Shown here piece after piece: positions 1 to 64,000 of a stretch of DNA of 64,000 bases. The notes below the pieces were generated by a model, which worked only from the letters and a program-made list of their open reading frames with translations, ran no database searches and was not told where the DNA came from. Every line of letters starts with the position of its first letter. Position 1 is the stretch's first letter. Source of the DNA: Streptosporangium carneum (lineage in GTDB: Bacteria; Actinomycetota; Actinomycetes; Streptosporangiales; Streptosporangiaceae); assembly GCF_027922005.1 (NCBI RefSeq), contig NZ_BSEV01000017.1, forward strand, positions 124,001-188,000. Reading direction: 5' to 3'. Both the position numbers and the translations under genes were made by a program.

Positions 1-1883
1 CGGTCGGCGGAGCCGTGGTGGAGCTTGGTCGAGCCCATGCTGAGCCGTTCGTTGGACAGCGTCGTGACCGCGAGCCTCCACCCGTGGCCGGGTTCCGCCA
101 CCAGGCACTCGTCCGGCACGAAGACGTCGTCGAGGAAGACCTCGTTGAACTCGGAGAGACCCGTGGCCTGGCGCAGCGGCCGCACGTCCACCCCGGCCGA
201 CCTCATGTCGACCAGGAAGTACGACAGCCCCTGGTGCTTGGGGACGTCGGAGTCGGTCCTGGCCAGGCACACGCCCCAGTCCGCCTCGTGGGCGAGCGAG
301 TTCCAGACCTTCTGCCCGCTGAGCGACCAGCCGCCGGGCACCTTCCGCGCCTTCGTGGACAGGCCGGCCAGGTCCGAACCGGCGCCGGGCTCGCTGAACA
401 GCTGGCACCAGATGACCTCTCCGCGCAGGGTGGGGCCGATGAAGCGCTCCTGCTGGGCGACGGTTCCGTGGACGAGCAGGGTGGGCAGCACCCACTCCCC
501 GATGACGGTCGTGGGCTGGTTCAGGCCGCGGCGCGCGAACTCCTCGCCGATCACGGCCTGTTCCGCCGGGCCCGCGCCCAGGCCGTAGGGGGGCGGGTAG
601 TGCGGTGCCACGAGTCCGGCCTCGGCCAGCAGGGCCCGGCGCGGGCCGCCGCGCCCCATGGCCCAGCCCGAGGAGGTCACCTCGTCCTCGGCGAGCGCGA
701 GGACCTCCTCCAGCGTGTTCCCCACCTGGGTGCGCAGCTCGGCGAGGTCGTCCTCGCCGACGAAGGAGAAGTCGCGCCTCCCCTTCAGCGCCGCCTCGCC
801 CAGCCGGGTCGCCCACCCTTCCTCCGCGCCCGCGGCGGAGGCGACGCTGATCGCGCGCCGCCAGTAGAGATGGGCGTCGTGTTCCCAGGTGAACCCGATC
901 CCGCCGAGCACGGTGACGCACTCCAGGGCGGTGTCGACCGCCAGCGGCAGCGCGGTGAGCGCGGCCTGCGCCGCGGCCAGTTCCTGCTGGAGCGGCGGCT
1001 GGCCCGCGGCCCTGGCGGCGTCCCAGGCCGCCGCGCAGGCGATCTCCGATCGGACCAGCATCATCGCGGCCTTGTGCTGCACGGCCTGGAAGGCGCCCAC
1101 GGGGCGGCCGAACTGCACGCGGTTCCTGGCGTGCTCGACCGCGGTGTCGAGACACCAGTCCGTGATCCCGCTCGCCTCCGCGGCGAGCAGGGCGTTGACG
1201 GTGAGGTCCACGCGGGCGGGCGTGAGCCCCCGGAGCGTCCGCTCCTCCTCCACCCGGTGCGCGTCGAGTCCGAGGCGGCCGACCGAGCGGGTCAGATCGG
1301 TCCCGTCTGCGGCGTCGACCGCCGCCGAGGGGCCCTCGGCCAGCCGGAACCACAACGACTCGCCCGGGCGGCCCTCGACGTCGGCGCGCGCGATCACGAT
1401 CTCGGCGCCCGGAAGTCCCAGCACGGGCCCCGTGGTCCCGCTGACGGTCCACCCGTCGCCGCTCCGCGCCGCGCTGAGGCCCCGGCCCGCCACGAGGGCG
1501 CCGGTCGCCCCCTCGGCGAAGGCGGTCAGCAGTTCACCCGCCGGATTCCGGGAGCCGCGACCGGCCTCGCCGTCCGTCCCGGCTGAGGCGACCACGGCGC
1601 TGGCGAGCACCGTCGGCAGGTACGGGCCGGGGAACAGCGCCTTTCCCAGCTGTTCGACCACCACGGCCAGTTCGGGCAGGCCCGCCCCGCCGCCGCCGTA
1701 CTCCTCCGGCAGGTGCAGGCAGTGCAGGCCCAGAGGCAGCAGGGCGTCCCAGGAGTCAGGTCGGCCCCCTGCCGCGTACTCGGCGAACCGCGCTCGGGTC
1801 GCCTCGACCGGAGCGGTACGGCGCGCGAACGCCGCCACGCTCGCGGCGAGATCGCGGTGCTCGTCGTTCAAGGGGAGAGGCAC
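1..1883 (-). CDS. Two-domain (fused) acyl-CoA dehydrogenase, FadE34 type, 3' end outside window
   Basis: Flavin-dependent alpha,beta-dehydrogenation of an acyl-CoA, probably a bulky steroid-like side-chain CoA. About 627 residues are visible and the C-terminus lies beyond the left edge. The first acyl-CoA dehydrogenase unit (about residues 1-370) has the late-domain signature QFGRPVGAFQAVQHKAAMM and LGGIGFTWEHDAHLYWRRA. A second unit follows (from about 400) with FAD/substrate motifs LFSEPGAGSDLAGL and GQKVWNSLAHEAD. Two fused units in one chain are typical of FadE34-like enzymes of about 700-740 residues; most other actinobacterial steroid dehydrogenases are separate alpha and beta chains. 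The GTG start at 1883 has GAGGA about eight bases upstream. It is the last visible gene of the operon, 45 bp after the thiolase. Substrate is inferred from neighbours. Confidence 0.85.
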   Translation of the reverse strand, partial: MPLPLNDEHRDLAASVAAFARRTAPVEATRARFAEYAAGGRPDSWDALLPLGLHCLHLPEEYGGGGAGLPELAVVVEQLGKALFPGPYLPTVLASAVVASAGTDGEAGRGSRNPAGELLTAFAEGATGALVAGRGLSAARSGDGWTVSGTTGPVLGLPGAEIVIARADVEGRPGESLWFRLAEGPSAAVDAADGTDLTRSVGRLGLDAHRVEEERTLRGLTPARVDLTVNALLAAEASGITDWCLDTAVEHARNRVQFGRPVGAFQAVQHKAAMMLVRSEIACAAAWDAARAAGQPPLQQELAAAQAALTALPLAVDTALECVTVLGGIGFTWEHDAHLYWRRAISVASAAGAEEGWATRLGEAALKGRRDFSFVGEDDLAELRTQVGNTLEEVLALAEDEVTSSGWAMGRGGPRRALLAEAGLVAPHYPPPYGLGAGPAEQAVIGEEFARRGLNQPTTVIGEWVLPTLLVHGTVAQQERFIGPTLRGEVIWCQLFSEPGAGSDLAGLSTKARKVPGGWSLSGQKVWNSLAHEADWGVCLARTDSDVPKHQGLSYFLVDMRSAGVDVRPLRQATGLSEFNEVFLDDVFVPDECLVAEPGHGWRLAVTTLSNERLSMGSTKLHHGSAD

Positions 1884-1928
1884 AGGTCATTCCTCGTCGT
1901 GGAAGGTGCGGTGATGGTCCGGCGTCCG

Positions 1929-3071
1929 TCAGAGCCGTTCGAGGATCAGGCAGGTGGTCGCGGCCGAGGCGCAGATGGCGATCATCGCGGTCTGCCGGTC
2001 GCGGCGTTCGAGCTCGTCGAGGGCGGTCGCGATCAGCCTGATCCCGGTCGCGCCCGCGGGGTGGCCGAGCGCGATGGCGCCGCCGTTGACGTTCAGGAGT
2101 TCCTCGTCGACGTCGTGGGCCCGGGCGAACGACATCGGCACCGAGGCGAACGCCTCGTTGACCTCGAAGAGGTCGATGTCGCCGATCGTCATCCCGGTCC
2201 GCTTCAGCACTCTCGAGGCGGCGGCCACGGGGCCGTCGAGCATGAACTCGGTGTCTCCCCCGATCACGCACTGGCCCAGGATGCGGGCCCTCGGGACGAC
2301 GCCGAGCGAGCGGGCGCGCTCCCGCGACATCAGGACGGCGGCGCTCGCGCCGTCGGACACCTGGGATGACGTGCCCGCGGTGTGCAGGCCGTCCTCCTTC
2401 GTCGGTTTGAGCCTGCCCAGCGCCTCCATGCCGGTCTCCCTGAGCCCCTGGTCACGGTCGACGACCTGGGCGTCCGCCCCGTCCTCGCCCGGCACGGAGA
2501 CGGGGATGATCTGGGAGTCGAAACGGCGCGCGTCCCAGGCCCGCCGGGCCCGCTCCTGCGAGCGCAGGCCGAACGCGTCGAGGTCCTGGCGGGTGAGCCC
2601 ACGCCGGCGGGCGATCCGGTCGGCCGCGGTGTACTGGTCCGGCATGTCCACCGACCAGTCGGCCGGGCGCGGAGTCCCCAGGCCCAGACCCACCTTGGCG
2701 GTGAGCGGCACCCGCGACATCAGCTCGACGCCGCAGGCGACGCCGACGTCGAGCGTGCCCATGGCGATCTGCCCGGCGAGCAGCAGCACCGCCTGCGCGG
2801 CCGTTCCGCACTGGGCGTCGACGGTCGTCGCGCCGGTGTCCGTCGGCAGGCCCGCGTGCACCCAGGCGGTGCGGGCGATGTTCCCGAACTGCTCGCCGAT
2901 GGGCGTGACACACCCGCCGATCACCTGCTCCACGAGCTCGGGGTCCAGATCCAGCCGATCCAGCACCCCGCGTTGGGCGCGGCCGAGAAGGTCGGCGGCG
3001 TGCACTCCGGAGAGCCAGCCGTTCCTGCGTCCGAACGGCGTGCGCGCCGCGTCAACGATGACCGGTTCCAT
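1929..3071 (-). CDS. Thiolase (acetyl-CoA acyltransferase, FadA5/FadA6-like)
   Basis: Thiolytic cleavage of a 3-oxoacyl-CoA, 380 residues, the normal thiolase length. The nucleophilic cysteine is in VDAQCGTAAQAV, the NEAF motif is present, and the active-site histidine is in GGAIALGHPAGATG. The C-terminal motif is odd: most thiolases have C-x-G-G-G-x-G, but here the cysteine is kept and the glycines are replaced (AICASAATTC). This could alter the oxyanion loop or favour a bulky substrate. I chose the ATG at 3071 because AAGGAG sits eight bases upstream; a second ATG at 3089 would add six residues. Either start overlaps the end of the upstream SDR gene, so the two are translationally coupled. 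Confidence 0.85.
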   Translation of the reverse strand: MEPVIVDAARTPFGRRNGWLSGVHAADLLGRAQRGVLDRLDLDPELVEQVIGGCVTPIGEQFGNIARTAWVHAGLPTDTGATTVDAQCGTAAQAVLLLAGQIAMGTLDVGVACGVELMSRVPLTAKVGLGLGTPRPADWSVDMPDQYTAADRIARRRGLTRQDLDAFGLRSQERARRAWDARRFDSQIIPVSVPGEDGADAQVVDRDQGLRETGMEALGRLKPTKEDGLHTAGTSSQVSDGASAAVLMSRERARSLGVVPRARILGQCVIGGDTEFMLDGPVAAASRVLKRTGMTIGDIDLFEVNEAFASVPMSFARAHDVDEELLNVNGGAIALGHPAGATGIRLIATALDELERRDRQTAMIAICASAATTCLILERL

Positions 3072-3915
3072 CGGCCTGCTCCTTTCCATCGAGACCTCTC
3101 ACGTCGATTCCCCACTCCTTGATCAGGTCGAGGCTCACGAAGCTGCGGCCGGTGACGTCCTCGGCGCAGTCGCACAGCGCGACGACCGCCTCGACCATCT
3201 CGGCCATGGACTCCACCTGGTCGGGCCGGATCGTGTCGCCGACGAGCGCGGCGGCGCCCTCGCTGAGGACGGCGGCGCGCGGCTCGACGGTGTTCACCCG
3301 GATTCCGCTGCCGTGGAGCTCGGCGCCCAGTCCGTTGTTGATCCGGTTGAGCGCCGCCTTGGAGGCGGCGTAGACCGCGAGCGACGTCCCCGGCGGGACC
3401 AGCTGGAACGGAGGTCCCTGCCGCGGCCGGGCGCTGGCACTGGAGACGTTGACGATCCAGCCCGCGCCGCGGGCGCGCATTCCCGGGATGACGCTCTGCA
3501 TCAGGTCGAGGGGCGCGTGCACGTTGGCCTCGAACACCACCTTCCGCCTGTGCAGCGGGAAGTCCTCCAGCGGCTGGTAGATCGCCGCCGCGGCGTTGTT
3601 GACCAGGATGTCGATCGGCCCGCCGAGCAGTTCGGCCGCGGTGGGGACGACGTCCCGCCGCGCGTCCTCGTCCGTGAGGTCGGCGACGACCGTCTCGACC
3701 CTGGCGCCGTGTTCCGCGAGACGCTCCGCGGTCTGCTCCAGGCTTCCCGCCAGGCGGTCGTGCCGGGACAGGGTACGGGCCGTGATCACCACGTCCGCCC
3801 CTTCCGCGGCGAGCCGTTCGGCGATGCCGGCGCCGATGCCCCGGCTGGCCCCGGTCACCAGCGCCCTGCGTCCCTCGAATCGTTTCGTCCCCGTTGTCAG
3901 GGCTGTCACTTCCAT
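3052..3915 (-). CDS. SDR-family NAD(P)-dependent oxidoreductase
   Basis: Short-chain dehydrogenase of 287 residues. The Rossmann motif TGASRGIG lies near residue 20, NNAAA near 110, a catalytic serine in NVSSASA, and YAASK is the catalytic Tyr-Lys pair. In this operon it most likely oxidises a 3-hydroxyacyl-CoA (HSD/hydroxyacyl-CoA dehydrogenase role) or a ring hydroxyl; the sequence alone does not decide. The ATG at 3915 overlaps the stop of the DegT-family gene by ten bases (a GTG at 3909 is also possible), and its 3' end overlaps the thiolase start, so it belongs to the same transcript. Confidence 0.85.
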   Translation of the reverse strand: MEVTALTTGTKRFEGRRALVTGASRGIGAGIAERLAAEGADVVITARTLSRHDRLAGSLEQTAERLAEHGARVETVVADLTDEDARRDVVPTAAELLGGPIDILVNNAAAAIYQPLEDFPLHRRKVVFEANVHAPLDLMQSVIPGMRARGAGWIVNVSSASARPRQGPPFQLVPPGTSLAVYAASKAALNRINNGLGAELHGSGIRVNTVEPRAAVLSEGAAALVGDTIRPDQVESMAEMVEAVVALCDCAEDVTGRSFVSLDLIKEWGIDVRGLDGKEQADGTGHR

Positions 3916-5114
3916 GCCGCCGCGAACCGGTGGATGCTGTCGGTGATCCGCCTGACCTCGGCGTCGCTGAGGCCGTGGCTCATGCCGAGGGTCATGCCGC
4001 GTTCGAAGACCGCGTCGGCGCAGGGCAGCCCCTCCTCGGGCTGGCGGAACTCGACGCCGGCCATCATCGGGTGCCGGGTCACGTTGCCGCTCCACACCGT
4101 CCGGGTGTCGATGCCGTCGGCCTCGACGGCCTCCTGCAGGTCGCTGCGGCTGAACGGCGCGTCCTTGTTGATCATCACCGGGTAGCACAGCCAGGCGGTG
4201 TCGAGGTCCGCGGTCTCGCGCGGCACGGTGAAGAACTCGGGGTGGCCGCCGTAGGCGGCCGTGTACGCCGCGAAGATCTCCTTGCGCCGCCTGTAGTTGT
4301 CCTCCAGCTTGTTCAGCTGCTGCACGCCGTAGGCCGCTCCCAGTTCCGACGGCTCGAAGTTCCACGGCAGGACGTCGAAGATGAAGTCGTTGTCGTAGTC
4401 GACGCCGTCGAGGTCCTCGCGGAAGACCCGGCCGGTGCCGGAGGTGCCGAACAGGTTCGGCTCGGACCTGCGGCCCCACCGGCGCAGCAGCAGGGCCCTG
4501 TTGCGAAGCTCGTCGTCGTCGACCATCACCATGCCGCCCGTGCCCGCGCAGGTGATGATGTGCGCCATCGAGAAGCTTGTGACGCTGATGTCGGCGCGGG
4601 CGCCCGTGGGCGTGCCCCGCAGGGTGGGGCCCAGGGCGTCGCAGGAGTCCTCGATCACCTTCAGGCCGTGCCGGTCGGCGATCTCGCGCACGGCGTCCCA
4701 GTCGGGGGCGTTGCCGGCCAGGTTCGGCAGCAGGATCGCCCCGGTCCTTTCCGTGACCATCGCCTCGATCTTGGTCACGTCCACGTTGTAGGTGTCCGGT
4801 TCGACGTCGACGAAGACCGGCACCAGTCCCGCGCGGACGATCGGCGCGACGTCGGTGGAGAAGGTGAGCGGCGAGGTGATCACCTCGCTGCCGGCCGGGA
4901 GGCCGAGCAGTTCGACGGCCAGGTAGAGCGCGGAGGATCCCGAGTTGCACATGACGCCCAGCGCCTTGCCGCTGAGGGCGGGGACGCGCGTCTCCATCTC
5001 GTTGACGTGCCGCCCGATCCGCAGGCCTTGGTGCCCGCTGCGCAGCACGTCGAGGACGGCCTGGATCTCCTCTTCTCCGTGCACCGCCCGGGCGTAGGTG
5101 ATTCGTTCGGTCAT
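3906..5114 (-). CDS. DegT/DnrJ/EryC1-family PLP/PMP enzyme, ColD/RfbH-like with His for catalytic Lys
   Basis: Fold-type I PLP-family protein of 402 residues. Sugar aminotransferases of this family have S-F-x-x-x-K, with lysine forming the internal aldimine. This protein reads SFSMAHIITCAGTGG, with histidine at the lysine position. The same exchange is known in the PMP-dependent 3-dehydratases E1/RfbH and ColD, which remove a hydroxyl group beside a ketone. The C-terminal part (TVWSGNVTRHPMM) also resembles ColD. The extra cysteines of the E1 iron-sulfur site are not seen, so it is closer to ColD. ColD/E1 have E-G-G after the histidine; here it is T-G-G. It is embedded in a beta-oxidation operon, 40 bp after the aldolase-like gene and overlapping the SDR. 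Its true substrate is unknown; a deoxygenation step on a hydroxylated CoA intermediate is inference. Confidence 0.8.
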   Translation of the reverse strand: MTERITYARAVHGEEEIQAVLDVLRSGHQGLRIGRHVNEMETRVPALSGKALGVMCNSGSSALYLAVELLGLPAGSEVITSPLTFSTDVAPIVRAGLVPVFVDVEPDTYNVDVTKIEAMVTERTGAILLPNLAGNAPDWDAVREIADRHGLKVIEDSCDALGPTLRGTPTGARADISVTSFSMAHIITCAGTGGMVMVDDDELRNRALLLRRWGRRSEPNLFGTSGTGRVFREDLDGVDYDNDFIFDVLPWNFEPSELGAAYGVQQLNKLEDNYRRRKEIFAAYTAAYGGHPEFFTVPRETADLDTAWLCYPVMINKDAPFSRSDLQEAVEADGIDTRTVWSGNVTRHPMMAGVEFRQPEEGLPCADAVFERGMTLGMSHGLSDAEVRRITDSIHRFAAAWK

Positions 5115-5153
5115 CGTGACTCCTTGGTTCGGGGGGTGTCCTGCGTGGTCTGG

Positions 5154-6338
5154 TCAGCCGTCGGCGCCGAGCACGAGCGCGCTGTGCGGCACGGGCGATC
5201 CGCCGGTCACGAGAACGTTCTCGATCGGCTTGGCCGGCTGGTTCGTCGAGGTGCCGCGGATCAGGCGCACGCCCTCGGCGATCCCGTTGACTCCGTGGAT
5301 GTAGCCCTCGCCGAGCTGTCCGCCGTGCGTGTTGACGGGCAGCCTGCCGTCGACCTCGAGGTTGCCGTCGGCGACGAAGTCCTTCGCCTCACCGAGGCCG
5401 CAGAAGCCGTACTCCTCCAGCTGGAGCAGGACCATCGGGGTGAACGCGTCGTAGAGCACGGCCGCGTCGATCTCCGCGGGCCCGAGGCCGGCCTGACGCC
5501 ACAACTGGTCGGCGACCAGGTTGACCTCGGGCAGCCTGTCGATGTCGTCGCGGTAGTAGCTGCTCATCGAGATCTGCTGCGGGCCGACGCCCTGGGCGGC
5601 CGCCCTGATCACGGCGGGCGGGTTGGGCAGGTCGCGGGCCCGCTCGGTGCTCACGATGACCAGCGCCTGCCCGCCGTCGCTCTCCTGGCAGCAGTCGAGC
5701 AGGCGCAGCGGCTCGGCGATCCAGCGGGAGTTCTGGTGGTCCTCCAAGGTGATGGGACGCCCGTAGAACCACGCCTTGGGGTTGTTGGCGGCGTGCTTGC
5801 GCGAGAGTACCGAGATCCGCCCGAAGTCCTCGCTGGTGGCGCCGTACTTGTGCATGTACAGCATCGCCAGGAACGCCTCCTGCTGGGCGGGCGTCAGCAG
5901 TCCGTAGGGGTTGATCCAGTTCCGGTACTCCTGGTCGGTGGAGGGGGTGTAGGCGAAGGGCGGCGGACCGGCGCCGAACCGGTGGCCCGAGCGCTCGTTG
6001 AAGGCGCGGTACACCACGACCACGTCCGCGACGCCCGTCGCCACGGCGAGGGCGGCCTGCTGCACCGGGGCGCAGGCGCCGCCGCCGCCATGCGGGATGC
6101 GGCTGAAGAACGAGAGCCGGGGAATGCCCAGCGCGCGGGCGACGGCGATCTCCGGGTTGTTCTCCATGGTGAACAGCGAGAAGCCGTCCACCTCCGCCGC
6201 GTCGACGCCCGCGTCGTCCAGGGCGGCCAGCACGCACTCGCAGGCGAGCTGCCACTCGCTGCGCCCCGAGTCCTTCGAGAACTCGGTCGCGCCGATGCCG
6301 GCGATCGCCGCGGCGCCGGAGAATCCGCCTCCGGTCAT
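5154..6338 (-). CDS. Thiolase-fold lipid-transfer protein / steroid side-chain retro-aldolase (Ltp2-like)
   Basis: Thiolase-superfamily protein of 394 residues, SCP-x/Ltp2 type. It lacks the usual cysteine motifs of degradative thiolases and carries family segments such as FSRIPHGGGGACAPVQQAALAVATG, split here as SFFSRIPHGGGG followed by ACAPVQQAALAVATG, and the C-terminal NTHGGQLGEGYIHGVNG. Known Ltp2 proteins perform retro-aldol cleavage of a 17-hydroxy steroid propionyl-CoA and work as a complex with a DUF35-bearing hydratase. The DUF35 and MaoC genes are directly upstream, which supports that role. The ATG at 6338 overlaps the MaoC stop (ATGA) and is preceded by GGAGACAG. An ordinary lipid carrier or thiolase role cannot be excluded. 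Confidence 0.8.
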   Translation of the reverse strand: MTGGGFSGAAAIAGIGATEFSKDSGRSEWQLACECVLAALDDAGVDAAEVDGFSLFTMENNPEIAVARALGIPRLSFFSRIPHGGGGACAPVQQAALAVATGVADVVVVYRAFNERSGHRFGAGPPPFAYTPSTDQEYRNWINPYGLLTPAQQEAFLAMLYMHKYGATSEDFGRISVLSRKHAANNPKAWFYGRPITLEDHQNSRWIAEPLRLLDCCQESDGGQALVIVSTERARDLPNPPAVIRAAAQGVGPQQISMSSYYRDDIDRLPEVNLVADQLWRQAGLGPAEIDAAVLYDAFTPMVLLQLEEYGFCGLGEAKDFVADGNLEVDGRLPVNTHGGQLGEGYIHGVNGIAEGVRLIRGTSTNQPAKPIENVLVTGGSPVPHSALVLGADG

Positions 6339-6745
6339 GCTCTGTCTCCTTCCGTCCGCGCCACCGTCACGTCGGCGGTCACGTGGACTCCCCGTTCGTT
6401 GCCGCCGGTCACCCGCAGCGTCACGGTCTCCGTGCCGGTCCCGGTGACCTCGCCGGAGAAGCGGAGGGTGTCGCCGGGGAAGGCGGGCACCCCCAGCCGC
6501 AACGAGACCCGGGTGATCCGCGAGTTCGGCCCTGACCAGTCGGTCACATAGCGGTCGACGAAACCGTTGGTCGAGTTGATGCTCAGGAAGATGTCCGGCG
6601 TGCCGCGCCGCTGGGCCTTGCCCGGGTCGTGGTGCACGTCCTCGAAGTCCTGCGAGGCGATGGCGGCCGCCACGATCGTCGTACGGTTCAGGGGCAGGTC
6701 GAGCGTCGGCAGCGCCGTGCCGACCGCGCAGTCGTCCAGGTTCAT
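6335..6745 (-). CDS. MaoC-like hot-dog hydratase (ChsH1-like)
   Basis: A 136-residue single hot-dog domain of the MaoC dehydratase family; the hydratase-2-like segment around residues 30-50 contains FEDVHHDPGKAQ, with the D-x-x-x-x-H pattern of the active site. Such short subunits normally pair with a second MaoC domain to hydrate an enoyl-CoA, as ChsH1 does with ChsH2 in steroid side-chain degradation. It overlaps the DUF35 gene upstream and the Ltp2-like gene downstream, both by ATGA, so stoichiometric co-translation is likely. The partner is probably the hydratase at 7182-7742. Confidence 0.8.
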   Translation of the reverse strand: MNLDDCAVGTALPTLDLPLNRTTIVAAAIASQDFEDVHHDPGKAQRRGTPDIFLSINSTNGFVDRYVTDWSGPNSRITRVSLRLGVPAFPGDTLRFSGEVTGTGTETVTLRVTGGNERGVHVTADVTVARTEGDRA

Positions 6746-7185
6746 CGCTCCTCCTCACGCTTCTCACGGCGGCGGAGCCGGGGCAGGATCTCGCCGTGCG
6801 CGTGCTCGGCGAAGCACACCTCCAGCTCCATGCCGAACTCGAGCTCCTCACGGTCGACGCCGGAGACGTCGGCGACGAGCCGGGTCCCTTCCTCCAGGTC
6901 GACGAGGCCGACGACCAGCGGGTAGTCGAACGCGTCGTCGCGGGGGTGGTGGATGACCGTGTAGCTGTGCAGGGTGCAGCGCCGGCTGGACTCCACCGTG
7001 TCCCAGTCGAAGGACCTGCACTCCGGGCAGGCGGGCGCGGGCGGATGGCGCAGGGTGTGGCAGTCCGCGCACCGCTGGATCTCCAGGCGTCCCTCGCGCG
7101 CCGCCCGGAACCAGAACTCGTTGTCCTGGGTCACCACCAGCCGCGGGACCGCGGTCCGCACGACGCTCCGCGGGGCCTCGCTCAT
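6742..7185 (-). CDS. DUF35 OB-fold protein with zinc ribbon
   Basis: A 147-residue protein with an N-terminal rubredoxin-like zinc ribbon, CADC...CPEC (cysteines near residues 37-55), followed by an OB-fold (SYTVIHHP... YPLVVGLVDLEEG). In steroid degradation the DUF35 region is normally the C-terminal part of ChsH2 and docks the Ltp2 aldolase. Here it is a free-standing gene between two MaoC genes. ATG at 7185 overlaps the upstream hydratase stop (ATGA), and its own stop overlaps the next ATG. The C-terminus is a basic/acidic tail rich in R and E. Confidence 0.85.
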   Translation of the reverse strand: MSEAPRSVVRTAVPRLVVTQDNEFWFRAAREGRLEIQRCADCHTLRHPPAPACPECRSFDWDTVESSRRCTLHSYTVIHHPRDDAFDYPLVVGLVDLEEGTRLVADVSGVDREELEFGMELEVCFAEHAHGEILPRLRRREKREEER

Positions 7186-7742
7186 ACGGCCTCCTCCCTG
7201 GAGTCCGGAGCGAATCTGAGCAGCCGGAACCGCTCCTTCACCAGGAGATCGCCGTCGGAGTTCAGATACTCCTTCAGCAGGGTGACGAAGCACCCCTCTC
7301 CCAGTGCGGTCCTCTTGAACGGCGAGATCGCCTCGATGGTGAAACGCGCGGTGACGTGGTCGCCCGGGTGCAGCTCCCGGAGGTATTCCTGCTCCACGTT
7401 GGTCGCGACCACGGACGTGTAGCCCGCTTCGTCGAGCATGTTCATCAGCCGCGAGTACGCGAAGTCCTCGACGGCTCCTTCGGCCCGCAGCCGCTGGACC
7501 TCCCGGTGTCTGCGGTAGCCTGCCATCACCCACGTCGAGACCATCGCGGGCGGGCAGACGACGTCCGGCCTGCCGGTGGCCCTGGCGGCCTCCCGGTCCA
7601 CGTACACCGGGTTGTGGTCGTCGTGCGCCTCCACCCAGTTACGGATCATCGCTTCGTTGACGGCGTATCTCGCGACTCGCGGTGGCTCGGCGACACTGCC
7701 GACGAACCGGCCGAGCTCCGCTTCGAGACTCTGGACGGGCAC
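7182..7742 (-). CDS. MaoC-family N-terminal dehydratase domain protein (ChsH2 hydratase half)
   Basis: First gene of the operon, about 186 residues. It matches the FAS1-like/MaoC N-terminal dehydratase domain: WVEAHDDHNPVYVDREAA, then PPAMVSTWVM, and a C-terminal beta-rich part ending in FRLLRFAP. In typical ChsH2 this domain is followed by DUF35 in the same chain; here a stop codon separates the two, coupled by ATGA. Start is uncertain: GTG at 7742 has AAGGGG six bases upstream and is preferred; GTG at 7748 is also in frame. The KstR2-like box lies only 18 bp upstream of the start, so binding there would block transcription of the whole operon. Confidence 0.75.
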   Translation of the reverse strand: MPVQSLEAELGRFVGSVAEPPRVARYAVNEAMIRNWVEAHDDHNPVYVDREAARATGRPDVVCPPAMVSTWVMAGYRRHREVQRLRAEGAVEDFAYSRLMNMLDEAGYTSVVATNVEQEYLRELHPGDHVTARFTIEAISPFKRTALGEGCFVTLLKEYLNSDGDLLVKERFRLLRFAPDSREEAV

Positions 7743-7759
7743 CTTCACCCCTTCACTTG

Positions 7760-7773
7760 AGCAAGCGCTTGAT
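7760..7773. promoter_or_regulatory. KstR2-like operator
   Basis: The 14-mer AGCAAGCGCTTGAT matches the published KstR2 consensus AnCAAGnnCTTGnT at every fixed position and contains a perfect ten-base palindrome. It lies just before the first gene of the catabolic operon and in the region shared with the divergent KstR2-like TetR gene. Function is inferred from motif and position. Confidence 0.7.
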
Positions 7774-7800
7774 CCGGGATGGTAACACCGGCCGACGAGG

Positions 7801-7821
7801 GTGGGACAAGACCTGTCCCAC
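7801..7821. promoter_or_regulatory. Perfect inverted repeat in the divergent promoter region
   Basis: Arms GTGGGACA and TGTCCCAC separated by five bases. It lies about 30 bp from the KstR2-like box, between the two divergent genes. It may be a second operator or part of a transcript leader; no known family motif is recognised. Confidence 0.4.
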
Positions 7822-8033
7822 TGAGTGAGCGCGACCGCGGGACCCGCGGGAACCGCTCTGGCGTCAGGGACCGTCACGGTCTACGGTGACCACATCGCGC
7901 GGCGCCCTCCCACGGCGCGGCCTCGGCGCGACCGGGAAGGCGGCGCGCCGGATCCGGAGGACCACGGACACACGGCGGCGGTCCGCCCGCCCCCGGGGAC
8001 CGGCGTCCCGCACGTCCACGGCTCCTCTACGCT

Positions 8034-8065
8034 CATCTGTGAGCACGCACATCTGTGAGCACGCA
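8034..8065 (+). repeat. 16-bp tandem duplication upstream of the TetR gene
   Basis: The unit CATCTGTGAGCACGCA occurs twice head to tail, ending 29 bp before the TTG start of the TetR gene. It could double a regulator or polymerase contact site, or be a recent slippage event. Confidence 0.75.
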
Positions 8066-8094
8066 CGAAGCACCACGAACTGAAGGAGACCACC

Positions 8095-8679
8095 TTGGGC
8101 CCGATGCCAGACCGGCGCGAGAAGATCCTCGCCGTCTCGGCAGAGCTGTTCGCCACCAAGGGAGTCGCGTCGACGACCGTACGCGACATCGGCGAGGCGG
8201 CCGACGTGTTCTCCGGCAGCCTCTACCACCACTTCAAGTCCAAGAACGCGATCGTCGCCGAGCTCCTCACCCGGTACATGAACGACATCCAGCGGCGGTT
8301 CGCCGAGGTCGTGGAACGCTCGCAGAGTCCGCAGGAGGTCCTGCGCGGCCTGATCCTGGAAACGCTGGTCATCATCGAGCAGCACCCCCACCCCACGGCG
8401 ATCTACCAGAACGACCGGCGCTACCTGCGCGACAACGGCCTGCTCGAGCCCGTGGACCACGCCTCCCGCTCGGTCCGGGAGTACTGGATGACCGCGATCC
8501 GCGCGGGCGTCGCAGACGGGAGCCTGCGTGACGACATCCCCGCGGAGGTCTTCTACCGGTCCGTTCGCGACTCACTGTGGGCGTCGATGCACTGGCCCAT
8601 CCGCGGCGGCTACTCCACCGGCGAGTTCGCCGACCTGCTCACGAGGTTGTTCTTCGGGGGGTTCGCCACCGAACGCTGA
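8095..8679 (+). CDS. TetR-family regulator, KstR2-like
   Basis: A 194-residue TetR repressor. The N-terminal HTH includes TTVRDIGEAADVFSGSLYHHF, here quoted as TTVRDIGEAADVF and SGSLYHHFKSK, and the ligand domain has IYQNDRRYL; both segments parallel KstR2 (SGSLYHHFxSK, IYQDE). KstR2 represses CoA-thioester steroid ring degradation and is released by a CoA ligand. This gene is divergent from a CoA-dependent steroid-type operon and a perfect KstR2 box lies between them. The start is a TTG at 8095 with AAGGAG six bases upstream; the ATG at 8104 is too far from it. The ligand here may differ from the mycobacterial one. Confidence 0.8.
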   Translation: MGPMPDRREKILAVSAELFATKGVASTTVRDIGEAADVFSGSLYHHFKSKNAIVAELLTRYMNDIQRRFAEVVERSQSPQEVLRGLILETLVIIEQHPHPTAIYQNDRRYLRDNGLLEPVDHASRSVREYWMTAIRAGVADGSLRDDIPAEVFYRSVRDSLWASMHWPIRGGYSTGEFADLLTRLFFGGFATER

Positions 8680-8681
8680 GA

Positions 8682-8735
8682 GACGTCCGCGATCCGGACC
8701 GCGGAGAACGCCGACCGGCCCGGATCGCGGACGTC
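8682..8735. terminator. Bidirectional terminator hairpin
   Basis: Perfect 16-bp arms (starting GACGTCCGCGATCCGG) with a 22-base loop, between the convergent TetR and HD-domain genes. No T-tract, as is common in high-GC actinomycetes. Confidence 0.7.
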
Positions 8736-8801
8736 ACGAACCGGAGACTCCCGCGCCCCGTCACACCGCGCCGGGGACGGGCTCGGCCGGACGGTCGCGC
8801 G

Positions 8802-9398
8802 CTAAACGATGACGTGCCCGTGCGCGGCGGCGAACGGCGCGAGATCGGGAATCCCGTAGTCTTCGCACATCAGCTTGAAGGCGACGGCCTTTTCCTCACC
8901 GAAACGACGGATCCGATCAGCGTACGAGGCGGCGGAAACAAAAGTCGGCGGACTTGTTTTGCTGTGAAACTTGTCGGCGTACATCACAAGTCTCTCCTCG
9001 CCCGATTCTGCCGAATAGTCGGCGAGCGGCAGAGGGAGGCCTTGCCTCAGCACGTCGTCGCGGCTGATCCCCACCCCTGTATGGCAGGAGCAGAAACGAC
9101 ATATCGCTTCCGGGAACCCCTCTTCGAGAAGCAGCTCGTAGCCGAGGATCCCGTGGCGCACATAGCTCTTGTGGTCGAGCCTTCCGTCATCGCCGTACAG
9201 CCGGTAGACCCCGATGTCGTGAAGCAGGGCGCCTGCTCGCACCAGGTCCGCGTCGAGATCGAGGCCGGCCCGGGCGAGAAGCCGCTCCGCGATTCCGCAC
9301 ACGATTTCACAGTGCGTGAGAACAAGGTCGAACGCCTCCCGCGTGGGCGCGTGCTTCGCGTGCAGCGCGCGAATCTCCCGGTCCCCTGGAATCCGCAT
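8802..9398 (-). CDS. HD-domain hydrolase
   Basis: A 198-residue soluble HD-domain protein. Metal-binding residues appear in order: H in LTHCEIV, HD in LLHDIGVY, further histidines in RHGILGYE and FCSCHTGVG, and D in MYADKFHSK. This matches metal-dependent phosphohydrolases of unknown substrate (nucleotide or phosphate ester). It stands alone, convergent with the TetR gene, with no operon partner to suggest a pathway. Confidence 0.8.
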   Translation of the reverse strand: MRIPGDREIRALHAKHAPTREAFDLVLTHCEIVCGIAERLLARAGLDLDADLVRAGALLHDIGVYRLYGDDGRLDHKSYVRHGILGYELLLEEGFPEAICRFCSCHTGVGISRDDVLRQGLPLPLADYSAESGEERLVMYADKFHSKTSPPTFVSAASYADRIRRFGEEKAVAFKLMCEDYGIPDLAPFAAAHGHVIV

Positions 9399-9566
9399 TC
9401 CGGGAGCCTAGCAAATTGCGGACACGCCCTTCCGCGGCTCGAAGGCGAAGTCGGGGAGCGCTCCTCCGGCCGGGACGGGCGGAGCGGATCGGCCATGAGC
9501 GCGAGCCGCCGCGGGTGCGGCGGCCCGGCCTCATCCGGTCAGGTGTGCTCCCGGCCTGGTTCGCAG

Positions 9567-10658
9567 TCAGGAGACGCGCAGGGGCGGGCGGCGTCCCCAG
9601 GTGGCCCAGCGCCAGAGCCACTCGAGGGGGCCTTGCCGGAATCTGCGCAGCCAGAGAGTGGAGAACAGCCACTGGGCGGCGAGAACGGCGGCGGCGATCG
9701 AGAACACCGTCGCCCAGGACCAGTTCTGCGGACGGCCGTGCAGGTGGGCGGCCGCCAGGACGACGACCGTGGCGGTCAGGTAGTTGGTCAGCGCCATCCG
9801 TCCCAGCGGCAGGAAGACGGCCCGCAGCGCCGGTCGCAGCGGCGTCCTGAGCAGGACCAGCAGGGCGCACACGTACACCCCCGCGAGCAGCAGCCCGGTC
9901 AGGGCGAGGGAGAGGCCGAAACCCGGGTCGCGCACGTCGTCGACCCGCGACCACAGGGCGGCCGCCGCCCCCGCCGCGAGCACCAGGCCAACTACGACCG
10001 GCCCCCTGGCGGAGCGCTCGATCCGGTCGGTCACACCGTACCTGGCCAGTGCCGAGCCCAGCAGGAACAGCCCGGCGACCAGTACGGTCCTGTCGCCGCC
10101 GGCGATCAGCGACGCCGCGACGAGAGCGGCGGCGAGACCGGCGACGGCCCAGCGCGGCAGCCAGGTCGAGGGCAGCAGCACCAGCAGGCCGACGACGGCG
10201 TAGGTGGTCAGGATGTCGCCCCGCCACAGCAGCAGGAAGTGCGCCGCGCCGACCGCGAGCAGCACCAGAAGTCTGCGCAGCAGAAGCAGTCGCGGGTTGA
10301 CGGCACGGCCTGCGGCCGAGTCCAGCAGCAGGGAGAAGCCGACGCCGAACAGCAGGGAGAAGATCGGGAAGAAGCGCTGCTCGACGAGGAGCCCCATCCA
10401 CGCCTCCGCCGCGCCTCCGGCCGACTCCGAGACGACGACGCCACCGAGGTTGGAGATCGGCCGGACGTTGGCCAGCAGGATCCCGCACAGGGCGAACCCG
10501 CGCAGCACGTCGAGCGCGTCGACACGCGGCCTGCCGGGGGAGGTCGTCGCGGGGGCCTCTCGGCCTTCGTCCGGACGCGGGCGACCGGGACGACGGCCGC
10601 CGTGACGCCTGGTCGGGTCCTCGTCCTTCAGCTCCGGAGGGAGTTCTTCGTGTGGCAT
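9567..10658 (-). CDS. DUF418-family multi-pass membrane protein
   Basis: A 363-residue protein with a Pro/Arg-rich cytoplasmic N-terminus of about 45 residues, then [20 protein letters not shown], the typical DUF418 opening, and about nine to ten hydrophobic segments. The C-terminal DUF418 part includes [14 protein letters not shown] and ends in [13 protein letters not shown]. Related proteins are linked to acyltransferase-like membrane domains, but no reaction is established. It is divergent from the sensor kinase gene. Confidence 0.85.
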
Positions 10659-10778
10659 GAGGCCTCATCCTGCGGGCCCGGCCCGGCTTCGGCACGGGTC
10701 GAAAGCAGGGTTCACACCGGCTGAGACCGTACTTTCGGCCGGTTCAGCGCGCGAGCGGGGATCTCTACCCTGAACGGC

Positions 10779-11927
10779 GTGCATGTTCGGGAATGGACGG
10801 CCAGGCGGGCCGGTGTCGCGGCCGGCGCCGGGCTCGGCGCCGTGTTCGCCTCCGCGCTCGCCCTCCAGGCGTCTCTGATCGCGGAGAGCTGGGGCGCCGG
10901 CTACTGGCAGGTCGGCTGCGCCTCCGGAGCGACGGTGTGCGTGATCGCCCTGATGCGCCGCCGTGACCGGGCGTGGGCGGCGGTCGCCGGTCTGGCCGTC
11001 GCGGCGGTCGCGGTCGTGGCGGCCAGGTTCGTCCATCTGCCGGCCGAGCCCAGCCCCGCCATGACCCTGGGCCTGTCCGTGCTCGTCGGCTCCGCGGTCA
11101 GAGCGCTTCCGACCCTGCCTGCCTGCGCCGTCGCCGCCGGAGGGCTCGCGGTGGTCGTCGGCGGCCTGCTCACCGCCCACACGTCCTCCGGCGTCCCGCC
11201 GGTGACGGCGCTGAACGGCGCGGGATGGCTCGCCGCTCTCGTGATCGGGCTGTGCCTGCGGCTGCTCGCCGCCCGCGGCCTGGCCGCCGTGAAGGAGGTG
11301 CGCCGCGACGAGCGCCTGCGACTGGCCAGGGAACTGCACGACGTCGCCGCCCACCACATCACCGGCATCGTGCTCCAGTCCCAGGCGGCCCGGCTCCTGG
11401 CCCGCAAGCAGCCGGAGAGGCTGGACGACGCCCTGGAGGGCATCGAGGCCGCGGGCTCCGACGCGCTGGCCGCCATGCGCCGCCTTGTCGGCCTGCTGCG
11501 CGACGCCGACGACGCGGCCCTCGCCACACTCGGCGCGGAACGACTCAGCGACCTGGTCGAACGCTTCGACGGGCCCGCGGTGCGCCTGCGGCTGCCCGGC
11601 GACGAGGAGGAGTCGGGGTGGCCGCCCGAAGTGGCGAGCACCGTCCACCGGATCGTCCAGGAGGCGCTGACCAACGTCTCCCGCCACGCTCCGCACGCAC
11701 GCTCCGTCCTGGTCGACGTCTCCCGCGATCGAGACGCCGTCGTCGTCGAGGTCGTCGACGACGCCCCGCCGGTCCCGCTCCGCCGCCGCCTCCGCGGCGG
11801 GTACGGCCTGGTCGGGATGCGCGAACGCCTCGAGGCCCTGGGAGGCACGTTGCGCGCCGGGCCGCGTCCCGGGGCGGGCTGGTCCGTGCGCGCCACCGTT
11901 CCCGTCCCCGTGCGGGAGCGCCGATGA
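10779..11927 (+). CDS. NarL-type sensor histidine kinase
   Basis: A 382-residue kinase. The N-terminal 165 residues hold several membrane segments (MASE-like, no extracellular sensor of size). The dimerisation domain has the phospho-acceptor box ARELHDVAAHHITGI (H near residue 190), followed by a HATPase domain with QEALTNVSRHA and GYGLVGMRERLEALGG. This is the HPK7 class paired with NarL/LuxR regulators. The GTG start is at 10779. Its stop overlaps the response regulator start (ATGA), so the pair is co-translated. The signal is unknown; the divergent DUF418 protein could be connected. Confidence 0.9.
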   Translation: MHVREWTARRAGVAAGAGLGAVFASALALQASLIAESWGAGYWQVGCASGATVCVIALMRRRDRAWAAVAGLAVAAVAVVAARFVHLPAEPSPAMTLGLSVLVGSAVRALPTLPACAVAAGGLAVVVGGLLTAHTSSGVPPVTALNGAGWLAALVIGLCLRLLAARGLAAVKEVRRDERLRLARELHDVAAHHITGIVLQSQAARLLARKQPERLDDALEGIEAAGSDALAAMRRLVGLLRDADDAALATLGAERLSDLVERFDGPAVRLRLPGDEEESGWPPEVASTVHRIVQEALTNVSRHAPHARSVLVDVSRDRDAVVVEVVDDAPPVPLRRRLRGGYGLVGMRERLEALGGTLRAGPRPGAGWSVRATVPVPVRERR

Positions 11928-12646
11928 CCGTCGGGGTCCTGCTGGCCGACGACCAGGCGATGGTCCGCGCCAGCCTGCGGGTCATCCTCGAGGACCAGGC
12001 CGACATCAGGGTGGTCGCCGAGGCCGCGGACGGAGCCGAGGCGGTCGCCTTGGCTCGGAGGCTGCGCCCGGACGTGTGCCTCGTGGACGTCCGGATGCCT
12101 CGTCTCGACGGCATCGAGGTCACCCATGCGCTGGCCGGCCCCGGCGTCCCCTCCCCGCTCCGGGTGATCGTGGTCACCACCTTCGACCTCGACGAGTACG
12201 TCTACGGCGCGCTGCGGGGCGGGGCTGTCGGCTTCGTCCTGAAGGACGCCGGCCCGGGCCTGCTCGTCGAAGCCGTCCGAGCCGCGAGCGCCGGGGGCTC
12301 CCTGATCTCGCCGTCGGTCACCCCGCGGCTGCTGCGCCACCTGACCGCGACGGGTGCTCCGGCCGCCCGCGGGCCCGTCCGGCCACTGTCCGAACGGGAG
12401 ACCGAGGTCGTGCGGGCCGTCGCCAGGGGCCGCACCAACCAGGAGATCGCCGCTGAGTTGTTCATCTCGTTGAGCACCGTCAAGGGCCACATATCTGGCG
12501 TCCAAGCCAAACTCGGGATGCGCAACCGGGTCGAGATCACCGCCTGGGCCTGGGAGAACCACCTGATGGACGCCTCCTGTCACGCCGCCGGGCGGCCAGC
12601 CACAACACGGTCATCGGGACCAGTGCGCCCACGGCCGCTCCGGTGA
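11924..12646 (+). CDS. NarL/FixJ-family response regulator
   Basis: A 240-residue regulator. The receiver domain (1-125) has the acidic pair in LLADDQAMV, the phosphorylated Asp in CLVDVRMPRLDG, T in VVTTFDLDEYV and K in FVLKDAG. The C-terminal LuxR-type HTH contains LSERETEVVRAVARGRTNQEIA. The conserved domain ends near ENHLM; about 24 unusual residues follow (ASCHAAGR...) and run into sequence that on the other strand encodes a hydrophobic peptide. The native stop may therefore have been lost. Partner kinase is directly upstream. Confidence 0.9.
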   Translation: MTVGVLLADDQAMVRASLRVILEDQADIRVVAEAADGAEAVALARRLRPDVCLVDVRMPRLDGIEVTHALAGPGVPSPLRVIVVTTFDLDEYVYGALRGGAVGFVLKDAGPGLLVEAVRAASAGGSLISPSVTPRLLRHLTATGAPAARGPVRPLSERETEVVRAVARGRTNQEIAAELFISLSTVKGHISGVQAKLGMRNRVEITAWAWENHLMDASCHAAGRPATTRSSGPVRPRPLR

Positions 12647-12740
12647 GCAGGCCCAGGAGGGTGTCCGGGCCGTCGCCGGAGTCGTCGAGTCCCGCTCCGG
12701 CGGTCGACAGCAGCAGCGCCGAGGCCACCGCGGCCAGCAC
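12537..12740 (-). CDS. Possible small two-TM membrane protein, antisense to the regulator 3' end
   Basis: A 67-residue frame with a GTG start. Reading further upstream without a start codon gives a continuous hydrophobic segment (ALVAAALVLAAVASALLL), then LLGLLTGAAVGALVPMTVLWLAA and an arginine-rich tail, as in real membrane proteins. No good start or ribosome site is seen upstream, and 110 bp overlap the response regulator on the other strand. It may be a 5'-truncated remnant. Confidence 0.35.
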   Translation of the reverse strand: MLAAVASALLLSTAGAGLDDSGDGPDTLLGLLTGAAVGALVPMTVLWLAARRRDRRRPSGGSPRPRR

Positions 12741-12830
12741 CAGCGCGGCGGCGACCAGGGCGTAGTCCGGCCAGAGCCCGCCCTGCTCGGCGAGCGTCTG
12801 CCGACGGCACCGTGTGGATGGAATCGGCCG

Positions 12831-12875
12831 GCGGGGCCGGCGGGGTCGGCGGGGTCGGCGGGGTCGGCGGGGTCG
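12831..12875 (+). repeat. Five tandem copies of a 9-bp unit
   Basis: The unit GCGGGGTCG is repeated five times, the first copy with one change (GCGGGGCCG), in the gap between the two-component system and the DoxX gene. The unit length is a multiple of three, but neither strand gives a believable protein. A slippage-prone microsatellite. Confidence 0.85.
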
Positions 12876-12900
12876 AAGCGGCGGCTCCCGCCGGCGGCCC

Positions 12901-13455
12901 CTACCTCAGCGCGGGGTGGGCGCGGACCAACGGCGTGCGGCTCCACCAGGCGCCGACGCCCAGGGTGTCGCCCGCGTCGGTCAGCGCCAGACCGGCCAGG
13001 ACGATCGAGTAGACCAGGTGGTCGTCCATGAACGGGTTGGTGGTCAGCGGCAGTTCCGCGGCCCACATGAGAAGCAGCATGAGGGTGCCCGCGACGGCGG
13101 CGACACGAAGGCCCGCGCCCAGGATCAGGGCGGCGCCGACGCCGAGCAGGCCGAGCATGAACAGCCAGTCGACCCAGGGCTGACCGGCCAGGGCGGAGAA
13201 GACGCCGCCGAGGGCGTTCTCGCCGGTGCCCTTGAGGAAACCCGTGGTCGGGCTGCCGCCGGAGATCCAGGCGTTCTTGGCCGGGGTGGCGAAGCCCCAG
13301 CCGAAGGTCTTGTCCAGGAAGGCCCACAGGAAGATCCAGCCGATGGCGATGCGGGCGACAGCCCAGACGTAGTCGGCGGGACGCGCCCCGGCCGGCTGTG
13401 AAGCGGTGCTCGTGACGGGGGTGACAGGAGCGGGTCGTCCTTCGACGGGGGCCAT
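12901..13455 (-). CDS. DoxX-family membrane protein
   Basis: A 184-residue protein with four hydrophobic helices: VARIAIGWIFLWAFLDKTFG, LFMLGLLGVGAALILGAGLR, AAVAGTLMLLLMWAAELP and a C-terminal SIVLAGLALTDAG. This is the DoxX/DoxD (thiosulfate:quinone oxidoreductase large-subunit-like) family; most actinobacterial members have no proven reaction. The ATG at 13455 has GGAAGGA seven bases upstream and is preferred to the GTG at 13479. The divergent or adjacent XRE-cupin gene upstream (on the same strand) could regulate it. Confidence 0.85.
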   Translation of the reverse strand: MAPVEGRPAPVTPVTSTASQPAGARPADYVWAVARIAIGWIFLWAFLDKTFGWGFATPAKNAWISGGSPTTGFLKGTGENALGGVFSALAGQPWVDWLFMLGLLGVGAALILGAGLRVAAVAGTLMLLLMWAAELPLTTNPFMDDHLVYSIVLAGLALTDAGDTLGVGAWWSRTPLVRAHPALR

Positions 13456-13536
13456 GGCAGTCCTTCCAGGGGGTTTCACCTCCTGAAAGGAAACCGTCTG
13501 CGACGGCCGGTGTGCAGTGCCGTACGGCTCAGGACG

Positions 13537-14169
13537 TCAGGACTTTCGGCCTTCGCCCCCAACGCCGGACGATGGCGGCCGAAGTCGTGCGCGAGGCTTC
13601 GCACGGACGTGCATGCGCTCCCCCTGCCTTCCGAAGAGGCTGAGGATCTCGACGGGCCGCCCGTCCGCGCTGCTGAACCAGTGGGGCAGGCGGGTGTCGA
13701 ACTCGGCGGCCTCGCCGGGGCCGAGGACCAGATCGTGCTCGGCGAGGACGAGCCGTAGCCTGCCGTCCAGCACATACAGCCACTCGTAGCCCTCGTGCGT
13801 GCGGTAGTCCGGCTCGGCGCCCCGGTCGAAAATGACCATCTTGTACGCCTGGAGGGGTCCTGGGCTCCGGGTCAGGGGAACGAACGTGCCGCCGTCCGGC
13901 AAGGAGCGGGGGGTCAGCCGGATCCGGGGGTCCCCCACTTCGGGGGCGCCGACCAGGTCGTCCAGGGGCACGTGGTAGGCACTGGCCAGCGGCAGCAGCA
14001 GTTCCAGGCTGGGGCGGCGCTGTCCGGACTCAAGCCGGGAGAGGGTGCTCTTGGAGATGCCGGTCACCTCGGAGAGCGCGGTCAGGGTGAGGCCGCGTTT
14101 GACGCGCAGCCGTCTGAGCCGGGGACCGACCTCGTCGAGAACCGCTTGGTAGGGCGGTTTTTTGTCCAT
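13537..14169 (-). CDS. XRE-family regulator with cupin domain
   Basis: A 210-residue regulator. The N-terminal XRE HTH reads LRRLRVKRGLTLTALSEV... TGISKSTLSRLESGQRRPSL (residues 12-60). A C-terminal cupin barrel (about 100-190) has THEGYEWLYVLDGRLRL and PGEAAEFDTRLPHWF. Such proteins sense a small ligand and control neighbouring genes. ATG at 14169 gives a start like that of family members; an ATG at 14184 is in frame. It is divergent from the His-rich methyltransferase with only 77 bp between, so a shared operator is likely. Confidence 0.85.
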   Translation of the reverse strand: MDKKPPYQAVLDEVGPRLRRLRVKRGLTLTALSEVTGISKSTLSRLESGQRRPSLELLLPLASAYHVPLDDLVGAPEVGDPRIRLTPRSLPDGGTFVPLTRSPGPLQAYKMVIFDRGAEPDYRTHEGYEWLYVLDGRLRLVLAEHDLVLGPGEAAEFDTRLPHWFSSADGRPVEILSLFGRQGERMHVRAKPRARLRPPSSGVGGEGRKS

Positions 14170-14246
14170 GGGGGCATTCCACATCTCTTTCCCGGAATCA
14201 GCAACAGAAGTTGCCGCCCTCCTCTCGCGGGTGCACGCTCCTCGGC

Positions 14247-15197
14247 ATGAGCCCACACCACGATTCCGGACACGAACACGGCCACGGACAGGGACATGGA
14301 CATGGCCACGGCCACGGCCACGGCGACGTCGACTGGGAGGCCATGGCCGCCCAGCTGGAGAACAGCGGCGAACTGCAGCTCCCGGTCCTCCGCCCGATCG
14401 CGGCCCGTCTGAGGGAGCTGCTCGCCCCGGAGAGGGAGGTCCGGCGCATCCTCGACATCGGCAGCGGGCCGGGGGTGATGACCTGCGTGTTCGCCGAGGC
14501 CTTCGCGGACGCCGAGGCGGTCGCCGTGGACGGCGCGCCAGGACTTCTGGACCGTGCCCTGGCTCGCGCCGAGCGGCTCGGCCTCGGCGGCAGGGTGACC
14601 GTCCGGCACGCGAAGCTGCCCGAGGACCTGGGCGGCGGTGACGAACACGGGGAAGGCGGCCTCGGCTCGGCGGATCTGATCTGGAGCAGCAAGGCCGTGC
14701 ACCACCTCGGCGACCAGCAGGGGGCGTTGAACGAGCTCGCCGGCGCGCTGAGGCCCGGCGGGCTGCTCGCCGTGGCGGAGGGCGGCCTGCCGACGCGATT
14801 CCTTCCCCGCGACATCGGCATCGGCAGGCCGGGCCTCCAGGCCCGGCTCGACGCCGTCCAGGAGCACTGGTTCGAGATCATGCGCGCCGAGCTGCCCGGC
14901 AGTACCAGCGTGGTCGAGGACTGGCCCGCGATGCTCAGCCGTGCCGGGCTCACCGGCGTCGGCGGCTTCACCCTCCTCCTCGACCTGCCCGCGCCTCTGG
15001 GCGAGGCCGCCCGCGTCTTCCTGCACGCCCATCTGGCCCGGCTGCGGGAGATGATGAGCGAGTCCCTGGACGCGGAGGACCGCAGCACGCTCGACGTGCT
15101 GCTCGATCCCGGAGCGCCGGAGGGCGTCCTGCGGCGACCCGACGCCTTCCTCCTGTCCGCCACCACGGTCTTCACGGGCGTGCGCCCGGCTCGATGA
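14247..15197 (+). CDS. Class I SAM-dependent methyltransferase with His-rich N-terminus
   Basis: A 316-residue protein. Residues 4-27 alternate His and Gly (HGHGHGHGHG core), a probable metal-binding tail. The Rossmann methyltransferase core follows: motif I ILDIGSGPGVM near residue 75, acidic loop VAVDGAP, and LIWSSKAVHHLGD where family members have a catalytic or post-I motif. The substrate is unknown. Its start at 14247 faces the XRE-cupin regulator, which probably controls it. The His-rich segment is made of 6-bp DNA repeats (GGCCAC), so its length may vary among strains. Confidence 0.85.
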   Translation: MSPHHDSGHEHGHGQGHGHGHGHGHGDVDWEAMAAQLENSGELQLPVLRPIAARLRELLAPEREVRRILDIGSGPGVMTCVFAEAFADAEAVAVDGAPGLLDRALARAERLGLGGRVTVRHAKLPEDLGGGDEHGEGGLGSADLIWSSKAVHHLGDQQGALNELAGALRPGGLLAVAEGGLPTRFLPRDIGIGRPGLQARLDAVQEHWFEIMRAELPGSTSVVEDWPAMLSRAGLTGVGGFTLLLDLPAPLGEAARVFLHAHLARLREMMSESLDAEDRSTLDVLLDPGAPEGVLRRPDAFLLSATTVFTGVRPAR

Positions 15198-15426
15198 CCC
15201 CTCCGCCCGAAGCGGACGCGAGATCGACGTGACCTGGCCCTCATCCGGATCAGCGGCCGAACTACCTGCGGAAATGGGACTTTCGTCTCTGTCGGCCGCG
15301 GCCCTGCGGTCGCGACAGTGGTAATGGTGGACGACTGCTCGGGTCCGCCGCGGATCGTCATGCCCGCGGGACGGACCCGGCGTCCGCCGGACCGATCACC
15401 ACTTCGCCGCAGCGGAGGTTCAGATC

Positions 15427-15684
15427 ATGGAAGCCAAGCAGTGGACCGTACGGATCGACATCACCGAAGAAGGCGACGAGACGACCGCCAGGGCGGTCCT
15501 GTCGAGCAGGGACATCAGCAGCCTGACCGGGGTCGGCCGGGCGCGCCGCAACCCGACCGACGAGCCGGTGGCGGAGATCGGCGACGAGCTCGCCGTGGCC
15601 CGCGCGCTGGCCGATCTGGCGGGAAGACTCCTCAGCGCCACCTCGGCCGACATCGCCCAGCTCACCGGACCCACCTCATGGTGA
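15427..15684 (+). CDS. DUF1876-family small protein
   Basis: An 85-residue protein matching the DUF1876 family common in actinomycetes: WTVRIDITEEGDETTARAVL, then GVGRARRNPTDEPVAEIGDELAVARAL. A double-stranded-RNA-binding-like fold is predicted for the family, function unknown. A good ribosome site (GGAGG) precedes the ATG. Monocistronic. Confidence 0.85.
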   Translation: MEAKQWTVRIDITEEGDETTARAVLSSRDISSLTGVGRARRNPTDEPVAEIGDELAVARALADLAGRLLSATSADIAQLTGPTSW

Positions 15685-15704
15685 GGTCCGCTCCTGTCAC
15701 CCGG

Positions 15705-15767
15705 CCGGCACCGGCGTGATCGGCCCGGGCGTCCGGACTCGGCCCACGACGCGTCTGCCGGTGCCGG
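15705..15767. terminator. Possible terminator, long-loop hairpin
   Basis: Perfect 11-bp arms CCGGCACCGGC and GCCGGTGCCGG with a 41-base loop, between the convergent DUF1876 and flavodoxin genes. The long loop weakens the call. Confidence 0.35.
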
Positions 15768-15803
15768 TGCGCCCGGCGGGGTCGCGCGGGTGAGGCGGCG
15801 GAG

Positions 15804-16295
15804 TCAGATCGAGGCCTTCAGGTCGTAGGCGATGTCGCGGGCCCAGGCGCGCACCCGTTCGGGATCGCGGAAGTCACCCGCCGCCGTCCTGGCCATGGTC
15901 GCGGCGGGAAACCCTCTGGCGTCGGCGCGCAGGCAGCCTCCGAAGACGACGTTCTCCATTGCGCCGAGCCTGCGTCTGGCTCGCTCCGCCGCGTCGGGCG
16001 GGGGCGCGTCCCGATCGCCGATCGTCTGCAGCGGCCCGCTGCTGAACAGCCAGACGGGCCGCTCCGCCAGCTGCCGGGCGCAACGCCTGACCAGGGCTCG
16101 GGTGTGACGGTGCCAGCGGCCGAAGTAGATCGCGCCTCCCAGGACGACCGCGTCGTAGTCTCCGACCTCCCTCACCTCGGCGGCGTCCCGGACGTCGGCG
16201 TCCATTCCCTCCTCGACGAGGACCCGGGCGACCCACTCGGCGATCTCACGGGTGGAGCCGCGCCTGGACCCGTAGGCCACCAACACCTTCGTCAT
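15804..16295 (-). CDS. Flavodoxin-domain protein
   Basis: A 163-residue flavodoxin: FMN phosphate loop YGSRRGSTREIAEW at residues 7-20, VVLGGAIYFGRWH in the middle and WLFSSGPLQTIGD for isoalloxazine contacts. It resembles HemG-type menaquinone-dependent protoporphyrinogen dehydrogenases and other actinobacterial flavodoxin-domain proteins. No heme gene is nearby, so only flavin-dependent redox function can be stated. The start ATG at 16295 has GGAGG upstream. Confidence 0.8.
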   Translation of the reverse strand: MTKVLVAYGSRRGSTREIAEWVARVLVEEGMDADVRDAAEVREVGDYDAVVLGGAIYFGRWHRHTRALVRRCARQLAERPVWLFSSGPLQTIGDRDAPPPDAAERARRRLGAMENVVFGGCLRADARGFPAATMARTAAGDFRDPERVRAWARDIAYDLKASI

Positions 16296-16378
16296 CGCGG
16301 GGCCTCCTCTCCGCTGCCAGCTCATCAGCGGCGGTCCCGCCACGGCAGATGTCCTTCGGCCCGAATGGCACCGACCTT

Positions 16379-16419
16379 GGTCCTCGGGGAGCGCGCCACC
16401 GGCTCGCTCCCCGAGGACC
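16379..16419. terminator. Strong hairpin terminator after the racemase gene
   Basis: Perfect 15-bp arms (GGTCCTCGGGGAGCG and its complement) with an 11-base loop, 56 bp downstream of the racemase stop on the minus strand and upstream of the flavodoxin start. Confidence 0.75.
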
Positions 16420-16474
16420 GGGCACTCGCGGGCGGACGTGCGCGCGTTCCGCGGCCGGGCGGGCGTGCCGCCCC

Positions 16475-17182
16475 TCAGCCCGTCAGAGCCGCGCCGAGCG
16501 CCATGCCGGCGACCCTGCGGGCCAGCAGGCGGGCGGGGTCGAGAACCGGGACGGGGACGTGGGAGCCGTCCATGGCCAGGACGAGTTCGGTGCACGCGGT
16601 GACGATCCGCTCCGCTCCGCGGTCGGCGAGGGATCGGGCGACCTCCTCCAGCGCCCGCCGGTGAGCCGGTCGGACGCCACCGCTCTTGACGGCGCCGATG
16701 GCCGCCATGACCCGCCGCTGGCCTGGCTCGTCCGGTTCGATCGCCGCCACGCCGTACCGCCGCAGGGCGTTCGCGTACAGGCCCGCGTGCAGGGTGCCCG
16801 AGGTGGCCAGCACACCGGCCGCGCGGACGCCGTCGGCGGCGAGGGCTTCGGCCGTGACCTCGATGATGCTCACCAGCTCCAGTCCCGCCTCCTCCGCCAG
16901 GCGTGGGACGAAGGCGTGGGCGGTGTTGCAGGGCACGGCGAGCACCTCGCACCCCGCCTGCTTCAGCGCCTCGACGCCGCGCCGCAGGTACGGGGTGGGG
17001 TCCTCACCGCCGCCGAGCAGGCTCAGGGAACGGTCGGGGACGCGGGGGTCGCCCCAGATGACGACGGGCACGTGCCCCTGGTCGCAGGTGGCCGCCGTCT
17101 CCTCCACGAGCTTGCCGTAGAAGTCGACGGTGGCCGCCGGGCCCATGCCGCCCAGGACGCCGACCAGCCGGATCCCGCTCAT
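16475..17182 (-). CDS. Aspartate/glutamate racemase family protein
   Basis: A 235-residue cofactor-independent amino acid racemase: GVLGGMGPAATVDFY at the N-terminus, the first catalytic cysteine in VPCNTAHAF near residue 83 and the second in IVTACTELVLA near residue 195. Both cysteines are needed for two-base racemisation, so the enzyme should be active on Asp, Glu or a related acid. It is divergent from a double Lrp-type regulator, a usual partner for amino acid metabolism, and lies close to an amidase and an amino acid ABC importer. Confidence 0.88.
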   Translation of the reverse strand: MSGIRLVGVLGGMGPAATVDFYGKLVEETAATCDQGHVPVVIWGDPRVPDRSLSLLGGGEDPTPYLRRGVEALKQAGCEVLAVPCNTAHAFVPRLAEEAGLELVSIIEVTAEALAADGVRAAGVLATSGTLHAGLYANALRRYGVAAIEPDEPGQRRVMAAIGAVKSGGVRPAHRRALEEVARSLADRGAERIVTACTELVLAMDGSHVPVPVLDPARLLARRVAGMALGAALTG

Positions 17183-17383
17183 CGCACACCGCCGGCGATG
17201 GAACGGCCGGGCCGCGCGGAGGGCGCCACGGCCTCCCGCGCGCGGTCGCGCAGGTCGCTGAACATCGAGAAACGTCCTCTTTCTCGCGGTGATCCGGAAC
17301 AGGCCGGGACGGCTGTCGGCACAAGGATCGAGGTATAAGGTGAGCCCGGTGTCCAAATGCAGCAATGCGCCACCAAAGGAGTA

Positions 17384-18427
17384 ATGGTGCAGGATTCCGG
17401 CGTTGGACCCCAGCGGTTGCTGTCGGAGGCCGACCTCGAGCTCATCGACGCCCTCCAGATCAACCCGCGGGCGAGCTGGGTGGACGTCGGGACGGCGACG
17501 GGCGCGGACCCGGTGACGGCCGCACGGCGCTGGCAGCGGCTGAACGGCAGCGGGGAGGCGTGGACGACCGTCGCCCTGGGGCAGCGCCAGATGCACACGA
17601 TGAGCATGGCGTTCCTGGAGATCGACTGCGAGGCCGGCGCCGCGGTCGACGTCGCGGGCGCGCTCGCGACGGAGGGACACCTCATCACCGTGCAGCACGT
17701 CGCCGCCGACCACGACCTTTTCGTGATCGCCGTCGCCGCCTCGACGCCCGCGCTGGCGGACTACTTGCTCACGGACCTGCCACGGGTGCCCGGCGTGACG
17801 AAGGTGCGCGCCCACGTCGCCACACGCGTCTTCGAGGCCTCGTGCCGCTGGCGGCTGCGCGTGCTCTCGCCCCGATCCGCGGGCGCGCTGGCCCGGCGTC
17901 CCGGTCCGCCCGAGTCCACCAGGCAGATGGACGAGACCGACCGCCTGCTGTTCAAGGCCCTGCTCGCCGACGGCCGCGCCAGTTACTCCGAGCTCGCGGG
18001 AACCGTCGGCGTGTCCGAGCGCACGGTACAGCGCAGGCTGTCCCGCCTGGTCGCGACCGGCGACATCGACTTCCGTTGCGACCTGGCGCGCTCGCACGCG
18101 GGGTGGCACTCCTCGGCGGTGCTGTGGCTGCGGATGCCGGACGGACTGCTCGAGGAGACGGGCCGGGCGTTGCTCGGCTGGCCGGAGACGCGGACGTGCG
18201 CGGCGCTCGCGGGAGCCCGCAACATGCTCCTCACCGTCGGCCTGCACACGGTCTCCGACCTGCACCCACTGGTGGTGCGCCTCGAGGAGCGCTTCCCGTA
18301 CGTGCGCATCGCCGACCGGCAGATCGTGCTGAGGCAGTCGAAGCTCTACGGGCGGGTCCTCGACTCCTCGGGGCGCTGCACGGACGTCGTCCCGGTGGAC
18401 CCGTGGAGCCTGTCCCCGCGTGGCTGA
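17384..18427 (+). CDS. Tandem Lrp/AsnC-family regulator
   Basis: A 347-residue protein made of two Lrp units. The first HTH is LSEADLELIDALQINPR... with an AsnC-like ligand domain to about residue 150; the second HTH is QMDETDRLLFKALLADGRASYSEL followed by SERTVQRRLSRL, here given in parts, and a second ligand domain. Each unit is about 150 residues, so one chain may replace an Lrp dimer. ATG at 17384 and GTG at 17387 follow AAAGGAG closely. It faces the racemase gene and ends three bases from the convergent amidase stop. Confidence 0.85.
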   Translation: MVQDSGVGPQRLLSEADLELIDALQINPRASWVDVGTATGADPVTAARRWQRLNGSGEAWTTVALGQRQMHTMSMAFLEIDCEAGAAVDVAGALATEGHLITVQHVAADHDLFVIAVAASTPALADYLLTDLPRVPGVTKVRAHVATRVFEASCRWRLRVLSPRSAGALARRPGPPESTRQMDETDRLLFKALLADGRASYSELAGTVGVSERTVQRRLSRLVATGDIDFRCDLARSHAGWHSSAVLWLRMPDGLLEETGRALLGWPETRTCAALAGARNMLLTVGLHTVSDLHPLVVRLEERFPYVRIADRQIVLRQSKLYGRVLDSSGRCTDVVPVDPWSLSPRG

Positions 18428-18430
18428 CGC

Positions 18431-19612
18431 TCAGCGCGGTTCGGGGACCGCGCCGCCATGGGCCTCCCGGCACAGGCCGACCCGCAGCACGTCGGCCTCG
18501 CTGCGCCCCACCACCTGCAGGTCTCCGACGGCCAGAGCGGGCAGGCCGAGAGCGGACACGACGGACGTGATCCGGCCGACCTCGCCGCGGACGGCGGCCT
18601 CGTCGCACCCTGCCCGCGGCGCGGGGCCACCGAGCGTCGGCGTGATCAGGACGTCGACGCCGGACATCTCCGCCGAGAACCCGGCCCTGAGGGCCGAGAG
18701 CTCCTCGACGGCCCGGCGGTACTCCCGATGGCCGATCCCCGCGGCGTCGTCCAGTTTCCGCCGCACGCCCGCGCTGTAGCCCGCGGCGTTCCTCGGATAC
18801 GTGGCCTCATGGGTGCGCCGGGCCTGCGCGCCCACGATCGTCCAGTACGAGGAGAGGATCCCGTACGGCAGGGCGACCTCGCGGACCTCGGCGCCCAGGT
18901 CCGCGAACTCCCCGGCCTGCGCGCATCCGTCGGCGACGCCGACGACCAGCCCCGACAGCGAGCGCGGCGGCTCGACCTCCTCCCCGGAGAGCACCCGCCA
19001 CACCCGGGCGCAGTCGGCGACCGACGTGGCCATCGGCCCGACCACGTCGAACATCGGGGCGAGAGGCGCGACCCCTTCGGCGGAGAGGACGCCGGCCCTC
19101 GGGCGCAGCCCGACCACGCCGCAGCAGGCCGCCGGAATCCTGACCGAGCCGCCGGTGTCCGTGCCGAGGCCGAAGCGGGCGATCCCGGCGGCGAGCGCCG
19201 CCGCCGTACCGCCGCTCGATCCGCCGGGAGCCAGGTGCTCGTGGCGGGGGTTGCGCACGTCGCCCCAGTGCGGGTTCTCGCTCGTGACGCCCCAGGCGAA
19301 CTCGTGCTGGTTAGCCTTGCCGACCAGGAGCGCCCCGGCCCGTTCCAGCAGCTCGACGCACGGCGCGGTCGTCAGCGCCTCCTCGCTTCCGTACAGGGCG
19401 GATCCGCGGGTCGTGCGGAGCCCCGCGACATCGATCATGTCCTTGACCACGAACGTCCAGGCCCGCAGCTCGGCCGAGGTGACGGGCTCCGGCGGGGCGT
19501 GGCGCGCGAGCCGGTCGATGACCGGCTCGGGGCCGGACTCGATGAGGATGTTGTGCCCGCTGTGGAGGCGGATGGCCTCGGCGGATCCGGCGATCGCCGC
19601 GTCGTGTTCCAC
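18431..19612 (-). CDS. Amidase signature family hydrolase
   Basis: A 393-residue amidase with the Ser-cisSer-Lys triad: lysine in FVVKDMIDV, the cis-serine region in GGSSGGTAAALAAG, and the nucleophile in GLGTDTGGSVRIPA. It hydrolyses a carboxamide to acid and ammonia; the natural substrate is unknown. Start is a GTG at 19612 with AGGAGG nine bases upstream; longer frames upstream lack a ribosome site. The chain is shorter than typical 450-500 residue amidases. It lies between the LysR gene and the Lrp gene and likely works on the compound taken up by the ABC importer nearby. Confidence 0.85.
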   Translation of the reverse strand: MEHDAAIAGSAEAIRLHSGHNILIESGPEPVIDRLARHAPPEPVTSAELRAWTFVVKDMIDVAGLRTTRGSALYGSEEALTTAPCVELLERAGALLVGKANQHEFAWGVTSENPHWGDVRNPRHEHLAPGGSSGGTAAALAAGIARFGLGTDTGGSVRIPAACCGVVGLRPRAGVLSAEGVAPLAPMFDVVGPMATSVADCARVWRVLSGEEVEPPRSLSGLVVGVADGCAQAGEFADLGAEVREVALPYGILSSYWTIVGAQARRTHEATYPRNAAGYSAGVRRKLDDAAGIGHREYRRAVEELSALRAGFSAEMSGVDVLITPTLGGPAPRAGCDEAAVRGEVGRITSVVSALGLPALAVGDLQVVGRSEADVLRVGLCREAHGGAVPEPR

Positions 19613-19842
19613 GGTCAAGGACCTCCTGACGCCCGCCCCGCCCAAGCGGGGCCTGTGATGAGCAGCGGGGCGGGCCGTCACCGGCCGCGCCCACGACCCG
19701 GCAAATGCTGGCAGATCCATCATTCCGAGTCGAGCTGGACCGAAGAATCTTCAGATGTCGAGCCGATCCGCAGGAGATCGTTGCGGCTCGACCGTGACAC
19801 GCCGAGAAGCCGCGGCCCGCCGGGAAGGTCGCCGGGCGCCGC

Positions 19843-20718
19843 TCAGACCGCCAGGGCGTCCAGCAGGGAGCGCAGGCGGGCGGTCTCGCGGTCGGGGTGA
19901 ACGAGGGTGAAGATGCTGCGGCTGGTGTTCAGCCACGGCACGTCGGCGACCACGACGTCCCGGCCGTGCCCGCGCAGCGCGAGGTCGGGGACGAGCGCCG
20001 CGCCCATTCCCGTCTCGATCATGGCCATTGTGATCTTGAAGTCGTCGGAGTGGCAGGCCACCCGGGGGTGCAGGCCCCAGCGGGCGAACACGGCGTCGAA
20101 GAAGGAGGAGTCGCTGCTGGCCGGATGGTGCATGATCCACGGCAGGTCGACGAGCTGCTCGACCCGGTAGGGCGCCAGGTCGGGCCAGCTGCGCGGCAGG
20201 ACGACCTTGTAGCGGTCCTCGGCGATCCAGCGCCTGCCCAGCGCCGACGGCCACGACAGCCCGACGTTCCCCACCTGGTAGACGATCGCCGCGTCCATCT
20301 CGCCTCCGGCGCTCAGGCGCGGGATGAGCTGGGAGCACTCGGCGACGGAGACCCTGACGCCGGCGCGCTCCTCGGGCTCCATCCGCCGCAGGACGCCGGT
20401 CAGCACGTCGGCGAAGCTGGGGAAGATGCCCAGGTGGATCTGCCGCTCGCTGTTCCTGTGCACGGCCTGGACCGTGGTGACCATGCGGTCGAGGTCGATG
20501 AGCACGACCTCCGCGTGCCTGGCCAGCACCTCGGCCGCGCTGGTGGGCAGCACGCTGTGGGCGAAGCGTTCGAACAGCCTCACGCCCATCTGCCGTTCCA
20601 GCGCGGCCATCTGCTGGGAGACCGCCGAGGAGGTGTAGCCGAGCCGGTTGGCCGCGGCCGCGAAGGACCCCAGCTGAACGACCTCACAGAGAGTACGCAG
20701 GTGTTCGGGCTTCAGCAT
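19843..20718 (-). CDS. LysR-family transcriptional regulator
   Basis: A 291-residue LysR protein: HTH LRTLCEVVQLGSFAAAANRL and TSSAVSQQMAALERQMGV at residues 8-48, then a periplasmic-binding-like effector domain. It is divergent from the amidohydrolase-ABC operon with 110 bp between them and is the obvious regulator of that operon; the amidase follows 230 bp downstream on the same strand. Confidence 0.88.
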   Translation of the reverse strand: MLKPEHLRTLCEVVQLGSFAAAANRLGYTSSAVSQQMAALERQMGVRLFERFAHSVLPTSAAEVLARHAEVVLIDLDRMVTTVQAVHRNSERQIHLGIFPSFADVLTGVLRRMEPEERAGVRVSVAECSQLIPRLSAGGEMDAAIVYQVGNVGLSWPSALGRRWIAEDRYKVVLPRSWPDLAPYRVEQLVDLPWIMHHPASSDSSFFDAVFARWGLHPRVACHSDDFKITMAMIETGMGAALVPDLALRGHGRDVVVADVPWLNTSRSIFTLVHPDRETARLRSLLDALAV

Positions 20719-20828
20719 TAGAGTTCCTTGCTCTCAGCGCTGCCAAATGTCGTGTTTATAGCGCTTCCGACTTCTTTTCGCCACTCCTACAGTGATGGCC
20801 ACCGTCACATCGAGCCCCTGAGGGTCAC

Positions 20829-22397
20829 ATGAGCATTCGCGTGTACCGCAACGCCGCCATCCACACAGGAGACAGCGGCAACCCCCTGGCCCAGGCCATG
20901 GCCGTGGAGGGCGAGCGGCTGCTGGCCGTCGGCGGAGAGGCGGAGGTGCGCGAGGCCGCGGGCCGGGGAGCCGAGCTGATCGACCTGGAGGGCGCCGCGG
21001 TGCTCCCCGGCCTCTACGACGCCCACATCCACACCGCGCAGTACGCCCAGAGCCTGGACGCGGTGGACCTGCGCGACGTGCGCTCCCTGGACGACGCGCT
21101 GGCCAGGGTGGCCGCGCACGCGGCGCGGCTGAGACCGGGCGCCTGGCTGTTCGGCGGCCGGTGGAACAGCAACACCTGGGATCCGCCGGCGCAGCCGGAC
21201 AGGCACGCCCTGGACTCGGTCTGTCCCGAGCTGCCGGTCGCGCTGCCCAGCGTGGACGGCCACACGGTGTGGGCCAACTCCGCGGCCCTGCGACTGGCCG
21301 GCATCCACTCCGGCACCCCCGACCCGGTGGGCGGCGAGATCGTCAGGGACGCGGCCGGCGAACCCACCGGCATCCTGCGCGAGTCGGCCTCCTACCCGCT
21401 GCGCGACCTCATGGTCTCCGCCGACCTGCACGACCGGCTCCGCGCCGGGCAGGAGGAACTGCTCGCGCTCGGCCTGACCAGCGTGCACGACATCGACGGC
21501 GAGGACTGCAGGGCCGCCTACCTGGAGCTGCGCGACGCCGGCGAGCTGAAGCTGCGCGTGCACAAGGCGATCCCGATGATCCACCTGGAGGCGGCCATCG
21601 CCGAGGGACGCCGCACGGGGCAGGGCGACGACTGGTTCCGCACCGGGCCGGTGAAGATCTTCAGCGACGGCGCCCTGGGGTCGCACACCTGCCACGTGGG
21701 CGAGTCCTTCGCCGGCGAGCAGGGCAACACAGGCATCGCGGTCACGCCGTACGAGGACCTGGTCAAGCTGTTCGGCAGGGCCGCCGAGGCCGGGATCGCG
21801 GTGGCCACGCACGCCATCGGAGACCAGGCCAACCACCTGGTCATCGACGCCTACGAGGCCGTCGGCCGCACGGCGGGGCTGCGGCACCGCATCGAGCACG
21901 CCCAGCACCTGCGGCCCGGCGACCTGTCCAGGATGGCCAGGCTGGGAATCGTCGCCTCGATGCAGCCCGTCCACTGCACCAGCGACATCGACCTGGTCGA
22001 CTCCCTGCTGGCCGGGCGCGAGCTGGCCTCCTACGCCTGGCGCGGGATGCTGAACGTCGGCGTGGCGCTGGCCTTCGGCTCCGACGCCCCGGTCGAGCAT
22101 CCCAACCCCTTCGCCGCGCTGTACGCCGCGGTCACCCGTACCCGCCCCGACGGCACCCCCGCCGGCGGCTGGCAGCCCGAGCAGCGACTGAGCATGGGCG
22201 AGGCCCTCACCGCCCACACCCTGGGCGCGGCCTACGCGGCGGGCGAGGAGGACCACAAGGGCGTCCTCTCCCCCGGCAAGCTCGCCGACTTCATCGCGGT
22301 GGACACCGACCCCTTCGTGGAGTCGCCGGCCGCGGTGCTGCGCACCAGGGTCATGACCACCGTCGTCGGCGGCGAAGTCCGCTGGCAGCAACACTGA
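20829..22397 (+). CDS. YtcJ-like amidohydrolase
   Basis: A 522-residue metal-dependent amidohydrolase. The HxH metal motif is in LYDAHIHTAQ, the YtcJ-type segment FSDGALGSHTCH lies mid-chain, followed by HAIGDQAN, IEHAQHL and the catalytic/metal Asp in GSDAPVEHPNP. Family members cleave N-acyl or formamide-type bonds of aryl and cyclic compounds. It begins an operon: the binding-protein gene starts 34 bp after its stop. No signal peptide, so it acts on an imported compound. Confidence 0.88.
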   Translation: MSIRVYRNAAIHTGDSGNPLAQAMAVEGERLLAVGGEAEVREAAGRGAELIDLEGAAVLPGLYDAHIHTAQYAQSLDAVDLRDVRSLDDALARVAAHAARLRPGAWLFGGRWNSNTWDPPAQPDRHALDSVCPELPVALPSVDGHTVWANSAALRLAGIHSGTPDPVGGEIVRDAAGEPTGILRESASYPLRDLMVSADLHDRLRAGQEELLALGLTSVHDIDGEDCRAAYLELRDAGELKLRVHKAIPMIHLEAAIAEGRRTGQGDDWFRTGPVKIFSDGALGSHTCHVGESFAGEQGNTGIAVTPYEDLVKLFGRAAEAGIAVATHAIGDQANHLVIDAYEAVGRTAGLRHRIEHAQHLRPGDLSRMARLGIVASMQPVHCTSDIDLVDSLLAGRELASYAWRGMLNVGVALAFGSDAPVEHPNPFAALYAAVTRTRPDGTPAGGWQPEQRLSMGEALTAHTLGAAYAAGEEDHKGVLSPGKLADFIAVDTDPFVESPAAVLRTRVMTTVVGGEVRWQQH

Positions 22398-22430
22398 ACC
22401 ACTGGCACCACCTTGAAGGAGCACCCCCCG

Positions 22431-23408
22431 TTGAACACCCGGATCCTCACCACGCTCGCCGCCGGCGCGCTGCTGGCCGCCACCGCGGCCTGCGGCGCCC
22501 AGTCCCTGGACGACGGCGGCACGTCCGGCGCGGCCACAGGGCCTGCCGCGGCACCGGCCACCGCGCCGGCCGTCGCCCTCGATCCGGCTCCCACGGAGGA
22601 GAAGGCGGCCGACGTCATCAACGCCATCACCCCCGACAAGGACCTCGCCGCCAAGGCCCCGGCGAGCGTGAGGTCGGGCGGCCTGAAGGTCGTCTCCTCC
22701 ATGGGGTATCCGCCGATGGAGATGTTCGCCGGCGACGGCAAGACGGCGATCGGTTTCGACCCCGCCCTGGCCAGGGCCATCGCCAGGAAGCTCGGCGTCA
22801 ACGTGACCATCACCGACGAGGAGTTCAACTCCCAGATCCCCGGCGTGCTCACCGGCCGCTACGACTTCGTCATCTCCTCGATGACCGACAACCCCGAGCG
22901 GCAGAGCCAGGTCACCTTCGTCGACTACGTGCAGGCCGGCGCGGGACTGCTGGTCAAGAAGGGCAACCCGGCGGGCGTCGCCGGGCCGAAGGACCTGTGC
23001 GGCAAGACGGTCTCCGTGGTCGACAACGGCTCCTCGATGGAACTGGCCGAGGACTACGACGCCGACTGCAAGAAGGACGGCAAGGCCGAGGTGAACATCC
23101 TGAAGTTCCCCGGTGACCAGGAGGCCCTGCTCCAGGTCAGCGGCGGTCGCGCGCAGGCCACCATCACCGACTACGTGGTGGCCGCCAGCAAGGCCGCCGA
23201 CCCCAAGCTCGAGGTCGAGGCGATCGCGCTCGACGGCACCGAGAGCCCGTGGGGGATCGGGATGAAACCCGACAACAAGGAGCTCATCGACTCCGTCAAG
23301 GGAGCCCTGGACTCCCTCATCCAGAGCGGCGAGTACGGCAAGCTGCTCAAGGCCTGGAACCTGGACAGGCTGGCCGTCCAGTCCGCTGTGATCAACGGCG
23401 GTAAGTGA
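22431..23408 (+). CDS. Polar amino acid ABC transporter substrate-binding lipoprotein
   Basis: A 325-residue family 3 solute-binding protein. The N-terminus is a lipoprotein signal peptide with the acceptor cysteine in [11 protein letters not shown]. The binding domain starts near residue 85 ([15 protein letters not shown]) and has [15 protein letters not shown] and the conserved [17 protein letters not shown] start at 22431 with AAGGAG nine bases upstream is preferred. Its stop overlaps the permease GTG (GTGA). Ligand probably an amino acid or small amide. Confidence 0.87.
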
Positions 23409-24319
23409 CCGTGCGGACCGAACCGATCGCCGACGCGTCGGGCACTCCGATACCCGTCGCGCGGACCCTGCACTGGGGCCGCTGGCTGGCCGCGGCCGTC
23501 GCGTCGGCGGTCGTCGGCTGGCTGGTCTACCTGGTCGTGGTCAACCCGCGCCTGGACTGGGGCAAGGTCGCCGAGTACCTGTTCAACGACCGGATCCTGG
23601 ACGGGGTCTGGGTCACCGTCGAGATCTCGGTGCTGGCGACGGTCCTCGGGCTGGTGCTGGGCGTGGTGATCGCGATCATGCGGCTGTCGCACAACCCGGT
23701 GCTGAGCTGGCTGGCCACGCTCTACATCTGGTTCTTCCGCGGCACGCCGGTGCTGGTGCAGCTCATCTTCTGGTACAACCTGGCCTTCCTGTTCCCCGAG
23801 CTGGTGCTCAAGATCCCGTTCACCACGATCGGCCTCAAGTGGGACACCAACCAGGTGATGACCGGATTCACCTCGGCCATGCTGGGACTGGGGCTGAACC
23901 TGGCGGCCTACTTCGCCGAGACCGTGCGCGCCGGGATCCAGGCCGTCGACCACGGCCAGACCGAGGCGGCGTACGCGCTGGGCATGACCCCGGCCAAACG
24001 GATGCGGGTCATCGTGCTGCCGCAGGCGCTGCGCATCATCATCCCGCCCACCGGCAACGAGTTCATCTCCATGCTGAAGACCACCTCGCTGGTCTACGTG
24101 GTCGCGGGGCACGACCTGATGACCAATGCCAGCCAGATCTACAAGACGAACAACCTGATCATGGAGCTGCTGATCGTGGCGAGCCTGTGGTACATGCTCA
24201 TGACCGCCGTGTCGACCTTCCTGCAGGGCAGGCTGGAGCGCCGCTTCGGCTCGGAGGCCGTACGGCTGGTGCGCGGCGGCGGCCTGGCTGCCAGGATCCT
24301 GCCGAAGGCGGCCGCGTGA
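23405..24319 (+). CDS. Polar amino acid ABC transporter permease
   Basis: A 304-residue HisM/GlnP-type permease with about six membrane helices. The helix-2 family signature [16 protein letters not shown] and the EAA loop [20 protein letters not shown] are clear. Only one permease gene is present, so a homodimer is expected. Both ends overlap neighbours by four bases. Confidence 0.9.
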
Positions 24320-25113
24320 GCGCGGCCGGGGAGCAGGTCGTACGGGCCTCGGGCGTCCGGATGGGCTACGGCGACGTGCAGGTGCTCAACGGCGTGGACT
24401 TCACCGTGGCCGCCGGCGAGGTGAGCTGTGTCATCGGCCCCTCGGGCTCGGGCAAGTCCACGTTCCTGCGGTGCCTCAACGGCCTGGAGACGGTGCTCGG
24501 CGGCAGTCTGCGGGTGCTCGGCGAGGAGGTCGGCCACACCCTGCGCGACGGCAGGTACCGCCCCTGGACCCCCAAGGAGTTCGCCGCCTTCCGCAGGAAC
24601 ATCGGCATGGTGTTCCAGCGCTTCAACCTGTTCGCCCACCACAGCGCGCTGGAGAACGTCGCCTGCGGCCCCGTCCACGTCCTGGGCACCCCCCAGGACA
24701 GGGCGCGGTCACTGGCCATGGAGCACCTGGAACGGGTGGGCCTGGCCGACCACGCGCACAAGCGGCCCCACCAGCTCTCCGGCGGCCAGCAGCAGCGGGT
24801 GGCCATCGCCAGGGCGCTGGCGATGAACCCCGCGCTGATGCTGTTCGACGAGCCGACCTCCGCGCTCGACCCGGAGCTGGTGGACGAGGTTCTGGAGGTC
24901 ATGAAGGGCCTGGCCGCCGAGGGGATGACGATGGTCGTGGTGACCCACGAGATCGCCTTCGCCAGGGAGGTCGGCGACTGGCTGACCTTCTTCGCCGACG
25001 GCGTGATCGTCGAGCGGGGCCGCCCCCGCGAGCTCCTGGCCAACCCGGGTCACGAACGGACGAGGGCCTTCCTGTCCAGCGTGCTCAGCTCGAAGGAGCG
25101 TCAGGAGTCCTAG
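24316..25113 (+). CDS. Polar amino acid ABC transporter ATPase
   Basis: A 265-residue ATPase: Walker [11 protein letters not shown]-loop FQRFNLFAH, signature [15 protein letters not shown], Walker [15 protein letters not shown] and switch histidine in VVTHE. It is GlnQ/HisP-like and starts at a GTG overlapping the permease stop (GTGA). Last gene of the amidohydrolase-transporter operon. Confidence 0.92.
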
Positions 25114-25383
25114 AAGAGGGCCGAGGAGGTGGAGGCCGGTTCCGCCTTCGGCGGGTGGGACCACGCCCAGAGCCCGTCTCGCGTGGTGCGGCGCCACCCG
25201 TCGCGCGGCCTCCCCGTCGTCCTGGCGGCCGCCGGCTCCGGGCGGCCGCGGCCCGCTCCGCGGGGCCGCACGTCTCGGGGATTCCCCACGACGACATCCG
25301 CCATGGTGACTTCATGAAGTCTATCCACTACTTTTAGTCACGACACGACTGGCGGAAGGGCCGCCCCCGAGACGAACGGCAAG

Positions 25384-25935
25384 GTGAAGAGCGTGCTTAC
25401 CGAGCTGCAGAAGCGCAGGTTCGACCGGTTGTTCGACCTGTTGGACGCCGACCGCAACGGCGTCATCGACCTCGCCGACTACCACCGTCTGGCGGACGTC
25501 TCCGGCGGCGATCTGACCCACCGGCCGGGTTCGCCCGACGGGGAGCCCCTCCGGGTGTCCTTCACCCGGTTCTGGGAGCAGGCGATCAATCCGCTCGACT
25601 CCGGCGGTCAGGGCACGATCACGCGGGAGCAGTTCACGGCGGCCCTGGGCCAGATGGTCGCGCGGCCCGAGGGGTTCGACACCGCGCTCGGCCCCGCCGT
25701 CGACGCCGTCTTCGATCTGATCGACCTCGACGGGGACGGCCAGGTGGTCAGGGACGAGTACGTCCGCGCCCTCACGCTGTTCGGTCTCACCCCGGCCGCG
25801 GCGGAGCAGACGTTCGCCCGGCTCGACGACGGCGACGGCCTGCTGGGGCGCGCGGAGTTCTGGGCCCTGGCCAGGGACTTCTATCTCAGTGACGACCCGG
25901 ACAGCGTTGGAAACCTCCTGTTCGGCCCTCTCTGA
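25384..25935 (+). CDS. EF-hand calcium-binding protein (calerythrin-like)
   Basis: A 183-residue protein with calcium loops DADRNGVIDLAD (near residue 21), a degenerate second hand around DSGGQGTITREQ, and DLDGDGQVVRDE (near 118), plus a partial fourth (DDGDGLLGRAE). This is the four-hand layout of calerythrin, an actinomycete calcium buffer or sensor. Start could be GTG at 25384 or at 25393; the latter has AAGG eight bases upstream. Stands alone. Confidence 0.88.
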   Translation: MKSVLTELQKRRFDRLFDLLDADRNGVIDLADYHRLADVSGGDLTHRPGSPDGEPLRVSFTRFWEQAINPLDSGGQGTITREQFTAALGQMVARPEGFDTALGPAVDAVFDLIDLDGDGQVVRDEYVRALTLFGLTPAAAEQTFARLDDGDGLLGRAEFWALARDFYLSDDPDSVGNLLFGPL

Positions 25936-26074
25936 CCGGCGGCGGGGCGGTGCGGCGGCGGAGCGGAAGCATACACAGCCGGCCGGACCAGGCATGAGAA
26001 CCCGGGGCGCCCGTCAGGTGAGCTGGAGCGACCGTTGCCGTTGTGCCGGGCGAACAGGCCCGCCGTGCACCGCC

Positions 26075-26476
26075 TCAGGAGTCACCGATCCGTTCCAGGG
26101 GGTCGGAAACGAGCCAGAACCCCTTCTTCCCCTGCTCCGCGAGCACCGTCTGCCGCCCCACGTCCGAATCGTGAGAGCGGAACTCCATGGCCACCACCGT
26201 TTCCCGGTCGACGTCCTCCTCCGAGTCGACCAGGTGGATCCGTAACCTCGCCGGGCCGTCCATCCGCCACCGGAAGGACGACCTCTCCGTACCGAAGATC
26301 ACCGAATGGGTGGTCAACAGGCCGGTGCCGTCCTCGGTGAACAGGATCTCCTCACCGAAGAGCGCGCCCGCCGTCCCGATCGCCGTCCTCCAGCGTCCGA
26401 CCGGCCCGTGTTCCAGCATCGGGTTCCCCGACTCGTGTCCCCGCTTCGCTTCGCCGCCCGTCTCCATGCGCCTCAT
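26075..26476 (-). CDS. Hypothetical protein, small beta-rich (lipocalin-like pattern)
   Basis: About 133 residues. The region GRWRTAIGTAGALFGEEILF, then TEDGTGLLTTHSVIFGTE and SFRWRMDGPARLRIHLVD alternates strands in the manner of small lipocalin-like proteins, but I recognise no family. The ATG at 26476 (or 26467) has only a weak ribosome site. Codon third positions are strongly GC-rich, supporting coding. A second coding-like fragment lies just upstream on the same strand. Confidence 0.6.
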   Translation of the reverse strand: MRRMETGGEAKRGHESGNPMLEHGPVGRWRTAIGTAGALFGEEILFTEDGTGLLTTHSVIFGTERSSFRWRMDGPARLRIHLVDSEEDVDRETVVAMEFRSHDSDVGRQTVLAEQGKKGFWLVSDPLERIGDS

Positions 26477-26559
26477 GGTGCCAAACTCGTCGATCTTCGA
26501 ACACCCGGGAAGCGGTGCCCGCCGGGGCGGCGCCGGTCCGGCTGTGGCGCCGCCACGGC

Positions 26560-26732
26560 GGCCTGATCCGACCACCGGTGGCGCCGGGTGTGGCCGGCAG
26601 GTTCTTGACGGACCCGCGCCAGTCCGAACGGTCCTGGGCGCGGCGGTCGGTCAGCGTGCCGATCACGGCTCTGGTGTCGTCCTGGATGTGCTCCCACATC
26701 AGCCAGGCGTCGCCGTCGCCGCCGGTGACCAT
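26560..26732 (-). pseudogene. Coding-like fragment of unknown origin
   Basis: A stretch whose translation (MVTGGDGDAWLMWEHIQDD, then TRAVIGTLTDRRAQDRSDWRG) has nearly all G/C third positions and protein-like composition. After about 55 residues it dissolves into Arg/Pro-rich noise overlapping the next gene. It may be a truncated gene. No family recognised. Confidence 0.3.
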
Positions 26733-26867
26733 GGCGTCGAACGTCGCCGCGGACACCGGCCGAGGTCGCCTCGAGTGACGGGCGGCAGGCCTTGGGGTGC
26801 GCAAACCCGTCATCCGGCCGTTCGCCTGTCCGGCGTCCGCGCGGCCACGGCGTGTATGCTCAAACCT

Positions 26868-26881
26868 TCACATGAATGTGA
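26868..26881. promoter_or_regulatory. Probable MerR operator
   Basis: Perfect inverted repeat TCACAT-GA-ATGTGA, about 40 bp upstream of the MerR gene, in the position used by MerR proteins that control their own promoter. Confidence 0.55.
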
Positions 26882-26920
26882 CGGCCAACACGGCGAAGCA
26901 TGAAGTACGAGGTCGGGCGC

Positions 26921-27322
26921 ATGCGTATTGGAGAGCTGTCGGAGCGCACGAACACCTCCCGGCGGTTGCTGCGCTACTACGAGGAGCAGGAACTGATCAT
27001 CCCTGCCCGCTGCGCGAACGGCTACCGCGACTACGACGAGCGCCTCGTTGACCGGGTCATGCAGATCAGGGGGCTGCTCGACGCCGGGCTGCCGACCCGG
27101 ATCATCAAGCAGATCCTCCCGTGTCTCGACAAACCCCGGATCATCCACTTCGCCGACGCGACACCGGAGATGATCGCCACTCTGGAGCTCGAACGCGACC
27201 GCATGACCAAACGCATCAGATGCCTGACCCGCAACAGGGACGCCCTAGCCGACTACCTCGACGCGGTGCGCGACGACAACCGCCCGGGCTCCGCGACGGG
27301 CGCGGACGACTCCCCGGCGTGA
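26921..27322 (+). CDS. MerR-family transcriptional regulator
   Basis: A 133-residue MerR protein: winged HTH MRIGELSERTNTSRRLLRYYEEQ and NGYRDYDERLVDRV (quoted in parts), then a coiled-coil ELERDRMTKRIRCLTRNRDAL near the C-terminus. There is no effector domain or metal-binding cysteine cluster, so the inducer is unknown. ATG at 26921 is preferred; an ATG at 26900 is in frame. A palindrome upstream suggests autoregulation, and no target gene is directly attached. Confidence 0.85.
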   Translation: MRIGELSERTNTSRRLLRYYEEQELIIPARCANGYRDYDERLVDRVMQIRGLLDAGLPTRIIKQILPCLDKPRIIHFADATPEMIATLELERDRMTKRIRCLTRNRDALADYLDAVRDDNRPGSATGADDSPA

Positions 27323-27541
27323 CCGGGACTCGCGGCCCTGACCCGCGGCGGCCGCGAACGCCCGGAAGCCCCGGCCCGGGCGACGCCGGAGGCCGAGACG
27401 GCCGGCCGTTCCGGCCTTTCGTTTTTGAACGTGTCCCCCGCCGCCGATGCCCGCACAGCCTTGTGCGGGCATCTGTCCGGGTTCGACGCCGGGGTCGCGT
27501 GGGCGCGGCAAGGGCGGGTGAGCGGTATAGGCTGCCGGGCT

Positions 27542-28144
27542 GTGAGCGGATCGATGGCGTTTGTGAAGGATGTCGAGGTCGCGGCCCGGGTAAGCCGCAT
27601 CGGCGGCCTGCCGCTGGCGCCGCAGGGGTTCTCCTGGCCGCGCTGCTCCGCGTGCGGCGGGCCGCTGCGGTTCCTGCTGCAACTCATGGCGGACGACCTC
27701 GGCGGCCATGCCGAGTCCCTGCGGCCCGGAGCCCTTCTGTCGGTCTTCATGTGCGACAACGATCCCGGTCAGTGCGAGGCCTGGAATCCCGAAGCCGGCG
27801 GGAACCGCGCCTACCTGTTCGCCGCGGGCTCCACGGCGGCCGTGCCCTCTCCCGGAGAGGCGTTCGTTCTCCCGCAGTGCTTCGAGATCGGCATCTGCGA
27901 GGTCGAACCGGAGTCGGCCGAGGAGGTCGCCGAGTTCAAGGTGGTCGGCTGGCTGGGCGGCGAAGCGGAGTGGTGGGAGAGCGACATGACGCCCGTGTGC
28001 TCCGCCTGCGGCATCCCCATGGGCTTCGTCGCGCAGATGAGAGAGGGCTACAGCCGGAACTGGCTGATGAACTTCGGCGGCGGAGAGGCATTCGTCTTCG
28101 CCTGCCCTCCCTGTGATGCGGCATCCGTCGTCCTGCAGGGCTGA
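27542..28144 (+). CDS. CxxC-rich DUF1963/YwqG-like protein, likely leaderless
   Basis: About 200 residues. The opening RIGGLPLAPQGFSWPRCSAC and LRFLLQL resembles DUF1963/YwqG-type proteins. Three CxxC pairs (CSAC near residue 38, CSAC near 155, CPPC near 190) suggest one or two zinc ribbons. The GTG at 27542 is 12 bases after TATAG, a plausible -10 element, so translation may start at the first base of the mRNA; ATG at 27554 is an alternative. Function unknown. Confidence 0.7.
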   Translation: MSGSMAFVKDVEVAARVSRIGGLPLAPQGFSWPRCSACGGPLRFLLQLMADDLGGHAESLRPGALLSVFMCDNDPGQCEAWNPEAGGNRAYLFAAGSTAAVPSPGEAFVLPQCFEIGICEVEPESAEEVAEFKVVGWLGGEAEWWESDMTPVCSACGIPMGFVAQMREGYSRNWLMNFGGGEAFVFACPPCDAASVVLQG

Positions 28145-28271
28145 CAACCCCGGCCCGGGGTCCGGCTCACCGTGAGGTCACGTGCGGTGCGCACGGCCCC
28201 GGGTGGTTTCGTTCGTGAGAGGTGACGGCGTCTGTTGGTTGTGACCGACAGCTCCGGCCCGGGCCTCGGTT

Positions 28272-30242
28272 TCACATCAGGCCGTAGTGGGCGGCGATGG
28301 CGAGGAAGACAGCCGCGCTCGCGGCGACGGCGCCGTAGTGGATTCGTGCCGCCCGTGACCACCATCCCCGCGACCAGGCGAGCACCGCGAACACGATGAC
28401 CGCGGCCGTGCCGGGCAGGGTTCCCTTCAGGGTGAACGGCAGGGCGGTGCCGGTTTCGAGTGAGGTGAGGTCCGAGACGGCGTTGACGAGGAAGGCCAGG
28501 TAGACGCAGCAGATCACCGCGGTCACCGCGGCCAGCGCCCGCGCCGGTGCGGCCGCCCGGCTCGTCCGCGCCGGTGAGACGGTCACGTCCCCCCGCGGCG
28601 TGGTGCGCCCACGCAGCCGCCGTACCAGGGCCGTCACCGGCCAGGCCAGCGCGGTGAGCAGGACCAACAGGGCGCCGGCGGCCACCGGCAGCAGCACGGC
28701 CGGGGAGCCGTACCAGGTCGTGCGCTCGTAGTTCTGCGTCGGGTTGCTGTCGAACGACAATCCGACGACCTTTCCCCTGTCCTTGACGAAGCCCAGGCGG
28801 TCCTTGCCGTCCGCCGAGACGAACACCCCGTCACCGGTCGGGGTCCACACCTGCTCCTGCAGCACCGGATGAGAGGTGCGCAGGGTGCCGTCGCCGGGCG
28901 CGGTGACGTTCACCCGGTCCGCGGCCGAGCGGAACAGCTCGAACGGTTCGCCCTCGTTCATTCGCGTGGCGAGGTACTCGCCGGTGTAGGCGTCCGTGGC
29001 CTGGCCGTCGGCGGCGGGCACGGTGGGCGAGGCCGGCACCGTGTACGGTTTCACCCCGGCGAACCTCGCCAGGAACTCTTCGACGACCAGGTCCCGCACC
29101 CGGGAGAACGCGTCCGGCGGCACGCCGTCGCCGTTGACGGCGACGTAGATTCCCATGCCTTTCGCGGGGACCAGCGCGTACCTGGTGCGGGCGCCGCTCT
29201 CGTCGCCGGAGTGCCCCATCCACCTCGGGCCGTCGCCCCTGCCCTGCCAGGTGCCGTATCCGGCCCCGCTGAGGTCCGGCCGGGGTCCCGCCTGCGGCCG
29301 CAGCATCGCTCGCGCACCGGCGGGGGTGAGGACGCGCCTGCCGTCCAGTTGACCGTCGTTGAGCAGCGCGCGCAGGAAACGACCCATGTCGGTGACGGTG
29401 GCGTAGGCTCCCCCCGACGGGGCGCCGTTGTCGTACCAGAGAGGGACGGCGCGGTTCTCGCCGTCGGCGATCTCGTACGGGGTCGGCACGGACAATCGCT
29501 CGCGGGCCTGGTCCATCCGCAGGAAGGCGGTGCGGGTCATCCGCAGCGGAGCGAAGACGTTGCGGGTCATGTAGTCCTCGAACACCTGCCCCGAGACGGC
29601 CTGCACGATGTATCCGGCCAGGTCGATGCCGTAGTTGGAATAGCCGACGAACCGGCCGGGCGGGTAGATGCGCGCGGGACGGTAGCGGGCGACGTAGTCC
29701 CCCAGGGGGAGCACCTGCCCGGCGGACGGCGCCGCCATGCCTTCGGTGATGTCGGCGAAACCGGCGGTGTGTGTCAGCAGGTGGTGCAGGGTGACCGGCT
29801 GCCCTGGATAGGTGTCGGGGATTCGGGCGTTGGCGGGCAGGTAACCGTTGACGTCGGCGCCGAGGTCCAGTTTTCCGGCCTGTACCAGTTGCATGACGGC
29901 GGCCGCGGTGAAGGTCTTGGCGACCGAGGCGGTCTGGAACGCGCTGGTGCCCGCGATGATCGGTTTCCTGGTGGTGAGGTCGGCGTAGCCGTAGTCGCCG
30001 GTGAAGACCTCCCCGCTGGTGTCCACCACCGACACCGCCGCGCCGGGGACCTTCTGCTCCCGCAGCAGCTGGGGGATCCGCCGGTCGAGGAAGGCTTGCA
30101 CACGCCCGGGGTCGAGCGGACCACCGGAAGCCGGGGCGGCGGACCGCGCCATGGCCGCGGGGGCCGACAGCCCCAGCAGCACCCCCACCAGCACAACCAT
30201 CGCGGAACCGGTCAGCCCGGCTCGCGTCAACGCGCGCGACAA
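28272..30242 (-). CDS. Secreted/membrane beta-lactamase-family serine hydrolase with C-terminal TM domain
   Basis: A 656-residue S12-family protein. A signal peptide (about residues 1-33) precedes the catalytic domain with SxxK in TASVAKTFT, YxN in YSNYGIDLAG and HSGDE near residue 330. A long beta-rich linker follows, then about four membrane helices in the last 150 residues. This is the layout of extracellular penicillin-binding-protein-like esterases/peptidases anchored by their C-terminus. Substrate (peptide, ester or D-amino acid peptide) cannot be told. Confidence 0.88.
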   Translation of the reverse strand: MSRALTRAGLTGSAMVVLVGVLLGLSAPAAMARSAAPASGGPLDPGRVQAFLDRRIPQLLREQKVPGAAVSVVDTSGEVFTGDYGYADLTTRKPIIAGTSAFQTASVAKTFTAAAVMQLVQAGKLDLGADVNGYLPANARIPDTYPGQPVTLHHLLTHTAGFADITEGMAAPSAGQVLPLGDYVARYRPARIYPPGRFVGYSNYGIDLAGYIVQAVSGQVFEDYMTRNVFAPLRMTRTAFLRMDQARERLSVPTPYEIADGENRAVPLWYDNGAPSGGAYATVTDMGRFLRALLNDGQLDGRRVLTPAGARAMLRPQAGPRPDLSGAGYGTWQGRGDGPRWMGHSGDESGARTRYALVPAKGMGIYVAVNGDGVPPDAFSRVRDLVVEEFLARFAGVKPYTVPASPTVPAADGQATDAYTGEYLATRMNEGEPFELFRSAADRVNVTAPGDGTLRTSHPVLQEQVWTPTGDGVFVSADGKDRLGFVKDRGKVVGLSFDSNPTQNYERTTWYGSPAVLLPVAAGALLVLLTALAWPVTALVRRLRGRTTPRGDVTVSPARTSRAAAPARALAAVTAVICCVYLAFLVNAVSDLTSLETGTALPFTLKGTLPGTAAVIVFAVLAWSRGWWSRAARIHYGAVAASAAVFLAIAAHYGLM

Positions 30243-30807
30243 CGTGTTCTCTCTTCAGCGGAAAGGATCAGGGAGGTCCACGCTAAGGACCGGGGCGTCA
30301 CCGGTCAGCCCCGCTCTCCCCCGAACCGGGGTAAGGCGGGCCCTACCTTGATGGGGCTCCGGAGACCGGACAGAGGTCATGCTTATGTCCGGTCCGTGGA
30401 CTGGCGCGGCCCGTGCCCGCCGTATTCCGGCGGTATCCCGAACAGGGCGGGCACGGGCCGCGTCCCGGCCCTGCGTTCGGCTGGTTCTCGGCCCTGTCAC
30501 ATGTCCACGATCACCACGGGACGCGGCGGCTCCGCTTCGCCCTCGGGGCGCGGGCTCAGGAGAACGAGATGGAACCCGGCGTTCGTGCAGGCACACCGGG
30601 TCGACCTCGCTCTGGCCGCCGCGGAAGTACTGATACAGCCGCACCCGGCCCGCCGTGTGCGGCCGGCGACGGCATCCGCGGTCGAGCGTCTCAGTGATCC
30701 GCAAGCCGTTCCGCAGCCTAGGTCTCTACCCTTGCCGTCGCCCCTCTCGCCTGAAACGGCGCGACAGGGCCGGAGCCGGACATCCGACGACGAGGAGAAA
30801 AGTCTCA
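30243..30807. other. Intergenic region, 565 bp, no gene supported
   Basis: Open frames here on both strands are rich in Arg, Pro and Gly and match nothing I recognise. It should hold the divergent promoters of the serine hydrolase and the leucine-rich repeat gene. I see no clear operator. Confidence 0.5.
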
Positions 30808-32175
30808 ATGGAGGCCGAGAACGGCCGCAGGACCGCTCACGCGCGTATCGACAGGTGTCTGCGGGACGGATCGACCACGCTCGACCTGTCCTCCCTCGGC
30901 CTGCGCGAGATACCCGAACCACTCAGCGACCTCACCCACCTGGTCAGGCTCGACCTGAGCGAGAACAACCTGAGCGACGTACCGGGCTCGCTGCAGGACC
31001 TCACCGCCCTCACCGAGCTCAACCTGCGTGCAAACTTCCTGGAGAACGTGTCCGACACGCTGGGAGACCTCGTCACCCTCAAGGTGCTCGACCTGAGTGA
31101 AAACGGCCTGAGCCAGGTACCCGACTCGTTGGGAAACCTCATCGCCCTCACCGAGCTCAACCTGAGCGAGAACTACCTGAGCGCCGTGCCCGATCCGCTG
31201 AGAAACCTCACCTCCCTCACCAGACTCAACCTGTCCATGCTCGGGGCGCAGGCGCCGGAGTTCTTTCCCACGCTCGAACTGACGACGTTGCCCGAATGGC
31301 TGGGCAACCTCACCAGCCTCGCCGAACTCCACCTGGGCAGCAACCAACTCACCGCCTTGCCCGAGACACTGGGCAACCTCACCGGCCTCACCAGACTCCA
31401 CCTGGGCAGCAACCGGCTCACCACCCTGCCCGAGACGCTGGGCGACCTCACCGGCCTCACGATGCTCAGCCTGTACGGCAATCAGCTCACCGCCCTGCCC
31501 GAAGCACTGGGCGACCTCACCGGCCTCACCGAACTCGACGTGGGCCACAATCGGCTCACCACCCTGCCCGAAGCACTGGGCGACCTCACCGGCCTCACGA
31601 TGCTCAGCCTGTACGGCAATCAGCTCACCGCTCTGCCCGAGACACTGGGCAACCTCACCAACCTCACCGAACTCGACGTGGGCCACAATCGGCTCACCAC
31701 CCTGCCTGAGACGCTGAGCGACCTCACCGGCCTCACCACATTCACCGCATACGACAACCTGCTCACCACGGTGCCGAAGTGGTTGGAGAACATCACCAAC
31801 CTCACCCTGTTGAATCTGAGCGGTAACCGGCTCACCGCTCTTCCCGAAACGCTGGGGAATCTCACCGGTCTCACGATGCTCAGCCTGTACGGCAATCAGC
31901 TCACCGCTCTGCCCGAGACACTGGGCAACCTCACCAACCTCACCGAACTCGAACTGTGGGACAACCGGCTGACCGCCCTGCCCGAGACACTGGGAGGCCT
32001 TGTCAGGCTCACCCATCTCGGCCTGGCGAATAACCGGCTGACCGCCGTGCCCGAGTCGCTCGGCGACCTCACCGCCCTCACCTGGGTCGACCTGTACGGT
32101 AACCCGTTGGCCGCCCTGCCCGAATGGCGGAGGGAAATTCACCTCCGCACCGGAATCGACGCCGACGACCGCTGA
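30808..32175 (+). CDS. Leucine-rich repeat protein, about 18 repeats
   Basis: A 455-residue protein made almost wholly of 23-residue LRRs with consensus LxxLxxxxNxLTxLPExLG. Counting gives about 18 repeats; repeat 6 is longer and irregular (TRLNLSMLGAQAPEFFP). No signal peptide, membrane segment, kinase or GTPase domain is attached. Repeats 7-16 are nearly identical at DNA level, with the pair TMLSLYGNQLTALPE plus its neighbour recurring, a sign of recent internal duplication. The ATG at 30808 has GAGGAG upstream. A protein-binding scaffold is likely; partner unknown. Bacterial cytoplasmic LRR proteins of this kind are uncommon. Confidence 0.9.
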   Translation: MEAENGRRTAHARIDRCLRDGSTTLDLSSLGLREIPEPLSDLTHLVRLDLSENNLSDVPGSLQDLTALTELNLRANFLENVSDTLGDLVTLKVLDLSENGLSQVPDSLGNLIALTELNLSENYLSAVPDPLRNLTSLTRLNLSMLGAQAPEFFPTLELTTLPEWLGNLTSLAELHLGSNQLTALPETLGNLTGLTRLHLGSNRLTTLPETLGDLTGLTMLSLYGNQLTALPEALGDLTGLTELDVGHNRLTTLPEALGDLTGLTMLSLYGNQLTALPETLGNLTNLTELDVGHNRLTTLPETLSDLTGLTTFTAYDNLLTTVPKWLENITNLTLLNLSGNRLTALPETLGNLTGLTMLSLYGNQLTALPETLGNLTNLTELELWDNRLTALPETLGGLVRLTHLGLANNRLTAVPESLGDLTALTWVDLYGNPLAALPEWRREIHLRTGIDADDR

Positions 32176-32282
32176 CCGGCCGCTCCGGTCCCCCGTTTCG
32201 CCGCCGGACGTCCCGCCTCCCGTCAGCCGGGGTTCAGGCCGGGTCGCGGAGCGAAGGACAGGTGAGGCGACGCCCGCTGCTG

Positions 32283-32400
32283 CTCAAGGGTCTTGCCGTG
32301 CCACCAGTCGTACGGCTGCCGGCCCGTAGAAGCGGTAGCCGTTCGCGCCGACCCGCTAAGGGACCAGCAGCCCGAGCCGTTCGACGCCCGCCACCACTGG
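32283..32400 (-). pseudogene. Remnant of a MerR-type HTH gene
   Basis: One minus-strand frame reads VERLGLLVP, stop, RVGANGYRFYGPAAVRLVAR and soon another stop. The GLLVP..NGYRFY pattern is the wing region of MerR regulators. The N-terminal helix is missing and there is an in-frame stop, so this is a relic. Confidence 0.4.
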
Positions 32401-32629
32401 CCAGGGTCTTCGCGATCGACCTGGTCCACGGGCTTGTCCGCACTGGGCGCGCGTGAGGAGGTGAAGCGCAGTCGCCGCGACACTGTCGTGCTGCCGGATC
32501 GATGACGACCGGCCTCCCGGAAAATTCTTCAAAGAAGTCCGGGAGGCGGTGTCGGATCGGGGTGGTGGTGTTCGTAGCAGGGGTGAGGCCGCCCGCAAGG
32601 GGCGGCGCCGAGGCAAAGGAACCGCGATC

Positions 32630-33235
32630 ATGAAGCTGACGACCGTGACCCAGGTCAGCATCGATGGAGTGATGCAGGGAAACGGCGGTGCGTCGGACGA
32701 GGACCGCAGGAACGGATTCGAGCGCGGCGGATGGGCCCGGGGGGCGGGTGACGACGAGACCAGGACGTTCATCACGCAGATCTGCCAGCACGCCGAGGCG
32801 TTCCTGTTCGGCCGGCGCACCTACGAGTTGTTCGCCGAGTCCTGGGGATCGATCGACCAGACACATCCCATCGGCGTGGCCTTGAACGAGGCCCCCAAGT
32901 ACGTCGCCTCGACCACGCTCACCGCGCCGCGCTGGAAGGACACGACCGTTCTCCGCGGTGACCTCGCGGCGGCCGTCAGTGAGCTGAAGGCCAAACCCGG
33001 GGGTGAACTGCAGGTGCACGGCAGTGGCATCCTGACCCGGTGGCTGCTGGAGAACGACCTGGTCGACGAGATGATTCTGATCGTGATCCCGGTGATCCTC
33101 GGCCAGGGCGCGAGACTGTTCCCGGAGACCGGTCCGGACCTTGCGCTCGACCTGCTCGAGTCGCGGGTCGACTCGAAGGGCGTGACGATCCAGGTCTACC
33201 GGCCGGCCGGGCGCCCGCGGTACGCAAGGGCCTGA
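32630..33235 (+). CDS. Dihydrofolate reductase-family (RibD C-terminal-like) protein
   Basis: A 201-residue protein of the DHFR/RibD-C superfamily: N-terminal TQVSIDGVMQG, FLFGRRTYELFAESWG and the C-terminal VHGSGILTRWLLENDLVDE followed by VIPVILGQGARLF. Members bind NADPH but most, including those beside ECF42 sigma genes, have no known substrate. ATG at 32630 has AAAGGA upstream. It is followed by the YCII gene (53 bp) and the sigma factor, forming a typical ECF42 cluster. Confidence 0.85.
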   Translation: MKLTTVTQVSIDGVMQGNGGASDEDRRNGFERGGWARGAGDDETRTFITQICQHAEAFLFGRRTYELFAESWGSIDQTHPIGVALNEAPKYVASTTLTAPRWKDTTVLRGDLAAAVSELKAKPGGELQVHGSGILTRWLLENDLVDEMILIVIPVILGQGARLFPETGPDLALDLLESRVDSKGVTIQVYRPAGRPRYARA

Positions 33236-33288
33236 AGTCCCTGACCACCGAACCACGCTGACTTGACACCACAGGAGATGATCTTCGG

Positions 33289-33612
33289 ATGCGGTACCTG
33301 GTTTCCGTGATCAATGACAAGAGCGATCCCGGCAGCACGGACAGGCGGCCTGCCATCAGCGCGTTCAACGAACGACTGATCGCCGAGGGCTACTGGGTTT
33401 TCGCGGGCGGACTCGCCGGCACCGACGCGGCCACGGTCATCGACAACCGGGGCGAGCAGGCGGTGTTCAGCGACGGGCCTTTCGTGGAGTCGAAGGAGTA
33501 CCTCGCCGGCGTCTGGGTGTGGGAGGCCCCCGATCTGGATGTGGCGCTCAAGCTCGCCGCCGAGGCGTCGAAGGTCTGCGATCGGAAGATCGAGGTGCGA
33601 CCGTTCCAGTGA
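33289..33612 (+). CDS. YCII-related (DGPF) protein
   Basis: A 107-residue protein with the DGPF motif in FSDGPFVESKEYLAG, the hallmark of the DGPF/YCII family controlled by ECF42 sigma factors. Its stop overlaps the sigma factor GTG (GTGA). Function of the family is unsettled. Confidence 0.9.
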   Translation: MRYLVSVINDKSDPGSTDRRPAISAFNERLIAEGYWVFAGGLAGTDAATVIDNRGEQAVFSDGPFVESKEYLAGVWVWEAPDLDVALKLAAEASKVCDRKIEVRPFQ

Positions 33613-34844
33613 GCGACGTCGAGGAGGCGATCACTCGGGCCCACCACGACGAGTGGGCGCGAGTGGTGGCCGCCCTGACCAGGCGCTTCGGTGATCTCGG
33701 CATCGCCGAGGAGGCAGCGGCCGAGGCGTTCACGACCGCCGTCGAGCGGTGGCGGGCCGACGGCCTGCCCCCCAACCCGGGCGCGTGGCTGACCACCACC
33801 GCCAACCGCAAGGCCATCGACCGGATCCGGCGCGAGAACAGGCGCGACGACAAGCACAAGGAGGCTCAGATGCTGCACGACAACACCCCGTCCGAGCCGC
33901 TGGGCGCCATCGACGACGACCGGCTCCGGCTGATCTTCACCTGCTGTCACCCGGCGCTGGCGGTGGAAGCGCGCGTGGCGTTGACGCTGCGCATGGTCGG
34001 CGGGTTGACCGTGCCCGAGATCGCCCGTGCCTTCCTGGTGCAGGGGACCACCATGGAGCAGCGCATCACCCGCGCGAAGGCCAAGATCAAGGCGGCTCGC
34101 ATCCCCTACCGGATGCCGTCCGCCGACGATCTGCCGGCTCGTGTCTCCGGCGTCCTGGCCGTCCTGTTCCTCATCTTCAACGAGGGCTACCTGGCCAGCG
34201 GCCCCGACACCGATTCCGTACGACACGACCTGACCACCGAGGCGATCCGGCTCACCCGCCTGATCCGCGCGCTCCTGCCGCAGGACGGAGAAGTGGCCGG
34301 CCTGCTGGCGCTGATGCTGCTCATCGAGGCCCGCCGCCCCGCCCGGGTCTCGGCCGGCGGCGAACTGGTCCCCCTGGCCGAGCAGGACCGCGGCGCGTGG
34401 GACGCGGAACTGATCGCCGAAGGTCATCGGCTGGTACGCGAGCGCCTGGCCGCTGCCGCTGCCGGGGTGGCTCCGGGTCGCTATCAGATCCTCGCCGCGA
34501 TCAACGCGGTGCACACCTCCGCCCGCGACATCCGCGACACCGACTGGTCGCAGGTCCTCGCCCTCTACGACCGGCTCGTCCGCCTCGACCCCTCGCCGAT
34601 CATCGCCCTCAACCGGGCCATCGCCGTGGCCGAGCTCGACGGGCCGGAGGTGGCACTGGCCATCGTTGACCGCCTCGCCGAGGCGTTGGCCGGCTATCAC
34701 GCCTACCACGCCACCCGCGCCGACCTGCTGCGCCGGCTGGGCCAAAGTCAGCGGTCACGCGCGGCCTACGACCGGGCCATCGAGCTGGCCGGCAACACCG
34801 GCGAGACCGCCTACCTCACCCGTCGCCGCGCCCAACTGCAGTAG
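33609..34844 (+). CDS. ECF42-type RNA polymerase sigma factor with C-terminal extension
   Basis: A 411-residue sigma-70 family protein. Region 2 (AAAEAFTTAVERWRADGLPPNP, then LTTTANRKAIDRIRRE) and region 4 (LTLRMVGGLTVPEIARAFLV) occupy the first 190 residues. The rest is the long C-terminal domain typical of ECF42, ending in TPR-like helices (YDRAIELAGNTGETAYLTRRR). ECF42 proteins have no anti-sigma factor; the extension is needed for activity. It should control its own DHFR-like/YCII operon. Confidence 0.9.
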   Translation: MSDVEEAITRAHHDEWARVVAALTRRFGDLGIAEEAAAEAFTTAVERWRADGLPPNPGAWLTTTANRKAIDRIRRENRRDDKHKEAQMLHDNTPSEPLGAIDDDRLRLIFTCCHPALAVEARVALTLRMVGGLTVPEIARAFLVQGTTMEQRITRAKAKIKAARIPYRMPSADDLPARVSGVLAVLFLIFNEGYLASGPDTDSVRHDLTTEAIRLTRLIRALLPQDGEVAGLLALMLLIEARRPARVSAGGELVPLAEQDRGAWDAELIAEGHRLVRERLAAAAAGVAPGRYQILAAINAVHTSARDIRDTDWSQVLALYDRLVRLDPSPIIALNRAIAVAELDGPEVALAIVDRLAEALAGYHAYHATRADLLRRLGQSQRSRAAYDRAIELAGNTGETAYLTRRRAQLQ

Positions 34845-35307
34845 CGCCCGCGTTTGAAGAGCGCACCTGACACAGCGATGAAAGGCGACGCGGAACGCTG
34901 CACTGTTGACATGTTCAGACGCCACCCCTTCTCGCCGAGCAACGGCGCAGGATTCCGCGCTCGGATCCGTCCTTGCGGTAGGTGTCGTGCGTCGAGCCGC
35001 CCTGCCGCAACAGACCTTCGGTCCGGGTCGCACTCGCGTTGACCACGGTCCCGTTCGCGTTCCCGCTTGCTCCGAGCCACACGACCACATCGGCCAGGCT
35101 CCTGCTCGCAGGTGGTCACGTGCCGCGCCAGGGCGCGCCACGGTGAAGACGAAGCGGGAGCCGGATGTCCCGGCCGGCTTCGCTTCCTGGGCAGAAGTGA
35201 TGCGTGTGCAGGAGGCGATGAACGCGTCCGCCGAAGGGCTGGCGGTCACCGCCTACCGACACAAGATCAAAAAGCATACCGAGACCCTCGCGCCTAAGCT
35301 TCGGATC
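34845..35307. other. Intergenic / uncertain coding region upstream of methyltransferase
   Basis: From 34845 to about 35140 I see no gene. From GTG 35143 a frame continuous with the methyltransferase reads VKTKREPDVPAGFASWAEVM and on to TETLAPKL. It looks like protein but not like a methyltransferase N-terminus, so it may be a fused fragment of another gene. Confidence 0.4.
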
Positions 35308-36078
35308 GTGATCACACCGGGAACGCCACGGGGACAGGGCTCCTGCCGAGGAAGCGCCTTCTACGACACCCCACATGTCATCGAACGCTACCTGGACCAT
35401 CGCCACAGCGGCGTGAGCAGTCCGAATCATGTGATGGAGGAGCCGACGTTCCTGGAAGAGCTGGGAACGGTCCGGGACCTGCGTGTGCTGGACCTCGGGT
35501 GCGGAGACGCGACCCTCGGCCGGGCCCTGCTCGCGGCGGGTTGCCGCAGCTATCTGGGCATCGACGGCTCGGCGGAGATGGTCCGAGCGGCCGCGGTCAA
35601 CCTCGCGGGCTCCTCAGGCCGGGTGGAAAAGATGGACATCGAGGAGTTCGCGGCCCCGTCGGGCACCTTCGACCTGATCGTCTCCCGGCTGGCGCTGCAC
35701 TACGTCGATGACCTCACCCCTGTTCTGTCGGCCTGCTGGCGTTCTCTGTCTCCGGGCGGGCGACTGCTTATCACGGTCGTTCACCCCGTCATCACCTCCC
35801 ACGAAGCTCACCAGAGCACGAGAGAGGCACGCACCGACTGGGTCGTCGACGACTACTTCCACACCGGAGCACGCCGGCGCGACTGGCTGGGCAGCACCGT
35901 CACCTGGTATCACCGAACCATCGAGGACTACGTCACCGCCCTGACACGCGCGCACTTCGCCATCACCTCACTGCGCGAGTGCGCCCCTCGTCACGATCGT
36001 TTCGACGGCGACGTGGCAGAACTCGCACGTCGCCGACGCGTTCCTCTGTTCCTCCTCCTGGCCGGCTCACGAGTATGA
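35308..36078 (+). CDS. Class I SAM-dependent methyltransferase
   Basis: About 256 residues from the GTG at 35308. The family opening FYDTPHVIERYLDHRHSGV is followed by motif I VLDLGCGDATLGR, LGIDGSAEMV and FDLIVSRLALHYVDD. Substrate unknown. Family members start just before FYDTP, but here there is no ATG close to that point, and the open frame runs upstream into unrelated sequence. The native start may have been replaced by a fusion. It stands at the left border of a region with transposon and integrase relics. Confidence 0.75.
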   Translation: MITPGTPRGQGSCRGSAFYDTPHVIERYLDHRHSGVSSPNHVMEEPTFLEELGTVRDLRVLDLGCGDATLGRALLAAGCRSYLGIDGSAEMVRAAAVNLAGSSGRVEKMDIEEFAAPSGTFDLIVSRLALHYVDDLTPVLSACWRSLSPGGRLLITVVHPVITSHEAHQSTREARTDWVVDDYFHTGARRRDWLGSTVTWYHRTIEDYVTALTRAHFAITSLRECAPRHDRFDGDVAELARRRRVPLFLLLAGSRV

Positions 36079-36109
36079 ACCTTCTCATGAGCGAAAATGG
36101 ATGAGATGA

Positions 36110-36481
36110 GGTGGTCTTCACGGGCTGGCCAAGAAGTTCGGCGGCGGCACCATGTCGTCCTCGGACGGGCAGCGCTTCCCCGTCCGCGGCAAGAGCTTGA
36201 CGGCCCGGGACATGAACATCCACGGCGGTCGGGTCCTGTCGACCTGCACTCATGTGTCCGATCAGTGGTCGACGTACGGCACGAAGCAGATCGTGCCGAC
36301 CGCCCGCGAGGGCCGCTACACCCTGGACGAGATGCTCGGCGACGCTGAAGTGCCGCTGCAGCTCATCATGGCCAAGACTCGGCACAAGAACCCGCGCACC
36401 GCGATGCGCTGCATCAAGCCCGGCAGCGAGGCCGTCGCCGAGATCACCAGCATCCTCGGCCCACCCCGCCGGACCCACTGA
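36110..36481 (+). pseudogene. Chimeric relic: Tn3-family transposase fragment joined to tyrosine-integrase C-terminus
   Basis: One frame. The first part (LAKKFGGGTMSSSDGQRFPV, THVSDQWSTYGTKQIVPTARE, quoted in parts) matches the catalytic region of Tn3-family TnpA. At about 36344 it changes into VPLQLIMAKTRHKNPRTAMR and ends GSEAVAEITSILGPP, which resembles the C-terminus of phage-type tyrosine recombinases (H..R region then short tail). Neither protein is complete. The join shows two elements inserted or recombined here and decayed. Confidence 0.65.
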
Positions 36482-36689
36482 CCACAACCAAGATCAACGC
36501 CGTGTGGGGCTCACACCTGATGCTCGCAGAGGCGTTCGCCGATCGCTACCGCGACCCCGGTTGGCGGCGGCGGTCGTTCTGGCTGTTGCCTGCCCTGGCA
36601 CTGATCGCGGGGAGCGCGGGAGCCGCGGCCGTCCGACGGCTCCAACCTGCGCGTCCGCTCCTCGGGCATCGTGCACGAGGTCGCGATGA

Positions 36690-37130
36690 CGAAGTGGTGC
36701 GCCGGCGAACGGATGCCGGCATCCGAACACCTTCGCTGTCGCCTGGTCGACGACCCGCCCCAGGAGAGCAGGCCCGGGTTCGCCTGTGCGCAGGTCCCGG
36801 ATTCCGACCATGCCGTCGTCCTCGTCCGTGATCACTACGAGGCTGCCGTTCAGAGAGGCGACGGCGAAGACGCCGATGTCGCAGGAGCCCGTCAGGAACC
36901 TGTCGAGGCTGAGCGAACGCAGGCCCCATACCCATATCTGCGGACTGTCGTCAGGTAGGGACATGGTCAGAGCGAGAGGACACGAAGCCGGTCCCCGTCC
37001 GCAGGTCCCACACGCGACTCGGCTGGGACCACCGGTGTGGGACCACCGGTGATGGCCGCCGGTCGCCCGTCGACCACGGCGACCGGTGAACGGGAGGAGC
37101 CGGGCCGCCCGCGGCCGCCGCTGGCACAAT
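36690..37130 (-). pseudogene. Broken WD40-repeat gene
   Basis: WD40 segments appear in different minus-strand frames: SPVAVVDGRPAAITGG, then SRVWDLRTGTG, then FLTGSCDIGVFAVASLNGSL with VVITDEDDGMVGIRDLRTGE. Their order fits one protein disrupted by frameshifts. A 14-bp tandem duplication (37024-37051) lies inside. No start or intact frame remains. Confidence 0.6.
37024..37051 (+). repeat. 14-bp tandem duplication in the WD40 relic
   Basis: TGGGACCACCGGTG occurs twice head to tail; a 14-bp gain shifts the reading frame, one of the lesions in the WD40 relic. Confidence 0.8.
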
Positions 37131-37213
37131 CGCACCGGGCCGGTCTGACCGCCCGTCATGTCGCGGGCGCCCGGCGGCCGCACGGACCGTGAAGCGACAG
37201 CGAGGGAGAGCGT

Positions 37214-37963
37214 GTGAGCAGGTACGAAGGTCGGCGCGTCGTCGTGACGGGGGCCGGCTCGGGCATCGGCAGGGCGACGACGGTCCGGCTGGTCCGGGAG
37301 GGGGCGACCGTGTTCGCCGTCGACCGCGACGACGCGGGACTTCGGGAGACCGCCGGGCTGGTGGAGGACCCCGCACGGATGCTCTCGCACCAGGCCGACC
37401 TGTCGGCCGAGGACGAGGCGGTCGCGGCGGCGACCGCGGCGGCCGAGCGGCTGGGGCGGGTCGACGTGCTCGTCAACGTGGCCGGGATCCTGCGCACGAC
37501 GCCGGTCACCTCCCTGGACCTGGAGGACTACCGGCTGATCTTCGCGGTCAACCTGCACGCTCCCGCGCTGCTCTGCCGTGAGCTGCTGCCCCACCTGCCG
37601 GACGACACCGGCGTGATCGTGAACGTCACCTCCACGGCGGCGACCAAGGCCCATCCGGGGATGACCGGGTACGCCGCCTCCAAGGGCGCCCTGCTGTCGT
37701 TCTCGATCAGCCTCGCCGCCGAGCTGGCCCCGCGGCGGATCCGGGTCGTGCCGGTGTCACCGGGCGGGGTGGCCACGCCGTTGACCGCCGACAAGCGGAC
37801 CTACGCCGGCATCGACCTCTCCTGGTACGCACGGACCTACCCGCTGTGGGGGCGGCCTGGTCGGCCCGAGGACGTGGCGGCCGCCATCGCGTTCGCCGCC
37901 TCGGACGACGGCGCCTACCTCAACGGCGTCGAGCTGCGCGTCGACGGAGGCTCCCACAGCTGA
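37214..37963 (+). CDS. SDR-family oxidoreductase
   Basis: A 249-residue classical SDR: TGAGSGIGRA cofactor loop, VNVAGIL (NAG-type motif), catalytic S in VNVTSTAATK, YAASKGALL, and C-terminal GVELRVDGGSHS. The AVDRDD segment after strand 2 suggests NAD. Typical of hydroxysteroid or sugar alcohol dehydrogenases; substrate unknown. Convergent with the GlxA-type regulator. Confidence 0.9.
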   Translation: MSRYEGRRVVVTGAGSGIGRATTVRLVREGATVFAVDRDDAGLRETAGLVEDPARMLSHQADLSAEDEAVAAATAAAERLGRVDVLVNVAGILRTTPVTSLDLEDYRLIFAVNLHAPALLCRELLPHLPDDTGVIVNVTSTAATKAHPGMTGYAASKGALLSFSISLAAELAPRRIRVVPVSPGGVATPLTADKRTYAGIDLSWYARTYPLWGRPGRPEDVAAAIAFAASDDGAYLNGVELRVDGGSHS

Positions 37964-37996
37964 CCGCGGGCGGACGGCGTGAACAGGGGTGAAGGC

Positions 37997-39016
37997 TCAT
38001 GGAGCCGGAGGAGGCGTGCCCGGTGTGGCGCCCGCCGTCGTCCCGCCCACCGGCCCGAAGCGGCGGCGGTAGGCCGAGGGGGTGAGCCCTGTCGTGCGCC
38101 GCATCTGAACCCGCAGGTTCGAGGCCGTCCCCAGGCCGCTGGCCCGCGCCACCGCGTCGAGCCGAAGCTCGCCGCGTTCGATGATCCTGCAGGCCAGCGC
38201 CACTCGCTCGGCGGTCAGCCAGGCCAGCGGGGTGGTGCCGAGCTCGGCCTGGAAATGCCGGTGCAGGGTGGCCTGGCTGATCCCTGCCCGGGCCGCCAGA
38301 TCCGCCACGGTCAGTGACCGGTTCAGGTTCCGCTGGGCCCAGGCGAGCACGGGCGCGAGCGAGGTGTCGGGCACGGCGGGCAGCGGACGCTCGACGAACT
38401 GGCGCTGGCCGCCGTCGCGGTGCGCGGCGAACACCAGGCGGCGGCTGACGGAGTTGGCCACCTCCGCGCCGTGGTCGCGACGGATCAGGTGCAGGCCCAG
38501 ATCCAGCGCGGCCGCGCTGCCCGCCGCGGTGAGGACGTCCCCGTCGTCGACGAACAGGACATCCGGCCGCAGCAGGACAGCGGGGTGACGGGCGGCGAAC
38601 AGCGCGGCCCAGCGCCAGTGCGTGGCGGCCGGGCGGCCGTCAAGGACGCCGGCCGCCGCCAGCGTGAACGCGCCGGTGCAGAAGCTCACCAGCCGGGCTC
38701 CACGCCCGGCCGCCCGCCGTACGGCCTCCAGGACGGCCGGCGCGGGTTCCGTCTCCGGGTCGGGGCGGTTGGGCACGATCACCGTGTCGGCGTCGTCCGC
38801 CGCCTCCAGCCCGGCTGTGCCGGTCAGCGTGAACATGCCGCCGTGCATCCGCACGCCGGGCCGCGGGGCGCAGACCGTGAAGTCGTACCACGCGCGGTCC
38901 AGCTCCGGGCGGCGCAGGCCGAACAGTTCGGTGGCCACCCCCAGCTCGAACGGGTTGGAGCCCTCATCGGCGATCACCACGACCCGATGAGCCTTATATG
39001 AGGATCCTTGCGACAT
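37997..39016 (-). CDS. GlxA-family AraC-type regulator (DJ-1/PfpI + HTH)
   Basis: A 339-residue regulator. The N-terminal DJ-1/PfpI amidotransferase-like domain has VIADEGSNPFELGVATELFG and the elbow VSFCTGAFTLAAAG with cysteine. The C-terminal AraC HTH includes LAARAGISQATLHRHFQAELG and GLGTASNLRVQMRRTTGLTP. It lies 18 bp after the SoxR stop on the same strand, so both may be one transcript, and is convergent with the SDR gene, a possible target. Confidence 0.9.
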   Translation of the reverse strand: MSQGSSYKAHRVVVIADEGSNPFELGVATELFGLRRPELDRAWYDFTVCAPRPGVRMHGGMFTLTGTAGLEAADDADTVIVPNRPDPETEPAPAVLEAVRRAAGRGARLVSFCTGAFTLAAAGVLDGRPAATHWRWAALFAARHPAVLLRPDVLFVDDGDVLTAAGSAAALDLGLHLIRRDHGAEVANSVSRRLVFAAHRDGGQRQFVERPLPAVPDTSLAPVLAWAQRNLNRSLTVADLAARAGISQATLHRHFQAELGTTPLAWLTAERVALACRIIERGELRLDAVARASGLGTASNLRVQMRRTTGLTPSAYRRRFGPVGGTTAGATPGTPPPAP

Positions 39017-39034
39017 GCGTAATTTCTATTGGCT

Positions 39035-39490
39035 TCACGGCTCCAGCAGGCGGCGGGGGCCCGGGCCGTGTTCGGCGAGTCTGTCGCCCGGGTTGACCAG
39101 CAGGCACTGCTCGAACGACAGGCATCCGCAGCCGATGCACTCGGTGAACCGGTCGCGCATCCGCTCCATCTTCTCGATGCGCGCGTTGATCTCCTCACCC
39201 CAGCACGCCGACGCCCTGAGCCAGAACTCCCGGGTGGGCGGAGCGTCCTTCGGCAGAAAGCCCAGCACGTTCCCGATCGCCGACAGCGGCATGCCGACGC
39301 TCTGCGAGGCGCGGATGAAGGCCACCCGGCGCAGCGTGCTGCGGTGATAGCGGCGCTGGTTGCCCGCGGTGCGGCGGCTGACGATGAGCCCCTGCCGCTC
39401 GTAGAAGCGCAGCGCGGAGGCGGGCACGCCGCTGCGCTCGGACAGCTCACCGATCGTGAGCTCCTTGGCGATCGCTTCGGACTCCGGCAT
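39035..39490 (-). CDS. soxR: Redox-sensitive MerR-family activator SoxR
   Basis: A 151-residue SoxR: winged HTH LTIGELSERSGVPASALRFY, coiled coil near residue 110, and the [2Fe-2S] ligand set CIGCGCLSFEQC (C-x2-C-x-C-x5-C) near residue 118-129. In actinomycetes SoxR responds to redox-active compounds and controls small oxidoreductase or export genes. The ATG at 39490 is the natural start. The GlxA regulator follows closely. No SoxS gene, as expected outside enterobacteria. Confidence 0.92.
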   Translation of the reverse strand: MPESEAIAKELTIGELSERSGVPASALRFYERQGLIVSRRTAGNQRRYHRSTLRRVAFIRASQSVGMPLSAIGNVLGFLPKDAPPTREFWLRASACWGEEINARIEKMERMRDRFTECIGCGCLSFEQCLLVNPGDRLAEHGPGPRRLLEP

Positions 39491-39665
39491 GCGGCCAACC
39501 CTAGCCTGCCCCGAATCCCGGCACCGCGCGAGCGCGAGGGCCACGTCAGCTCAGGGACCGCCGCGCCTCGAAGCCGGGTCCGAAGCCGCCGCTGAGTCAT
39601 GACGCGCTCCAACCGCACGTCCACCAGGCCGATCCCGGTGACAGGCGACACCGGAACCCTCACCC

Positions 39666-39710
39666 GTCAACCCGGGGTTGACGATATGGGATCGTCAACC
39701 TACGGTTGAC
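39666..39710. promoter_or_regulatory. Twin 17-bp palindromes upstream of the HTH-Clp-N gene
   Basis: Two copies of GTCAACC-n3-GGTTGAC at 39666-39682 (spacer CGG) and 39694-39710 (spacer TAC), 28 bp apart start to start. The second ends two bases before the ATG at 39713, so binding would cover promoter and start site. Probably autoregulation by the encoded HTH protein. Confidence 0.7.
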
Positions 39711-39712
39711 GC

Positions 39713-40447
39713 ATGACGAACCCGATCCGTCTCGACGACCTGATCGAGGCCATCAAGAAAGCTCACTCCGGCGTGCTCGAGCAGCTTTCCGACGCCGTCG
39801 TCGCCGCCGACCACCTCGGCGAGGTGGCCGATCACCTGATCGGCCACTTCGTCGACCAGGCAAGGCGCTCCGGCGCGTCCTGGACGGACATCGGCAGAAG
39901 CATGGGGGTGAGCAAGCAGGCCGCCCAGAAGCGCTTCGTTCCCAAGGACCCGGGTGAGGCGTCGGGTCTCGACCTCAGCCAGGGGTTCGCCCGGTTCACC
40001 GACCGGGCGAGGAGCGTCGTGCTGGCCGCGCACAACGAGGCCCACGCGGCGGGCAGCGGCGAGATCGGCCTCGAGCACCTGGTGCTGGGACTCCTGGCCG
40101 AGCCCGAGGCGCTCGCCGCGACGTCGATCGTCGACCAGGGTGTGGAGCTGGAAGCCGTCCGGCAGGCCGCGACCGCGGCGCTGCCGCCCGCGGCCGGCCA
40201 GACGTCCTCCCCCGTCCCCTACGGCCCGCAGGCCAGAAAGGCCCTGGAGCTCACCTTCAGGGAGGCCCTGCGACTGGGCCACAACTACATCGGAACCGAG
40301 CACATCCTGCTCGCGCTGCTCGAGCTGGAAGACGGCGCGGGCGTGCTCAGCGGCCTCGGCGTCGACAAGGCGACCGCCGAGACCGGCATCGCCGAGGCGG
40401 TGGCCGCCATCCTCGCCTCCCGCGAAGCCCCCCGCGGACAAAGGTGA
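39713..40447 (+). CDS. HTH plus double Clp N-terminal repeat protein
   Basis: A 244-residue protein. Residues 1-75 include an HTH-like segment (SGASWTDIGRSMGVSKQAAQ, then KRF). Two Clp-N (ClpA/ClpC N-domain) repeats follow: RARSVVLAAHNEAHAAGSGE with IGLEHLVLGLL, and ARKALELTFREALRLGHNYI with GTEHILLALL. There is no AAA+ ATPase domain, so it is not a chaperone; Clp-N may bind adaptor-like ligands or damaged protein and gate DNA binding. Twin palindromes reach almost to the start codon. Confidence 0.88.
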   Translation: MTNPIRLDDLIEAIKKAHSGVLEQLSDAVVAADHLGEVADHLIGHFVDQARRSGASWTDIGRSMGVSKQAAQKRFVPKDPGEASGLDLSQGFARFTDRARSVVLAAHNEAHAAGSGEIGLEHLVLGLLAEPEALAATSIVDQGVELEAVRQAATAALPPAAGQTSSPVPYGPQARKALELTFREALRLGHNYIGTEHILLALLELEDGAGVLSGLGVDKATAETGIAEAVAAILASREAPRGQR

Positions 40448-40484
40448 CCTCGGAGCCGGCAGGCGTCCGGCTTCCCGCAGGCCG

Positions 40485-41072
40485 TCAGTCCTGTGGGCGC
40501 GCGGCCGCGGACGGCCAGTTCCGCAACGTGCCGTCGAGGGCGTCGATGATCCGCTCCCAGGACGCCCGCACGTCGCGCGGGTGCGCGAACCCGCCCGCGG
40601 CCTCGAGCCCGGCGAAGCCGTGGAAGGTGCTGCGCAGCAGACGCACCGCGTCGGTCAGGTCCGGCTCGGCCAGGCCGTAGGCGTGGAGCATCGCGTAGGT
40701 GGTCTCGACGGTGCGCCGGTAGGCGACGGACGCGGTGGCGACGGCGGGGTCGAGCTGCATCTGGGTGGCGGCGTAGCGGCCCGGGTGCTCGAGGGCGAAC
40801 TCCCGGTAGGCGTGGGCGAAGGCGGCCAGGGCCTCCCGCCCCGCCCGGCCCGCCACCGCCAGCGCGATGCGGTCGATCATCTCGCCGGCCGCCAGCAGCG
40901 CGACCCGGGAGCGCAGGTCATGGAGGCTCCTGACATGGGAGTACAGGCTCGCGTCCTTGACCCCGAAGCTCCGCGCCAGCGCGGAGACCGTGACATTGTC
41001 GAAGCCGACCTCGTCGGCCAGGTCCGCGGCCGCTTTCGTCACCCGGTCGGCTGTCAGACCGGCGCGGGCCAT
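40485..41072 (-). CDS. TetR-family regulator (WHG-type C-terminal domain)
   Basis: A 195-residue TetR protein: HTH DRVTKAAADLADEVG, NVTVSALARSFGVKDASLYS near residues 10-45, and a C-terminal domain with FHGFAGLEAAGGFAH. ATG at 41072 has GGAGGTG five to six bases upstream. A perfect palindrome 35-50 bp upstream is its likely operator. Convergent with the Clp-N gene. Confidence 0.87.
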   Translation of the reverse strand: MARAGLTADRVTKAAADLADEVGFDNVTVSALARSFGVKDASLYSHVRSLHDLRSRVALLAAGEMIDRIALAVAGRAGREALAAFAHAYREFALEHPGRYAATQMQLDPAVATASVAYRRTVETTYAMLHAYGLAEPDLTDAVRLLRSTFHGFAGLEAAGGFAHPRDVRASWERIIDALDGTLRNWPSAAARPQD

Positions 41073-41106
41073 GCGCCACCTCCACCACGAACACAAACTG
41101 CGACAC

Positions 41107-41122
41107 CTAGGCTCACGCCTAG
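41107..41122. promoter_or_regulatory. TetR operator palindrome
   Basis: CTAGGC-TCAC-GCCTAG, perfect 6-bp arms, between two divergent TetR genes, nearer the minus-strand one. Confidence 0.6.
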
Positions 41123-41204
41123 CATACGCAGGTTCTCCGCGGCGGCGTGCCCGCGCACCGCGTGGACGTCCGCGTCCGGTGCGCGAGGACGACGGAGGCC
41201 AAAG

Positions 41205-41256
41205 ATCGAACCGATCGGTACGGCGATGACTGGCGCAACATCGAACCGATCGTTAC
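41205..41256. promoter_or_regulatory. Two directly repeated operator-like sites
   Basis: ATCGAACCGATCGGTAC at 41205 and ATCGAACCGATCGTTAC at 41240, 35 bp apart and identical in 16 of 17 bases. Each contains the palindromic core CGATCG. The second ends ten bases before the ATG of the plus-strand TetR gene; probable autoregulatory sites. Confidence 0.65.
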
Positions 41257-41266
41257 CATCTTTCGC

Positions 41267-41869
41267 ATGCCTGTGGCCAAAGGAACCTCGCTGGACCCCG
41301 ATCGCACCCGCGAGACCATCCTCGCGTCGGCGACCGAGGTCCTCTACCGGCGCGGACTCGACGGCGCCGGCGTCACGGAACTGTGCCGCGCCGCCGGAGC
41401 GTCGAAGGAGACGCTCTACCGCCACTTCGGGTCCAAGGACGGCCTCATCGGCACGGTCCTCGACATCCGAAGCGACCAGACCGTGCGCTGGCTGACCGAC
41501 GCCGTCGACGCGGCGGGGCCGGACCCGGCCGCCCAGCTCACCGCCCTGTTCGACACGCTCGGCGACTGGTACGCCGAGCCGGGATTCCGAGGCTGCGCGA
41601 TCGTCAACGCGGCGACCCAGCGGCACGACGACCCCGCCCGCACCGTGGTCTCCCGCCACCTCGGCCGCTACCTGGAGCTGCTGACCGGCATCGCCGAACG
41701 CGCCGGCGCCGCCGATCCCGCCCGGCTCGGCCGCCAGCTGCTGATCCTGCTCGAAGGCGCCACCGTCGTCGCCGACCACCACGACCCGGACGGCACCGCC
41801 GCCCAGGACGCCAAGCAGGCGGCCCTCGCCCTGCTGGCGCGCATCCCCCAGAAAGCGAGCACCACCTGA
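41267..41869 (+). CDS. TetR-family regulator
   Basis: A 200-residue TetR protein with HTH LYRRGLDGAGVTELCRAAGA and SKETLYRHFGSKDGL (residues 25-60). The ligand domain has FRGCAIVNAATQ, seen in the AcuR/TetR_C class. Its stop overlaps the ATG of the serine hydrolase by one base (TGATG), so regulator and hydrolase form an operon under the twin sites upstream. Confidence 0.88.
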   Translation: MPVAKGTSLDPDRTRETILASATEVLYRRGLDGAGVTELCRAAGASKETLYRHFGSKDGLIGTVLDIRSDQTVRWLTDAVDAAGPDPAAQLTALFDTLGDWYAEPGFRGCAIVNAATQRHDDPARTVVSRHLGRYLELLTGIAERAGAADPARLGRQLLILLEGATVVADHHDPDGTAAQDAKQAALALLARIPQKASTT

Positions 41870-43029
41870 TGGACGTCAACGGCTTCACAGCCCCCGGTTT
41901 CGAGGCGGTCGCGGAGGCCTTCGCCCGCAACTTCACCGAATTCCAGGAGGTGGGCGCGGCATTCGCCGCATACCGCGACGCCGAACTCGTGGTCGACCTG
42001 TGGGGCGGTGTCGCCGACCCGCAGACCGGCCGCCCCTGGCAGGCCGACACCCTGCAGTTGCTGTTCTCCGGAACCAAGGGACTGACCGCCGCCTGCGTGC
42101 TCCTGCTGGCCGAACGCGGGCAGCTCGACCTCGACGCGCCCGCCGCCCGCTACTGGCCGGAGTTCGCCGCGGCGGGCAAGGGCGCGATCACGGTCGCCGA
42201 GATCATGTCGCACCAGGCCAGGCTCCCCGGAGTCCGCGAGCCGTTCAGCGCCGAGGACATGCTCGACCCGCGCCTCATGGCCAAGCTGCTCGCCGAACAG
42301 GAGCCCCTGACCGATCCACGAGCCGGGTTCACCTACCACGCCCTGACGTACGGCTGGCTGGCCGGCGAGCTGGTGCACCGCGTCGACGGGCGCACCCTCG
42401 GCGCCTTCTTCGCCGACGAGTTCGCCCGGCCGCTGGAACTGGAGGTCTGGCTCGGGGTTCCCGACGACCTGCACCCCAGGGTCTCCACGATGGTCGCCGG
42501 TCCCGGCTTCCTGACCGATCCGGACCAGCCGCCCAGCGGCGACCCGCTGCGCGACCTGACCCGCAGCCCGCTGACGACCGCCGACGCGCCGGCCCTGTGG
42601 AACAGCGCGGGGTTCCGCCGCGCCGAGATCGCCGGGGTCAACGCCCACGGCACGGCCCGGTCGATGGCCCGCTTCTACGCCTGTCTCGCGCGAGGCGGCG
42701 AACTGGACGGGGTCCGCGTGCTCAAGGAGTCCACCCTCGAGCTCGGCCGCAGGGAACGACGGCGCGGCGTCGAGCCGCTGTGGGACGGCCCGATCGCCTT
42801 CGCGACCGGCTTCGAGCTGCAGACCGAGCAGGAGATCTTCGGTCCCGTGCCGGACGCGTTCGGCCACGCGGGCGCGGGCGGCTCCCGGCACGGGGCCTGG
42901 CCCGCCGACCGGGTGGGCCTGTCCTACGCGATGAACCAGGCCCGCACCGCCCCGGACCCGCGGCCCGCCTGCCTCCTGACCGCCCTCCACACCGCCCTGC
43001 GCGCACTGGAGCCCTCCCCCGGCGCGTAG
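41869..43029 (+). CDS. EstB-like serine hydrolase (beta-lactamase fold)
   Basis: A 386-residue cytoplasmic S12/class C-like esterase: S-x-x-K in FSGTKGLTAA near residue 65, Y-x-x motif in FTYHALTYGWLAGE near residue 155, and HAGAGGSRHGAW for the third element. This pattern fits EstB-type carboxylesterases rather than true beta-lactamases. No signal peptide. Co-translated with the TetR gene. Confidence 0.87.
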   Translation: MDVNGFTAPGFEAVAEAFARNFTEFQEVGAAFAAYRDAELVVDLWGGVADPQTGRPWQADTLQLLFSGTKGLTAACVLLLAERGQLDLDAPAARYWPEFAAAGKGAITVAEIMSHQARLPGVREPFSAEDMLDPRLMAKLLAEQEPLTDPRAGFTYHALTYGWLAGELVHRVDGRTLGAFFADEFARPLELEVWLGVPDDLHPRVSTMVAGPGFLTDPDQPPSGDPLRDLTRSPLTTADAPALWNSAGFRRAEIAGVNAHGTARSMARFYACLARGGELDGVRVLKESTLELGRRERRRGVEPLWDGPIAFATGFELQTEQEIFGPVPDAFGHAGAGGSRHGAWPADRVGLSYAMNQARTAPDPRPACLLTALHTALRALEPSPGA

Positions 43030-43222
43030 GAGCGGCACGGTGGGCGCGAGCCGGACGCGAACCAGCCGCACTGGTGTACGACGCCGCGGACGCCCAGGAC
43101 CGCCCCGACCCGCCACCCCGCCCGCCGCTCCGAACCCCCGGAACGGCGGGCGCCCTTCACCGCCACCGCCCGCACCGGCGGTCGGCCCACGGACGTCCAC
43201 AAGACATCCGGACGGCGACCGG

Positions 43223-44101
43223 TCACGCGCTGGCCGCGTACAGGACCTCACGCAACCCGGGCAGGTCCTCACGGTCGGCGCGCCAGACCAGCCGCATGCT
43301 CAGATCCGGTACGGCGAAGTCGAGTCTGACGAGCGCGCCAGAGCCCAACGCGGCCGACACCGCGAACTCGGGCAGCAACGAGACGCCCACGCCCTGCTCG
43401 GCCCAGGCCCGCATCACCGCGACCCCACCCACCTGGACCTGGACGGGGCCGGGCCCCAGAAGCCTGTCCGCGGCCATCCGGAAGGAACAACCGGGCACGT
43501 TGACCAGCAACCGCTCGTGAACCAGGTCCTCGGCCCCCAGCGACAGGCGCCCCCGCAGCCGATGCCCCGGCGCAGCGACCAGCACCAACGGCACCGGATC
43601 GACGTCGACAAAGGTCAACGGCGTGGCGGGCACCGGAAAACCCAGACCTCCGAGGGCGTCACCGGCATCCAGCAGCAGCACCGCCTCCAACCGCCCGGCG
43701 ATCACGTCCGCCAGCAACTCGTCACGGCTGGTCGCGGCCAGAACCTCGACGCCGACGTCCGGGCGACGCTCGGCGAGCCTGGCCAGGATCCGGGGCACAC
43801 GAGTCGCGACGATGGTCTCCAACGCCCCCAGCCGCAACACCCTCAACCGGCCCGCCACCTCCAGACGCGCCTGTTCGGCCTGATCCAGCAGACGACGAGC
43901 CCAGCCCCGCATCCGCTCACCGGCCCCGGTCAGCCGCATCCCCTTGCTCGTCCGATCGAACAGCGCCACCCCCAGCGACGCCTCCAGCAGGCGGATCTGC
44001 TCGGAAACCGTGGAAGGCGCCAGATCGAGCGCATTGGCCGCCTCGGTCACGGTGCCGTGCCGCACCACCGCCTCGAAGGTCCGCAACTGCCGTAGCTCCA
44101 T
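43223..44101 (-). CDS. LysR-family transcriptional regulator
   Basis: A 292-residue LysR protein: HTH LRTFEAVVRHGTVTEAANAL and LAPSTVSEQIRLLEASLGVA. The effector domain has a tail LVWRADREDLPG. Divergent from an MFS exporter gene, with a palindrome between them, so it probably controls that exporter. Confidence 0.88.
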   Translation of the reverse strand: MELRQLRTFEAVVRHGTVTEAANALDLAPSTVSEQIRLLEASLGVALFDRTSKGMRLTGAGERMRGWARRLLDQAEQARLEVAGRLRVLRLGALETIVATRVPRILARLAERRPDVGVEVLAATSRDELLADVIAGRLEAVLLLDAGDALGGLGFPVPATPLTFVDVDPVPLVLVAAPGHRLRGRLSLGAEDLVHERLLVNVPGCSFRMAADRLLGPGPVQVQVGGVAVMRAWAEQGVGVSLLPEFAVSAALGSGALVRLDFAVPDLSMRLVWRADREDLPGLREVLYAASA

Positions 44102-44125
44102 GCCCCCTCCAACCCGCCGTCGGCA

Positions 44126-44140
44126 TTCGGAAATTCCGAA
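44126..44140. promoter_or_regulatory. LysR-type palindrome
   Basis: TTCGGAA-A-TTCCGAA, perfect 7-bp arms, 25 bp upstream of the LysR start and about 55 bp from the MFS start. Confidence 0.6.
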
Positions 44141-44196
44141 CGCCGCCTACGAGCACACCGGTGGAACCAGAACGGCCGACAGCGCAGAGTGCGGCC

Positions 44197-45567
44197 ATGA
44201 CGATCTCCCGATTCTCCGGCGACCGGACCCGGACGGCACGGCCCGCCACCCGCCAACGCGCCCTGCTGGGCATCTCACTCGGATATTTCATGGTTCTGCT
44301 GGACATGACCGTGCTGTCAGTCGCCGAACCGGACCTCGCCGCGTCACTGCACACCTCGGTCGCCGGCCTGCAGTGGGCCACCAACGCCTACACGGTGACG
44401 TTCGGCGCGCTGCTGCTGTCCGGCGGAGCGGTCGCCGACCGCCACGGCGCGCACCGGGTCTTCCGCGCCGGAGTCGCGGTGTTCGGACTGGGATCGCTGC
44501 TGTGCGCCTTCGCGCCGACCGTCGCGGCCCTGATCGGAGTGCGGGCGCTCCTCGGCGCCGCCGCGGCGGCATGCGTGCCCGCGTCGATGGCCATGATCAC
44601 CAAACTCTGTCCGGACCCCGCGGAACGCGGCCGCGCGGTGGCGGCATGGGCTGCGATCAGCGGGGCGGCGGTGGCGGCGGGCCCGATCATCGGCGGCGCC
44701 CTGATCGGCCTGGCGGGCTGGCGGGCGATCTTCCTGATCAACGTCCCGATCGCGGCGCTGGCACTGACGCTGACGGCCGGACCCGCGGTCAGCTGCCCAC
44801 GCGGCGCCCGGCGAATCGGCTGGGCCGCCCAACTGGCGCTGTGCGCGGTACTGGCGACGTCGACCGACGCGCTGATCGCCGCCGGCTCACGCTCCTGGGG
44901 CCACGCCGCGGGAGCGACGGCCGCCACAGCGCTGGCGGCGGCGGCGTTCGCACTGCTGGAGCGGCGCAGCCCGGCTCCGGTCCTGGCCGGCCTGCCACTG
45001 CGAGCCGCAGGAGTGCGGGCCGCGCTGGCGACCGGCGCGGCGGTGAACTTCACACTGACCGGCGGACTGTTCGTCCTGCCGATCCTGCTGCGCCAGGATC
45101 ACCGGCTCGGCCCGGCCGCCACCGGCCTGGCCCTCTTGCCGCTGACCCTGCCGTTCGCCCTGAACCCCCCGGTGACCGGCAGGATCATGGCCCGCTTCGG
45201 CGCCCGCCCGCCCATCCTCGCGGGAACGGCGCTGCTGGTCGCGGGCGGCGTGACACTCGGCTACGTCACCCGGTCCGCCGCCGGGTACGGCTGGCTGGCC
45301 CTCGGCCTGCTGCTGACCGGGTTCGGAGTGTCGCTGGCGCTGCCCGCCCTGGTCACGGCGGTCATCACCGCCGCCCCCCAGGGCACCGCCGGAGCCGCGG
45401 GCGGCCTGCTCAACTCCGTACGCCAGAGCGGCGCCATCCTTGGCGTCGCCGTGATGGGCGGCTGCGTCAGCCTGAACGGCACAGCCGGAGCGGCGTACGC
45501 GTTCGCGCTGTCGGCGACGGTGTGCGCCGCGGCCGGAATCTGGTTCGCACACGACAGGACACGCTGA
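44197..45567 (+). CDS. MFS drug/proton antiporter, DHA2 (14-TM) type
   Basis: A 456-residue transporter with about 14 hydrophobic helices. TM1 carries LLDMTVLSVAEPDLA (the LDxTVxNVALP motif of DHA2), and loop 2-3 has motif A GGAVADRHGAHRVF. Motif C-like glycines appear in ISGAAVAAGPIIGGALIGLAG. Probably exports a toxic or secondary metabolite. The ATG at 44197 is preferred; a GTG at 44161 is in frame. Confidence 0.9.
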   Translation: MTISRFSGDRTRTARPATRQRALLGISLGYFMVLLDMTVLSVAEPDLAASLHTSVAGLQWATNAYTVTFGALLLSGGAVADRHGAHRVFRAGVAVFGLGSLLCAFAPTVAALIGVRALLGAAAAACVPASMAMITKLCPDPAERGRAVAAWAAISGAAVAAGPIIGGALIGLAGWRAIFLINVPIAALALTLTAGPAVSCPRGARRIGWAAQLALCAVLATSTDALIAAGSRSWGHAAGATAATALAAAAFALLERRSPAPVLAGLPLRAAGVRAALATGAAVNFTLTGGLFVLPILLRQDHRLGPAATGLALLPLTLPFALNPPVTGRIMARFGARPPILAGTALLVAGGVTLGYVTRSAAGYGWLALGLLLTGFGVSLALPALVTAVITAAPQGTAGAAGGLLNSVRQSGAILGVAVMGGCVSLNGTAGAAYAFALSATVCAAAGIWFAHDRTR

Positions 45568-45583
45568 GCATCCTGAACGCCTC

Positions 45584-45599
45584 CGGGCCGCGCGGCCCG
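45584..45599. terminator. Possible terminator after the MFS gene
   Basis: Perfect 16-bp palindrome CGGGCCGCGCGGCCCG, 17 bp after the stop codon. Confidence 0.4.
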
Positions 45600-45694
45600 A
45601 AACCCCCGTCGACCACGAGGGAAAACCCCGGCACGAGGTCGGCTAGGGTGCGTTGTGAGAACGCCCACTCCCACGACCACCCGTCACCGGCACG

Positions 45695-46561
45695 GTGACC
45701 CCGCACGGAAGACCGCACGCCTTGCCCGACGAACGCGAACACGCAGCCCCCTTCCTCACCGGAGACCGCCTCAGCCTGCAGGCCGACTGCGAGAACTGCT
45801 TCGCGCTGTGCTGTGTCGCCCCGGCCTTCTCAGCCTCCACGGACTTCGCGATCAACAAGGACGCCGGGCAGGCCTGCCCCAACCTGCGGCCCGACTTCCG
45901 CTGCGGCATCCACTCCCAGCTCAGGCAGAAGGGCTTTCGAGGCTGCACCGTCTACGACTGCTTCGGCGCCGGACAGAAAGTCTCTCAAATCACCTTCGCG
46001 GGCAAAGACTGGAGAAAAGCCCCGGAGACCGCGAAACAAATGTTCAAGGTCTTCCCCGTCATGCGAGACCTCCACGAACTCCTCTGGTACCTCACCCAGG
46101 CACTGACCTTCCAGGCCGCCCGCCCGATCCACGACGAGCTCAAGCACGCACTCGCGGAAACCGAACGCCTCACCCACGACACCCCCGACGTCCTCGCCGA
46201 AGTGGACGTCGCGGCACAACGACGACAGGTCAACCCCCTCCTTCTGCACGCCAGCGAACTCGTGCGAGCCCAGCTGCCGCACAAGAAGAAAGACCGCAGA
46301 GGAGCCGACCTCATCGGAGCCAGGCTCAAGGGCGCCGACCTCAGAGGAGCCAACCTCAGAGGCGCCTACCTCATCGGAGCCGACCTGCGAGGCGCCGACC
46401 TGCGAATGGCCGACCTCATCGGAGCCGACCTCCGGGACGCCGACCTGCGAGGCGCCGACCTCACCGAGAGCATCTTCCTCATCCAGTCTCAGCTCGACGC
46501 CGCCAGAGGCGACGACAGGACCAGACTCCCCTCCCCGCTCACCCGGCCGGCACACTGGTGA
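45695..46561 (+). CDS. Pentapeptide-repeat protein with Cys-rich N-terminal domain
   Basis: A 288-residue protein. Residues 30-95 hold eight cysteines: CENCFALCC, ACPNL, RCGIH, GCTVYDCFGAG, a likely metal or Fe-S site resembling YkgJ-type clusters. A helical middle part (about 95-195) follows, then about 13 pentapeptides of the A(D/N)L(R/I)G type (KGADLRGANLRGAYLIGADL start), forming a right-handed beta-helix. Such helices can mimic DNA or bind gyrase. GTG at 45695 or TTG at 45722 may be the start. Confidence 0.85.
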   Translation: MTPHGRPHALPDEREHAAPFLTGDRLSLQADCENCFALCCVAPAFSASTDFAINKDAGQACPNLRPDFRCGIHSQLRQKGFRGCTVYDCFGAGQKVSQITFAGKDWRKAPETAKQMFKVFPVMRDLHELLWYLTQALTFQAARPIHDELKHALAETERLTHDTPDVLAEVDVAAQRRQVNPLLLHASELVRAQLPHKKKDRRGADLIGARLKGADLRGANLRGAYLIGADLRGADLRMADLIGADLRDADLRGADLTESIFLIQSQLDAARGDDRTRLPSPLTRPAHW

Positions 46562-46986
46562 CCCCCGCCTCGGCACGACCGGTCAGGCAACGACGAGCCG
46601 CACGGACAGAGCGAGGCCGTCGCAGAACCTGACCGGCCCGAGGAACAGGGAGGCGACCACTCCGCGACGCAGACGGCCGCGGAGCCAGGAAGACGCCACC
46701 GGCTCACCGCGGGTGAATCCCCTGACAGGAAGCCCTGTTTTCGGGGACGAGTCTTCAGCCCTTTGTAAATGATCTTGAAACCAGCCAGACGCCTTTACAA
46801 TGTAGATCAAAAATGGGCCTCCGAGAAGGGATCCCGACAGCGATTCGCCCCGCCCCGACACCGCCCCGGACGTCCAGCAGGACGCTCCCCACCTCTCAGG
46901 AACGGCGCCGGCGCGTTCCCGGACAGTCCTACCGGCGAATCCGCCCCTGGCCGGAGGCTTGTCCGGTCAGGAGAACTCGTTCGCGC
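46562..46986. other. Convergent intergenic region, 425 bp
   Basis: No gene supported. It holds an AT-richer pocket around 46760-46815 and a 17-mer CCTTTACAATGTAGATC at 46792-46808 that recurs at 50847-50863, also between convergent genes. Confidence 0.6.
46792..46808 (+). repeat. Dispersed 17-mer, copy 1
   Basis: CCTTTACAATGTAGATC. The core TACA-A-TGTA resembles BlaI/MecI-type operator cores. Weak similarity with copy 2 extends about 20 bp upstream (TGAAnCCnGCCA) and 12 bp downstream. Confidence 0.7.
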
Positions 46987-47553
46987 TCACTCGAGGTTCG
47001 TGTGACGTGACCGCGAAGCCTCCGCCGGCTCCGACCGGTGTGCCCGAACTCGATTCGTGATCAGGTCGACGAGAACGAAGAGAGCGATCTCGTAGGCGCT
47101 GCCCATGGGCAGCACGGTCGTCGAGGCCTGGTCATCGGCCATGGTCTGAGCCTTGACGCGGACAACGCGATCGGCGTGGCCGGCCGCCGGGTCCCGAGGC
47201 TGGGCCGTCAGGTAAAGCAGGCGGGCGCCTGCCCGCACCGCCACACCGGCCAGGGCCTCGACTGTGGAGAGGCGGCCGGGGCCGCAGGACAGGACGACGA
47301 GGTCCCCTCTCCCCACGGCCGGGCAGGTCATCTCGCCGACGTAGTGCGCGTCGAGCCCCGCGTGGAAAAGCCGCATCACCAGGCCGCGCAGGACCAGCCC
47401 CTCCCGGCCCGGTGCGTAACATGCGATCCGACGCGCCGCGAGCAACTCCTCGACGATCACGTCAAGCTCGGCCTCGGACACGCTCCCCACCGCTGCCGCG
47501 ATCTCTTCCATGGCCTGAGCGGCGTCGCGGGGAAGCCGGTTGTGAGTCGTCAT
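46987..47553 (-). CDS. SIS-domain sugar-phosphate isomerase (6-phospho-3-hexuloisomerase-like)
   Basis: A 188-residue SIS protein: APGREGLVLRGLVMRLFHAG near residue 45, VGEMTCPAVGRGDLVVLSCG near residue 75, and PMGSAYEIALFVLVDLI near residue 155, all matching PHI of the ribulose monophosphate pathway. The usual S-G-S-G-E-T loop is changed to S-C-G-P-G-R, so activity may differ. ATG at 47553 has GAGGAGG five bases upstream. An in-frame ATG at 47655 would add MSKTDKTWPRWV..., a start seen on unrelated small actinobacterial proteins. Confidence 0.75.
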   Translation of the reverse strand: MTTHNRLPRDAAQAMEEIAAAVGSVSEAELDVIVEELLAARRIACYAPGREGLVLRGLVMRLFHAGLDAHYVGEMTCPAVGRGDLVVLSCGPGRLSTVEALAGVAVRAGARLLYLTAQPRDPAAGHADRVVRVKAQTMADDQASTTVLPMGSAYEIALFVLVDLITNRVRAHRSEPAEASRSRHTNLE

Positions 47554-47829
47554 CACGACCTCCTCGATCGGCGGATCCGGCCGCGGCGGTCTGTGCCCTC
47601 GAACGCGGTGGCGGCTCCTGACCCACCGGGGCCAGGTCTTGTCGGTCTTGCTCATATGGTCGCCCTTCGGCTCCGCGACGCCCCGGGCGGGGGTCGGCGC
47701 GGCGCTCCTGGCCCTGGTCGTCACGCCGTGCCCGCCGGGACACCCGGCCCCGGCTCAGGCTACCGTCGGGCAGGACCGGACGGCGGGCGCAGTGGGGCGT
47801 CCGACGACGGCGCTCGCCCAGGAGGGCGC

Positions 47830-48474
47830 ATGACCGTGAACGCCACCGGCAGGGCGACGGGCCCGGAGACCGCCACCGGCGAGACCCAGGACGTACGGGC
47901 CACCTCCGGCGAGGCCCGGCAAACAGGCGCCGGCCTCGACACCCGCGCGGGCCGCGGCGCGATCCTGCGTGCCGCCCGGCGGGCGTTCACCCTGCGTCCC
48001 TACGCCGAGGTGACTCTGCGGGGCGTCGCCGCCGACGCGGGGGTGAGCGCCTCGCTCATCGTCAAACACTTCGGCAGCAAGGAACAGCTGTTCAACACGG
48101 TCGCCGACTTCGGCCCCGCGGCCGACGAGCTCCTCGCGGCCCCCCTCGACACGCTCGGCAGGCACATGGTGCTGACGCTGGTGCGCAGCCGTCGTGAGCA
48201 GCAGGGGGACCCGCTGCTGCGCGCCGTGTTCTCCCTGGGCAACGGCGACGAACGCTCCCTCCTGCGAGAGCGCTTCCACGAGCAGGTCACCGCGCGCCTG
48301 GCCGCGCTGCTCAGCGGAGGGGAACGCGCCCTGCGGGCCGAGCTCATCGCCGGTCAGCTCCTCGGACTGGGTGCGACCCTCAGCCTCCACCCCTCGGGCG
48401 CCGGGTCGCGGGCCACCCCCGAGCACCTGGCCGACCTCTACGCTCCCTCGATCCAGCACCTGGTCACCGGCTGA
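47830..48474 (+). CDS. TetR-family regulator
   Basis: A 214-residue TetR protein with about 40 unstructured N-terminal residues rich in Thr and Gly. HTH: AILRAARRAFTLRPYAEVTL with VSASLIVKHFGSKEQLF near residues 45-90. Start ATG at 47830 follows AGGAGGG. Divergent from the SIS-domain gene, a likely target. Confidence 0.85.
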   Translation: MTVNATGRATGPETATGETQDVRATSGEARQTGAGLDTRAGRGAILRAARRAFTLRPYAEVTLRGVAADAGVSASLIVKHFGSKEQLFNTVADFGPAADELLAAPLDTLGRHMVLTLVRSRREQQGDPLLRAVFSLGNGDERSLLRERFHEQVTARLAALLSGGERALRAELIAGQLLGLGATLSLHPSGAGSRATPEHLADLYAPSIQHLVTG

Positions 48475-48541
48475 CCCGCTGGAGCGCGCCCCGGCCGTGC
48501 GCGCCGATCCCGGACCCGGCCGCCACCGTGCCCCGCTGATA

Positions 48542-48558
48542 TCTTCAGGACGTGAAGA
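48542..48558. promoter_or_regulatory. TetR operator-like palindrome
   Basis: TCTTCA-GGACG-TGAAGA, perfect 6-bp arms, about 40 bp before the start of the second TetR gene. Confidence 0.5.
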
Positions 48559-48599
48559 GTCGGCTCGGCCGCGCCGGTGCACGTCATGAGGAGTCGCAG

Positions 48600-49406
48600 G
48601 TGGTCGTCTTCGCCGGGCAGGGCGACGCGCGCCGTTCGATGGCCCTGCTGTGGCGTACCCCGGGACCGGGAGAGGCACGCCCGGGCCCGAAGCCCGGGCT
48701 GAGCGTGGACGTGATCGTGGACGCGGCGATCGCCGTCGCCGACGCCGACGGGATGGCGGCGCTGTCCATGCGCGCGGTCGGCGAACGGCTCGGGCGCACC
48801 GGCATGGCTCTGTACACCTACGTCCCCAGCAAGAGCGAACTGGTCGACCTGATGCACGACCGGGTCCTCGGCGAGCTGCCGGTCCACTACGGGCTCGAGG
48901 AGGGCTGGCGGGCGGCCGCGACGTCGTGGGCCCGGGACGCCTGGGCGTTCTACCTGAGGCATCCGTGGGTGCTGCAGGTGTCGCAGGCGCGGCCGGTGCT
49001 GGGGCCGAACGAGTACGCCATGCTCGAGACGGTGCTGCGGATCCTGCGCGGGACCGGCCTGGAGGCCGGGGTGCTGCGACGCGTCGTCGGGACGCTGTTC
49101 CATTTCGTGCGCGGAGTGGCGCAGACGGCCGCCGAGTCACGGCAGGCCCCCGCGACGACCGGGGTCTCCGACGACGAGTGGTGGCTCGCCCGTTCGGCCC
49201 TGCTGCGCGAGGCCGTCCCCGACTTCGCCGACCGTTTCCCGACGGTGGCCTGGCTCGAGAGCGGTGCCGTCGAGGCGCCCGTGGACGAGGACGAGGCGGT
49301 GCCCTACCTGGAACGTGAGGCGAAGAAGACCTTCGAGGCCGGGCTCACCGTCCTGCTGGACGGGATCGAGGCGGCCGTGGACAGGGCCGGGCTCCCCTCC
49401 CGGTGA
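48600..49406 (+). CDS. TetR-family regulator with TetR_C_1-type domain
   Basis: A 268-residue protein. A GQGDARRSMALLWR leader precedes the HTH (GLSVDVIVDAAIAVADADGM, RTGMALYTYVPSKSELVDLM). The C-terminal domain (HPWVLQVSQARPVLGPNEYA) is of the tetracycline-repressor-like class. GTG at 48600 has AGGAG six bases upstream and is a better start than GTG 48552. Follows the previous TetR gene by 125 bp, with its own palindrome. Confidence 0.85.
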   Translation: MVVFAGQGDARRSMALLWRTPGPGEARPGPKPGLSVDVIVDAAIAVADADGMAALSMRAVGERLGRTGMALYTYVPSKSELVDLMHDRVLGELPVHYGLEEGWRAAATSWARDAWAFYLRHPWVLQVSQARPVLGPNEYAMLETVLRILRGTGLEAGVLRRVVGTLFHFVRGVAQTAAESRQAPATTGVSDDEWWLARSALLREAVPDFADRFPTVAWLESGAVEAPVDEDEAVPYLEREAKKTFEAGLTVLLDGIEAAVDRAGLPSR

Positions 49407-49458
49407 CCCGCCCCGGGGCGCGGAGCTCCCCGAACGGGCCCGCGCCGCGAGACCCGGG

Positions 49459-49956
49459 TCAGGACGACTCAGCCACGGCGCGTTCGTAGGCCGCCCGCAG
49501 GAGTTCGGACGCCAGAGGGCGGTCAGGTCTCGGGCGTGGGACGCCCAGGTGCGTCTCCCGCAGTTCGTCCATCAGGTCCTCCCAGAGCGGCGGGCCCGCC
49601 TCTTCGAGCAGTCGCGCGCGGACACCCAGCTCGGGTGTCGTCGGACGGTGCCGCAGCCCCCACGAGCCGAGCGTGGCCATGATGGGGACAGTCTGGATGC
49701 CCGCCTCGGTGAGACTGTAGGTCGCCCGTCGTCCTCGTCCGGCCTGCTCCTGCGTGAGGAGCCCTCCGGCTACGAGGGCCTTGAGGCGGCTGCTGAGGAT
49801 GTTCGACGCGATTCCCTCCTCGGAGTGGACAAGCAGATCACGGAAGTGCCGACGCCCTCCGAAGATCACGTCGCGCAGGACGATGAGGCTCCACCGGTCC
49901 CCGAGCGCCTCCACCGCCGCGTTGATCGCACACCCCGACCGCGGCCCCTCTCGCAT
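49459..49956 (-). CDS. HxlR-family transcriptional regulator
   Basis: A 165-residue HxlR protein: CAINAAVEALGDRWSLIVLR with a conserved Cys near residue 9, then FRDLLVHSEEGIASNILSSR and the wing GRRATYSLTEAG. HxlR proteins often sense electrophiles or quinones through that cysteine. Divergent from a DHFR-like gene across a large palindrome, which is the probable operator. Confidence 0.9.
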   Translation of the reverse strand: MREGPRSGCAINAAVEALGDRWSLIVLRDVIFGGRRHFRDLLVHSEEGIASNILSSRLKALVAGGLLTQEQAGRGRRATYSLTEAGIQTVPIMATLGSWGLRHRPTTPELGVRARLLEEAGPPLWEDLMDELRETHLGVPRPRPDRPLASELLRAAYERAVAESS

Positions 49957-50010
49957 GCGCGCCTCCCAGTGATTGCGTTACGCCACCGCTTAGCCTACTC
50001 TCGCTTACCC

Positions 50011-50035
50011 AAGTAGTTGCAAATCGCAATCACTT
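50011..50035. promoter_or_regulatory. HxlR operator, 25-bp palindrome
   Basis: Arms AAGTnnTTGC and GCAAnnACTT around a five-base centre, between the divergent HxlR and DHFR-like genes. All eight specified base pairs match. Confidence 0.7.
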
Positions 50036-50058
50036 GGTGCGAGCCAGGAGGTCACGTC

Positions 50059-50700
50059 ATGTCCCGGGTGAGAGTCCACAACTTCTCCGTCTCCCTCGAC
50101 GGCTTCGCCACCGGTGAAGGGCAGAGCCTCGACGCGCCGTTCGGCCACGCCGGCGGACGGCTTCACGACTGGTTCCTCCGGACGCGCACCTTCCACGACG
50201 TCCAAGGAAAGACCGGCGGCGGCACCGGAGTCGACGACGCCGTGGCCCGCACCTGGAACGAGGGCGTCGGCGCGGAGATCATGGGACGCAACAAGTTCGG
50301 CCCCCACCGCGGCCCCTGGGAGGACCACGACTGGACCGGGTGGTGGGGGCCCAATCCGCCGTTCCACACGCCGGTGTTCGTCTTGACCCACCACCCCCGC
50401 CCCTCCGTGGAAATGGAGGGGGGCACCACGTTCCACTTCGTCGACGCCACGCCCCAGGAGGCGCTCCGCCAGGCACGCGAGGCGGCGGGCGACCTGGACG
50501 TGAGAATCGGCGGCGGGCCGGGCACCGTCCGCGACTTCCTGGCCGCCGATCTCGTCGACCACCTGCACGTCGCCGTCGTCCCGATCCTCCTTGGCCGCGG
50601 CGAACCGCTGTGGGACGGCCTCGAGGGGCTCGAGAAGCGCTTCCGGATCGAGTCCGTGACGACCCCCGGCGGCGTCACGCACATGACCTTCACGCGGTAG
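50059..50700 (+). CDS. Dihydrofolate reductase-family protein
   Basis: A 213-residue RibD-C/DHFR-like protein: VHNFSVSLDGFATGEGQSL, IMGRNKFGPHRGPW, VFVLTHHPRP, IGGGPGTVRDFLAADLVDHL and VVPILLGRGEPLWDG. Probably an NADPH-dependent reductase of unknown substrate. ATG at 50059 has AGGAGG seven bases upstream. Likely controlled by the divergent HxlR regulator. Confidence 0.88.
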   Translation: MSRVRVHNFSVSLDGFATGEGQSLDAPFGHAGGRLHDWFLRTRTFHDVQGKTGGGTGVDDAVARTWNEGVGAEIMGRNKFGPHRGPWEDHDWTGWWGPNPPFHTPVFVLTHHPRPSVEMEGGTTFHFVDATPQEALRQAREAAGDLDVRIGGGPGTVRDFLAADLVDHLHVAVVPILLGRGEPLWDGLEGLEKRFRIESVTTPGGVTHMTFTR

Positions 50701-50842
50701 CACCCGGCAGGCCGAGCCTGCCGGGGACAGACCATGCCGTCACGGCGCGCCCCGCTCCCCCACGCCCCGCCGCCGGCCCGACCGTCTCCGCCGTCCTGCC
50801 GCCGATTCACACGTCGATCCCGGCCCGGAGGTGAACCGGCCA

Positions 50843-50873
50843 CCCTCCTTTACAATGTAGATCTCAAGGAGGG
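50843..50873. terminator. Hairpin between convergent genes, containing the second 17-mer
   Basis: Perfect arms CCCTCCTT and AAGGAGGG around 15 bases. The loop region carries TACAATGTAGATC, part of the 17-mer (50847-50863) shared with 46792-46808. Confidence 0.55.
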
Positions 50874-50934
50874 CCGTCGCCCTGAGCCGACCCCCCGGGT
50901 CCGCGTGGAGAGCGGCGGCGGCCACGAGCGAGAG

Positions 50935-52572
50935 TCAGTCGCCGTCGGGGGCCCTCGTCTCCAGCAGCCTGCCCTCGGAGAGCGTCAACCAGCGATCCAC
51001 CCCGATCTCCGCGAGGAACCGCTCGTCGTGGCTGACCACCACGAACGCCCCCTCGTAGGCGCCGAGCGCGGCCTCCAGCTGGCCGACGCTGACCAGGTCG
51101 AGGTTGTTGGTCGGCTCGTCCAGCAGCAGCAGCTGGGGCGCCGGTTCGGCGCACAGGACGCAGGCCAGGGTGGCGCGCAGCCGTTCGCCGCCGGACAGCA
51201 CACCGACCGGCAGGTGAACACGGGCGCCCCGGAACAGGAAGCGGGCGAGCAGATTCATCCGCTGCGCCTCCGGCATCCCGGGCGCGAACGCCGCCAGGTT
51301 CTCCGCCACGGTGCGATCGAGGTCCAGCAGGTCCAACCGTTGGGACAGGTAGGCGATCCGGCCGTCGGCCCGCCTGACCTGGCCGCCTTCCGGCTCCAAC
51401 TCACCGTTGACCACGCGCAGCAGGGTGGACTTGCCGACGCCGTTGGGGCCGGTCAGCGCGATCCGCTCAGGTCCCCGGATCGCCAGGTCGACGCCCTCCC
51501 CGGCGAAGAGGGCCCGCTCGCCGTGGCGGATCTGCATCCGTTCGCCGAGGAAGACCATGCGCCCGGCCGGGACGTTGGTCCCGGGCAGTTCCAGCACGAT
51601 CTTCTGGTCGTCGCGCAGGGCGCGGCCCGCCTCGTCGAGCCTGGCCTTGGCATCGCTGACCCGCGCGGCGTGCGTCTCGTTCGACTTCCCCGCCGCCTCC
51701 TGGGCGCCCCGCTTCATCGTCCCGGCGAAGATCTTCGGCAGACCGGCGTTCTTGAGGTTGCGGGCGGCGTTGCTCGCCCGGCGTTCGGCTCTCTCGCGGG
51801 CCTGCTGCATCTCCCGCTTCTCCCGTTTGACCTCCTGCTCGGCGTTGCGGATGTTCTTCTCGGCGACCTCCCGCGCGGCGCGCACGGCCTCCTCGTACTG
51901 GGTGAAGTTCCCGCCGTAGGACCGGACCTCGCCCCGGTCGAGCTCGGCGATGCGGTCCATCCGGTCGAGCAGGGCCCGGTCGTGGCTGACCAGCAGCAGG
52001 CAGCCGTTCCAGTTCTCGAGCACGCCGTAGAGCTTGCGGCGCGCGTCGAGGTCGAGGTTGTTGGTCGGCTCGTCGAGCAGCAGGACGTCGGGCTGCTTCA
52101 GCAACTGTGCCGCCAGGCCGAGGGAGACGACCTGGCCGCCGCTGAGCGCGTGCAGGCGCCGGGTGAGGGGAACGTCTCCGAGGCCGAGCCGGTCCAGCTG
52201 GGCACGGGTGCGCTCCTCGATGTCCCAGTCGTTGCCGATCGTGGCGAAGTGCTCCTCGCTCGCGTCGCCGGACTCGATGGCGTCCAGCGCCCTGATCACC
52301 GGAGCGATCCCCAGGACCTCCGCCACGGTCAGGTCGCCGACGAGGGGCAGGCTCTGCGGGAGGTAGCCGAGCACGCCCTCGACGGACACGGTTCCGCGGC
52401 TGGGCCGCTGCTCCCCGGCGATCAGCTTGAGCAGGGTGCTCTTGCCCGCGCCGTTCGGTGCGACGAGGCCCGTACGGCCGCCGCCCACGGTGAAGGACAG
52501 GTCCTGGAAGACCGGGGTGTCGTCGGGCCAGGAGAAGGAAAGGTTGGAGCAGATGACGAAAGCATCGGACAT
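50935..52572 (-). CDS. ABC-F family ATPase (antibiotic resistance/ribosome protection type)
   Basis: A 545-residue protein with two ABC domains and no membrane segment. First: Walker A PNGAGKSTLL, signature ALSGGQVVSLG, Walker B LLLDEPTNNLDLD. Second: PNGVGKSTLL, LSGGERLRATL, LLLDEPTNNLDLV. The linker between them is a charged coiled coil (EVKREKREMQQARERAERRA near residues 245-265), the ribosome P-site tRNA interaction motif of ABC-F proteins. It probably releases antibiotics from the ribosome or acts as a translation factor. ATG at 52572; a 286-bp leader with a hairpin lies upstream. Confidence 0.9.
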   Translation of the reverse strand: MSDAFVICSNLSFSWPDDTPVFQDLSFTVGGGRTGLVAPNGAGKSTLLKLIAGEQRPSRGTVSVEGVLGYLPQSLPLVGDLTVAEVLGIAPVIRALDAIESGDASEEHFATIGNDWDIEERTRAQLDRLGLGDVPLTRRLHALSGGQVVSLGLAAQLLKQPDVLLLDEPTNNLDLDARRKLYGVLENWNGCLLLVSHDRALLDRMDRIAELDRGEVRSYGGNFTQYEEAVRAAREVAEKNIRNAEQEVKREKREMQQARERAERRASNAARNLKNAGLPKIFAGTMKRGAQEAAGKSNETHAARVSDAKARLDEAGRALRDDQKIVLELPGTNVPAGRMVFLGERMQIRHGERALFAGEGVDLAIRGPERIALTGPNGVGKSTLLRVVNGELEPEGGQVRRADGRIAYLSQRLDLLDLDRTVAENLAAFAPGMPEAQRMNLLARFLFRGARVHLPVGVLSGGERLRATLACVLCAEPAPQLLLLDEPTNNLDLVSVGQLEAALGAYEGAFVVVSHDERFLAEIGVDRWLTLSEGRLLETRAPDGD

Positions 52573-52694
52573 GCGGGAAAACCCTCGGGTGTGACGCGGG
52601 CAGGCCGGAGAGGCGCCCGGCGGGGACATGGACTCATGGGACGACGGCATGGCCACGGCGGCGCTCCCGCGCCCGTGCCGATGGCCGATCACTT

Positions 52695-52709
52695 CCGGGT
52701 ATCACCCGG
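52695..52709 (-). promoter_or_regulatory. Leader hairpin upstream of ABC-F gene
   Basis: CCGGGT-ATC-ACCCGG, perfect 6-bp stem, 120 bp before the ABC-F start. ABC-F resistance genes are often controlled by leader attenuation; here that is only a possibility. Confidence 0.35.
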
Positions 52710-52858
52710 AGATGTCGTCGTCACCTGCCATGTCTGGTCTCCCTGTCCTCGGTCACTCGTGGCCGGTCATGTTAGCAGGAATCCACTGAAGTTGCGAAAG
52801 CGGATCTGAAGCGGTGCCGCGGCATCCGCGCGGGCCGGCTCGCCGGCCGACGGCGAGC

Positions 52859-53491
52859 CTAATCTGAGCAGAGTTGAGCGCGCAGGGTCCGAAAAACCCA
52901 TCGCTCCCAGTGCTCGCGCGGCCAGCCGCGCGCGTGCACGAACAGCAGATACAGCTCGGGGCTGAGCAGGCCGTAGAGCAGGTCGGCGGCCGCCTCCACC
53001 GACACCTCCGCCCGCGCGCCGGGCTTGCCGACAAGCGCCTTGGCCGCCCTCTCCTGGACGACATGGCGCGGATCGACGTCGTGGGGCCACAGCGCGGCGA
53101 CCTCGGGGTCGCTCGCGCACGCCCCGTCCAGCACCTTGCCGATCGGCGCGACCCGCTCCAGGACCGAGGTCGTGCCCGCGACGTAGGCGCGCAGCATGTC
53201 CTGGGCGGTGCCGGCGGCCAGCGCGTCGACGTACCAGGGCCGGTCCATGGTGGCCACCGGCTCGTCATCGCCTGCGATCGTCACGTCGACCAGTTCCTTC
53301 AACAGGGCGCGCTTGTTGCCGAAGACGAAGTAGATCGTCTGCACCGCGACCCCGGCCCTGTCGGCGACGTCCTGCAGATTCGTCGCACCGTACCCGTCCT
53401 GCGCGAACAGCTCCAGTGCCGCCGCCAGGATGCGCCGACGGGTCTCTTGCGCCTTCTGCGCCCGCTTGCCGGGCCGCTTGACATCGCTCAT
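52859..53491 (-). CDS. TetR-family regulator
   Basis: A 210-residue TetR protein: ETRRRILAAALELFAQDGYG, ATNLQDVADRAGVAVQTIYF at residues 17-57. The C-terminal part has AAADLLYGLLSPELYLLFVH. It is divergent from the monooxygenase-ABC exporter operon; the intervening DNA carries CTAGAG palindromes. The ABC-F gene lies 286 bp downstream on the same strand. Confidence 0.9.
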   Translation of the reverse strand: MSDVKRPGKRAQKAQETRRRILAAALELFAQDGYGATNLQDVADRAGVAVQTIYFVFGNKRALLKELVDVTIAGDDEPVATMDRPWYVDALAAGTAQDMLRAYVAGTTSVLERVAPIGKVLDGACASDPEVAALWPHDVDPRHVVQERAAKALVGKPGARAEVSVEAAADLLYGLLSPELYLLFVHARGWPREHWERWVFRTLRAQLCSD

Positions 53492-53493
53492 AG

Positions 53494-53538
53494 CTAGAGT
53501 CTATCTCTAGATTCGTTCACTAGAAGTCAACTCTAGAG
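53494..53538. promoter_or_regulatory. TetR operators, CTAGAG palindromes
   Basis: CTAGAG-TCTAT-CTCTAG at 53494-53510, three bases upstream of the TetR start, and a related CTCTAGAG at 53531-53538, before the plus-strand operon. Probably autoregulation and repression of the exporter operon. Confidence 0.65.
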
Positions 53539-53551
53539 ATGAGAACTAGTC

Positions 53552-53842
53552 ATGCCGGTCATCACCGTCACTCGTTTCCAGGCCGATCCCTCCGACGCCG
53601 AGGAGCTCCGGGCCCGGCACACCGCTCTGGTGTCGGCCACCAGGGCGGCCTTTCCCGGGCTGACCGAGGCGCGCCTGGGCCGGATCGACGACTCCACCTG
53701 GGTCGGCGTCTGGCGCTGGGACTCGGCCGCCGACCTGCGGGCGGCCCGCCAGGCCGTACCCGGCAACGCCGAGGCCGCCGCGGCCTTCGCCCTGACGCGC
53801 GAGGCCACCGTCGACGACATCGACGTCCTGGACGAGCACTGA
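53552..53842 (+). CDS. Antibiotic biosynthesis monooxygenase (ABM) family protein
   Basis: A 96-residue ferredoxin-like ABM-fold protein: PVITVTRFQADPSDAEELRA, then WVGVWRWDSAADLRAARQA. Members are cofactor-free quinone or polyketide oxygenases or stress proteins. First gene of the operon with the ABC exporter. Its stop codon lies within the first unit of a 10-bp tandem repeat. Confidence 0.8.
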   Translation: MPVITVTRFQADPSDAEELRARHTALVSATRAAFPGLTEARLGRIDDSTWVGVWRWDSAADLRAARQAVPGNAEAAAAFALTREATVDDIDVLDEH

Positions 53843-53880
53843 CGAGCACTGACGAGCACTGACGAGCACCGACGAGCACT
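53831..53880 (+). repeat. Five tandem copies of a 10-bp unit spanning a stop codon
   Basis: GACGAGCACT repeated five times (fourth copy ends ACC). The first copy encodes the last residues (DEH) and the T of the stop codon of the monooxygenase gene; the rest lie in the gap to the ABC gene. Slippage would not alter the protein end because each unit recreates the stop. Confidence 0.85.
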
Positions 53881-53934
53881 GACGACCTCCCCGGCCCCGC
53901 AAGAGGGCCGGGCCTTCCCGCTGGAGGAGATGAC

Positions 53935-54849
53935 GTGATCGAGATTGACGCGTTGACCAAGGTGTACGGCGCGGCGCAGGTCCGGGCGGTCGACGAGGTG
54001 TCCCTGCGCATCCCGGCCGGATCGGTCTTCGGCTTCCTGGGCCCCAACGGCGCCGGCAAGACCACGACCATCAAGATGCTGGCCGGCCTGCTGACCCCCA
54101 CCTCCGGGCGGGTCCGGCTGGGCGGCTTCGACGTGGCCCGGCAGCGTCCGTCCGCGATGGCCCAGTTCGGCGCCGTGCTGGAAGGCTCCCGCAACGTCTA
54201 CTGGAGCTTGTCGGCCTGGCAGAACCTGATGTACTTCGGCAGGCTCAAGGGCCTGCGCAAGGCTCGGGTCGCCGAGCGCGCCCAGGACCTGCTGACCGAT
54301 CTGGGCCTGTGGGAGCGGCGCCACGACAAGGTCGGCGGCTTCTCCCGGGGCATGCAGCAGAAGGTCGCGATCGCCGCCGCCCTGATCGCCGACCCGCCGA
54401 TCGTGCTGCTGGACGAGCCGACGCTCGGCCTGGACGTCGAGGCCACGCGCACCGTCAAGAACTGGATCGCCGAGCAGGCCCGCGAGCTCGGCACCACCAT
54501 CCTGCTCACCACCCACCAGCTCGACGTCGCCCAGGAGCTGTGCGACCGGGTCGCCGTCATCCGGCAGGGGCGGCTCGTGGCCGACCTGCCCACGCGTGAG
54601 CTGCTGGCCCGCTTCCGCGAACGCGACCGGTACGAGATCCGCGTCGAGGGCGCGGCGCCGTCCGGCTTCGACGCCGTCACCCGCGACGGCGTCACCACGA
54701 TCAGCGCACGGGTGAGCGATCCACTCGAGGTGTACGACGTGGTCGAGCGACTGCGCGCGCAAGGAGCCGTCCTGGAGTCGCTGACCCAGGTCCAGCCCGA
54801 CCTGGAGGATGTGTTCCTCGCCCTGGTGAGCGAGCCGTCCCATGCGTGA
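53935..54849 (+). CDS. ABC-2 type exporter ATPase (daunorubicin-resistance DrrA class)
   Basis: A 304-residue ATPase: Walker A GPNGAGKTTTIKML, signature FSRGMQQKVAIAAALIADPP, Walker B IVLLDEPTLGLDVEA, H-loop LTTHQLDVAQ, and a C-terminal domain of about 80 residues. Drug or lipid export type. GTG start with GGAGGAG upstream. Overlaps the first permease by eight bases. Confidence 0.9.
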   Translation: MIEIDALTKVYGAAQVRAVDEVSLRIPAGSVFGFLGPNGAGKTTTIKMLAGLLTPTSGRVRLGGFDVARQRPSAMAQFGAVLEGSRNVYWSLSAWQNLMYFGRLKGLRKARVAERAQDLLTDLGLWERRHDKVGGFSRGMQQKVAIAAALIADPPIVLLDEPTLGLDVEATRTVKNWIAEQARELGTTILLTTHQLDVAQELCDRVAVIRQGRLVADLPTRELLARFRERDRYEIRVEGAAPSGFDAVTRDGVTTISARVSDPLEVYDVVERLRAQGAVLESLTQVQPDLEDVFLALVSEPSHA

Positions 54850-55606
54850 GGTCCTGCGCGCGGAGATCGGCAAGGGCCTGCGTGTGCAGCTCGCGCACCC
54901 GGCCGGGCATGTGATCACGCTGCTGATCAGCACCATGATGTACCTCGGCCTGCAGTTCGTCCTGGGTCAGGGCGAACTGCGCCAGGATCTGCTGCCGCCG
55001 ACCCTGGTCGCGATCGGCGGTTACTGGTTCCTGCAGTACGCCGGTCTGGTGATGGTGGCCGACCTCATCGAGGAGAAACGCGCGGGTACCTTCACCCAGT
55101 CCCAGATGAGCCCGGCGCCCGCGTGGCTGCTGATGCTCGGCCGGCTGCTCACCGCCTCGGCGTTCGGGCTGGCCGTGGCCGCCGTCGCCGCTCTCGTCCC
55201 GGCGCTCCTGGCCCAGATCACCGTCCCCTTGCGCTGGGCGGCGCTCCTGCCCGCCGTGCTCCTGGTGGCGAACGCGCTGGCTTTCACCTTCCTGCTGGCG
55301 GCCCTCGCTCTGGTCTCCCCGATGATCGGGGCCCTGCAGTCGCTGTTCACCTCGCTGGTGCTGCTGCTCAACGGCTCGTTCCTGCCGCTGAACCTGTATC
55401 CGGACTGGCTGGCCGCAGCGGCCAGACTCCTGCCCACCACGCTGGGCGTCGAGGCGCTCACCCAGACGCTGTTCGAGGGCCGCCCCCTGGCCGAGGTCTG
55501 GACCGGCGGCGCGCTGCCCTGGCTGCTGGCCCACACCCTCGTCCTCACCGCCGTAGCCGGTCTGCTGTTCGGCCGCAACCATCGACGAGCCCTGGAGTCG
55601 TCATGA
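54842..55606 (+). CDS. ABC-2 type transporter permease, first subunit
   Basis: A 254-residue membrane protein with about six helices; long N-terminal amphipathic start (REVLRAEIGKGLRVQLAHPA) then VITLLISTMMYLGLQFVLG. C-terminal ABC-2 signature FLPLNLYPDWLAAAARLLP before the last helix. Pairs with the second permease as a heterodimer. Confidence 0.87.
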   Translation: MREVLRAEIGKGLRVQLAHPAGHVITLLISTMMYLGLQFVLGQGELRQDLLPPTLVAIGGYWFLQYAGLVMVADLIEEKRAGTFTQSQMSPAPAWLLMLGRLLTASAFGLAVAAVAALVPALLAQITVPLRWAALLPAVLLVANALAFTFLLAALALVSPMIGALQSLFTSLVLLLNGSFLPLNLYPDWLAAAARLLPTTLGVEALTQTLFEGRPLAEVWTGGALPWLLAHTLVLTAVAGLLFGRNHRRALESS

Positions 55607-56400
55607 CCTTCATCCGCGGATTCGCCGCCGAAGTCCGCAAGGGCCTGCTCGACCTGCTCGCCGGATGGCGCGAGGTCCTGATGGAGATGATCACCTTTCC
55701 GCTGTTCTACCTGCTCATCGTGCTGTTCATGGGACGTGGGCAGCTGCGCGCGGATCTGCTGCTGCCGGTGCTGCTCGGCATGGTGGCGCTGACCTTCATC
55801 CACGAGCAGGTCAACCGGGTGTTCTGGAGCTATCTGGGCGACATCCAGTCCGGCGTACTGGAACAGACCTGTCTGACCCCGCTGCCCCCGGCCGCGAGCA
55901 TCCTCGGCCGCCAGGTCTCCGCCGTGATCGCGGCCCTGCCCACCGCGCTGGCCGTCCTGGCCACCGGCGCCGTCGCCGTCACCGTCCAGGGCGGAGAACT
56001 GCCCGTCGACGCGCAGATGATCGTGCCACTGGCCGCCATCGCGCTGGGCACCTGCGGACTCGCGCTCATCCTGTGCGGCCTGACCCTGGTGTTCAAACGC
56101 ATCGAGATCATCACCCAGCTGTCCGTGGCCGTCTACGCCATCGCGGGCGGCACCCTGGTCCCCCTGGCGGCCATGCCGGACCAGATCGCCTTCCTCAGCC
56201 GGCTGGTCGTCCCCGTCGCGCCCGGCATCGAGGCCATGCGCGACATCCTGCTCGGCGGGCACTCCCTGGCCGCCCTCCCGACCGGCTGGGGTCTCGGCTG
56301 GCTGCTGGCACAACCGCTGCTCATCACGGCGGCCGGGGTGGTCCTGTTCAACCGGTTCGAACACCTCGCCCGGCACCGCGGCACCCTCGGCCGCCACTAG
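55603..56400 (+). CDS. ABC-2 type transporter permease, second subunit
   Basis: A 265-residue protein with about six helices: FPLFYLLIVLFMGRGQLRAD, ALTFIHEQVNRVFWSYLGDI and LVVPVAPGIEAMRDILLGG as the ABC-2 loop. It is related to the first permease (both have the GxGxLR..LL segment), suggesting duplication. ATGA overlap with the preceding gene. Confidence 0.87.
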   Translation: MTFIRGFAAEVRKGLLDLLAGWREVLMEMITFPLFYLLIVLFMGRGQLRADLLLPVLLGMVALTFIHEQVNRVFWSYLGDIQSGVLEQTCLTPLPPAASILGRQVSAVIAALPTALAVLATGAVAVTVQGGELPVDAQMIVPLAAIALGTCGLALILCGLTLVFKRIEIITQLSVAVYAIAGGTLVPLAAMPDQIAFLSRLVVPVAPGIEAMRDILLGGHSLAALPTGWGLGWLLAQPLLITAAGVVLFNRFEHLARHRGTLGRH

Positions 56401-56432
56401 ACCAGGAATCCGAAGGAAAGAGAGCAACTGAC

Positions 56433-56804
56433 GTGAATGTGTTCCTGTGGGTTCTGCAGGCCGTCCTGGCCGCCGTCTTCGGCCTGGCCGGAATCATGCA
56501 TGCCACCCAGCCCAAGGAGAAACTGCGCCCCATGGCGCCCTGGGTGGAAGACTTCACCCTCGCCCAGATCCGTCTGATCGGCGCGGTCGAGCTTCTCGGC
56601 GCCCTCGGGCTGATCCTGCCCGCCGTCACCGGCGTCGCCCCGATCCTCACCCCGTCGGCCGCCACCGGCCTGGCCGTCGTCATGCTCGGTGCCGCCGCCA
56701 CCCACACCCGCCGCAAGGAGCCGGTGGCCGTCGCCGTCAACCTGGTGCTGCTCGCATCGGCCGCGGTCATCGCCTGGGGCCGCTTCGGCCCCTACGCCCT
56801 CTGA
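56433..56804 (+). CDS. DoxX-like small membrane protein
   Basis: A 123-residue four-helix DoxX-family protein: VLQAVLAAVFGLAGIMHATQ, RLIGAVELLGALGLILPAVT, ATGLAVVMLGAAATH and VNLVLLASAAVIAWGRFGPY. Starts 33 bp after the permease; last member of the TetR-controlled operon. Function unknown. Confidence 0.82.
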   Translation: MNVFLWVLQAVLAAVFGLAGIMHATQPKEKLRPMAPWVEDFTLAQIRLIGAVELLGALGLILPAVTGVAPILTPSAATGLAVVMLGAAATHTRRKEPVAVAVNLVLLASAAVIAWGRFGPYAL

Positions 56805-56898
56805 CCGCCTGAGCACTTCGAGGGCCGTCACCGCGGGCGGGCGAGAGGTGTGCAGACGCCGGACGACCGTCGGGGACAGCCAGAACCGGGAGATCACC

Positions 56899-57369
56899 AT
56901 GACGACTCAGAACGTGACCCTGCGCCCCGTCGGCCACGTCGTAGGCGGTCGCAGCGAGATGTACGAAGACGACTGGCACGACGTGCGAGCCGTGATCCGG
57001 CTTGACGGCGACTCTTTCACCACCTCGGCGGTGCTCGGTCTGGAGCACTTCTCCCACCTGGAGGTCGTCTTCCTCTTCGACCGCGTCGATCCGGCCACGG
57101 TGAACAGCCGGCCCCGCCCTCCACGAGGAAACCCGGATGCGGCACCCGTCGGAGTCTTCGCCCACCGCGGGCCGTACCGCCCCAACCGTCTAGGCGTCTC
57201 CCGCTGCCGACTGCTCAGGGTGGACGGCCTGAGCCTGCATGTCGCCGACCTGGACGCGCTTTCCGGCTCACCGGTCTTGGACGTCAAGCCATACCTGGTC
57301 GAGTTCGCCCCCCGTCAGCCGATCATCCAGCCGGCCTGGGCGACCGAACTCATGGCCCGCTACTACTGA
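56899..57369 (+). CDS. trmO: TrmO-type tRNA t6A37 N6-methyltransferase (TsaA-like)
   Basis: A 156-residue TrmO/TsaA-domain protein, a SAM-dependent enzyme with a beta-barrel core: VTLRPVGHVVGGRSEM, LEHFSHLEVVFLFDRVD, GVFAHRGPYRPNRLGVSRCR and VLDVKPYLVEF. The RPNRLG and D-K-P motifs are the family's conserved residues. The chain lacks the C-terminal extension of E. coli TrmO, as in many actinobacterial homologues. Separate from the preceding operon by 95 bp. Confidence 0.82.
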   Translation: MTTQNVTLRPVGHVVGGRSEMYEDDWHDVRAVIRLDGDSFTTSAVLGLEHFSHLEVVFLFDRVDPATVNSRPRPPRGNPDAAPVGVFAHRGPYRPNRLGVSRCRLLRVDGLSLHVADLDALSGSPVLDVKPYLVEFAPRQPIIQPAWATELMARYY

Positions 57370-57379
57370 GGCTCCACGC

Positions 57380-57393
57380 GCGGGCATGCCCGC
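57380..57393. terminator. Possible terminator palindrome
   Basis: GCGGGCATGCCCGC, perfect 14-bp palindrome 11 bp after the TrmO stop; a second palindrome GGTTCCGGAACC follows shortly. Confidence 0.4.
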
Positions 57394-57496
57394 TTCCGGA
57401 AGAGGCAGGTTCCGGAACCCGTCTCGACGCCCTCCCGGATTCGAGGCGGTGACGATGCCGCCGGAGGGCACCGGCCGCGTGACCGGGAGGCCGACA

Positions 57497-57526
57497 TGAA
57501 AGAGGTCGGTGTGAAAGAGGTCGGTG
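57497..57526 (+). repeat. 15-bp tandem duplication
   Basis: TGAAAGAGGTCGGTG twice in tandem with a partial third start (TGAAATATGTC), about 115 bp upstream of the S15 peptidase start. It lies in an AT-richer pocket and may belong to its promoter. Confidence 0.75.
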
Positions 57527-57641
57527 TGAAATATGTCACGTACCAGAACCAGGGTGATGTCAAAGACGTAAAGAGATCTTGTCAGGCCTCGGTCGTTCAT
57601 CGATATTGCGGATGTTTCTCTAGTTCCCCTGGAGGCTCCGC

Positions 57642-59561
57642 GTGCCACAGTTACGAGCAGTCCTCATCGCCCTGGCGGTGATCGCGGCGGGCACCACCCC
57701 CGCCCACGCGACCGCCACTCCCTCCATCACCGTCGAACACGGGCGGAGCCAGCCGGTCTTCTCCTATGCCGACGCCGTCCGCGAGCACGTCTACATCGAG
57801 TCCGGCGCCGACAGCGACTCCGACGGGAGAGCGGACCGGATCCGCGTCGACGTCATCAGGCCCAGGGAGTCCGGCCCTGGGCTGAAGGTACCGGTGATCA
57901 TCAACGAGAGCCCCTACTACGACAACGCGGGCCGCGGAAACGAGGGAGAGCGAAAAGTCTACGATTCCGCCGGAAACATCCTGAAATTTCCGCTTTTCTA
58001 TGACAACTATTTCGTTCCCCGTGGCTACGCCGTCCTCAACGTCGACATGAACGGCACCACCAGGTCCGACGGCTGTCCGGACGGCGGCGGCCGGGCCGAC
58101 GTGCTGAGCGGCAAAGCCGTCGTCGACTGGCTGAACGGCCGCGCCACCGCCTACCGCGCCGACGGCAGCCCCGCCGTCGCGGACTGGACGACCGGGAACA
58201 CGGCGATGATCGGCAAGTCCTACGACGGCACACTGGCCAACGCCGTCGCGGCGACCGGCGTCGAAGGGCTGAAGACCATCGTCCCGATCTCGGCGATCAG
58301 TTCCTGGTACAGGTACCAGCGCTCGAACGGCGTGATCTACAACTACGACTACATGTCATGGCTGGCCAACTACGTCGACACCGACCCCGACTCCAAGTGC
58401 GCCGCCGCGCGGGCGGACATGGACGCCAGGGACGGCGACGCCACCGGGAACCACAACGCCTTCTGGGCCGAGCGCGACTACATCGCCGGCGCGCTCGCCG
58501 ACGTCTCCAGGGTGCGTGCCAGCGTCTTCGCCGTGCACACCGTCAACGACCTCAACGTCAAGCCCGACAACTTCTCCGCGTGGTGGAAGGCCCTGGCGGA
58601 GCGGAACGTGCCCCGCAAGATCTGGGTCGGGCAGTACCAGCACGTGGATCCCTTCGACTTCGAAGGGCGTCGTGACCTCTGGGTCGACACGCTGCACCAG
58701 TGGTTCGACCACTGGCTGCTCGGTGTGGACAACGGCGTCATGCGGCAGCCTCGCGCCGACGTACAGGTCGGGGCGGACCGCTGGATCACCCAGCGCGACT
58801 GGCCCGCGCCTTTCACCCTGAAGGTCCCCTTCCACCCCGCCGCCGACGGCTCCCTCGGCCTCGCCCCGGCCAGGAAGGGGCAGAAGGCGGTCTTCACCGA
58901 CATCGAGCAGTCGGAGGAGTCGATGGTGGCCGACGTCGGCACCGCCAAGCCGGGAAGGGCGGCGTTCACCACCGGCAGGCTCCCGGCGGACCTGCGCCTG
59001 TCCGGCACGCCCGTCGTCGACCTGCGCGTCGCGCTCGACAGGCCCACCTCGAACCTGACCGCGCTCATCGTCGACTTCGGGCAGGACACCCGTGTCGACT
59101 GGCGGCGCGGCCAGGGCGTCGCCACGCTCTCCGAGGAGAGCTGCCACGGCGAGAGCACGCCCTCGGACGACGCCTGCTACAAGAAGGTCGCCACCAACCT
59201 GGCCACCCGCCCGCTGGAGATCGTCGCCCGCGGCTGGATCGACGTGCAGAACCGCGACTCGCTCAGCGACCCCGCTCCCCTGCCGCGTGGCACGTACGGC
59301 AGGGTCCGCTGGGAGACCCTGCCGCAGGACTACGTCTTCAAGAAGGGCCACAGGCTGGCCGTCGTGCTCGCGGGCACCGACTCAACCTACAGCTCCGAGG
59401 CCGCCACCGGCGCCACCGTCACCGTCGACCTGGCCAGGAGTGAGGTCGTGATCCCGCTGGTGCTCAGCACGCTGACCGGCGGGGACGTGCCGAAGGACGC
59501 GACCGCCTGGCGCGGCCCCGGGCAGCTGACCCTGCCGACGCCTGAGCACGCCTTCTCCTGA
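57642..59561 (+). CDS. Secreted S15-family Xaa-Pro dipeptidyl-peptidase
   Basis: A 639-residue secreted protein: signal peptide (residues 1-24, cleavage near AHA-TA), alpha/beta-hydrolase catalytic domain with nucleophile in GKSYDGTLA (residue about 194), NVDMNGTTRSDGC, Asp in HTVNDLNV and His in QYQHVDPFDFEG, then the C-terminal jelly-roll (about 400-630). This is the CocE/NonD/X-Pro peptidase layout; it cleaves after proline or hydrolyses esters outside the cell. GTG start at 57642 with CTGGAGG upstream. Confidence 0.88.
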   Translation: MPQLRAVLIALAVIAAGTTPAHATATPSITVEHGRSQPVFSYADAVREHVYIESGADSDSDGRADRIRVDVIRPRESGPGLKVPVIINESPYYDNAGRGNEGERKVYDSAGNILKFPLFYDNYFVPRGYAVLNVDMNGTTRSDGCPDGGGRADVLSGKAVVDWLNGRATAYRADGSPAVADWTTGNTAMIGKSYDGTLANAVAATGVEGLKTIVPISAISSWYRYQRSNGVIYNYDYMSWLANYVDTDPDSKCAAARADMDARDGDATGNHNAFWAERDYIAGALADVSRVRASVFAVHTVNDLNVKPDNFSAWWKALAERNVPRKIWVGQYQHVDPFDFEGRRDLWVDTLHQWFDHWLLGVDNGVMRQPRADVQVGADRWITQRDWPAPFTLKVPFHPAADGSLGLAPARKGQKAVFTDIEQSEESMVADVGTAKPGRAAFTTGRLPADLRLSGTPVVDLRVALDRPTSNLTALIVDFGQDTRVDWRRGQGVATLSEESCHGESTPSDDACYKKVATNLATRPLEIVARGWIDVQNRDSLSDPAPLPRGTYGRVRWETLPQDYVFKKGHRLAVVLAGTDSTYSSEAATGATVTVDLARSEVVIPLVLSTLTGGDVPKDATAWRGPGQLTLPTPEHAFS

Positions 59562-59584
59562 CCTCCCCGCGGTTCGCGTGACAC

Positions 59585-59622
59585 CGCGGAGGCGGGGCCC
59601 GGCGCCGGGCCCCGCCTCCGTG
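59585..59622. terminator. Long bidirectional terminator palindrome
   Basis: A 38-bp near-perfect palindrome (19 pairs, one G-T) centred on GGCGCC, 24 bp after the S15 peptidase stop and 27 bp before the end of the convergent small gene. Confidence 0.85.
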
Positions 59623-59648
59623 CGGTGTCCGGCCGGCCCCGGGCCGGG

Positions 59649-59951
59649 TCATCCGGGCCCGCCGTCCCCGGGGCGGAAGTCGTCGAGCAGGCGCTGGGCG
59701 TAGAAGGACTCCCAGTCCTGCGCGGGCGCCTTCGCGGTGTACTCCCTGTGCAGCCCCACCAGCTCGTAGACCAGCTCGCTGCGCACCGGGGTGGTGTCCA
59801 GCAGGTCCGGAAGCTCGGAGAGGTTGATCAGCCAGTCGGCGTACCAGGAAGCCCAGTCGTCGTCGGCGCCGTTGACGATCCGGTAGACCTCGTGGTGGGT
59901 CTCGGCCGCTTCGTGCAGGACGTCACGGACCTGCTCCACACGCTTGTCCAT
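59649..59951 (-). CDS. Conserved small protein, helical, function unknown
   Basis: A 100-residue protein: VRDVLHEAAETHHEVYRIVN, WASWYADWLINLSELPDLL, SELVYELVGLHREYTAKAP. Aromatic-rich helices with invariant-looking Trp pairs; similar actinobacterial proteins are uncharacterised. ATG at 59951 has AAGGAGG upstream. Confidence 0.75.
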   Translation of the reverse strand: MDKRVEQVRDVLHEAAETHHEVYRIVNGADDDWASWYADWLINLSELPDLLDTTPVRSELVYELVGLHREYTAKAPAQDWESFYAQRLLDDFRPGDGGPG

Positions 59952-60114
59952 GCGGCCCCCTCCTTCGGCTCTGCGGGGCGGCACGCGCCACGAACGGGTG
60001 CTCCACGGACGTTCCCAGTGTAACGAAGGGGCTTTGACCAGGGATTTCGCCGTACGAACAGTGCCGCCGCCGGTACGGCGGCGGCCGTCCTCTCATCGTC
60101 TCCGGTCAGCGGTG

Positions 60115-60972
60115 TCAGCAGGCGCCCAGGTCCGCCCACACCCACCAGGCGTTGGCGGGGTCCTCAAGCCGGGTCCACCAGCGGGTCTGGTAGATGTGCC
60201 CGTTCCTGGACACCCTGTCACCCTGGGTGTAGGTGTCGCGAGCGCGCCAGGCGGGGGCCGTGCACGCGGGCGGGTACGGGCCGCCGGTCGTCGCGGGCAG
60301 CTCGAAGCCCCAGCCCGCCTGCTGCCACTGCGGGACCAGCCGCTGGTAGGCGGCCAGGGTCTGCGACCGGTCGCCGCCCCCGTCGTGGGACAGCGCCACG
60401 GCCGTCGGGTAGATCTGCGCGCTCAGCCGCTGGACGAGCACGTCCGCGGGCGAACCGTCCCAGTCGCTCGGGTCCATCGTCCAGGCCAGGGCCGACATGC
60501 CGAGGGACGCCGCGACCTGCGGGGAGGCCCCCCACGCCCCGTAGGGCGCCCTGAAGTACCTGATGGGCAGGCCGGGGTCGCCCGCCGCCGTGCGGATCGC
60601 GTCGTTGGTCGCGGCCAGATCGGCGCGGATCTCCTCGGCCGTCAAGCCGGCGAGCGCGTCGTGCTTGAAGGTGTGGTTGCACACCGCGTGGCCGTCGGCG
60701 ACGATGCGGCGCACCACCTCGGGATGCGCCTGGGCCTGGCTGCCGAGCAGGCAGAAGGTGGCACGGATCTGCTGGCGTCGCAGCAGTTCGAGGACCTTGG
60801 GGGTCCAGTCGGGCGAGGGGCCGTCGTCGAAGGTCAGGGCGACGACTTTTCCGCCGTTCCGGGTGGCGTAGACGATGTCGCCGGTGGGCCCGTCCGCGCG
60901 GGCGGGGCTGCCGGTGGCCACCACGGCCGCCAAAGCCACGAGCATGCCAAGGAGACGCGAACGCAGTCGCAT
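60115..60972 (-). CDS. Secreted polysaccharide deacetylase with C-terminal chitin-binding module
   Basis: A 285-residue secreted enzyme: signal peptide (1-26), NodB domain with TFDDGPSP (catalytic base and metal Asp), HTFKHD (metal histidines), RAPYG and LSHDGGGDRSQ (catalytic His region). The C-terminal about 45 residues (PAWRARDTYTQGDRVSRNGH, WWTRLEDPANAWW) form a CBM5/12 chitin-binding module. It removes acetyl groups from chitin oligomers or peptidoglycan. Start ATG 60972. Confidence 0.9.
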   Translation of the reverse strand: MRLRSRLLGMLVALAAVVATGSPARADGPTGDIVYATRNGGKVVALTFDDGPSPDWTPKVLELLRRQQIRATFCLLGSQAQAHPEVVRRIVADGHAVCNHTFKHDALAGLTAEEIRADLAATNDAIRTAAGDPGLPIRYFRAPYGAWGASPQVAASLGMSALAWTMDPSDWDGSPADVLVQRLSAQIYPTAVALSHDGGGDRSQTLAAYQRLVPQWQQAGWGFELPATTGGPYPPACTAPAWRARDTYTQGDRVSRNGHIYQTRWWTRLEDPANAWWVWADLGAC

Positions 60973-61038
60973 GGTGGAGCCTTTCGATGGGGGGAGGTCG
61001 AGGCACCTTATTGGAAACCTTCTTTACCATAAGAGTGA

Positions 61039-62208
61039 TCAAGGCAACAGGCCCAGAATCCGGCCTCCGCGCAGGCCGTTCACGAGCCAGCGGCGGACCA
61101 CGGCGCACGCGAGCGGCAGCGGCACGGTGCCCGCGCCGAGGCCGACCTCGACCAGCAGGTCGAACACCTCGGGCCGCCGGGCCGCCGTGTCGATCGCGGC
61201 GTCGACGAAACCGGGCCGCTGGGCGGCGCGGGCGAGCACGTCGGTGGTGCGAAGGTGCCGTCCGAGGGCCCTGCCCAGTCCCCTGCGGTAGGCGGCCAGC
61301 GGGTCGTCCGCCGCCTGGACCGCGGCCTCGCCCGCGAGCCTGCCGGACAGCAGCGCGTAGTAGATGCCCTCGCCGGTGAGGGGGTTGACGAACCCCGCCG
61401 CGTCACCGGCGAGCATCACCCTGCCCAGGCCCGGCTCGGCCCTGCCGGGGGACAGAGGAAGGTGGTGGGCCCGCAGGTCGCGGGCGGGCAGGTGCGGCAG
61501 CAACTCGGCGAGCCTGCCGTGCAGGACCTCGCGTCCCGGCAGGCCGGTGGCTCGCAGCCTGGGCAGCAGCATCCCGAAACCCACGTTGGCGCTGCCGTCC
61601 CCGACGGGGAACGACCAGGCGTACGCGGGCCATCCGTCCCGTTGCATGGCGATGAGCTGGACGTCGTCCTCCACGGGGACGTCGGCGTAGCCGCGCACGG
61701 CGATCGCGGTGTGCCTGGCGGGGAAGGACCGCACGCCGACGAGACGCCGCACGGTGGAGTTCGCTCCGTCCGCGGCGACGACGGCACGGGCGGTGACGGC
61801 GTCGTCGACGACGACGTGCCCGTCGCGGGCCGCGAGCGCGCGCACGCGGTGACGGCGGACCTCGACGCCTCTCTCCCTGGCGGCGTCGACGAGCCGGGCG
61901 TCGAAGACCGCGCGGGGGACGACGTGGTTGGGCCTGGCGACGGCGGCGTGGACACGGGCCCCGCCGGGGGAGACGATCGACAGGCGACGCGCGGGACGGT
62001 AGTCGGCGATGAGATCCGGGACGCCGAGCAGGGCCAGCTCGTCACGGCCGTGGGCGGCGATGCCGTCCCCACAGGCCTTGTCGCGGGGGAAGTCCGCCTT
62101 GTCGAGCAGCAGCACCCGCGCCTGGGGGCGGAGCTGCTTGGCGCGCAGGGCCGCCGCGGACCCCGCGGGGCCGCCTCCGACGACCACCAGATCCCACACG
62201 TCTTCCAC
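61039..62208 (-). CDS. Geranylgeranyl reductase-family FAD-dependent oxidoreductase
   Basis: A 389-residue flavoprotein: N-terminal Rossmann VVGGGPAGSAAALRA, family motif DKADFPRDKACGDGI, AADGANSTVR, and the second FAD motif LAGDAAGFVNPLTGEGIYYA. Members reduce isoprenoid chains of lipids, quinones or carotenoid-like compounds. No terpene gene is adjacent. Start at 62208. Confidence 0.88.
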   Translation of the reverse strand: MEDVWDLVVVGGGPAGSAAALRAKQLRPQARVLLLDKADFPRDKACGDGIAAHGRDELALLGVPDLIADYRPARRLSIVSPGGARVHAAVARPNHVVPRAVFDARLVDAARERGVEVRRHRVRALAARDGHVVVDDAVTARAVVAADGANSTVRRLVGVRSFPARHTAIAVRGYADVPVEDDVQLIAMQRDGWPAYAWSFPVGDGSANVGFGMLLPRLRATGLPGREVLHGRLAELLPHLPARDLRAHHLPLSPGRAEPGLGRVMLAGDAAGFVNPLTGEGIYYALLSGRLAGEAAVQAADDPLAAYRRGLGRALGRHLRTTDVLARAAQRPGFVDAAIDTAARRPEVFDLLVEVGLGAGTVPLPLACAVVRRWLVNGLRGGRILGLLP

Positions 62209-62311
62209 ACCGGTGAACCTCCCACGGCACGTCCCCGCGAAACCACCCGGCCCGGCCGTCGTGACCGGGGGCGGCCCCGGCGCGCCCCGCCCCCGGTCGG
62301 CGCGATCTCGG

Positions 62312-62848
62312 CTACGCGCGCTCGTAGGTCAGGGCGACGGCGCCGCTGTTGAACCTCCTCGAGCTCAGCAGTTTGAGGTCGACCGGATCGGCGAACAGGG
62401 AGACCCCGCTTCCCAGCACGACCGGATGGACGATCAGGCGATATTCGTCGATGAGGCCGAGCCTGGAAAGCGACTGCGCGAATCCCGCGCCTCCGTGCGC
62501 CAGGATTTCCTTTCCTGGCTGCTTCCGCAAGAGCGCGATCTCCTCGGCGAGGTCTCCGCCCGCCACGCGCGTTCCATTCCAGTCGGCGTCCTTCAGGGTC
62601 TTGGAGAAGACGACTTTGGGGATTTCGTTCATCGGAGGGGCGAACGGCTCGGTCGATTCGGGCCAGTAGTCGGCCATTTCATGATAGGTCGCCCGCCCCA
62701 TGATGTGGGTGCCCGCCTGCCAGAGACCGTCGACGATCCACGTGGTCAGCTCGGCGTCGAAGCTGCGGAAGATCCAGTCGACCTCCCCGCTCGACGTCCC
62801 GACGAACCCGTCGAGCGAGACATTCATTTTAAGAGCGACTTTTCTCAT
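62312..62848 (-). CDS. Dihydrofolate reductase-family protein
   Basis: A 178-residue RibD-C/DHFR-like protein: ALKMNVSLDGFVGTSSGEVD, IMGRATYHEMADYWP, VVFSKTLKDADW, AHGGAGFAQSLSRLGLIDEY and VVLGSGVSLF. The third such gene in the window, of clearly different sequence from the others. Monocistronic. Confidence 0.88.
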   Translation of the reverse strand: MRKVALKMNVSLDGFVGTSSGEVDWIFRSFDAELTTWIVDGLWQAGTHIMGRATYHEMADYWPESTEPFAPPMNEIPKVVFSKTLKDADWNGTRVAGGDLAEEIALLRKQPGKEILAHGGAGFAQSLSRLGLIDEYRLIVHPVVLGSGVSLFADPVDLKLLSSRRFNSGAVALTYERA

Positions 62849-63362
62849 CGATCCCTCCGAGGGTTCTCACCGGAAACGATTCTCCGGCACGATTTGCGAA
62901 CCGGACGGACACCGCCGGAAGACGCGTTCGTCTCAGCCGGAAGGGCCCGTACGGCAGAGGCAATGCTGCCACAGAAGGCCGGTGATCCGATGGACATGCC
63001 GCCGTTTCTCGGAGTCACTCGATGCACAATTCCGACAGATCGACTAATCACCCGAATTTCACATTGAATGTGCTGCAATAATTTCATCCAGGATTTTCGT
63101 GCCCCGTAGGAGGAGGCCCTGGGCGGGCTGTGCCCGTCCTGCCGGCCTTCGCTCCGATGTCCCCGCGCCTGGCGCCTCCCGCCCCGCCCGTCCGGACAGG
63201 CCCGCAGGGAGGACGATGTCCTGATCCGGCCGTCGATTGAGCATTCTGCGATAACTCCCGCCCGTTCCCGGGCCTCATCATGTGGAGGGCACAGCCGGGC
63301 CGCGCGCCCGCGGCCGCGAAGACCACGCCCGAGGACGTCCCCCGCCTCCAAGGAGATCTCGA
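62849..63362. other. Intergenic region, 514 bp, no gene supported
   Basis: Frames here are low-complexity and unconvincing. There is an AT-rich pocket at about 63020-63090, unusual for this chromosome, which may hold promoters of the divergent genes. Confidence 0.5.
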
Positions 63363-64000
63363 ATGGCACGAGACCGTACCGCGCGGGTTCGAGGGGGCAC
63401 GGCGGGACACCTCGCGCCGCGGGCCACGGCCTCGGCGGATCTCCCCCGCCGCAGAGGGCTCGTCGTCCTGCTGAGCGTGCTGGCCGGAGCGCTGGTCGCC
63501 GCGCTGTGGTCCTTCAGGTTCGTCGACGGGGTGATCGGCGACAACGTCGCGAACACGCTGCTCGGCTACGACGCCAAACACACGCAGATCGGAGGGCTGG
63601 TCGCGGGGACCCTCTTCGCCTTCGTCTCGGGCCTGGCTGGCACCTTCACCGCGTGCAACGTCGCCGCCTTCGGCGCGATCGCCCCCATGGCGGGCGCGGG
63701 CGGGGACCGTCCCGTACGGATCAGGGAGACGCTGCGGCCCGTCAGCAGGATCGCGCTCGGCGCGGTCGTGGTCTCCGGGGTCTACGGCGCCGTCGGCGCC
63801 ATGCTCGGCGAACGGCTGCCCCAGCTGTCCACGGCGACGACCGCCTCCGGCCTCCCTCCCCGGCTGGCGCAGGCGTCGGTCGTCTTCGGGGTGATCGGCC
63901 TGGCGTTCGTCTATCTCGGCCTGGCCGCGTTGCGCCTGGTGCCCGACCCCTTCGCGCGCCTGTCACGGCGCTTTCCGCAGGCGCGTCTGGTCGTGATCGG
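63363..64000 (+). CDS. Multi-pass membrane protein, 5' part only (right edge of window)
   Basis: About 212 residues visible, continuing past the window. A basic N-terminus of about 30 residues, then hydrophobic segments: GLVVLLSVLAGALVAALWSF, GLVAGTLFAFVSGLAGTFTA with CNVAAFGAIAPM, VSRIALGAVVVSGVYGAVGA and VVFGVIGLAFVYLGLAALRL. The TACNVAAFGAI stretch with a cysteine in a helix recalls CcdA/DsbD-like transmembrane domains, but this is weak. ATG at 63363 has AAGGAG seven bases upstream. Confidence 0.7.
   Translation, partial: MARDRTARVRGGTAGHLAPRATASADLPRRRGLVVLLSVLAGALVAALWSFRFVDGVIGDNVANTLLGYDAKHTQIGGLVAGTLFAFVSGLAGTFTACNVAAFGAIAPMAGAGGDRPVRIRETLRPVSRIALGAVVVSGVYGAVGAMLGERLPQLSTATTASGLPPRLAQASVVFGVIGLAFVYLGLAALRLVPDPFARLSRRFPQARLVVI

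Follow-up and report, generated by a model that had tools for sequence, protein, structure and literature searches.

The 64,000-nucleotide stretch of Streptosporangium carneum DNA analyzed here (the window) carries, inside an operon of steroid-degradation type, a gene for a DegT-family protein with histidine at the place of the PLP lysine of aminotransferases. What could such a protein do in a catabolic operon? In the accessible passages of a 2022 review, E1, ColD, and SpnQ are named as characterized PMP 3-dehydratases; their substrates are nucleotide sugars, and their role is biosynthetic (PMC8987622). Neither "DegT" nor "aminotransferase" occurs in the available portions of PMC8399759, PMC7593942, and PMC9782250, and among the papers listed from the CC0, CC BY, and CC BY-SA literature of PubMed Central none reports such an enzyme in steroid degradation, which is weak evidence of absence. 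The genes and sites concerned are as follows.

3..1883, minus strand: double-length acyl-CoA dehydrogenase, 5' part (627 codons), continuing past the window start
1929..3071, minus strand: thiolase of the steroid 3-ketoacyl-CoA type (NF005889, 595 bits against a cut-off of 515)
3052..3915, minus strand: SDR-family dehydrogenase, recurrent DegT neighbor; start GTG 3909 or ATG 3915
3906..5114, minus strand: DegT-fold, E1/RfbH-related PMP-dehydratase-like protein, 402 aa, ATG start (open reading frame, profiles, alignment, predicted fold)
4533..4541, minus strand: T192-G193-G194, at the E-G-G place of E1/RfbH (translation and alignment)
4560..4562, minus strand: His185 codon, at the PLP-lysine place (derived from translation and alignment)
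5154..6338, minus strand: Ltp2-type steroid aldolase subunit (NF005892, 650 bits against a cut-off of 469; best PDB match 6ok1, 572 bits)
6335..6745, minus strand: MaoC-type hydratase B
6742..7185, minus strand: ChsH2 C-terminal zinc-ribbon/OB protein, DUF35 type (PF01796, PF12172)
7182..7748, minus strand: MaoC-like (FAS1_DH_region) hydratase A
8104..8679, plus strand: divergent TetR regulator

The window protein resembles E1 and RfbH and has histidine at the lysine position

The DegT open reading frame matched the Pfam family DegT_DnrJ_EryC1 with 274 bits, and its translation contained the motifs SFSMAHIIT and A-G-T-G-G. In an alignment, H185 corresponded to the first histidine of SFYPAHHIT in E1 (PDB 3bcx), and the same column was lysine in the E1 H220K mutant (PDB 3bb8). 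The initial annotation had read the protein as a DegT-family member with histidine for the PLP lysine, and the alignment bore this out: no usable lysine was placed in the active site, and histidine stood in place of the aminotransferase lysine in 84/84 actinobacterial rows (the window protein included; L089, where only a 181-aa DegT frame was recovered, was omitted). His185 was also invariant in 5/5 alphaproteobacterial and 5/5 RfbH sequences. Together with D159, likewise common to RfbH, it was constant throughout the 84 rows, and the compared cofactor-site residues were identical across them, down to about 56 to 57% identity.

The best NCBIfam profile was RfbH, with 260 bits, below the equivalog cut-off of 423; in relatives, RfbH scored above that cut-off, at 647 to 659 bits. 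Among the matches listed, E1 was both the best PDB sequence match and the best predicted-fold match, and the aminotransferase 7l7x and ColD received tied fold scores. The earlier assignment of the window protein to the E1/ColD type is thus supported by its sequence, profile matches, and predicted fold, which place it closest to E1/RfbH. Besides the histidine, it has D156, D159, N252, G343, N344, R347, and P349 in common with E1/RfbH, from which it differs in overall sequence (31 to 33% identity) and in the columns that we take to be the [2Fe-2S] cysteine ligands of E1, where one of the four presumed cysteines is kept (C158) and three are absent. An ordinary RfbH was rejected on the basis of the absent iron-sulfur cysteines and the missed equivalog cut-off. 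A further difference lies at two positions that may line the substrate pocket: D88 and W341 were found in 84/84 actinobacterial rows, whereas T and F occupied these positions in 10/10 sugar-type rows, E1/RfbH among them. ColD, the GDP-4-keto-6-deoxymannose 3-dehydratase, likewise has histidine for lysine and, according to the accessible text of the same review, no iron-sulfur cluster (PMC8987622); it is less close than E1, at 24 to 25% identity, and no GDP-sugar cluster was recognized around the window gene.

The E-G-G motif of the known enzymes had been noted as missing and replaced by T-G-G. The replacement is there, but residue 192 was variable in the 84 rows (N in 40, T in 34, Q in 4, and S, G, and I in 2 each), and, since the relatives that lie in CDP-sugar clusters have N-G-G (5/5), loss of E-G-G was rejected as a sign of a novel function.

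The operon is of the steroid side-chain type

Along the operon, the genes run in the order MaoC, ChsH2-C/DUF35, MaoC, Ltp2, DegT, SDR, steroid thiolase, and acyl-CoA dehydrogenases. As described in the initial annotation, the DegT gene overlaps the SDR gene, by 4 nt from the GTG start at 3909 or by 10 nt from the ATG start at 3915, and is flanked by thiolase, aldolase-like (Ltp2), and hydratase (MaoC) genes. The ChsH2-C/DUF35 protein is presumed to be the partner of Ltp2, and we liken the double-length acyl-CoA dehydrogenase to FadE34. Beyond the window, the operon continues in locus L013 with two further acyl-CoA dehydrogenases and a small gene of the thioesterase family; it also includes a CoA ligase scoring above the cut-off of the steroid-24-oyl-CoA synthetase CasG (821 versus 750 bits). 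The Ltp2, steroid thiolase, and CasG models, all above curated cut-offs, and the ChsH2 C-terminal domains support a steroid side-chain operon, in agreement with the steroid type first proposed. We take the cas genes of Rhodococcus jostii and the igr operon to have the same Ltp2, ChsH2-C/DUF35, MaoC-type, acyl-CoA dehydrogenase, steroid thiolase, and CasG components. The window operon differs from them in its additional DegT and SDR genes, and its Ltp2 falls in a separate clade. No electron-transfer partner was recognized among the annotated operon genes.

Linkage of DegT to the operon is conserved across genera

The gene is rare: with the window genome included in each count, it was found in 4/149 relatives (E values to 1e-60), 6/394 genomes of the class (to 1e-90), and 6/396 of the phylum (to 1e-100). 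When a genome collection of 84,980 species was scanned, 507 relatives were confirmed; the 80 best, all with a DegT match of >50% identity, were retained. A scan of viral contigs found no relative. The closest group, 14 loci from six genera (L014 to L027), had Ltp2 35 to 97 nt upstream of DegT in 14/14. The thiolase lay downstream, and the double acyl-CoA dehydrogenase and two others were present, in all 14 on the same strand and within 6 kb. The MaoC-type and ChsH2-C genes were present in 13/14; the exception, L015, begins close to the edge of its contig. An SDR with 50% identity or more was likewise present in 13 (absent from L017, and 3.4 kb upstream in L018). The operon occurs in Rhodococcus erythropolis and relatives, and in one genus, in which 5/37 genomes have DegT, the same five have an adjoining Ltp2 of 86% identity. 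The constancy of His185 and this gene order (14/14) show that the pattern first observed in the window is more than chance. A survey of homologues for co-occurrence with Ltp2, MaoC, and DUF35 genes found the linkage kept across six genera, and the idea that it is unique to one genome was rejected.

Among the best 80 of the 507 loci as a whole, only 16 had Ltp2 on the strand of DegT and no more than 6 kb away, so most of these actinobacterial members lie outside Ltp2 operons and the enzyme is not restricted to steroids. By the same strand and distance limits, an SDR with 50% identity or more was found in 29 of these 80, at most 60 nt away in 20; the other 51 had no such SDR, some being short contigs and L078 having its SDR on the other strand.

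Ltp2 itself was found in 103/394 class genomes (E values to 1e-120), including 6/6 with DegT, a co-occurrence with a chance probability of about 2.9e-4 (1.1e-3 without the window genome), uncorrected for relatedness. It was also found in 24/24 named DegT genomes tested, which were chosen from the 80 best loci and hence for having DegT. Ltp2 was not found in four DegT genomes of the phylum sample (G585, G732, G751, and G760) at the strict threshold of 1e-190, the sole one used there. In a quick tree composed mostly of genomes chosen for DegT, the Ltp2 of the DegT operon formed its own clade with support of 100. Contig C3 of the window genome carries another Ltp2 operon.

In Amycolatopsis taiwanensis (L155; G479:C21:38001-58000), the whole operon was present in the same order without DegT and SDR. 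Neither gene lay between Ltp2 and the thiolase, its Ltp2 fell inside the clade of the DegT operon, and the single DegT gene found (E values to 1e-80) was on a different contig. These observations suggest that DegT and SDR form an add-on module that can be separated from an otherwise working side-chain operon, and that the core pathway can do without their step.

The closest relatives found outside Actinobacteria lie in sugar clusters

A search of 72,556 plasmid records with DegT gave 59 matching records at 1e-40. Twenty-three of these were alphaproteobacterial, with 47 to 51% identity, the nearest found outside Actinobacteria, and five of their regions were examined (L161 to L165; Sinorhizobium, Leisingera, Roseibium, Palleronia, and Ensifer). 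In all five, rfbF and rfbG directly preceded DegT (three by annotation, two by tblastn) and an NAD(P)-dependent oxidoreductase gene and a GT2 gene followed it; a methyltransferase gene was present in four (L162 to L165). These rfbF-rfbG-DegT plasmid regions are a deoxysugar cluster of separate interest.

All five plasmid proteins kept His185, had G-N-G-G, and lacked cysteine at columns 217 and 219. They differ from the window protein in their CDP-hexose setting and in T and F at positions 88 and 341, and in a 36-row quick tree they fell, against RfbH, outside a clade of the 27 actinobacterial rows with support of 100. Since the closest non-actinobacterial relatives found are in sugar clusters, the DegT family probably derives from sugar chemistry; since those relatives have N-G-G and lack the cysteines, the loss of the iron-sulfur motif and the change of E-G-G probably predate recruitment into catabolism. 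One possibility had been that homologues occur only in sugar clusters; this does not hold for the actinobacterial ones but describes the closest relatives found outside that group.

The window operon itself was rejected as a sugar cluster: no rfbF or rfbG orthologue was found in the window, in L013, or in the 80 loci (best of 507), the only nucleotidyltransferase hits being three weak 27% matches in L080, L088, and L091.

A candidate deoxygenation of steroid-type intermediates

We propose that the window protein belongs with the PMP-dependent dehydratases E1 and ColD in its chemistry and was recruited from deoxysugar synthesis into catabolism, where it would deoxygenate a steroid-type intermediate together with the SDR. 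We assign this reading a probability of about one-half; the cofactor, the reaction, the role of the SDR, and the substrate are those that we infer from the genes. The overlapping SDR, or an upstream step, would make a ketone adjoining a hydroxyl on a steroid-type acid or CoA ester, and PMP would form a ketimine with that ketone. His185 would then deprotonate PMP at C4', and the neighboring hydroxyl would leave. Because the iron-sulfur cysteines are absent, the enamine would be expected to be hydrolyzed as in ColD, by a glutamate-dependent route: hydrolysis would give a deoxy ketone, ammonia, and PLP, and glutamate would convert PLP back to PMP. The SDR would serve as the redox partner, making or using the ketone.

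The CasG-type ligase suggests a C24 bile-acid-like substrate. The target of the window operon would most likely be a bile-acid-type C24 carboxylate steroid, at a guess one with neighboring oxygens; examples would be 6,7-oxygenated bile acids or a 16-hydroxy-17-ketone formed after the Ltp2 step. The 12-hydroxyl of cholate and 2,3- or 3,4-oxygenated rings were also considered; the cholate 12-hydroxyl is not known to adjoin a ketone in the degradation pathway. Several observations count against the proposed deoxygenation, namely, the A. taiwanensis operon that lacks the pair, the small share of the best 80 of 507 loci with a nearby Ltp2 (16) and the 51 without the SDR, and the predicted-fold score that 7l7x shares with ColD.

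Three other explanations were weighed. The protein might use PMP with another outcome, either a lysine-free transfer of an amine to a steroid ketone or a dehydration leading to an enone or an aromatic ring. AHBA synthase, which aromatizes its product, has the same fold, and the lack of a recognized electron-transfer partner in the operon fits such an outcome. SpnQ, moreover, acts as an aminotransferase when given PLP and glutamate but no reductase, whereas ColD and E1 transferred no amine under like conditions, as given in the available part of the review (PMC8987622). The latter result and the invariance of D159 and H185, which RfbH shares, make this reading unlikely. Alternatively, the enzyme might still make or process a nucleotide-linked or glycosidic sugar, such as a saponin sugar or a cell-surface deoxysugar, its place in a steroid operon being secondary. 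The rfbF/rfbG neighbors of its alphaproteobacterial relatives (5/5 examined of 23 records) speak for this, as do the nucleotide-sugar substrates of E1, ColD, and SpnQ given in the parts of the review at hand (PMC8987622) and a nucleotide-sugar epimerase/dehydratase-family gene that adjoins DegT in L076. It is nevertheless improbable, given the missing rfbF/rfbG orthologues, the CoA-ester operon around DegT in 14/14 close loci, and the D88 and W341 of every actinobacterial row. Least probable, and in our view remote, is a catalytically inactive protein that binds steroids or serves as a scaffold; the absent lysine and the A. taiwanensis operon would fit it, but the compared cofactor-site residues are identical in all 84 rows, and in the accessible text of PMC8987622 the known dehydratases use this histidine for catalysis.

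For Rhodococcus jostii RHA1, the available portion of a bile acid review lists the genes that act in 12-hydroxyl transformation as unknown (PMC8399759). The presence of a relative of sugar-deoxygenating enzymes in a steroid operon of soil and water actinobacteria suggests that a B6-type cofactor may strip a hydroxyl from steroid-like molecules. If the clade acts on steroid-type acids, PMP dehydratase chemistry has crossed into catabolism, and actinobacteria could remove ring or side-chain hydroxyls that hinder degradation.

Relatives occur in other catabolic settings

In six loci from Prescottella, Rhodococcus, and Nocardia (L035, L038, L039, L041, L043, and L046), the genes after DegT encode, in order, an amidohydrolase, the SDR, another amidohydrolase, and a double acyl-CoA dehydrogenase. 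Among the best 80 of the 507 loci, the first amidohydrolase (at least 35% identity) was encoded on the strand of DegT and no more than 6 kb from it in 14, and the second (at least 45%) in 9. The best PDB matches of the first were PtmU3 and DitZ, and decarboxylases also matched; with the function that we take PtmU3 to have, these matches may hint at CoA-thioester chemistry. A Pfam search covered 150 of 157 neighbor proteins around 43 loci, picked from our own gene calls, and SDR (25), thiolase (10), and amidohydrolase (10) domains led among the first 25 of 107 families.

A broader reading, which we hold tentatively and at somewhat less than even odds, is that the actinobacterial clade would be the first PMP-dependent catabolic dehydratase. 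Derived from sugar enzymes whose iron-sulfur cluster was probably lost earlier, it would remove ketone-adjoining hydroxyls from steroids and other polycyclics with the SDR and, in some lineages, two amidohydrolases.

Several single loci are also recorded here. In L035, the amidohydrolase-family genes lie at 11432-12673 and 13529-14389, and the pair recurs beside DegT in other lineages. At L172:9186-13027, an acidimicrobial genome has a second DegT copy, of 51% identity, together with two amidohydrolase genes and one of the F420H2-dependent quinone reductase family. On plasmid pLRE138 of Rhodococcus erythropolis R138 (L160), a 69% DegT copy adjoins a VOC gene and a TetR gene, and no Ltp2 is annotated within 9 kb of it. 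The DegT frame at L173:8250-9833 extends into unrelated C-terminal sequence, probably through a frame error. Two metagenome bins titled Bifidobacterium breve (L084 and L087) group with acidimicrobial or unnamed actinobacterial bins and are probably mislabeled.
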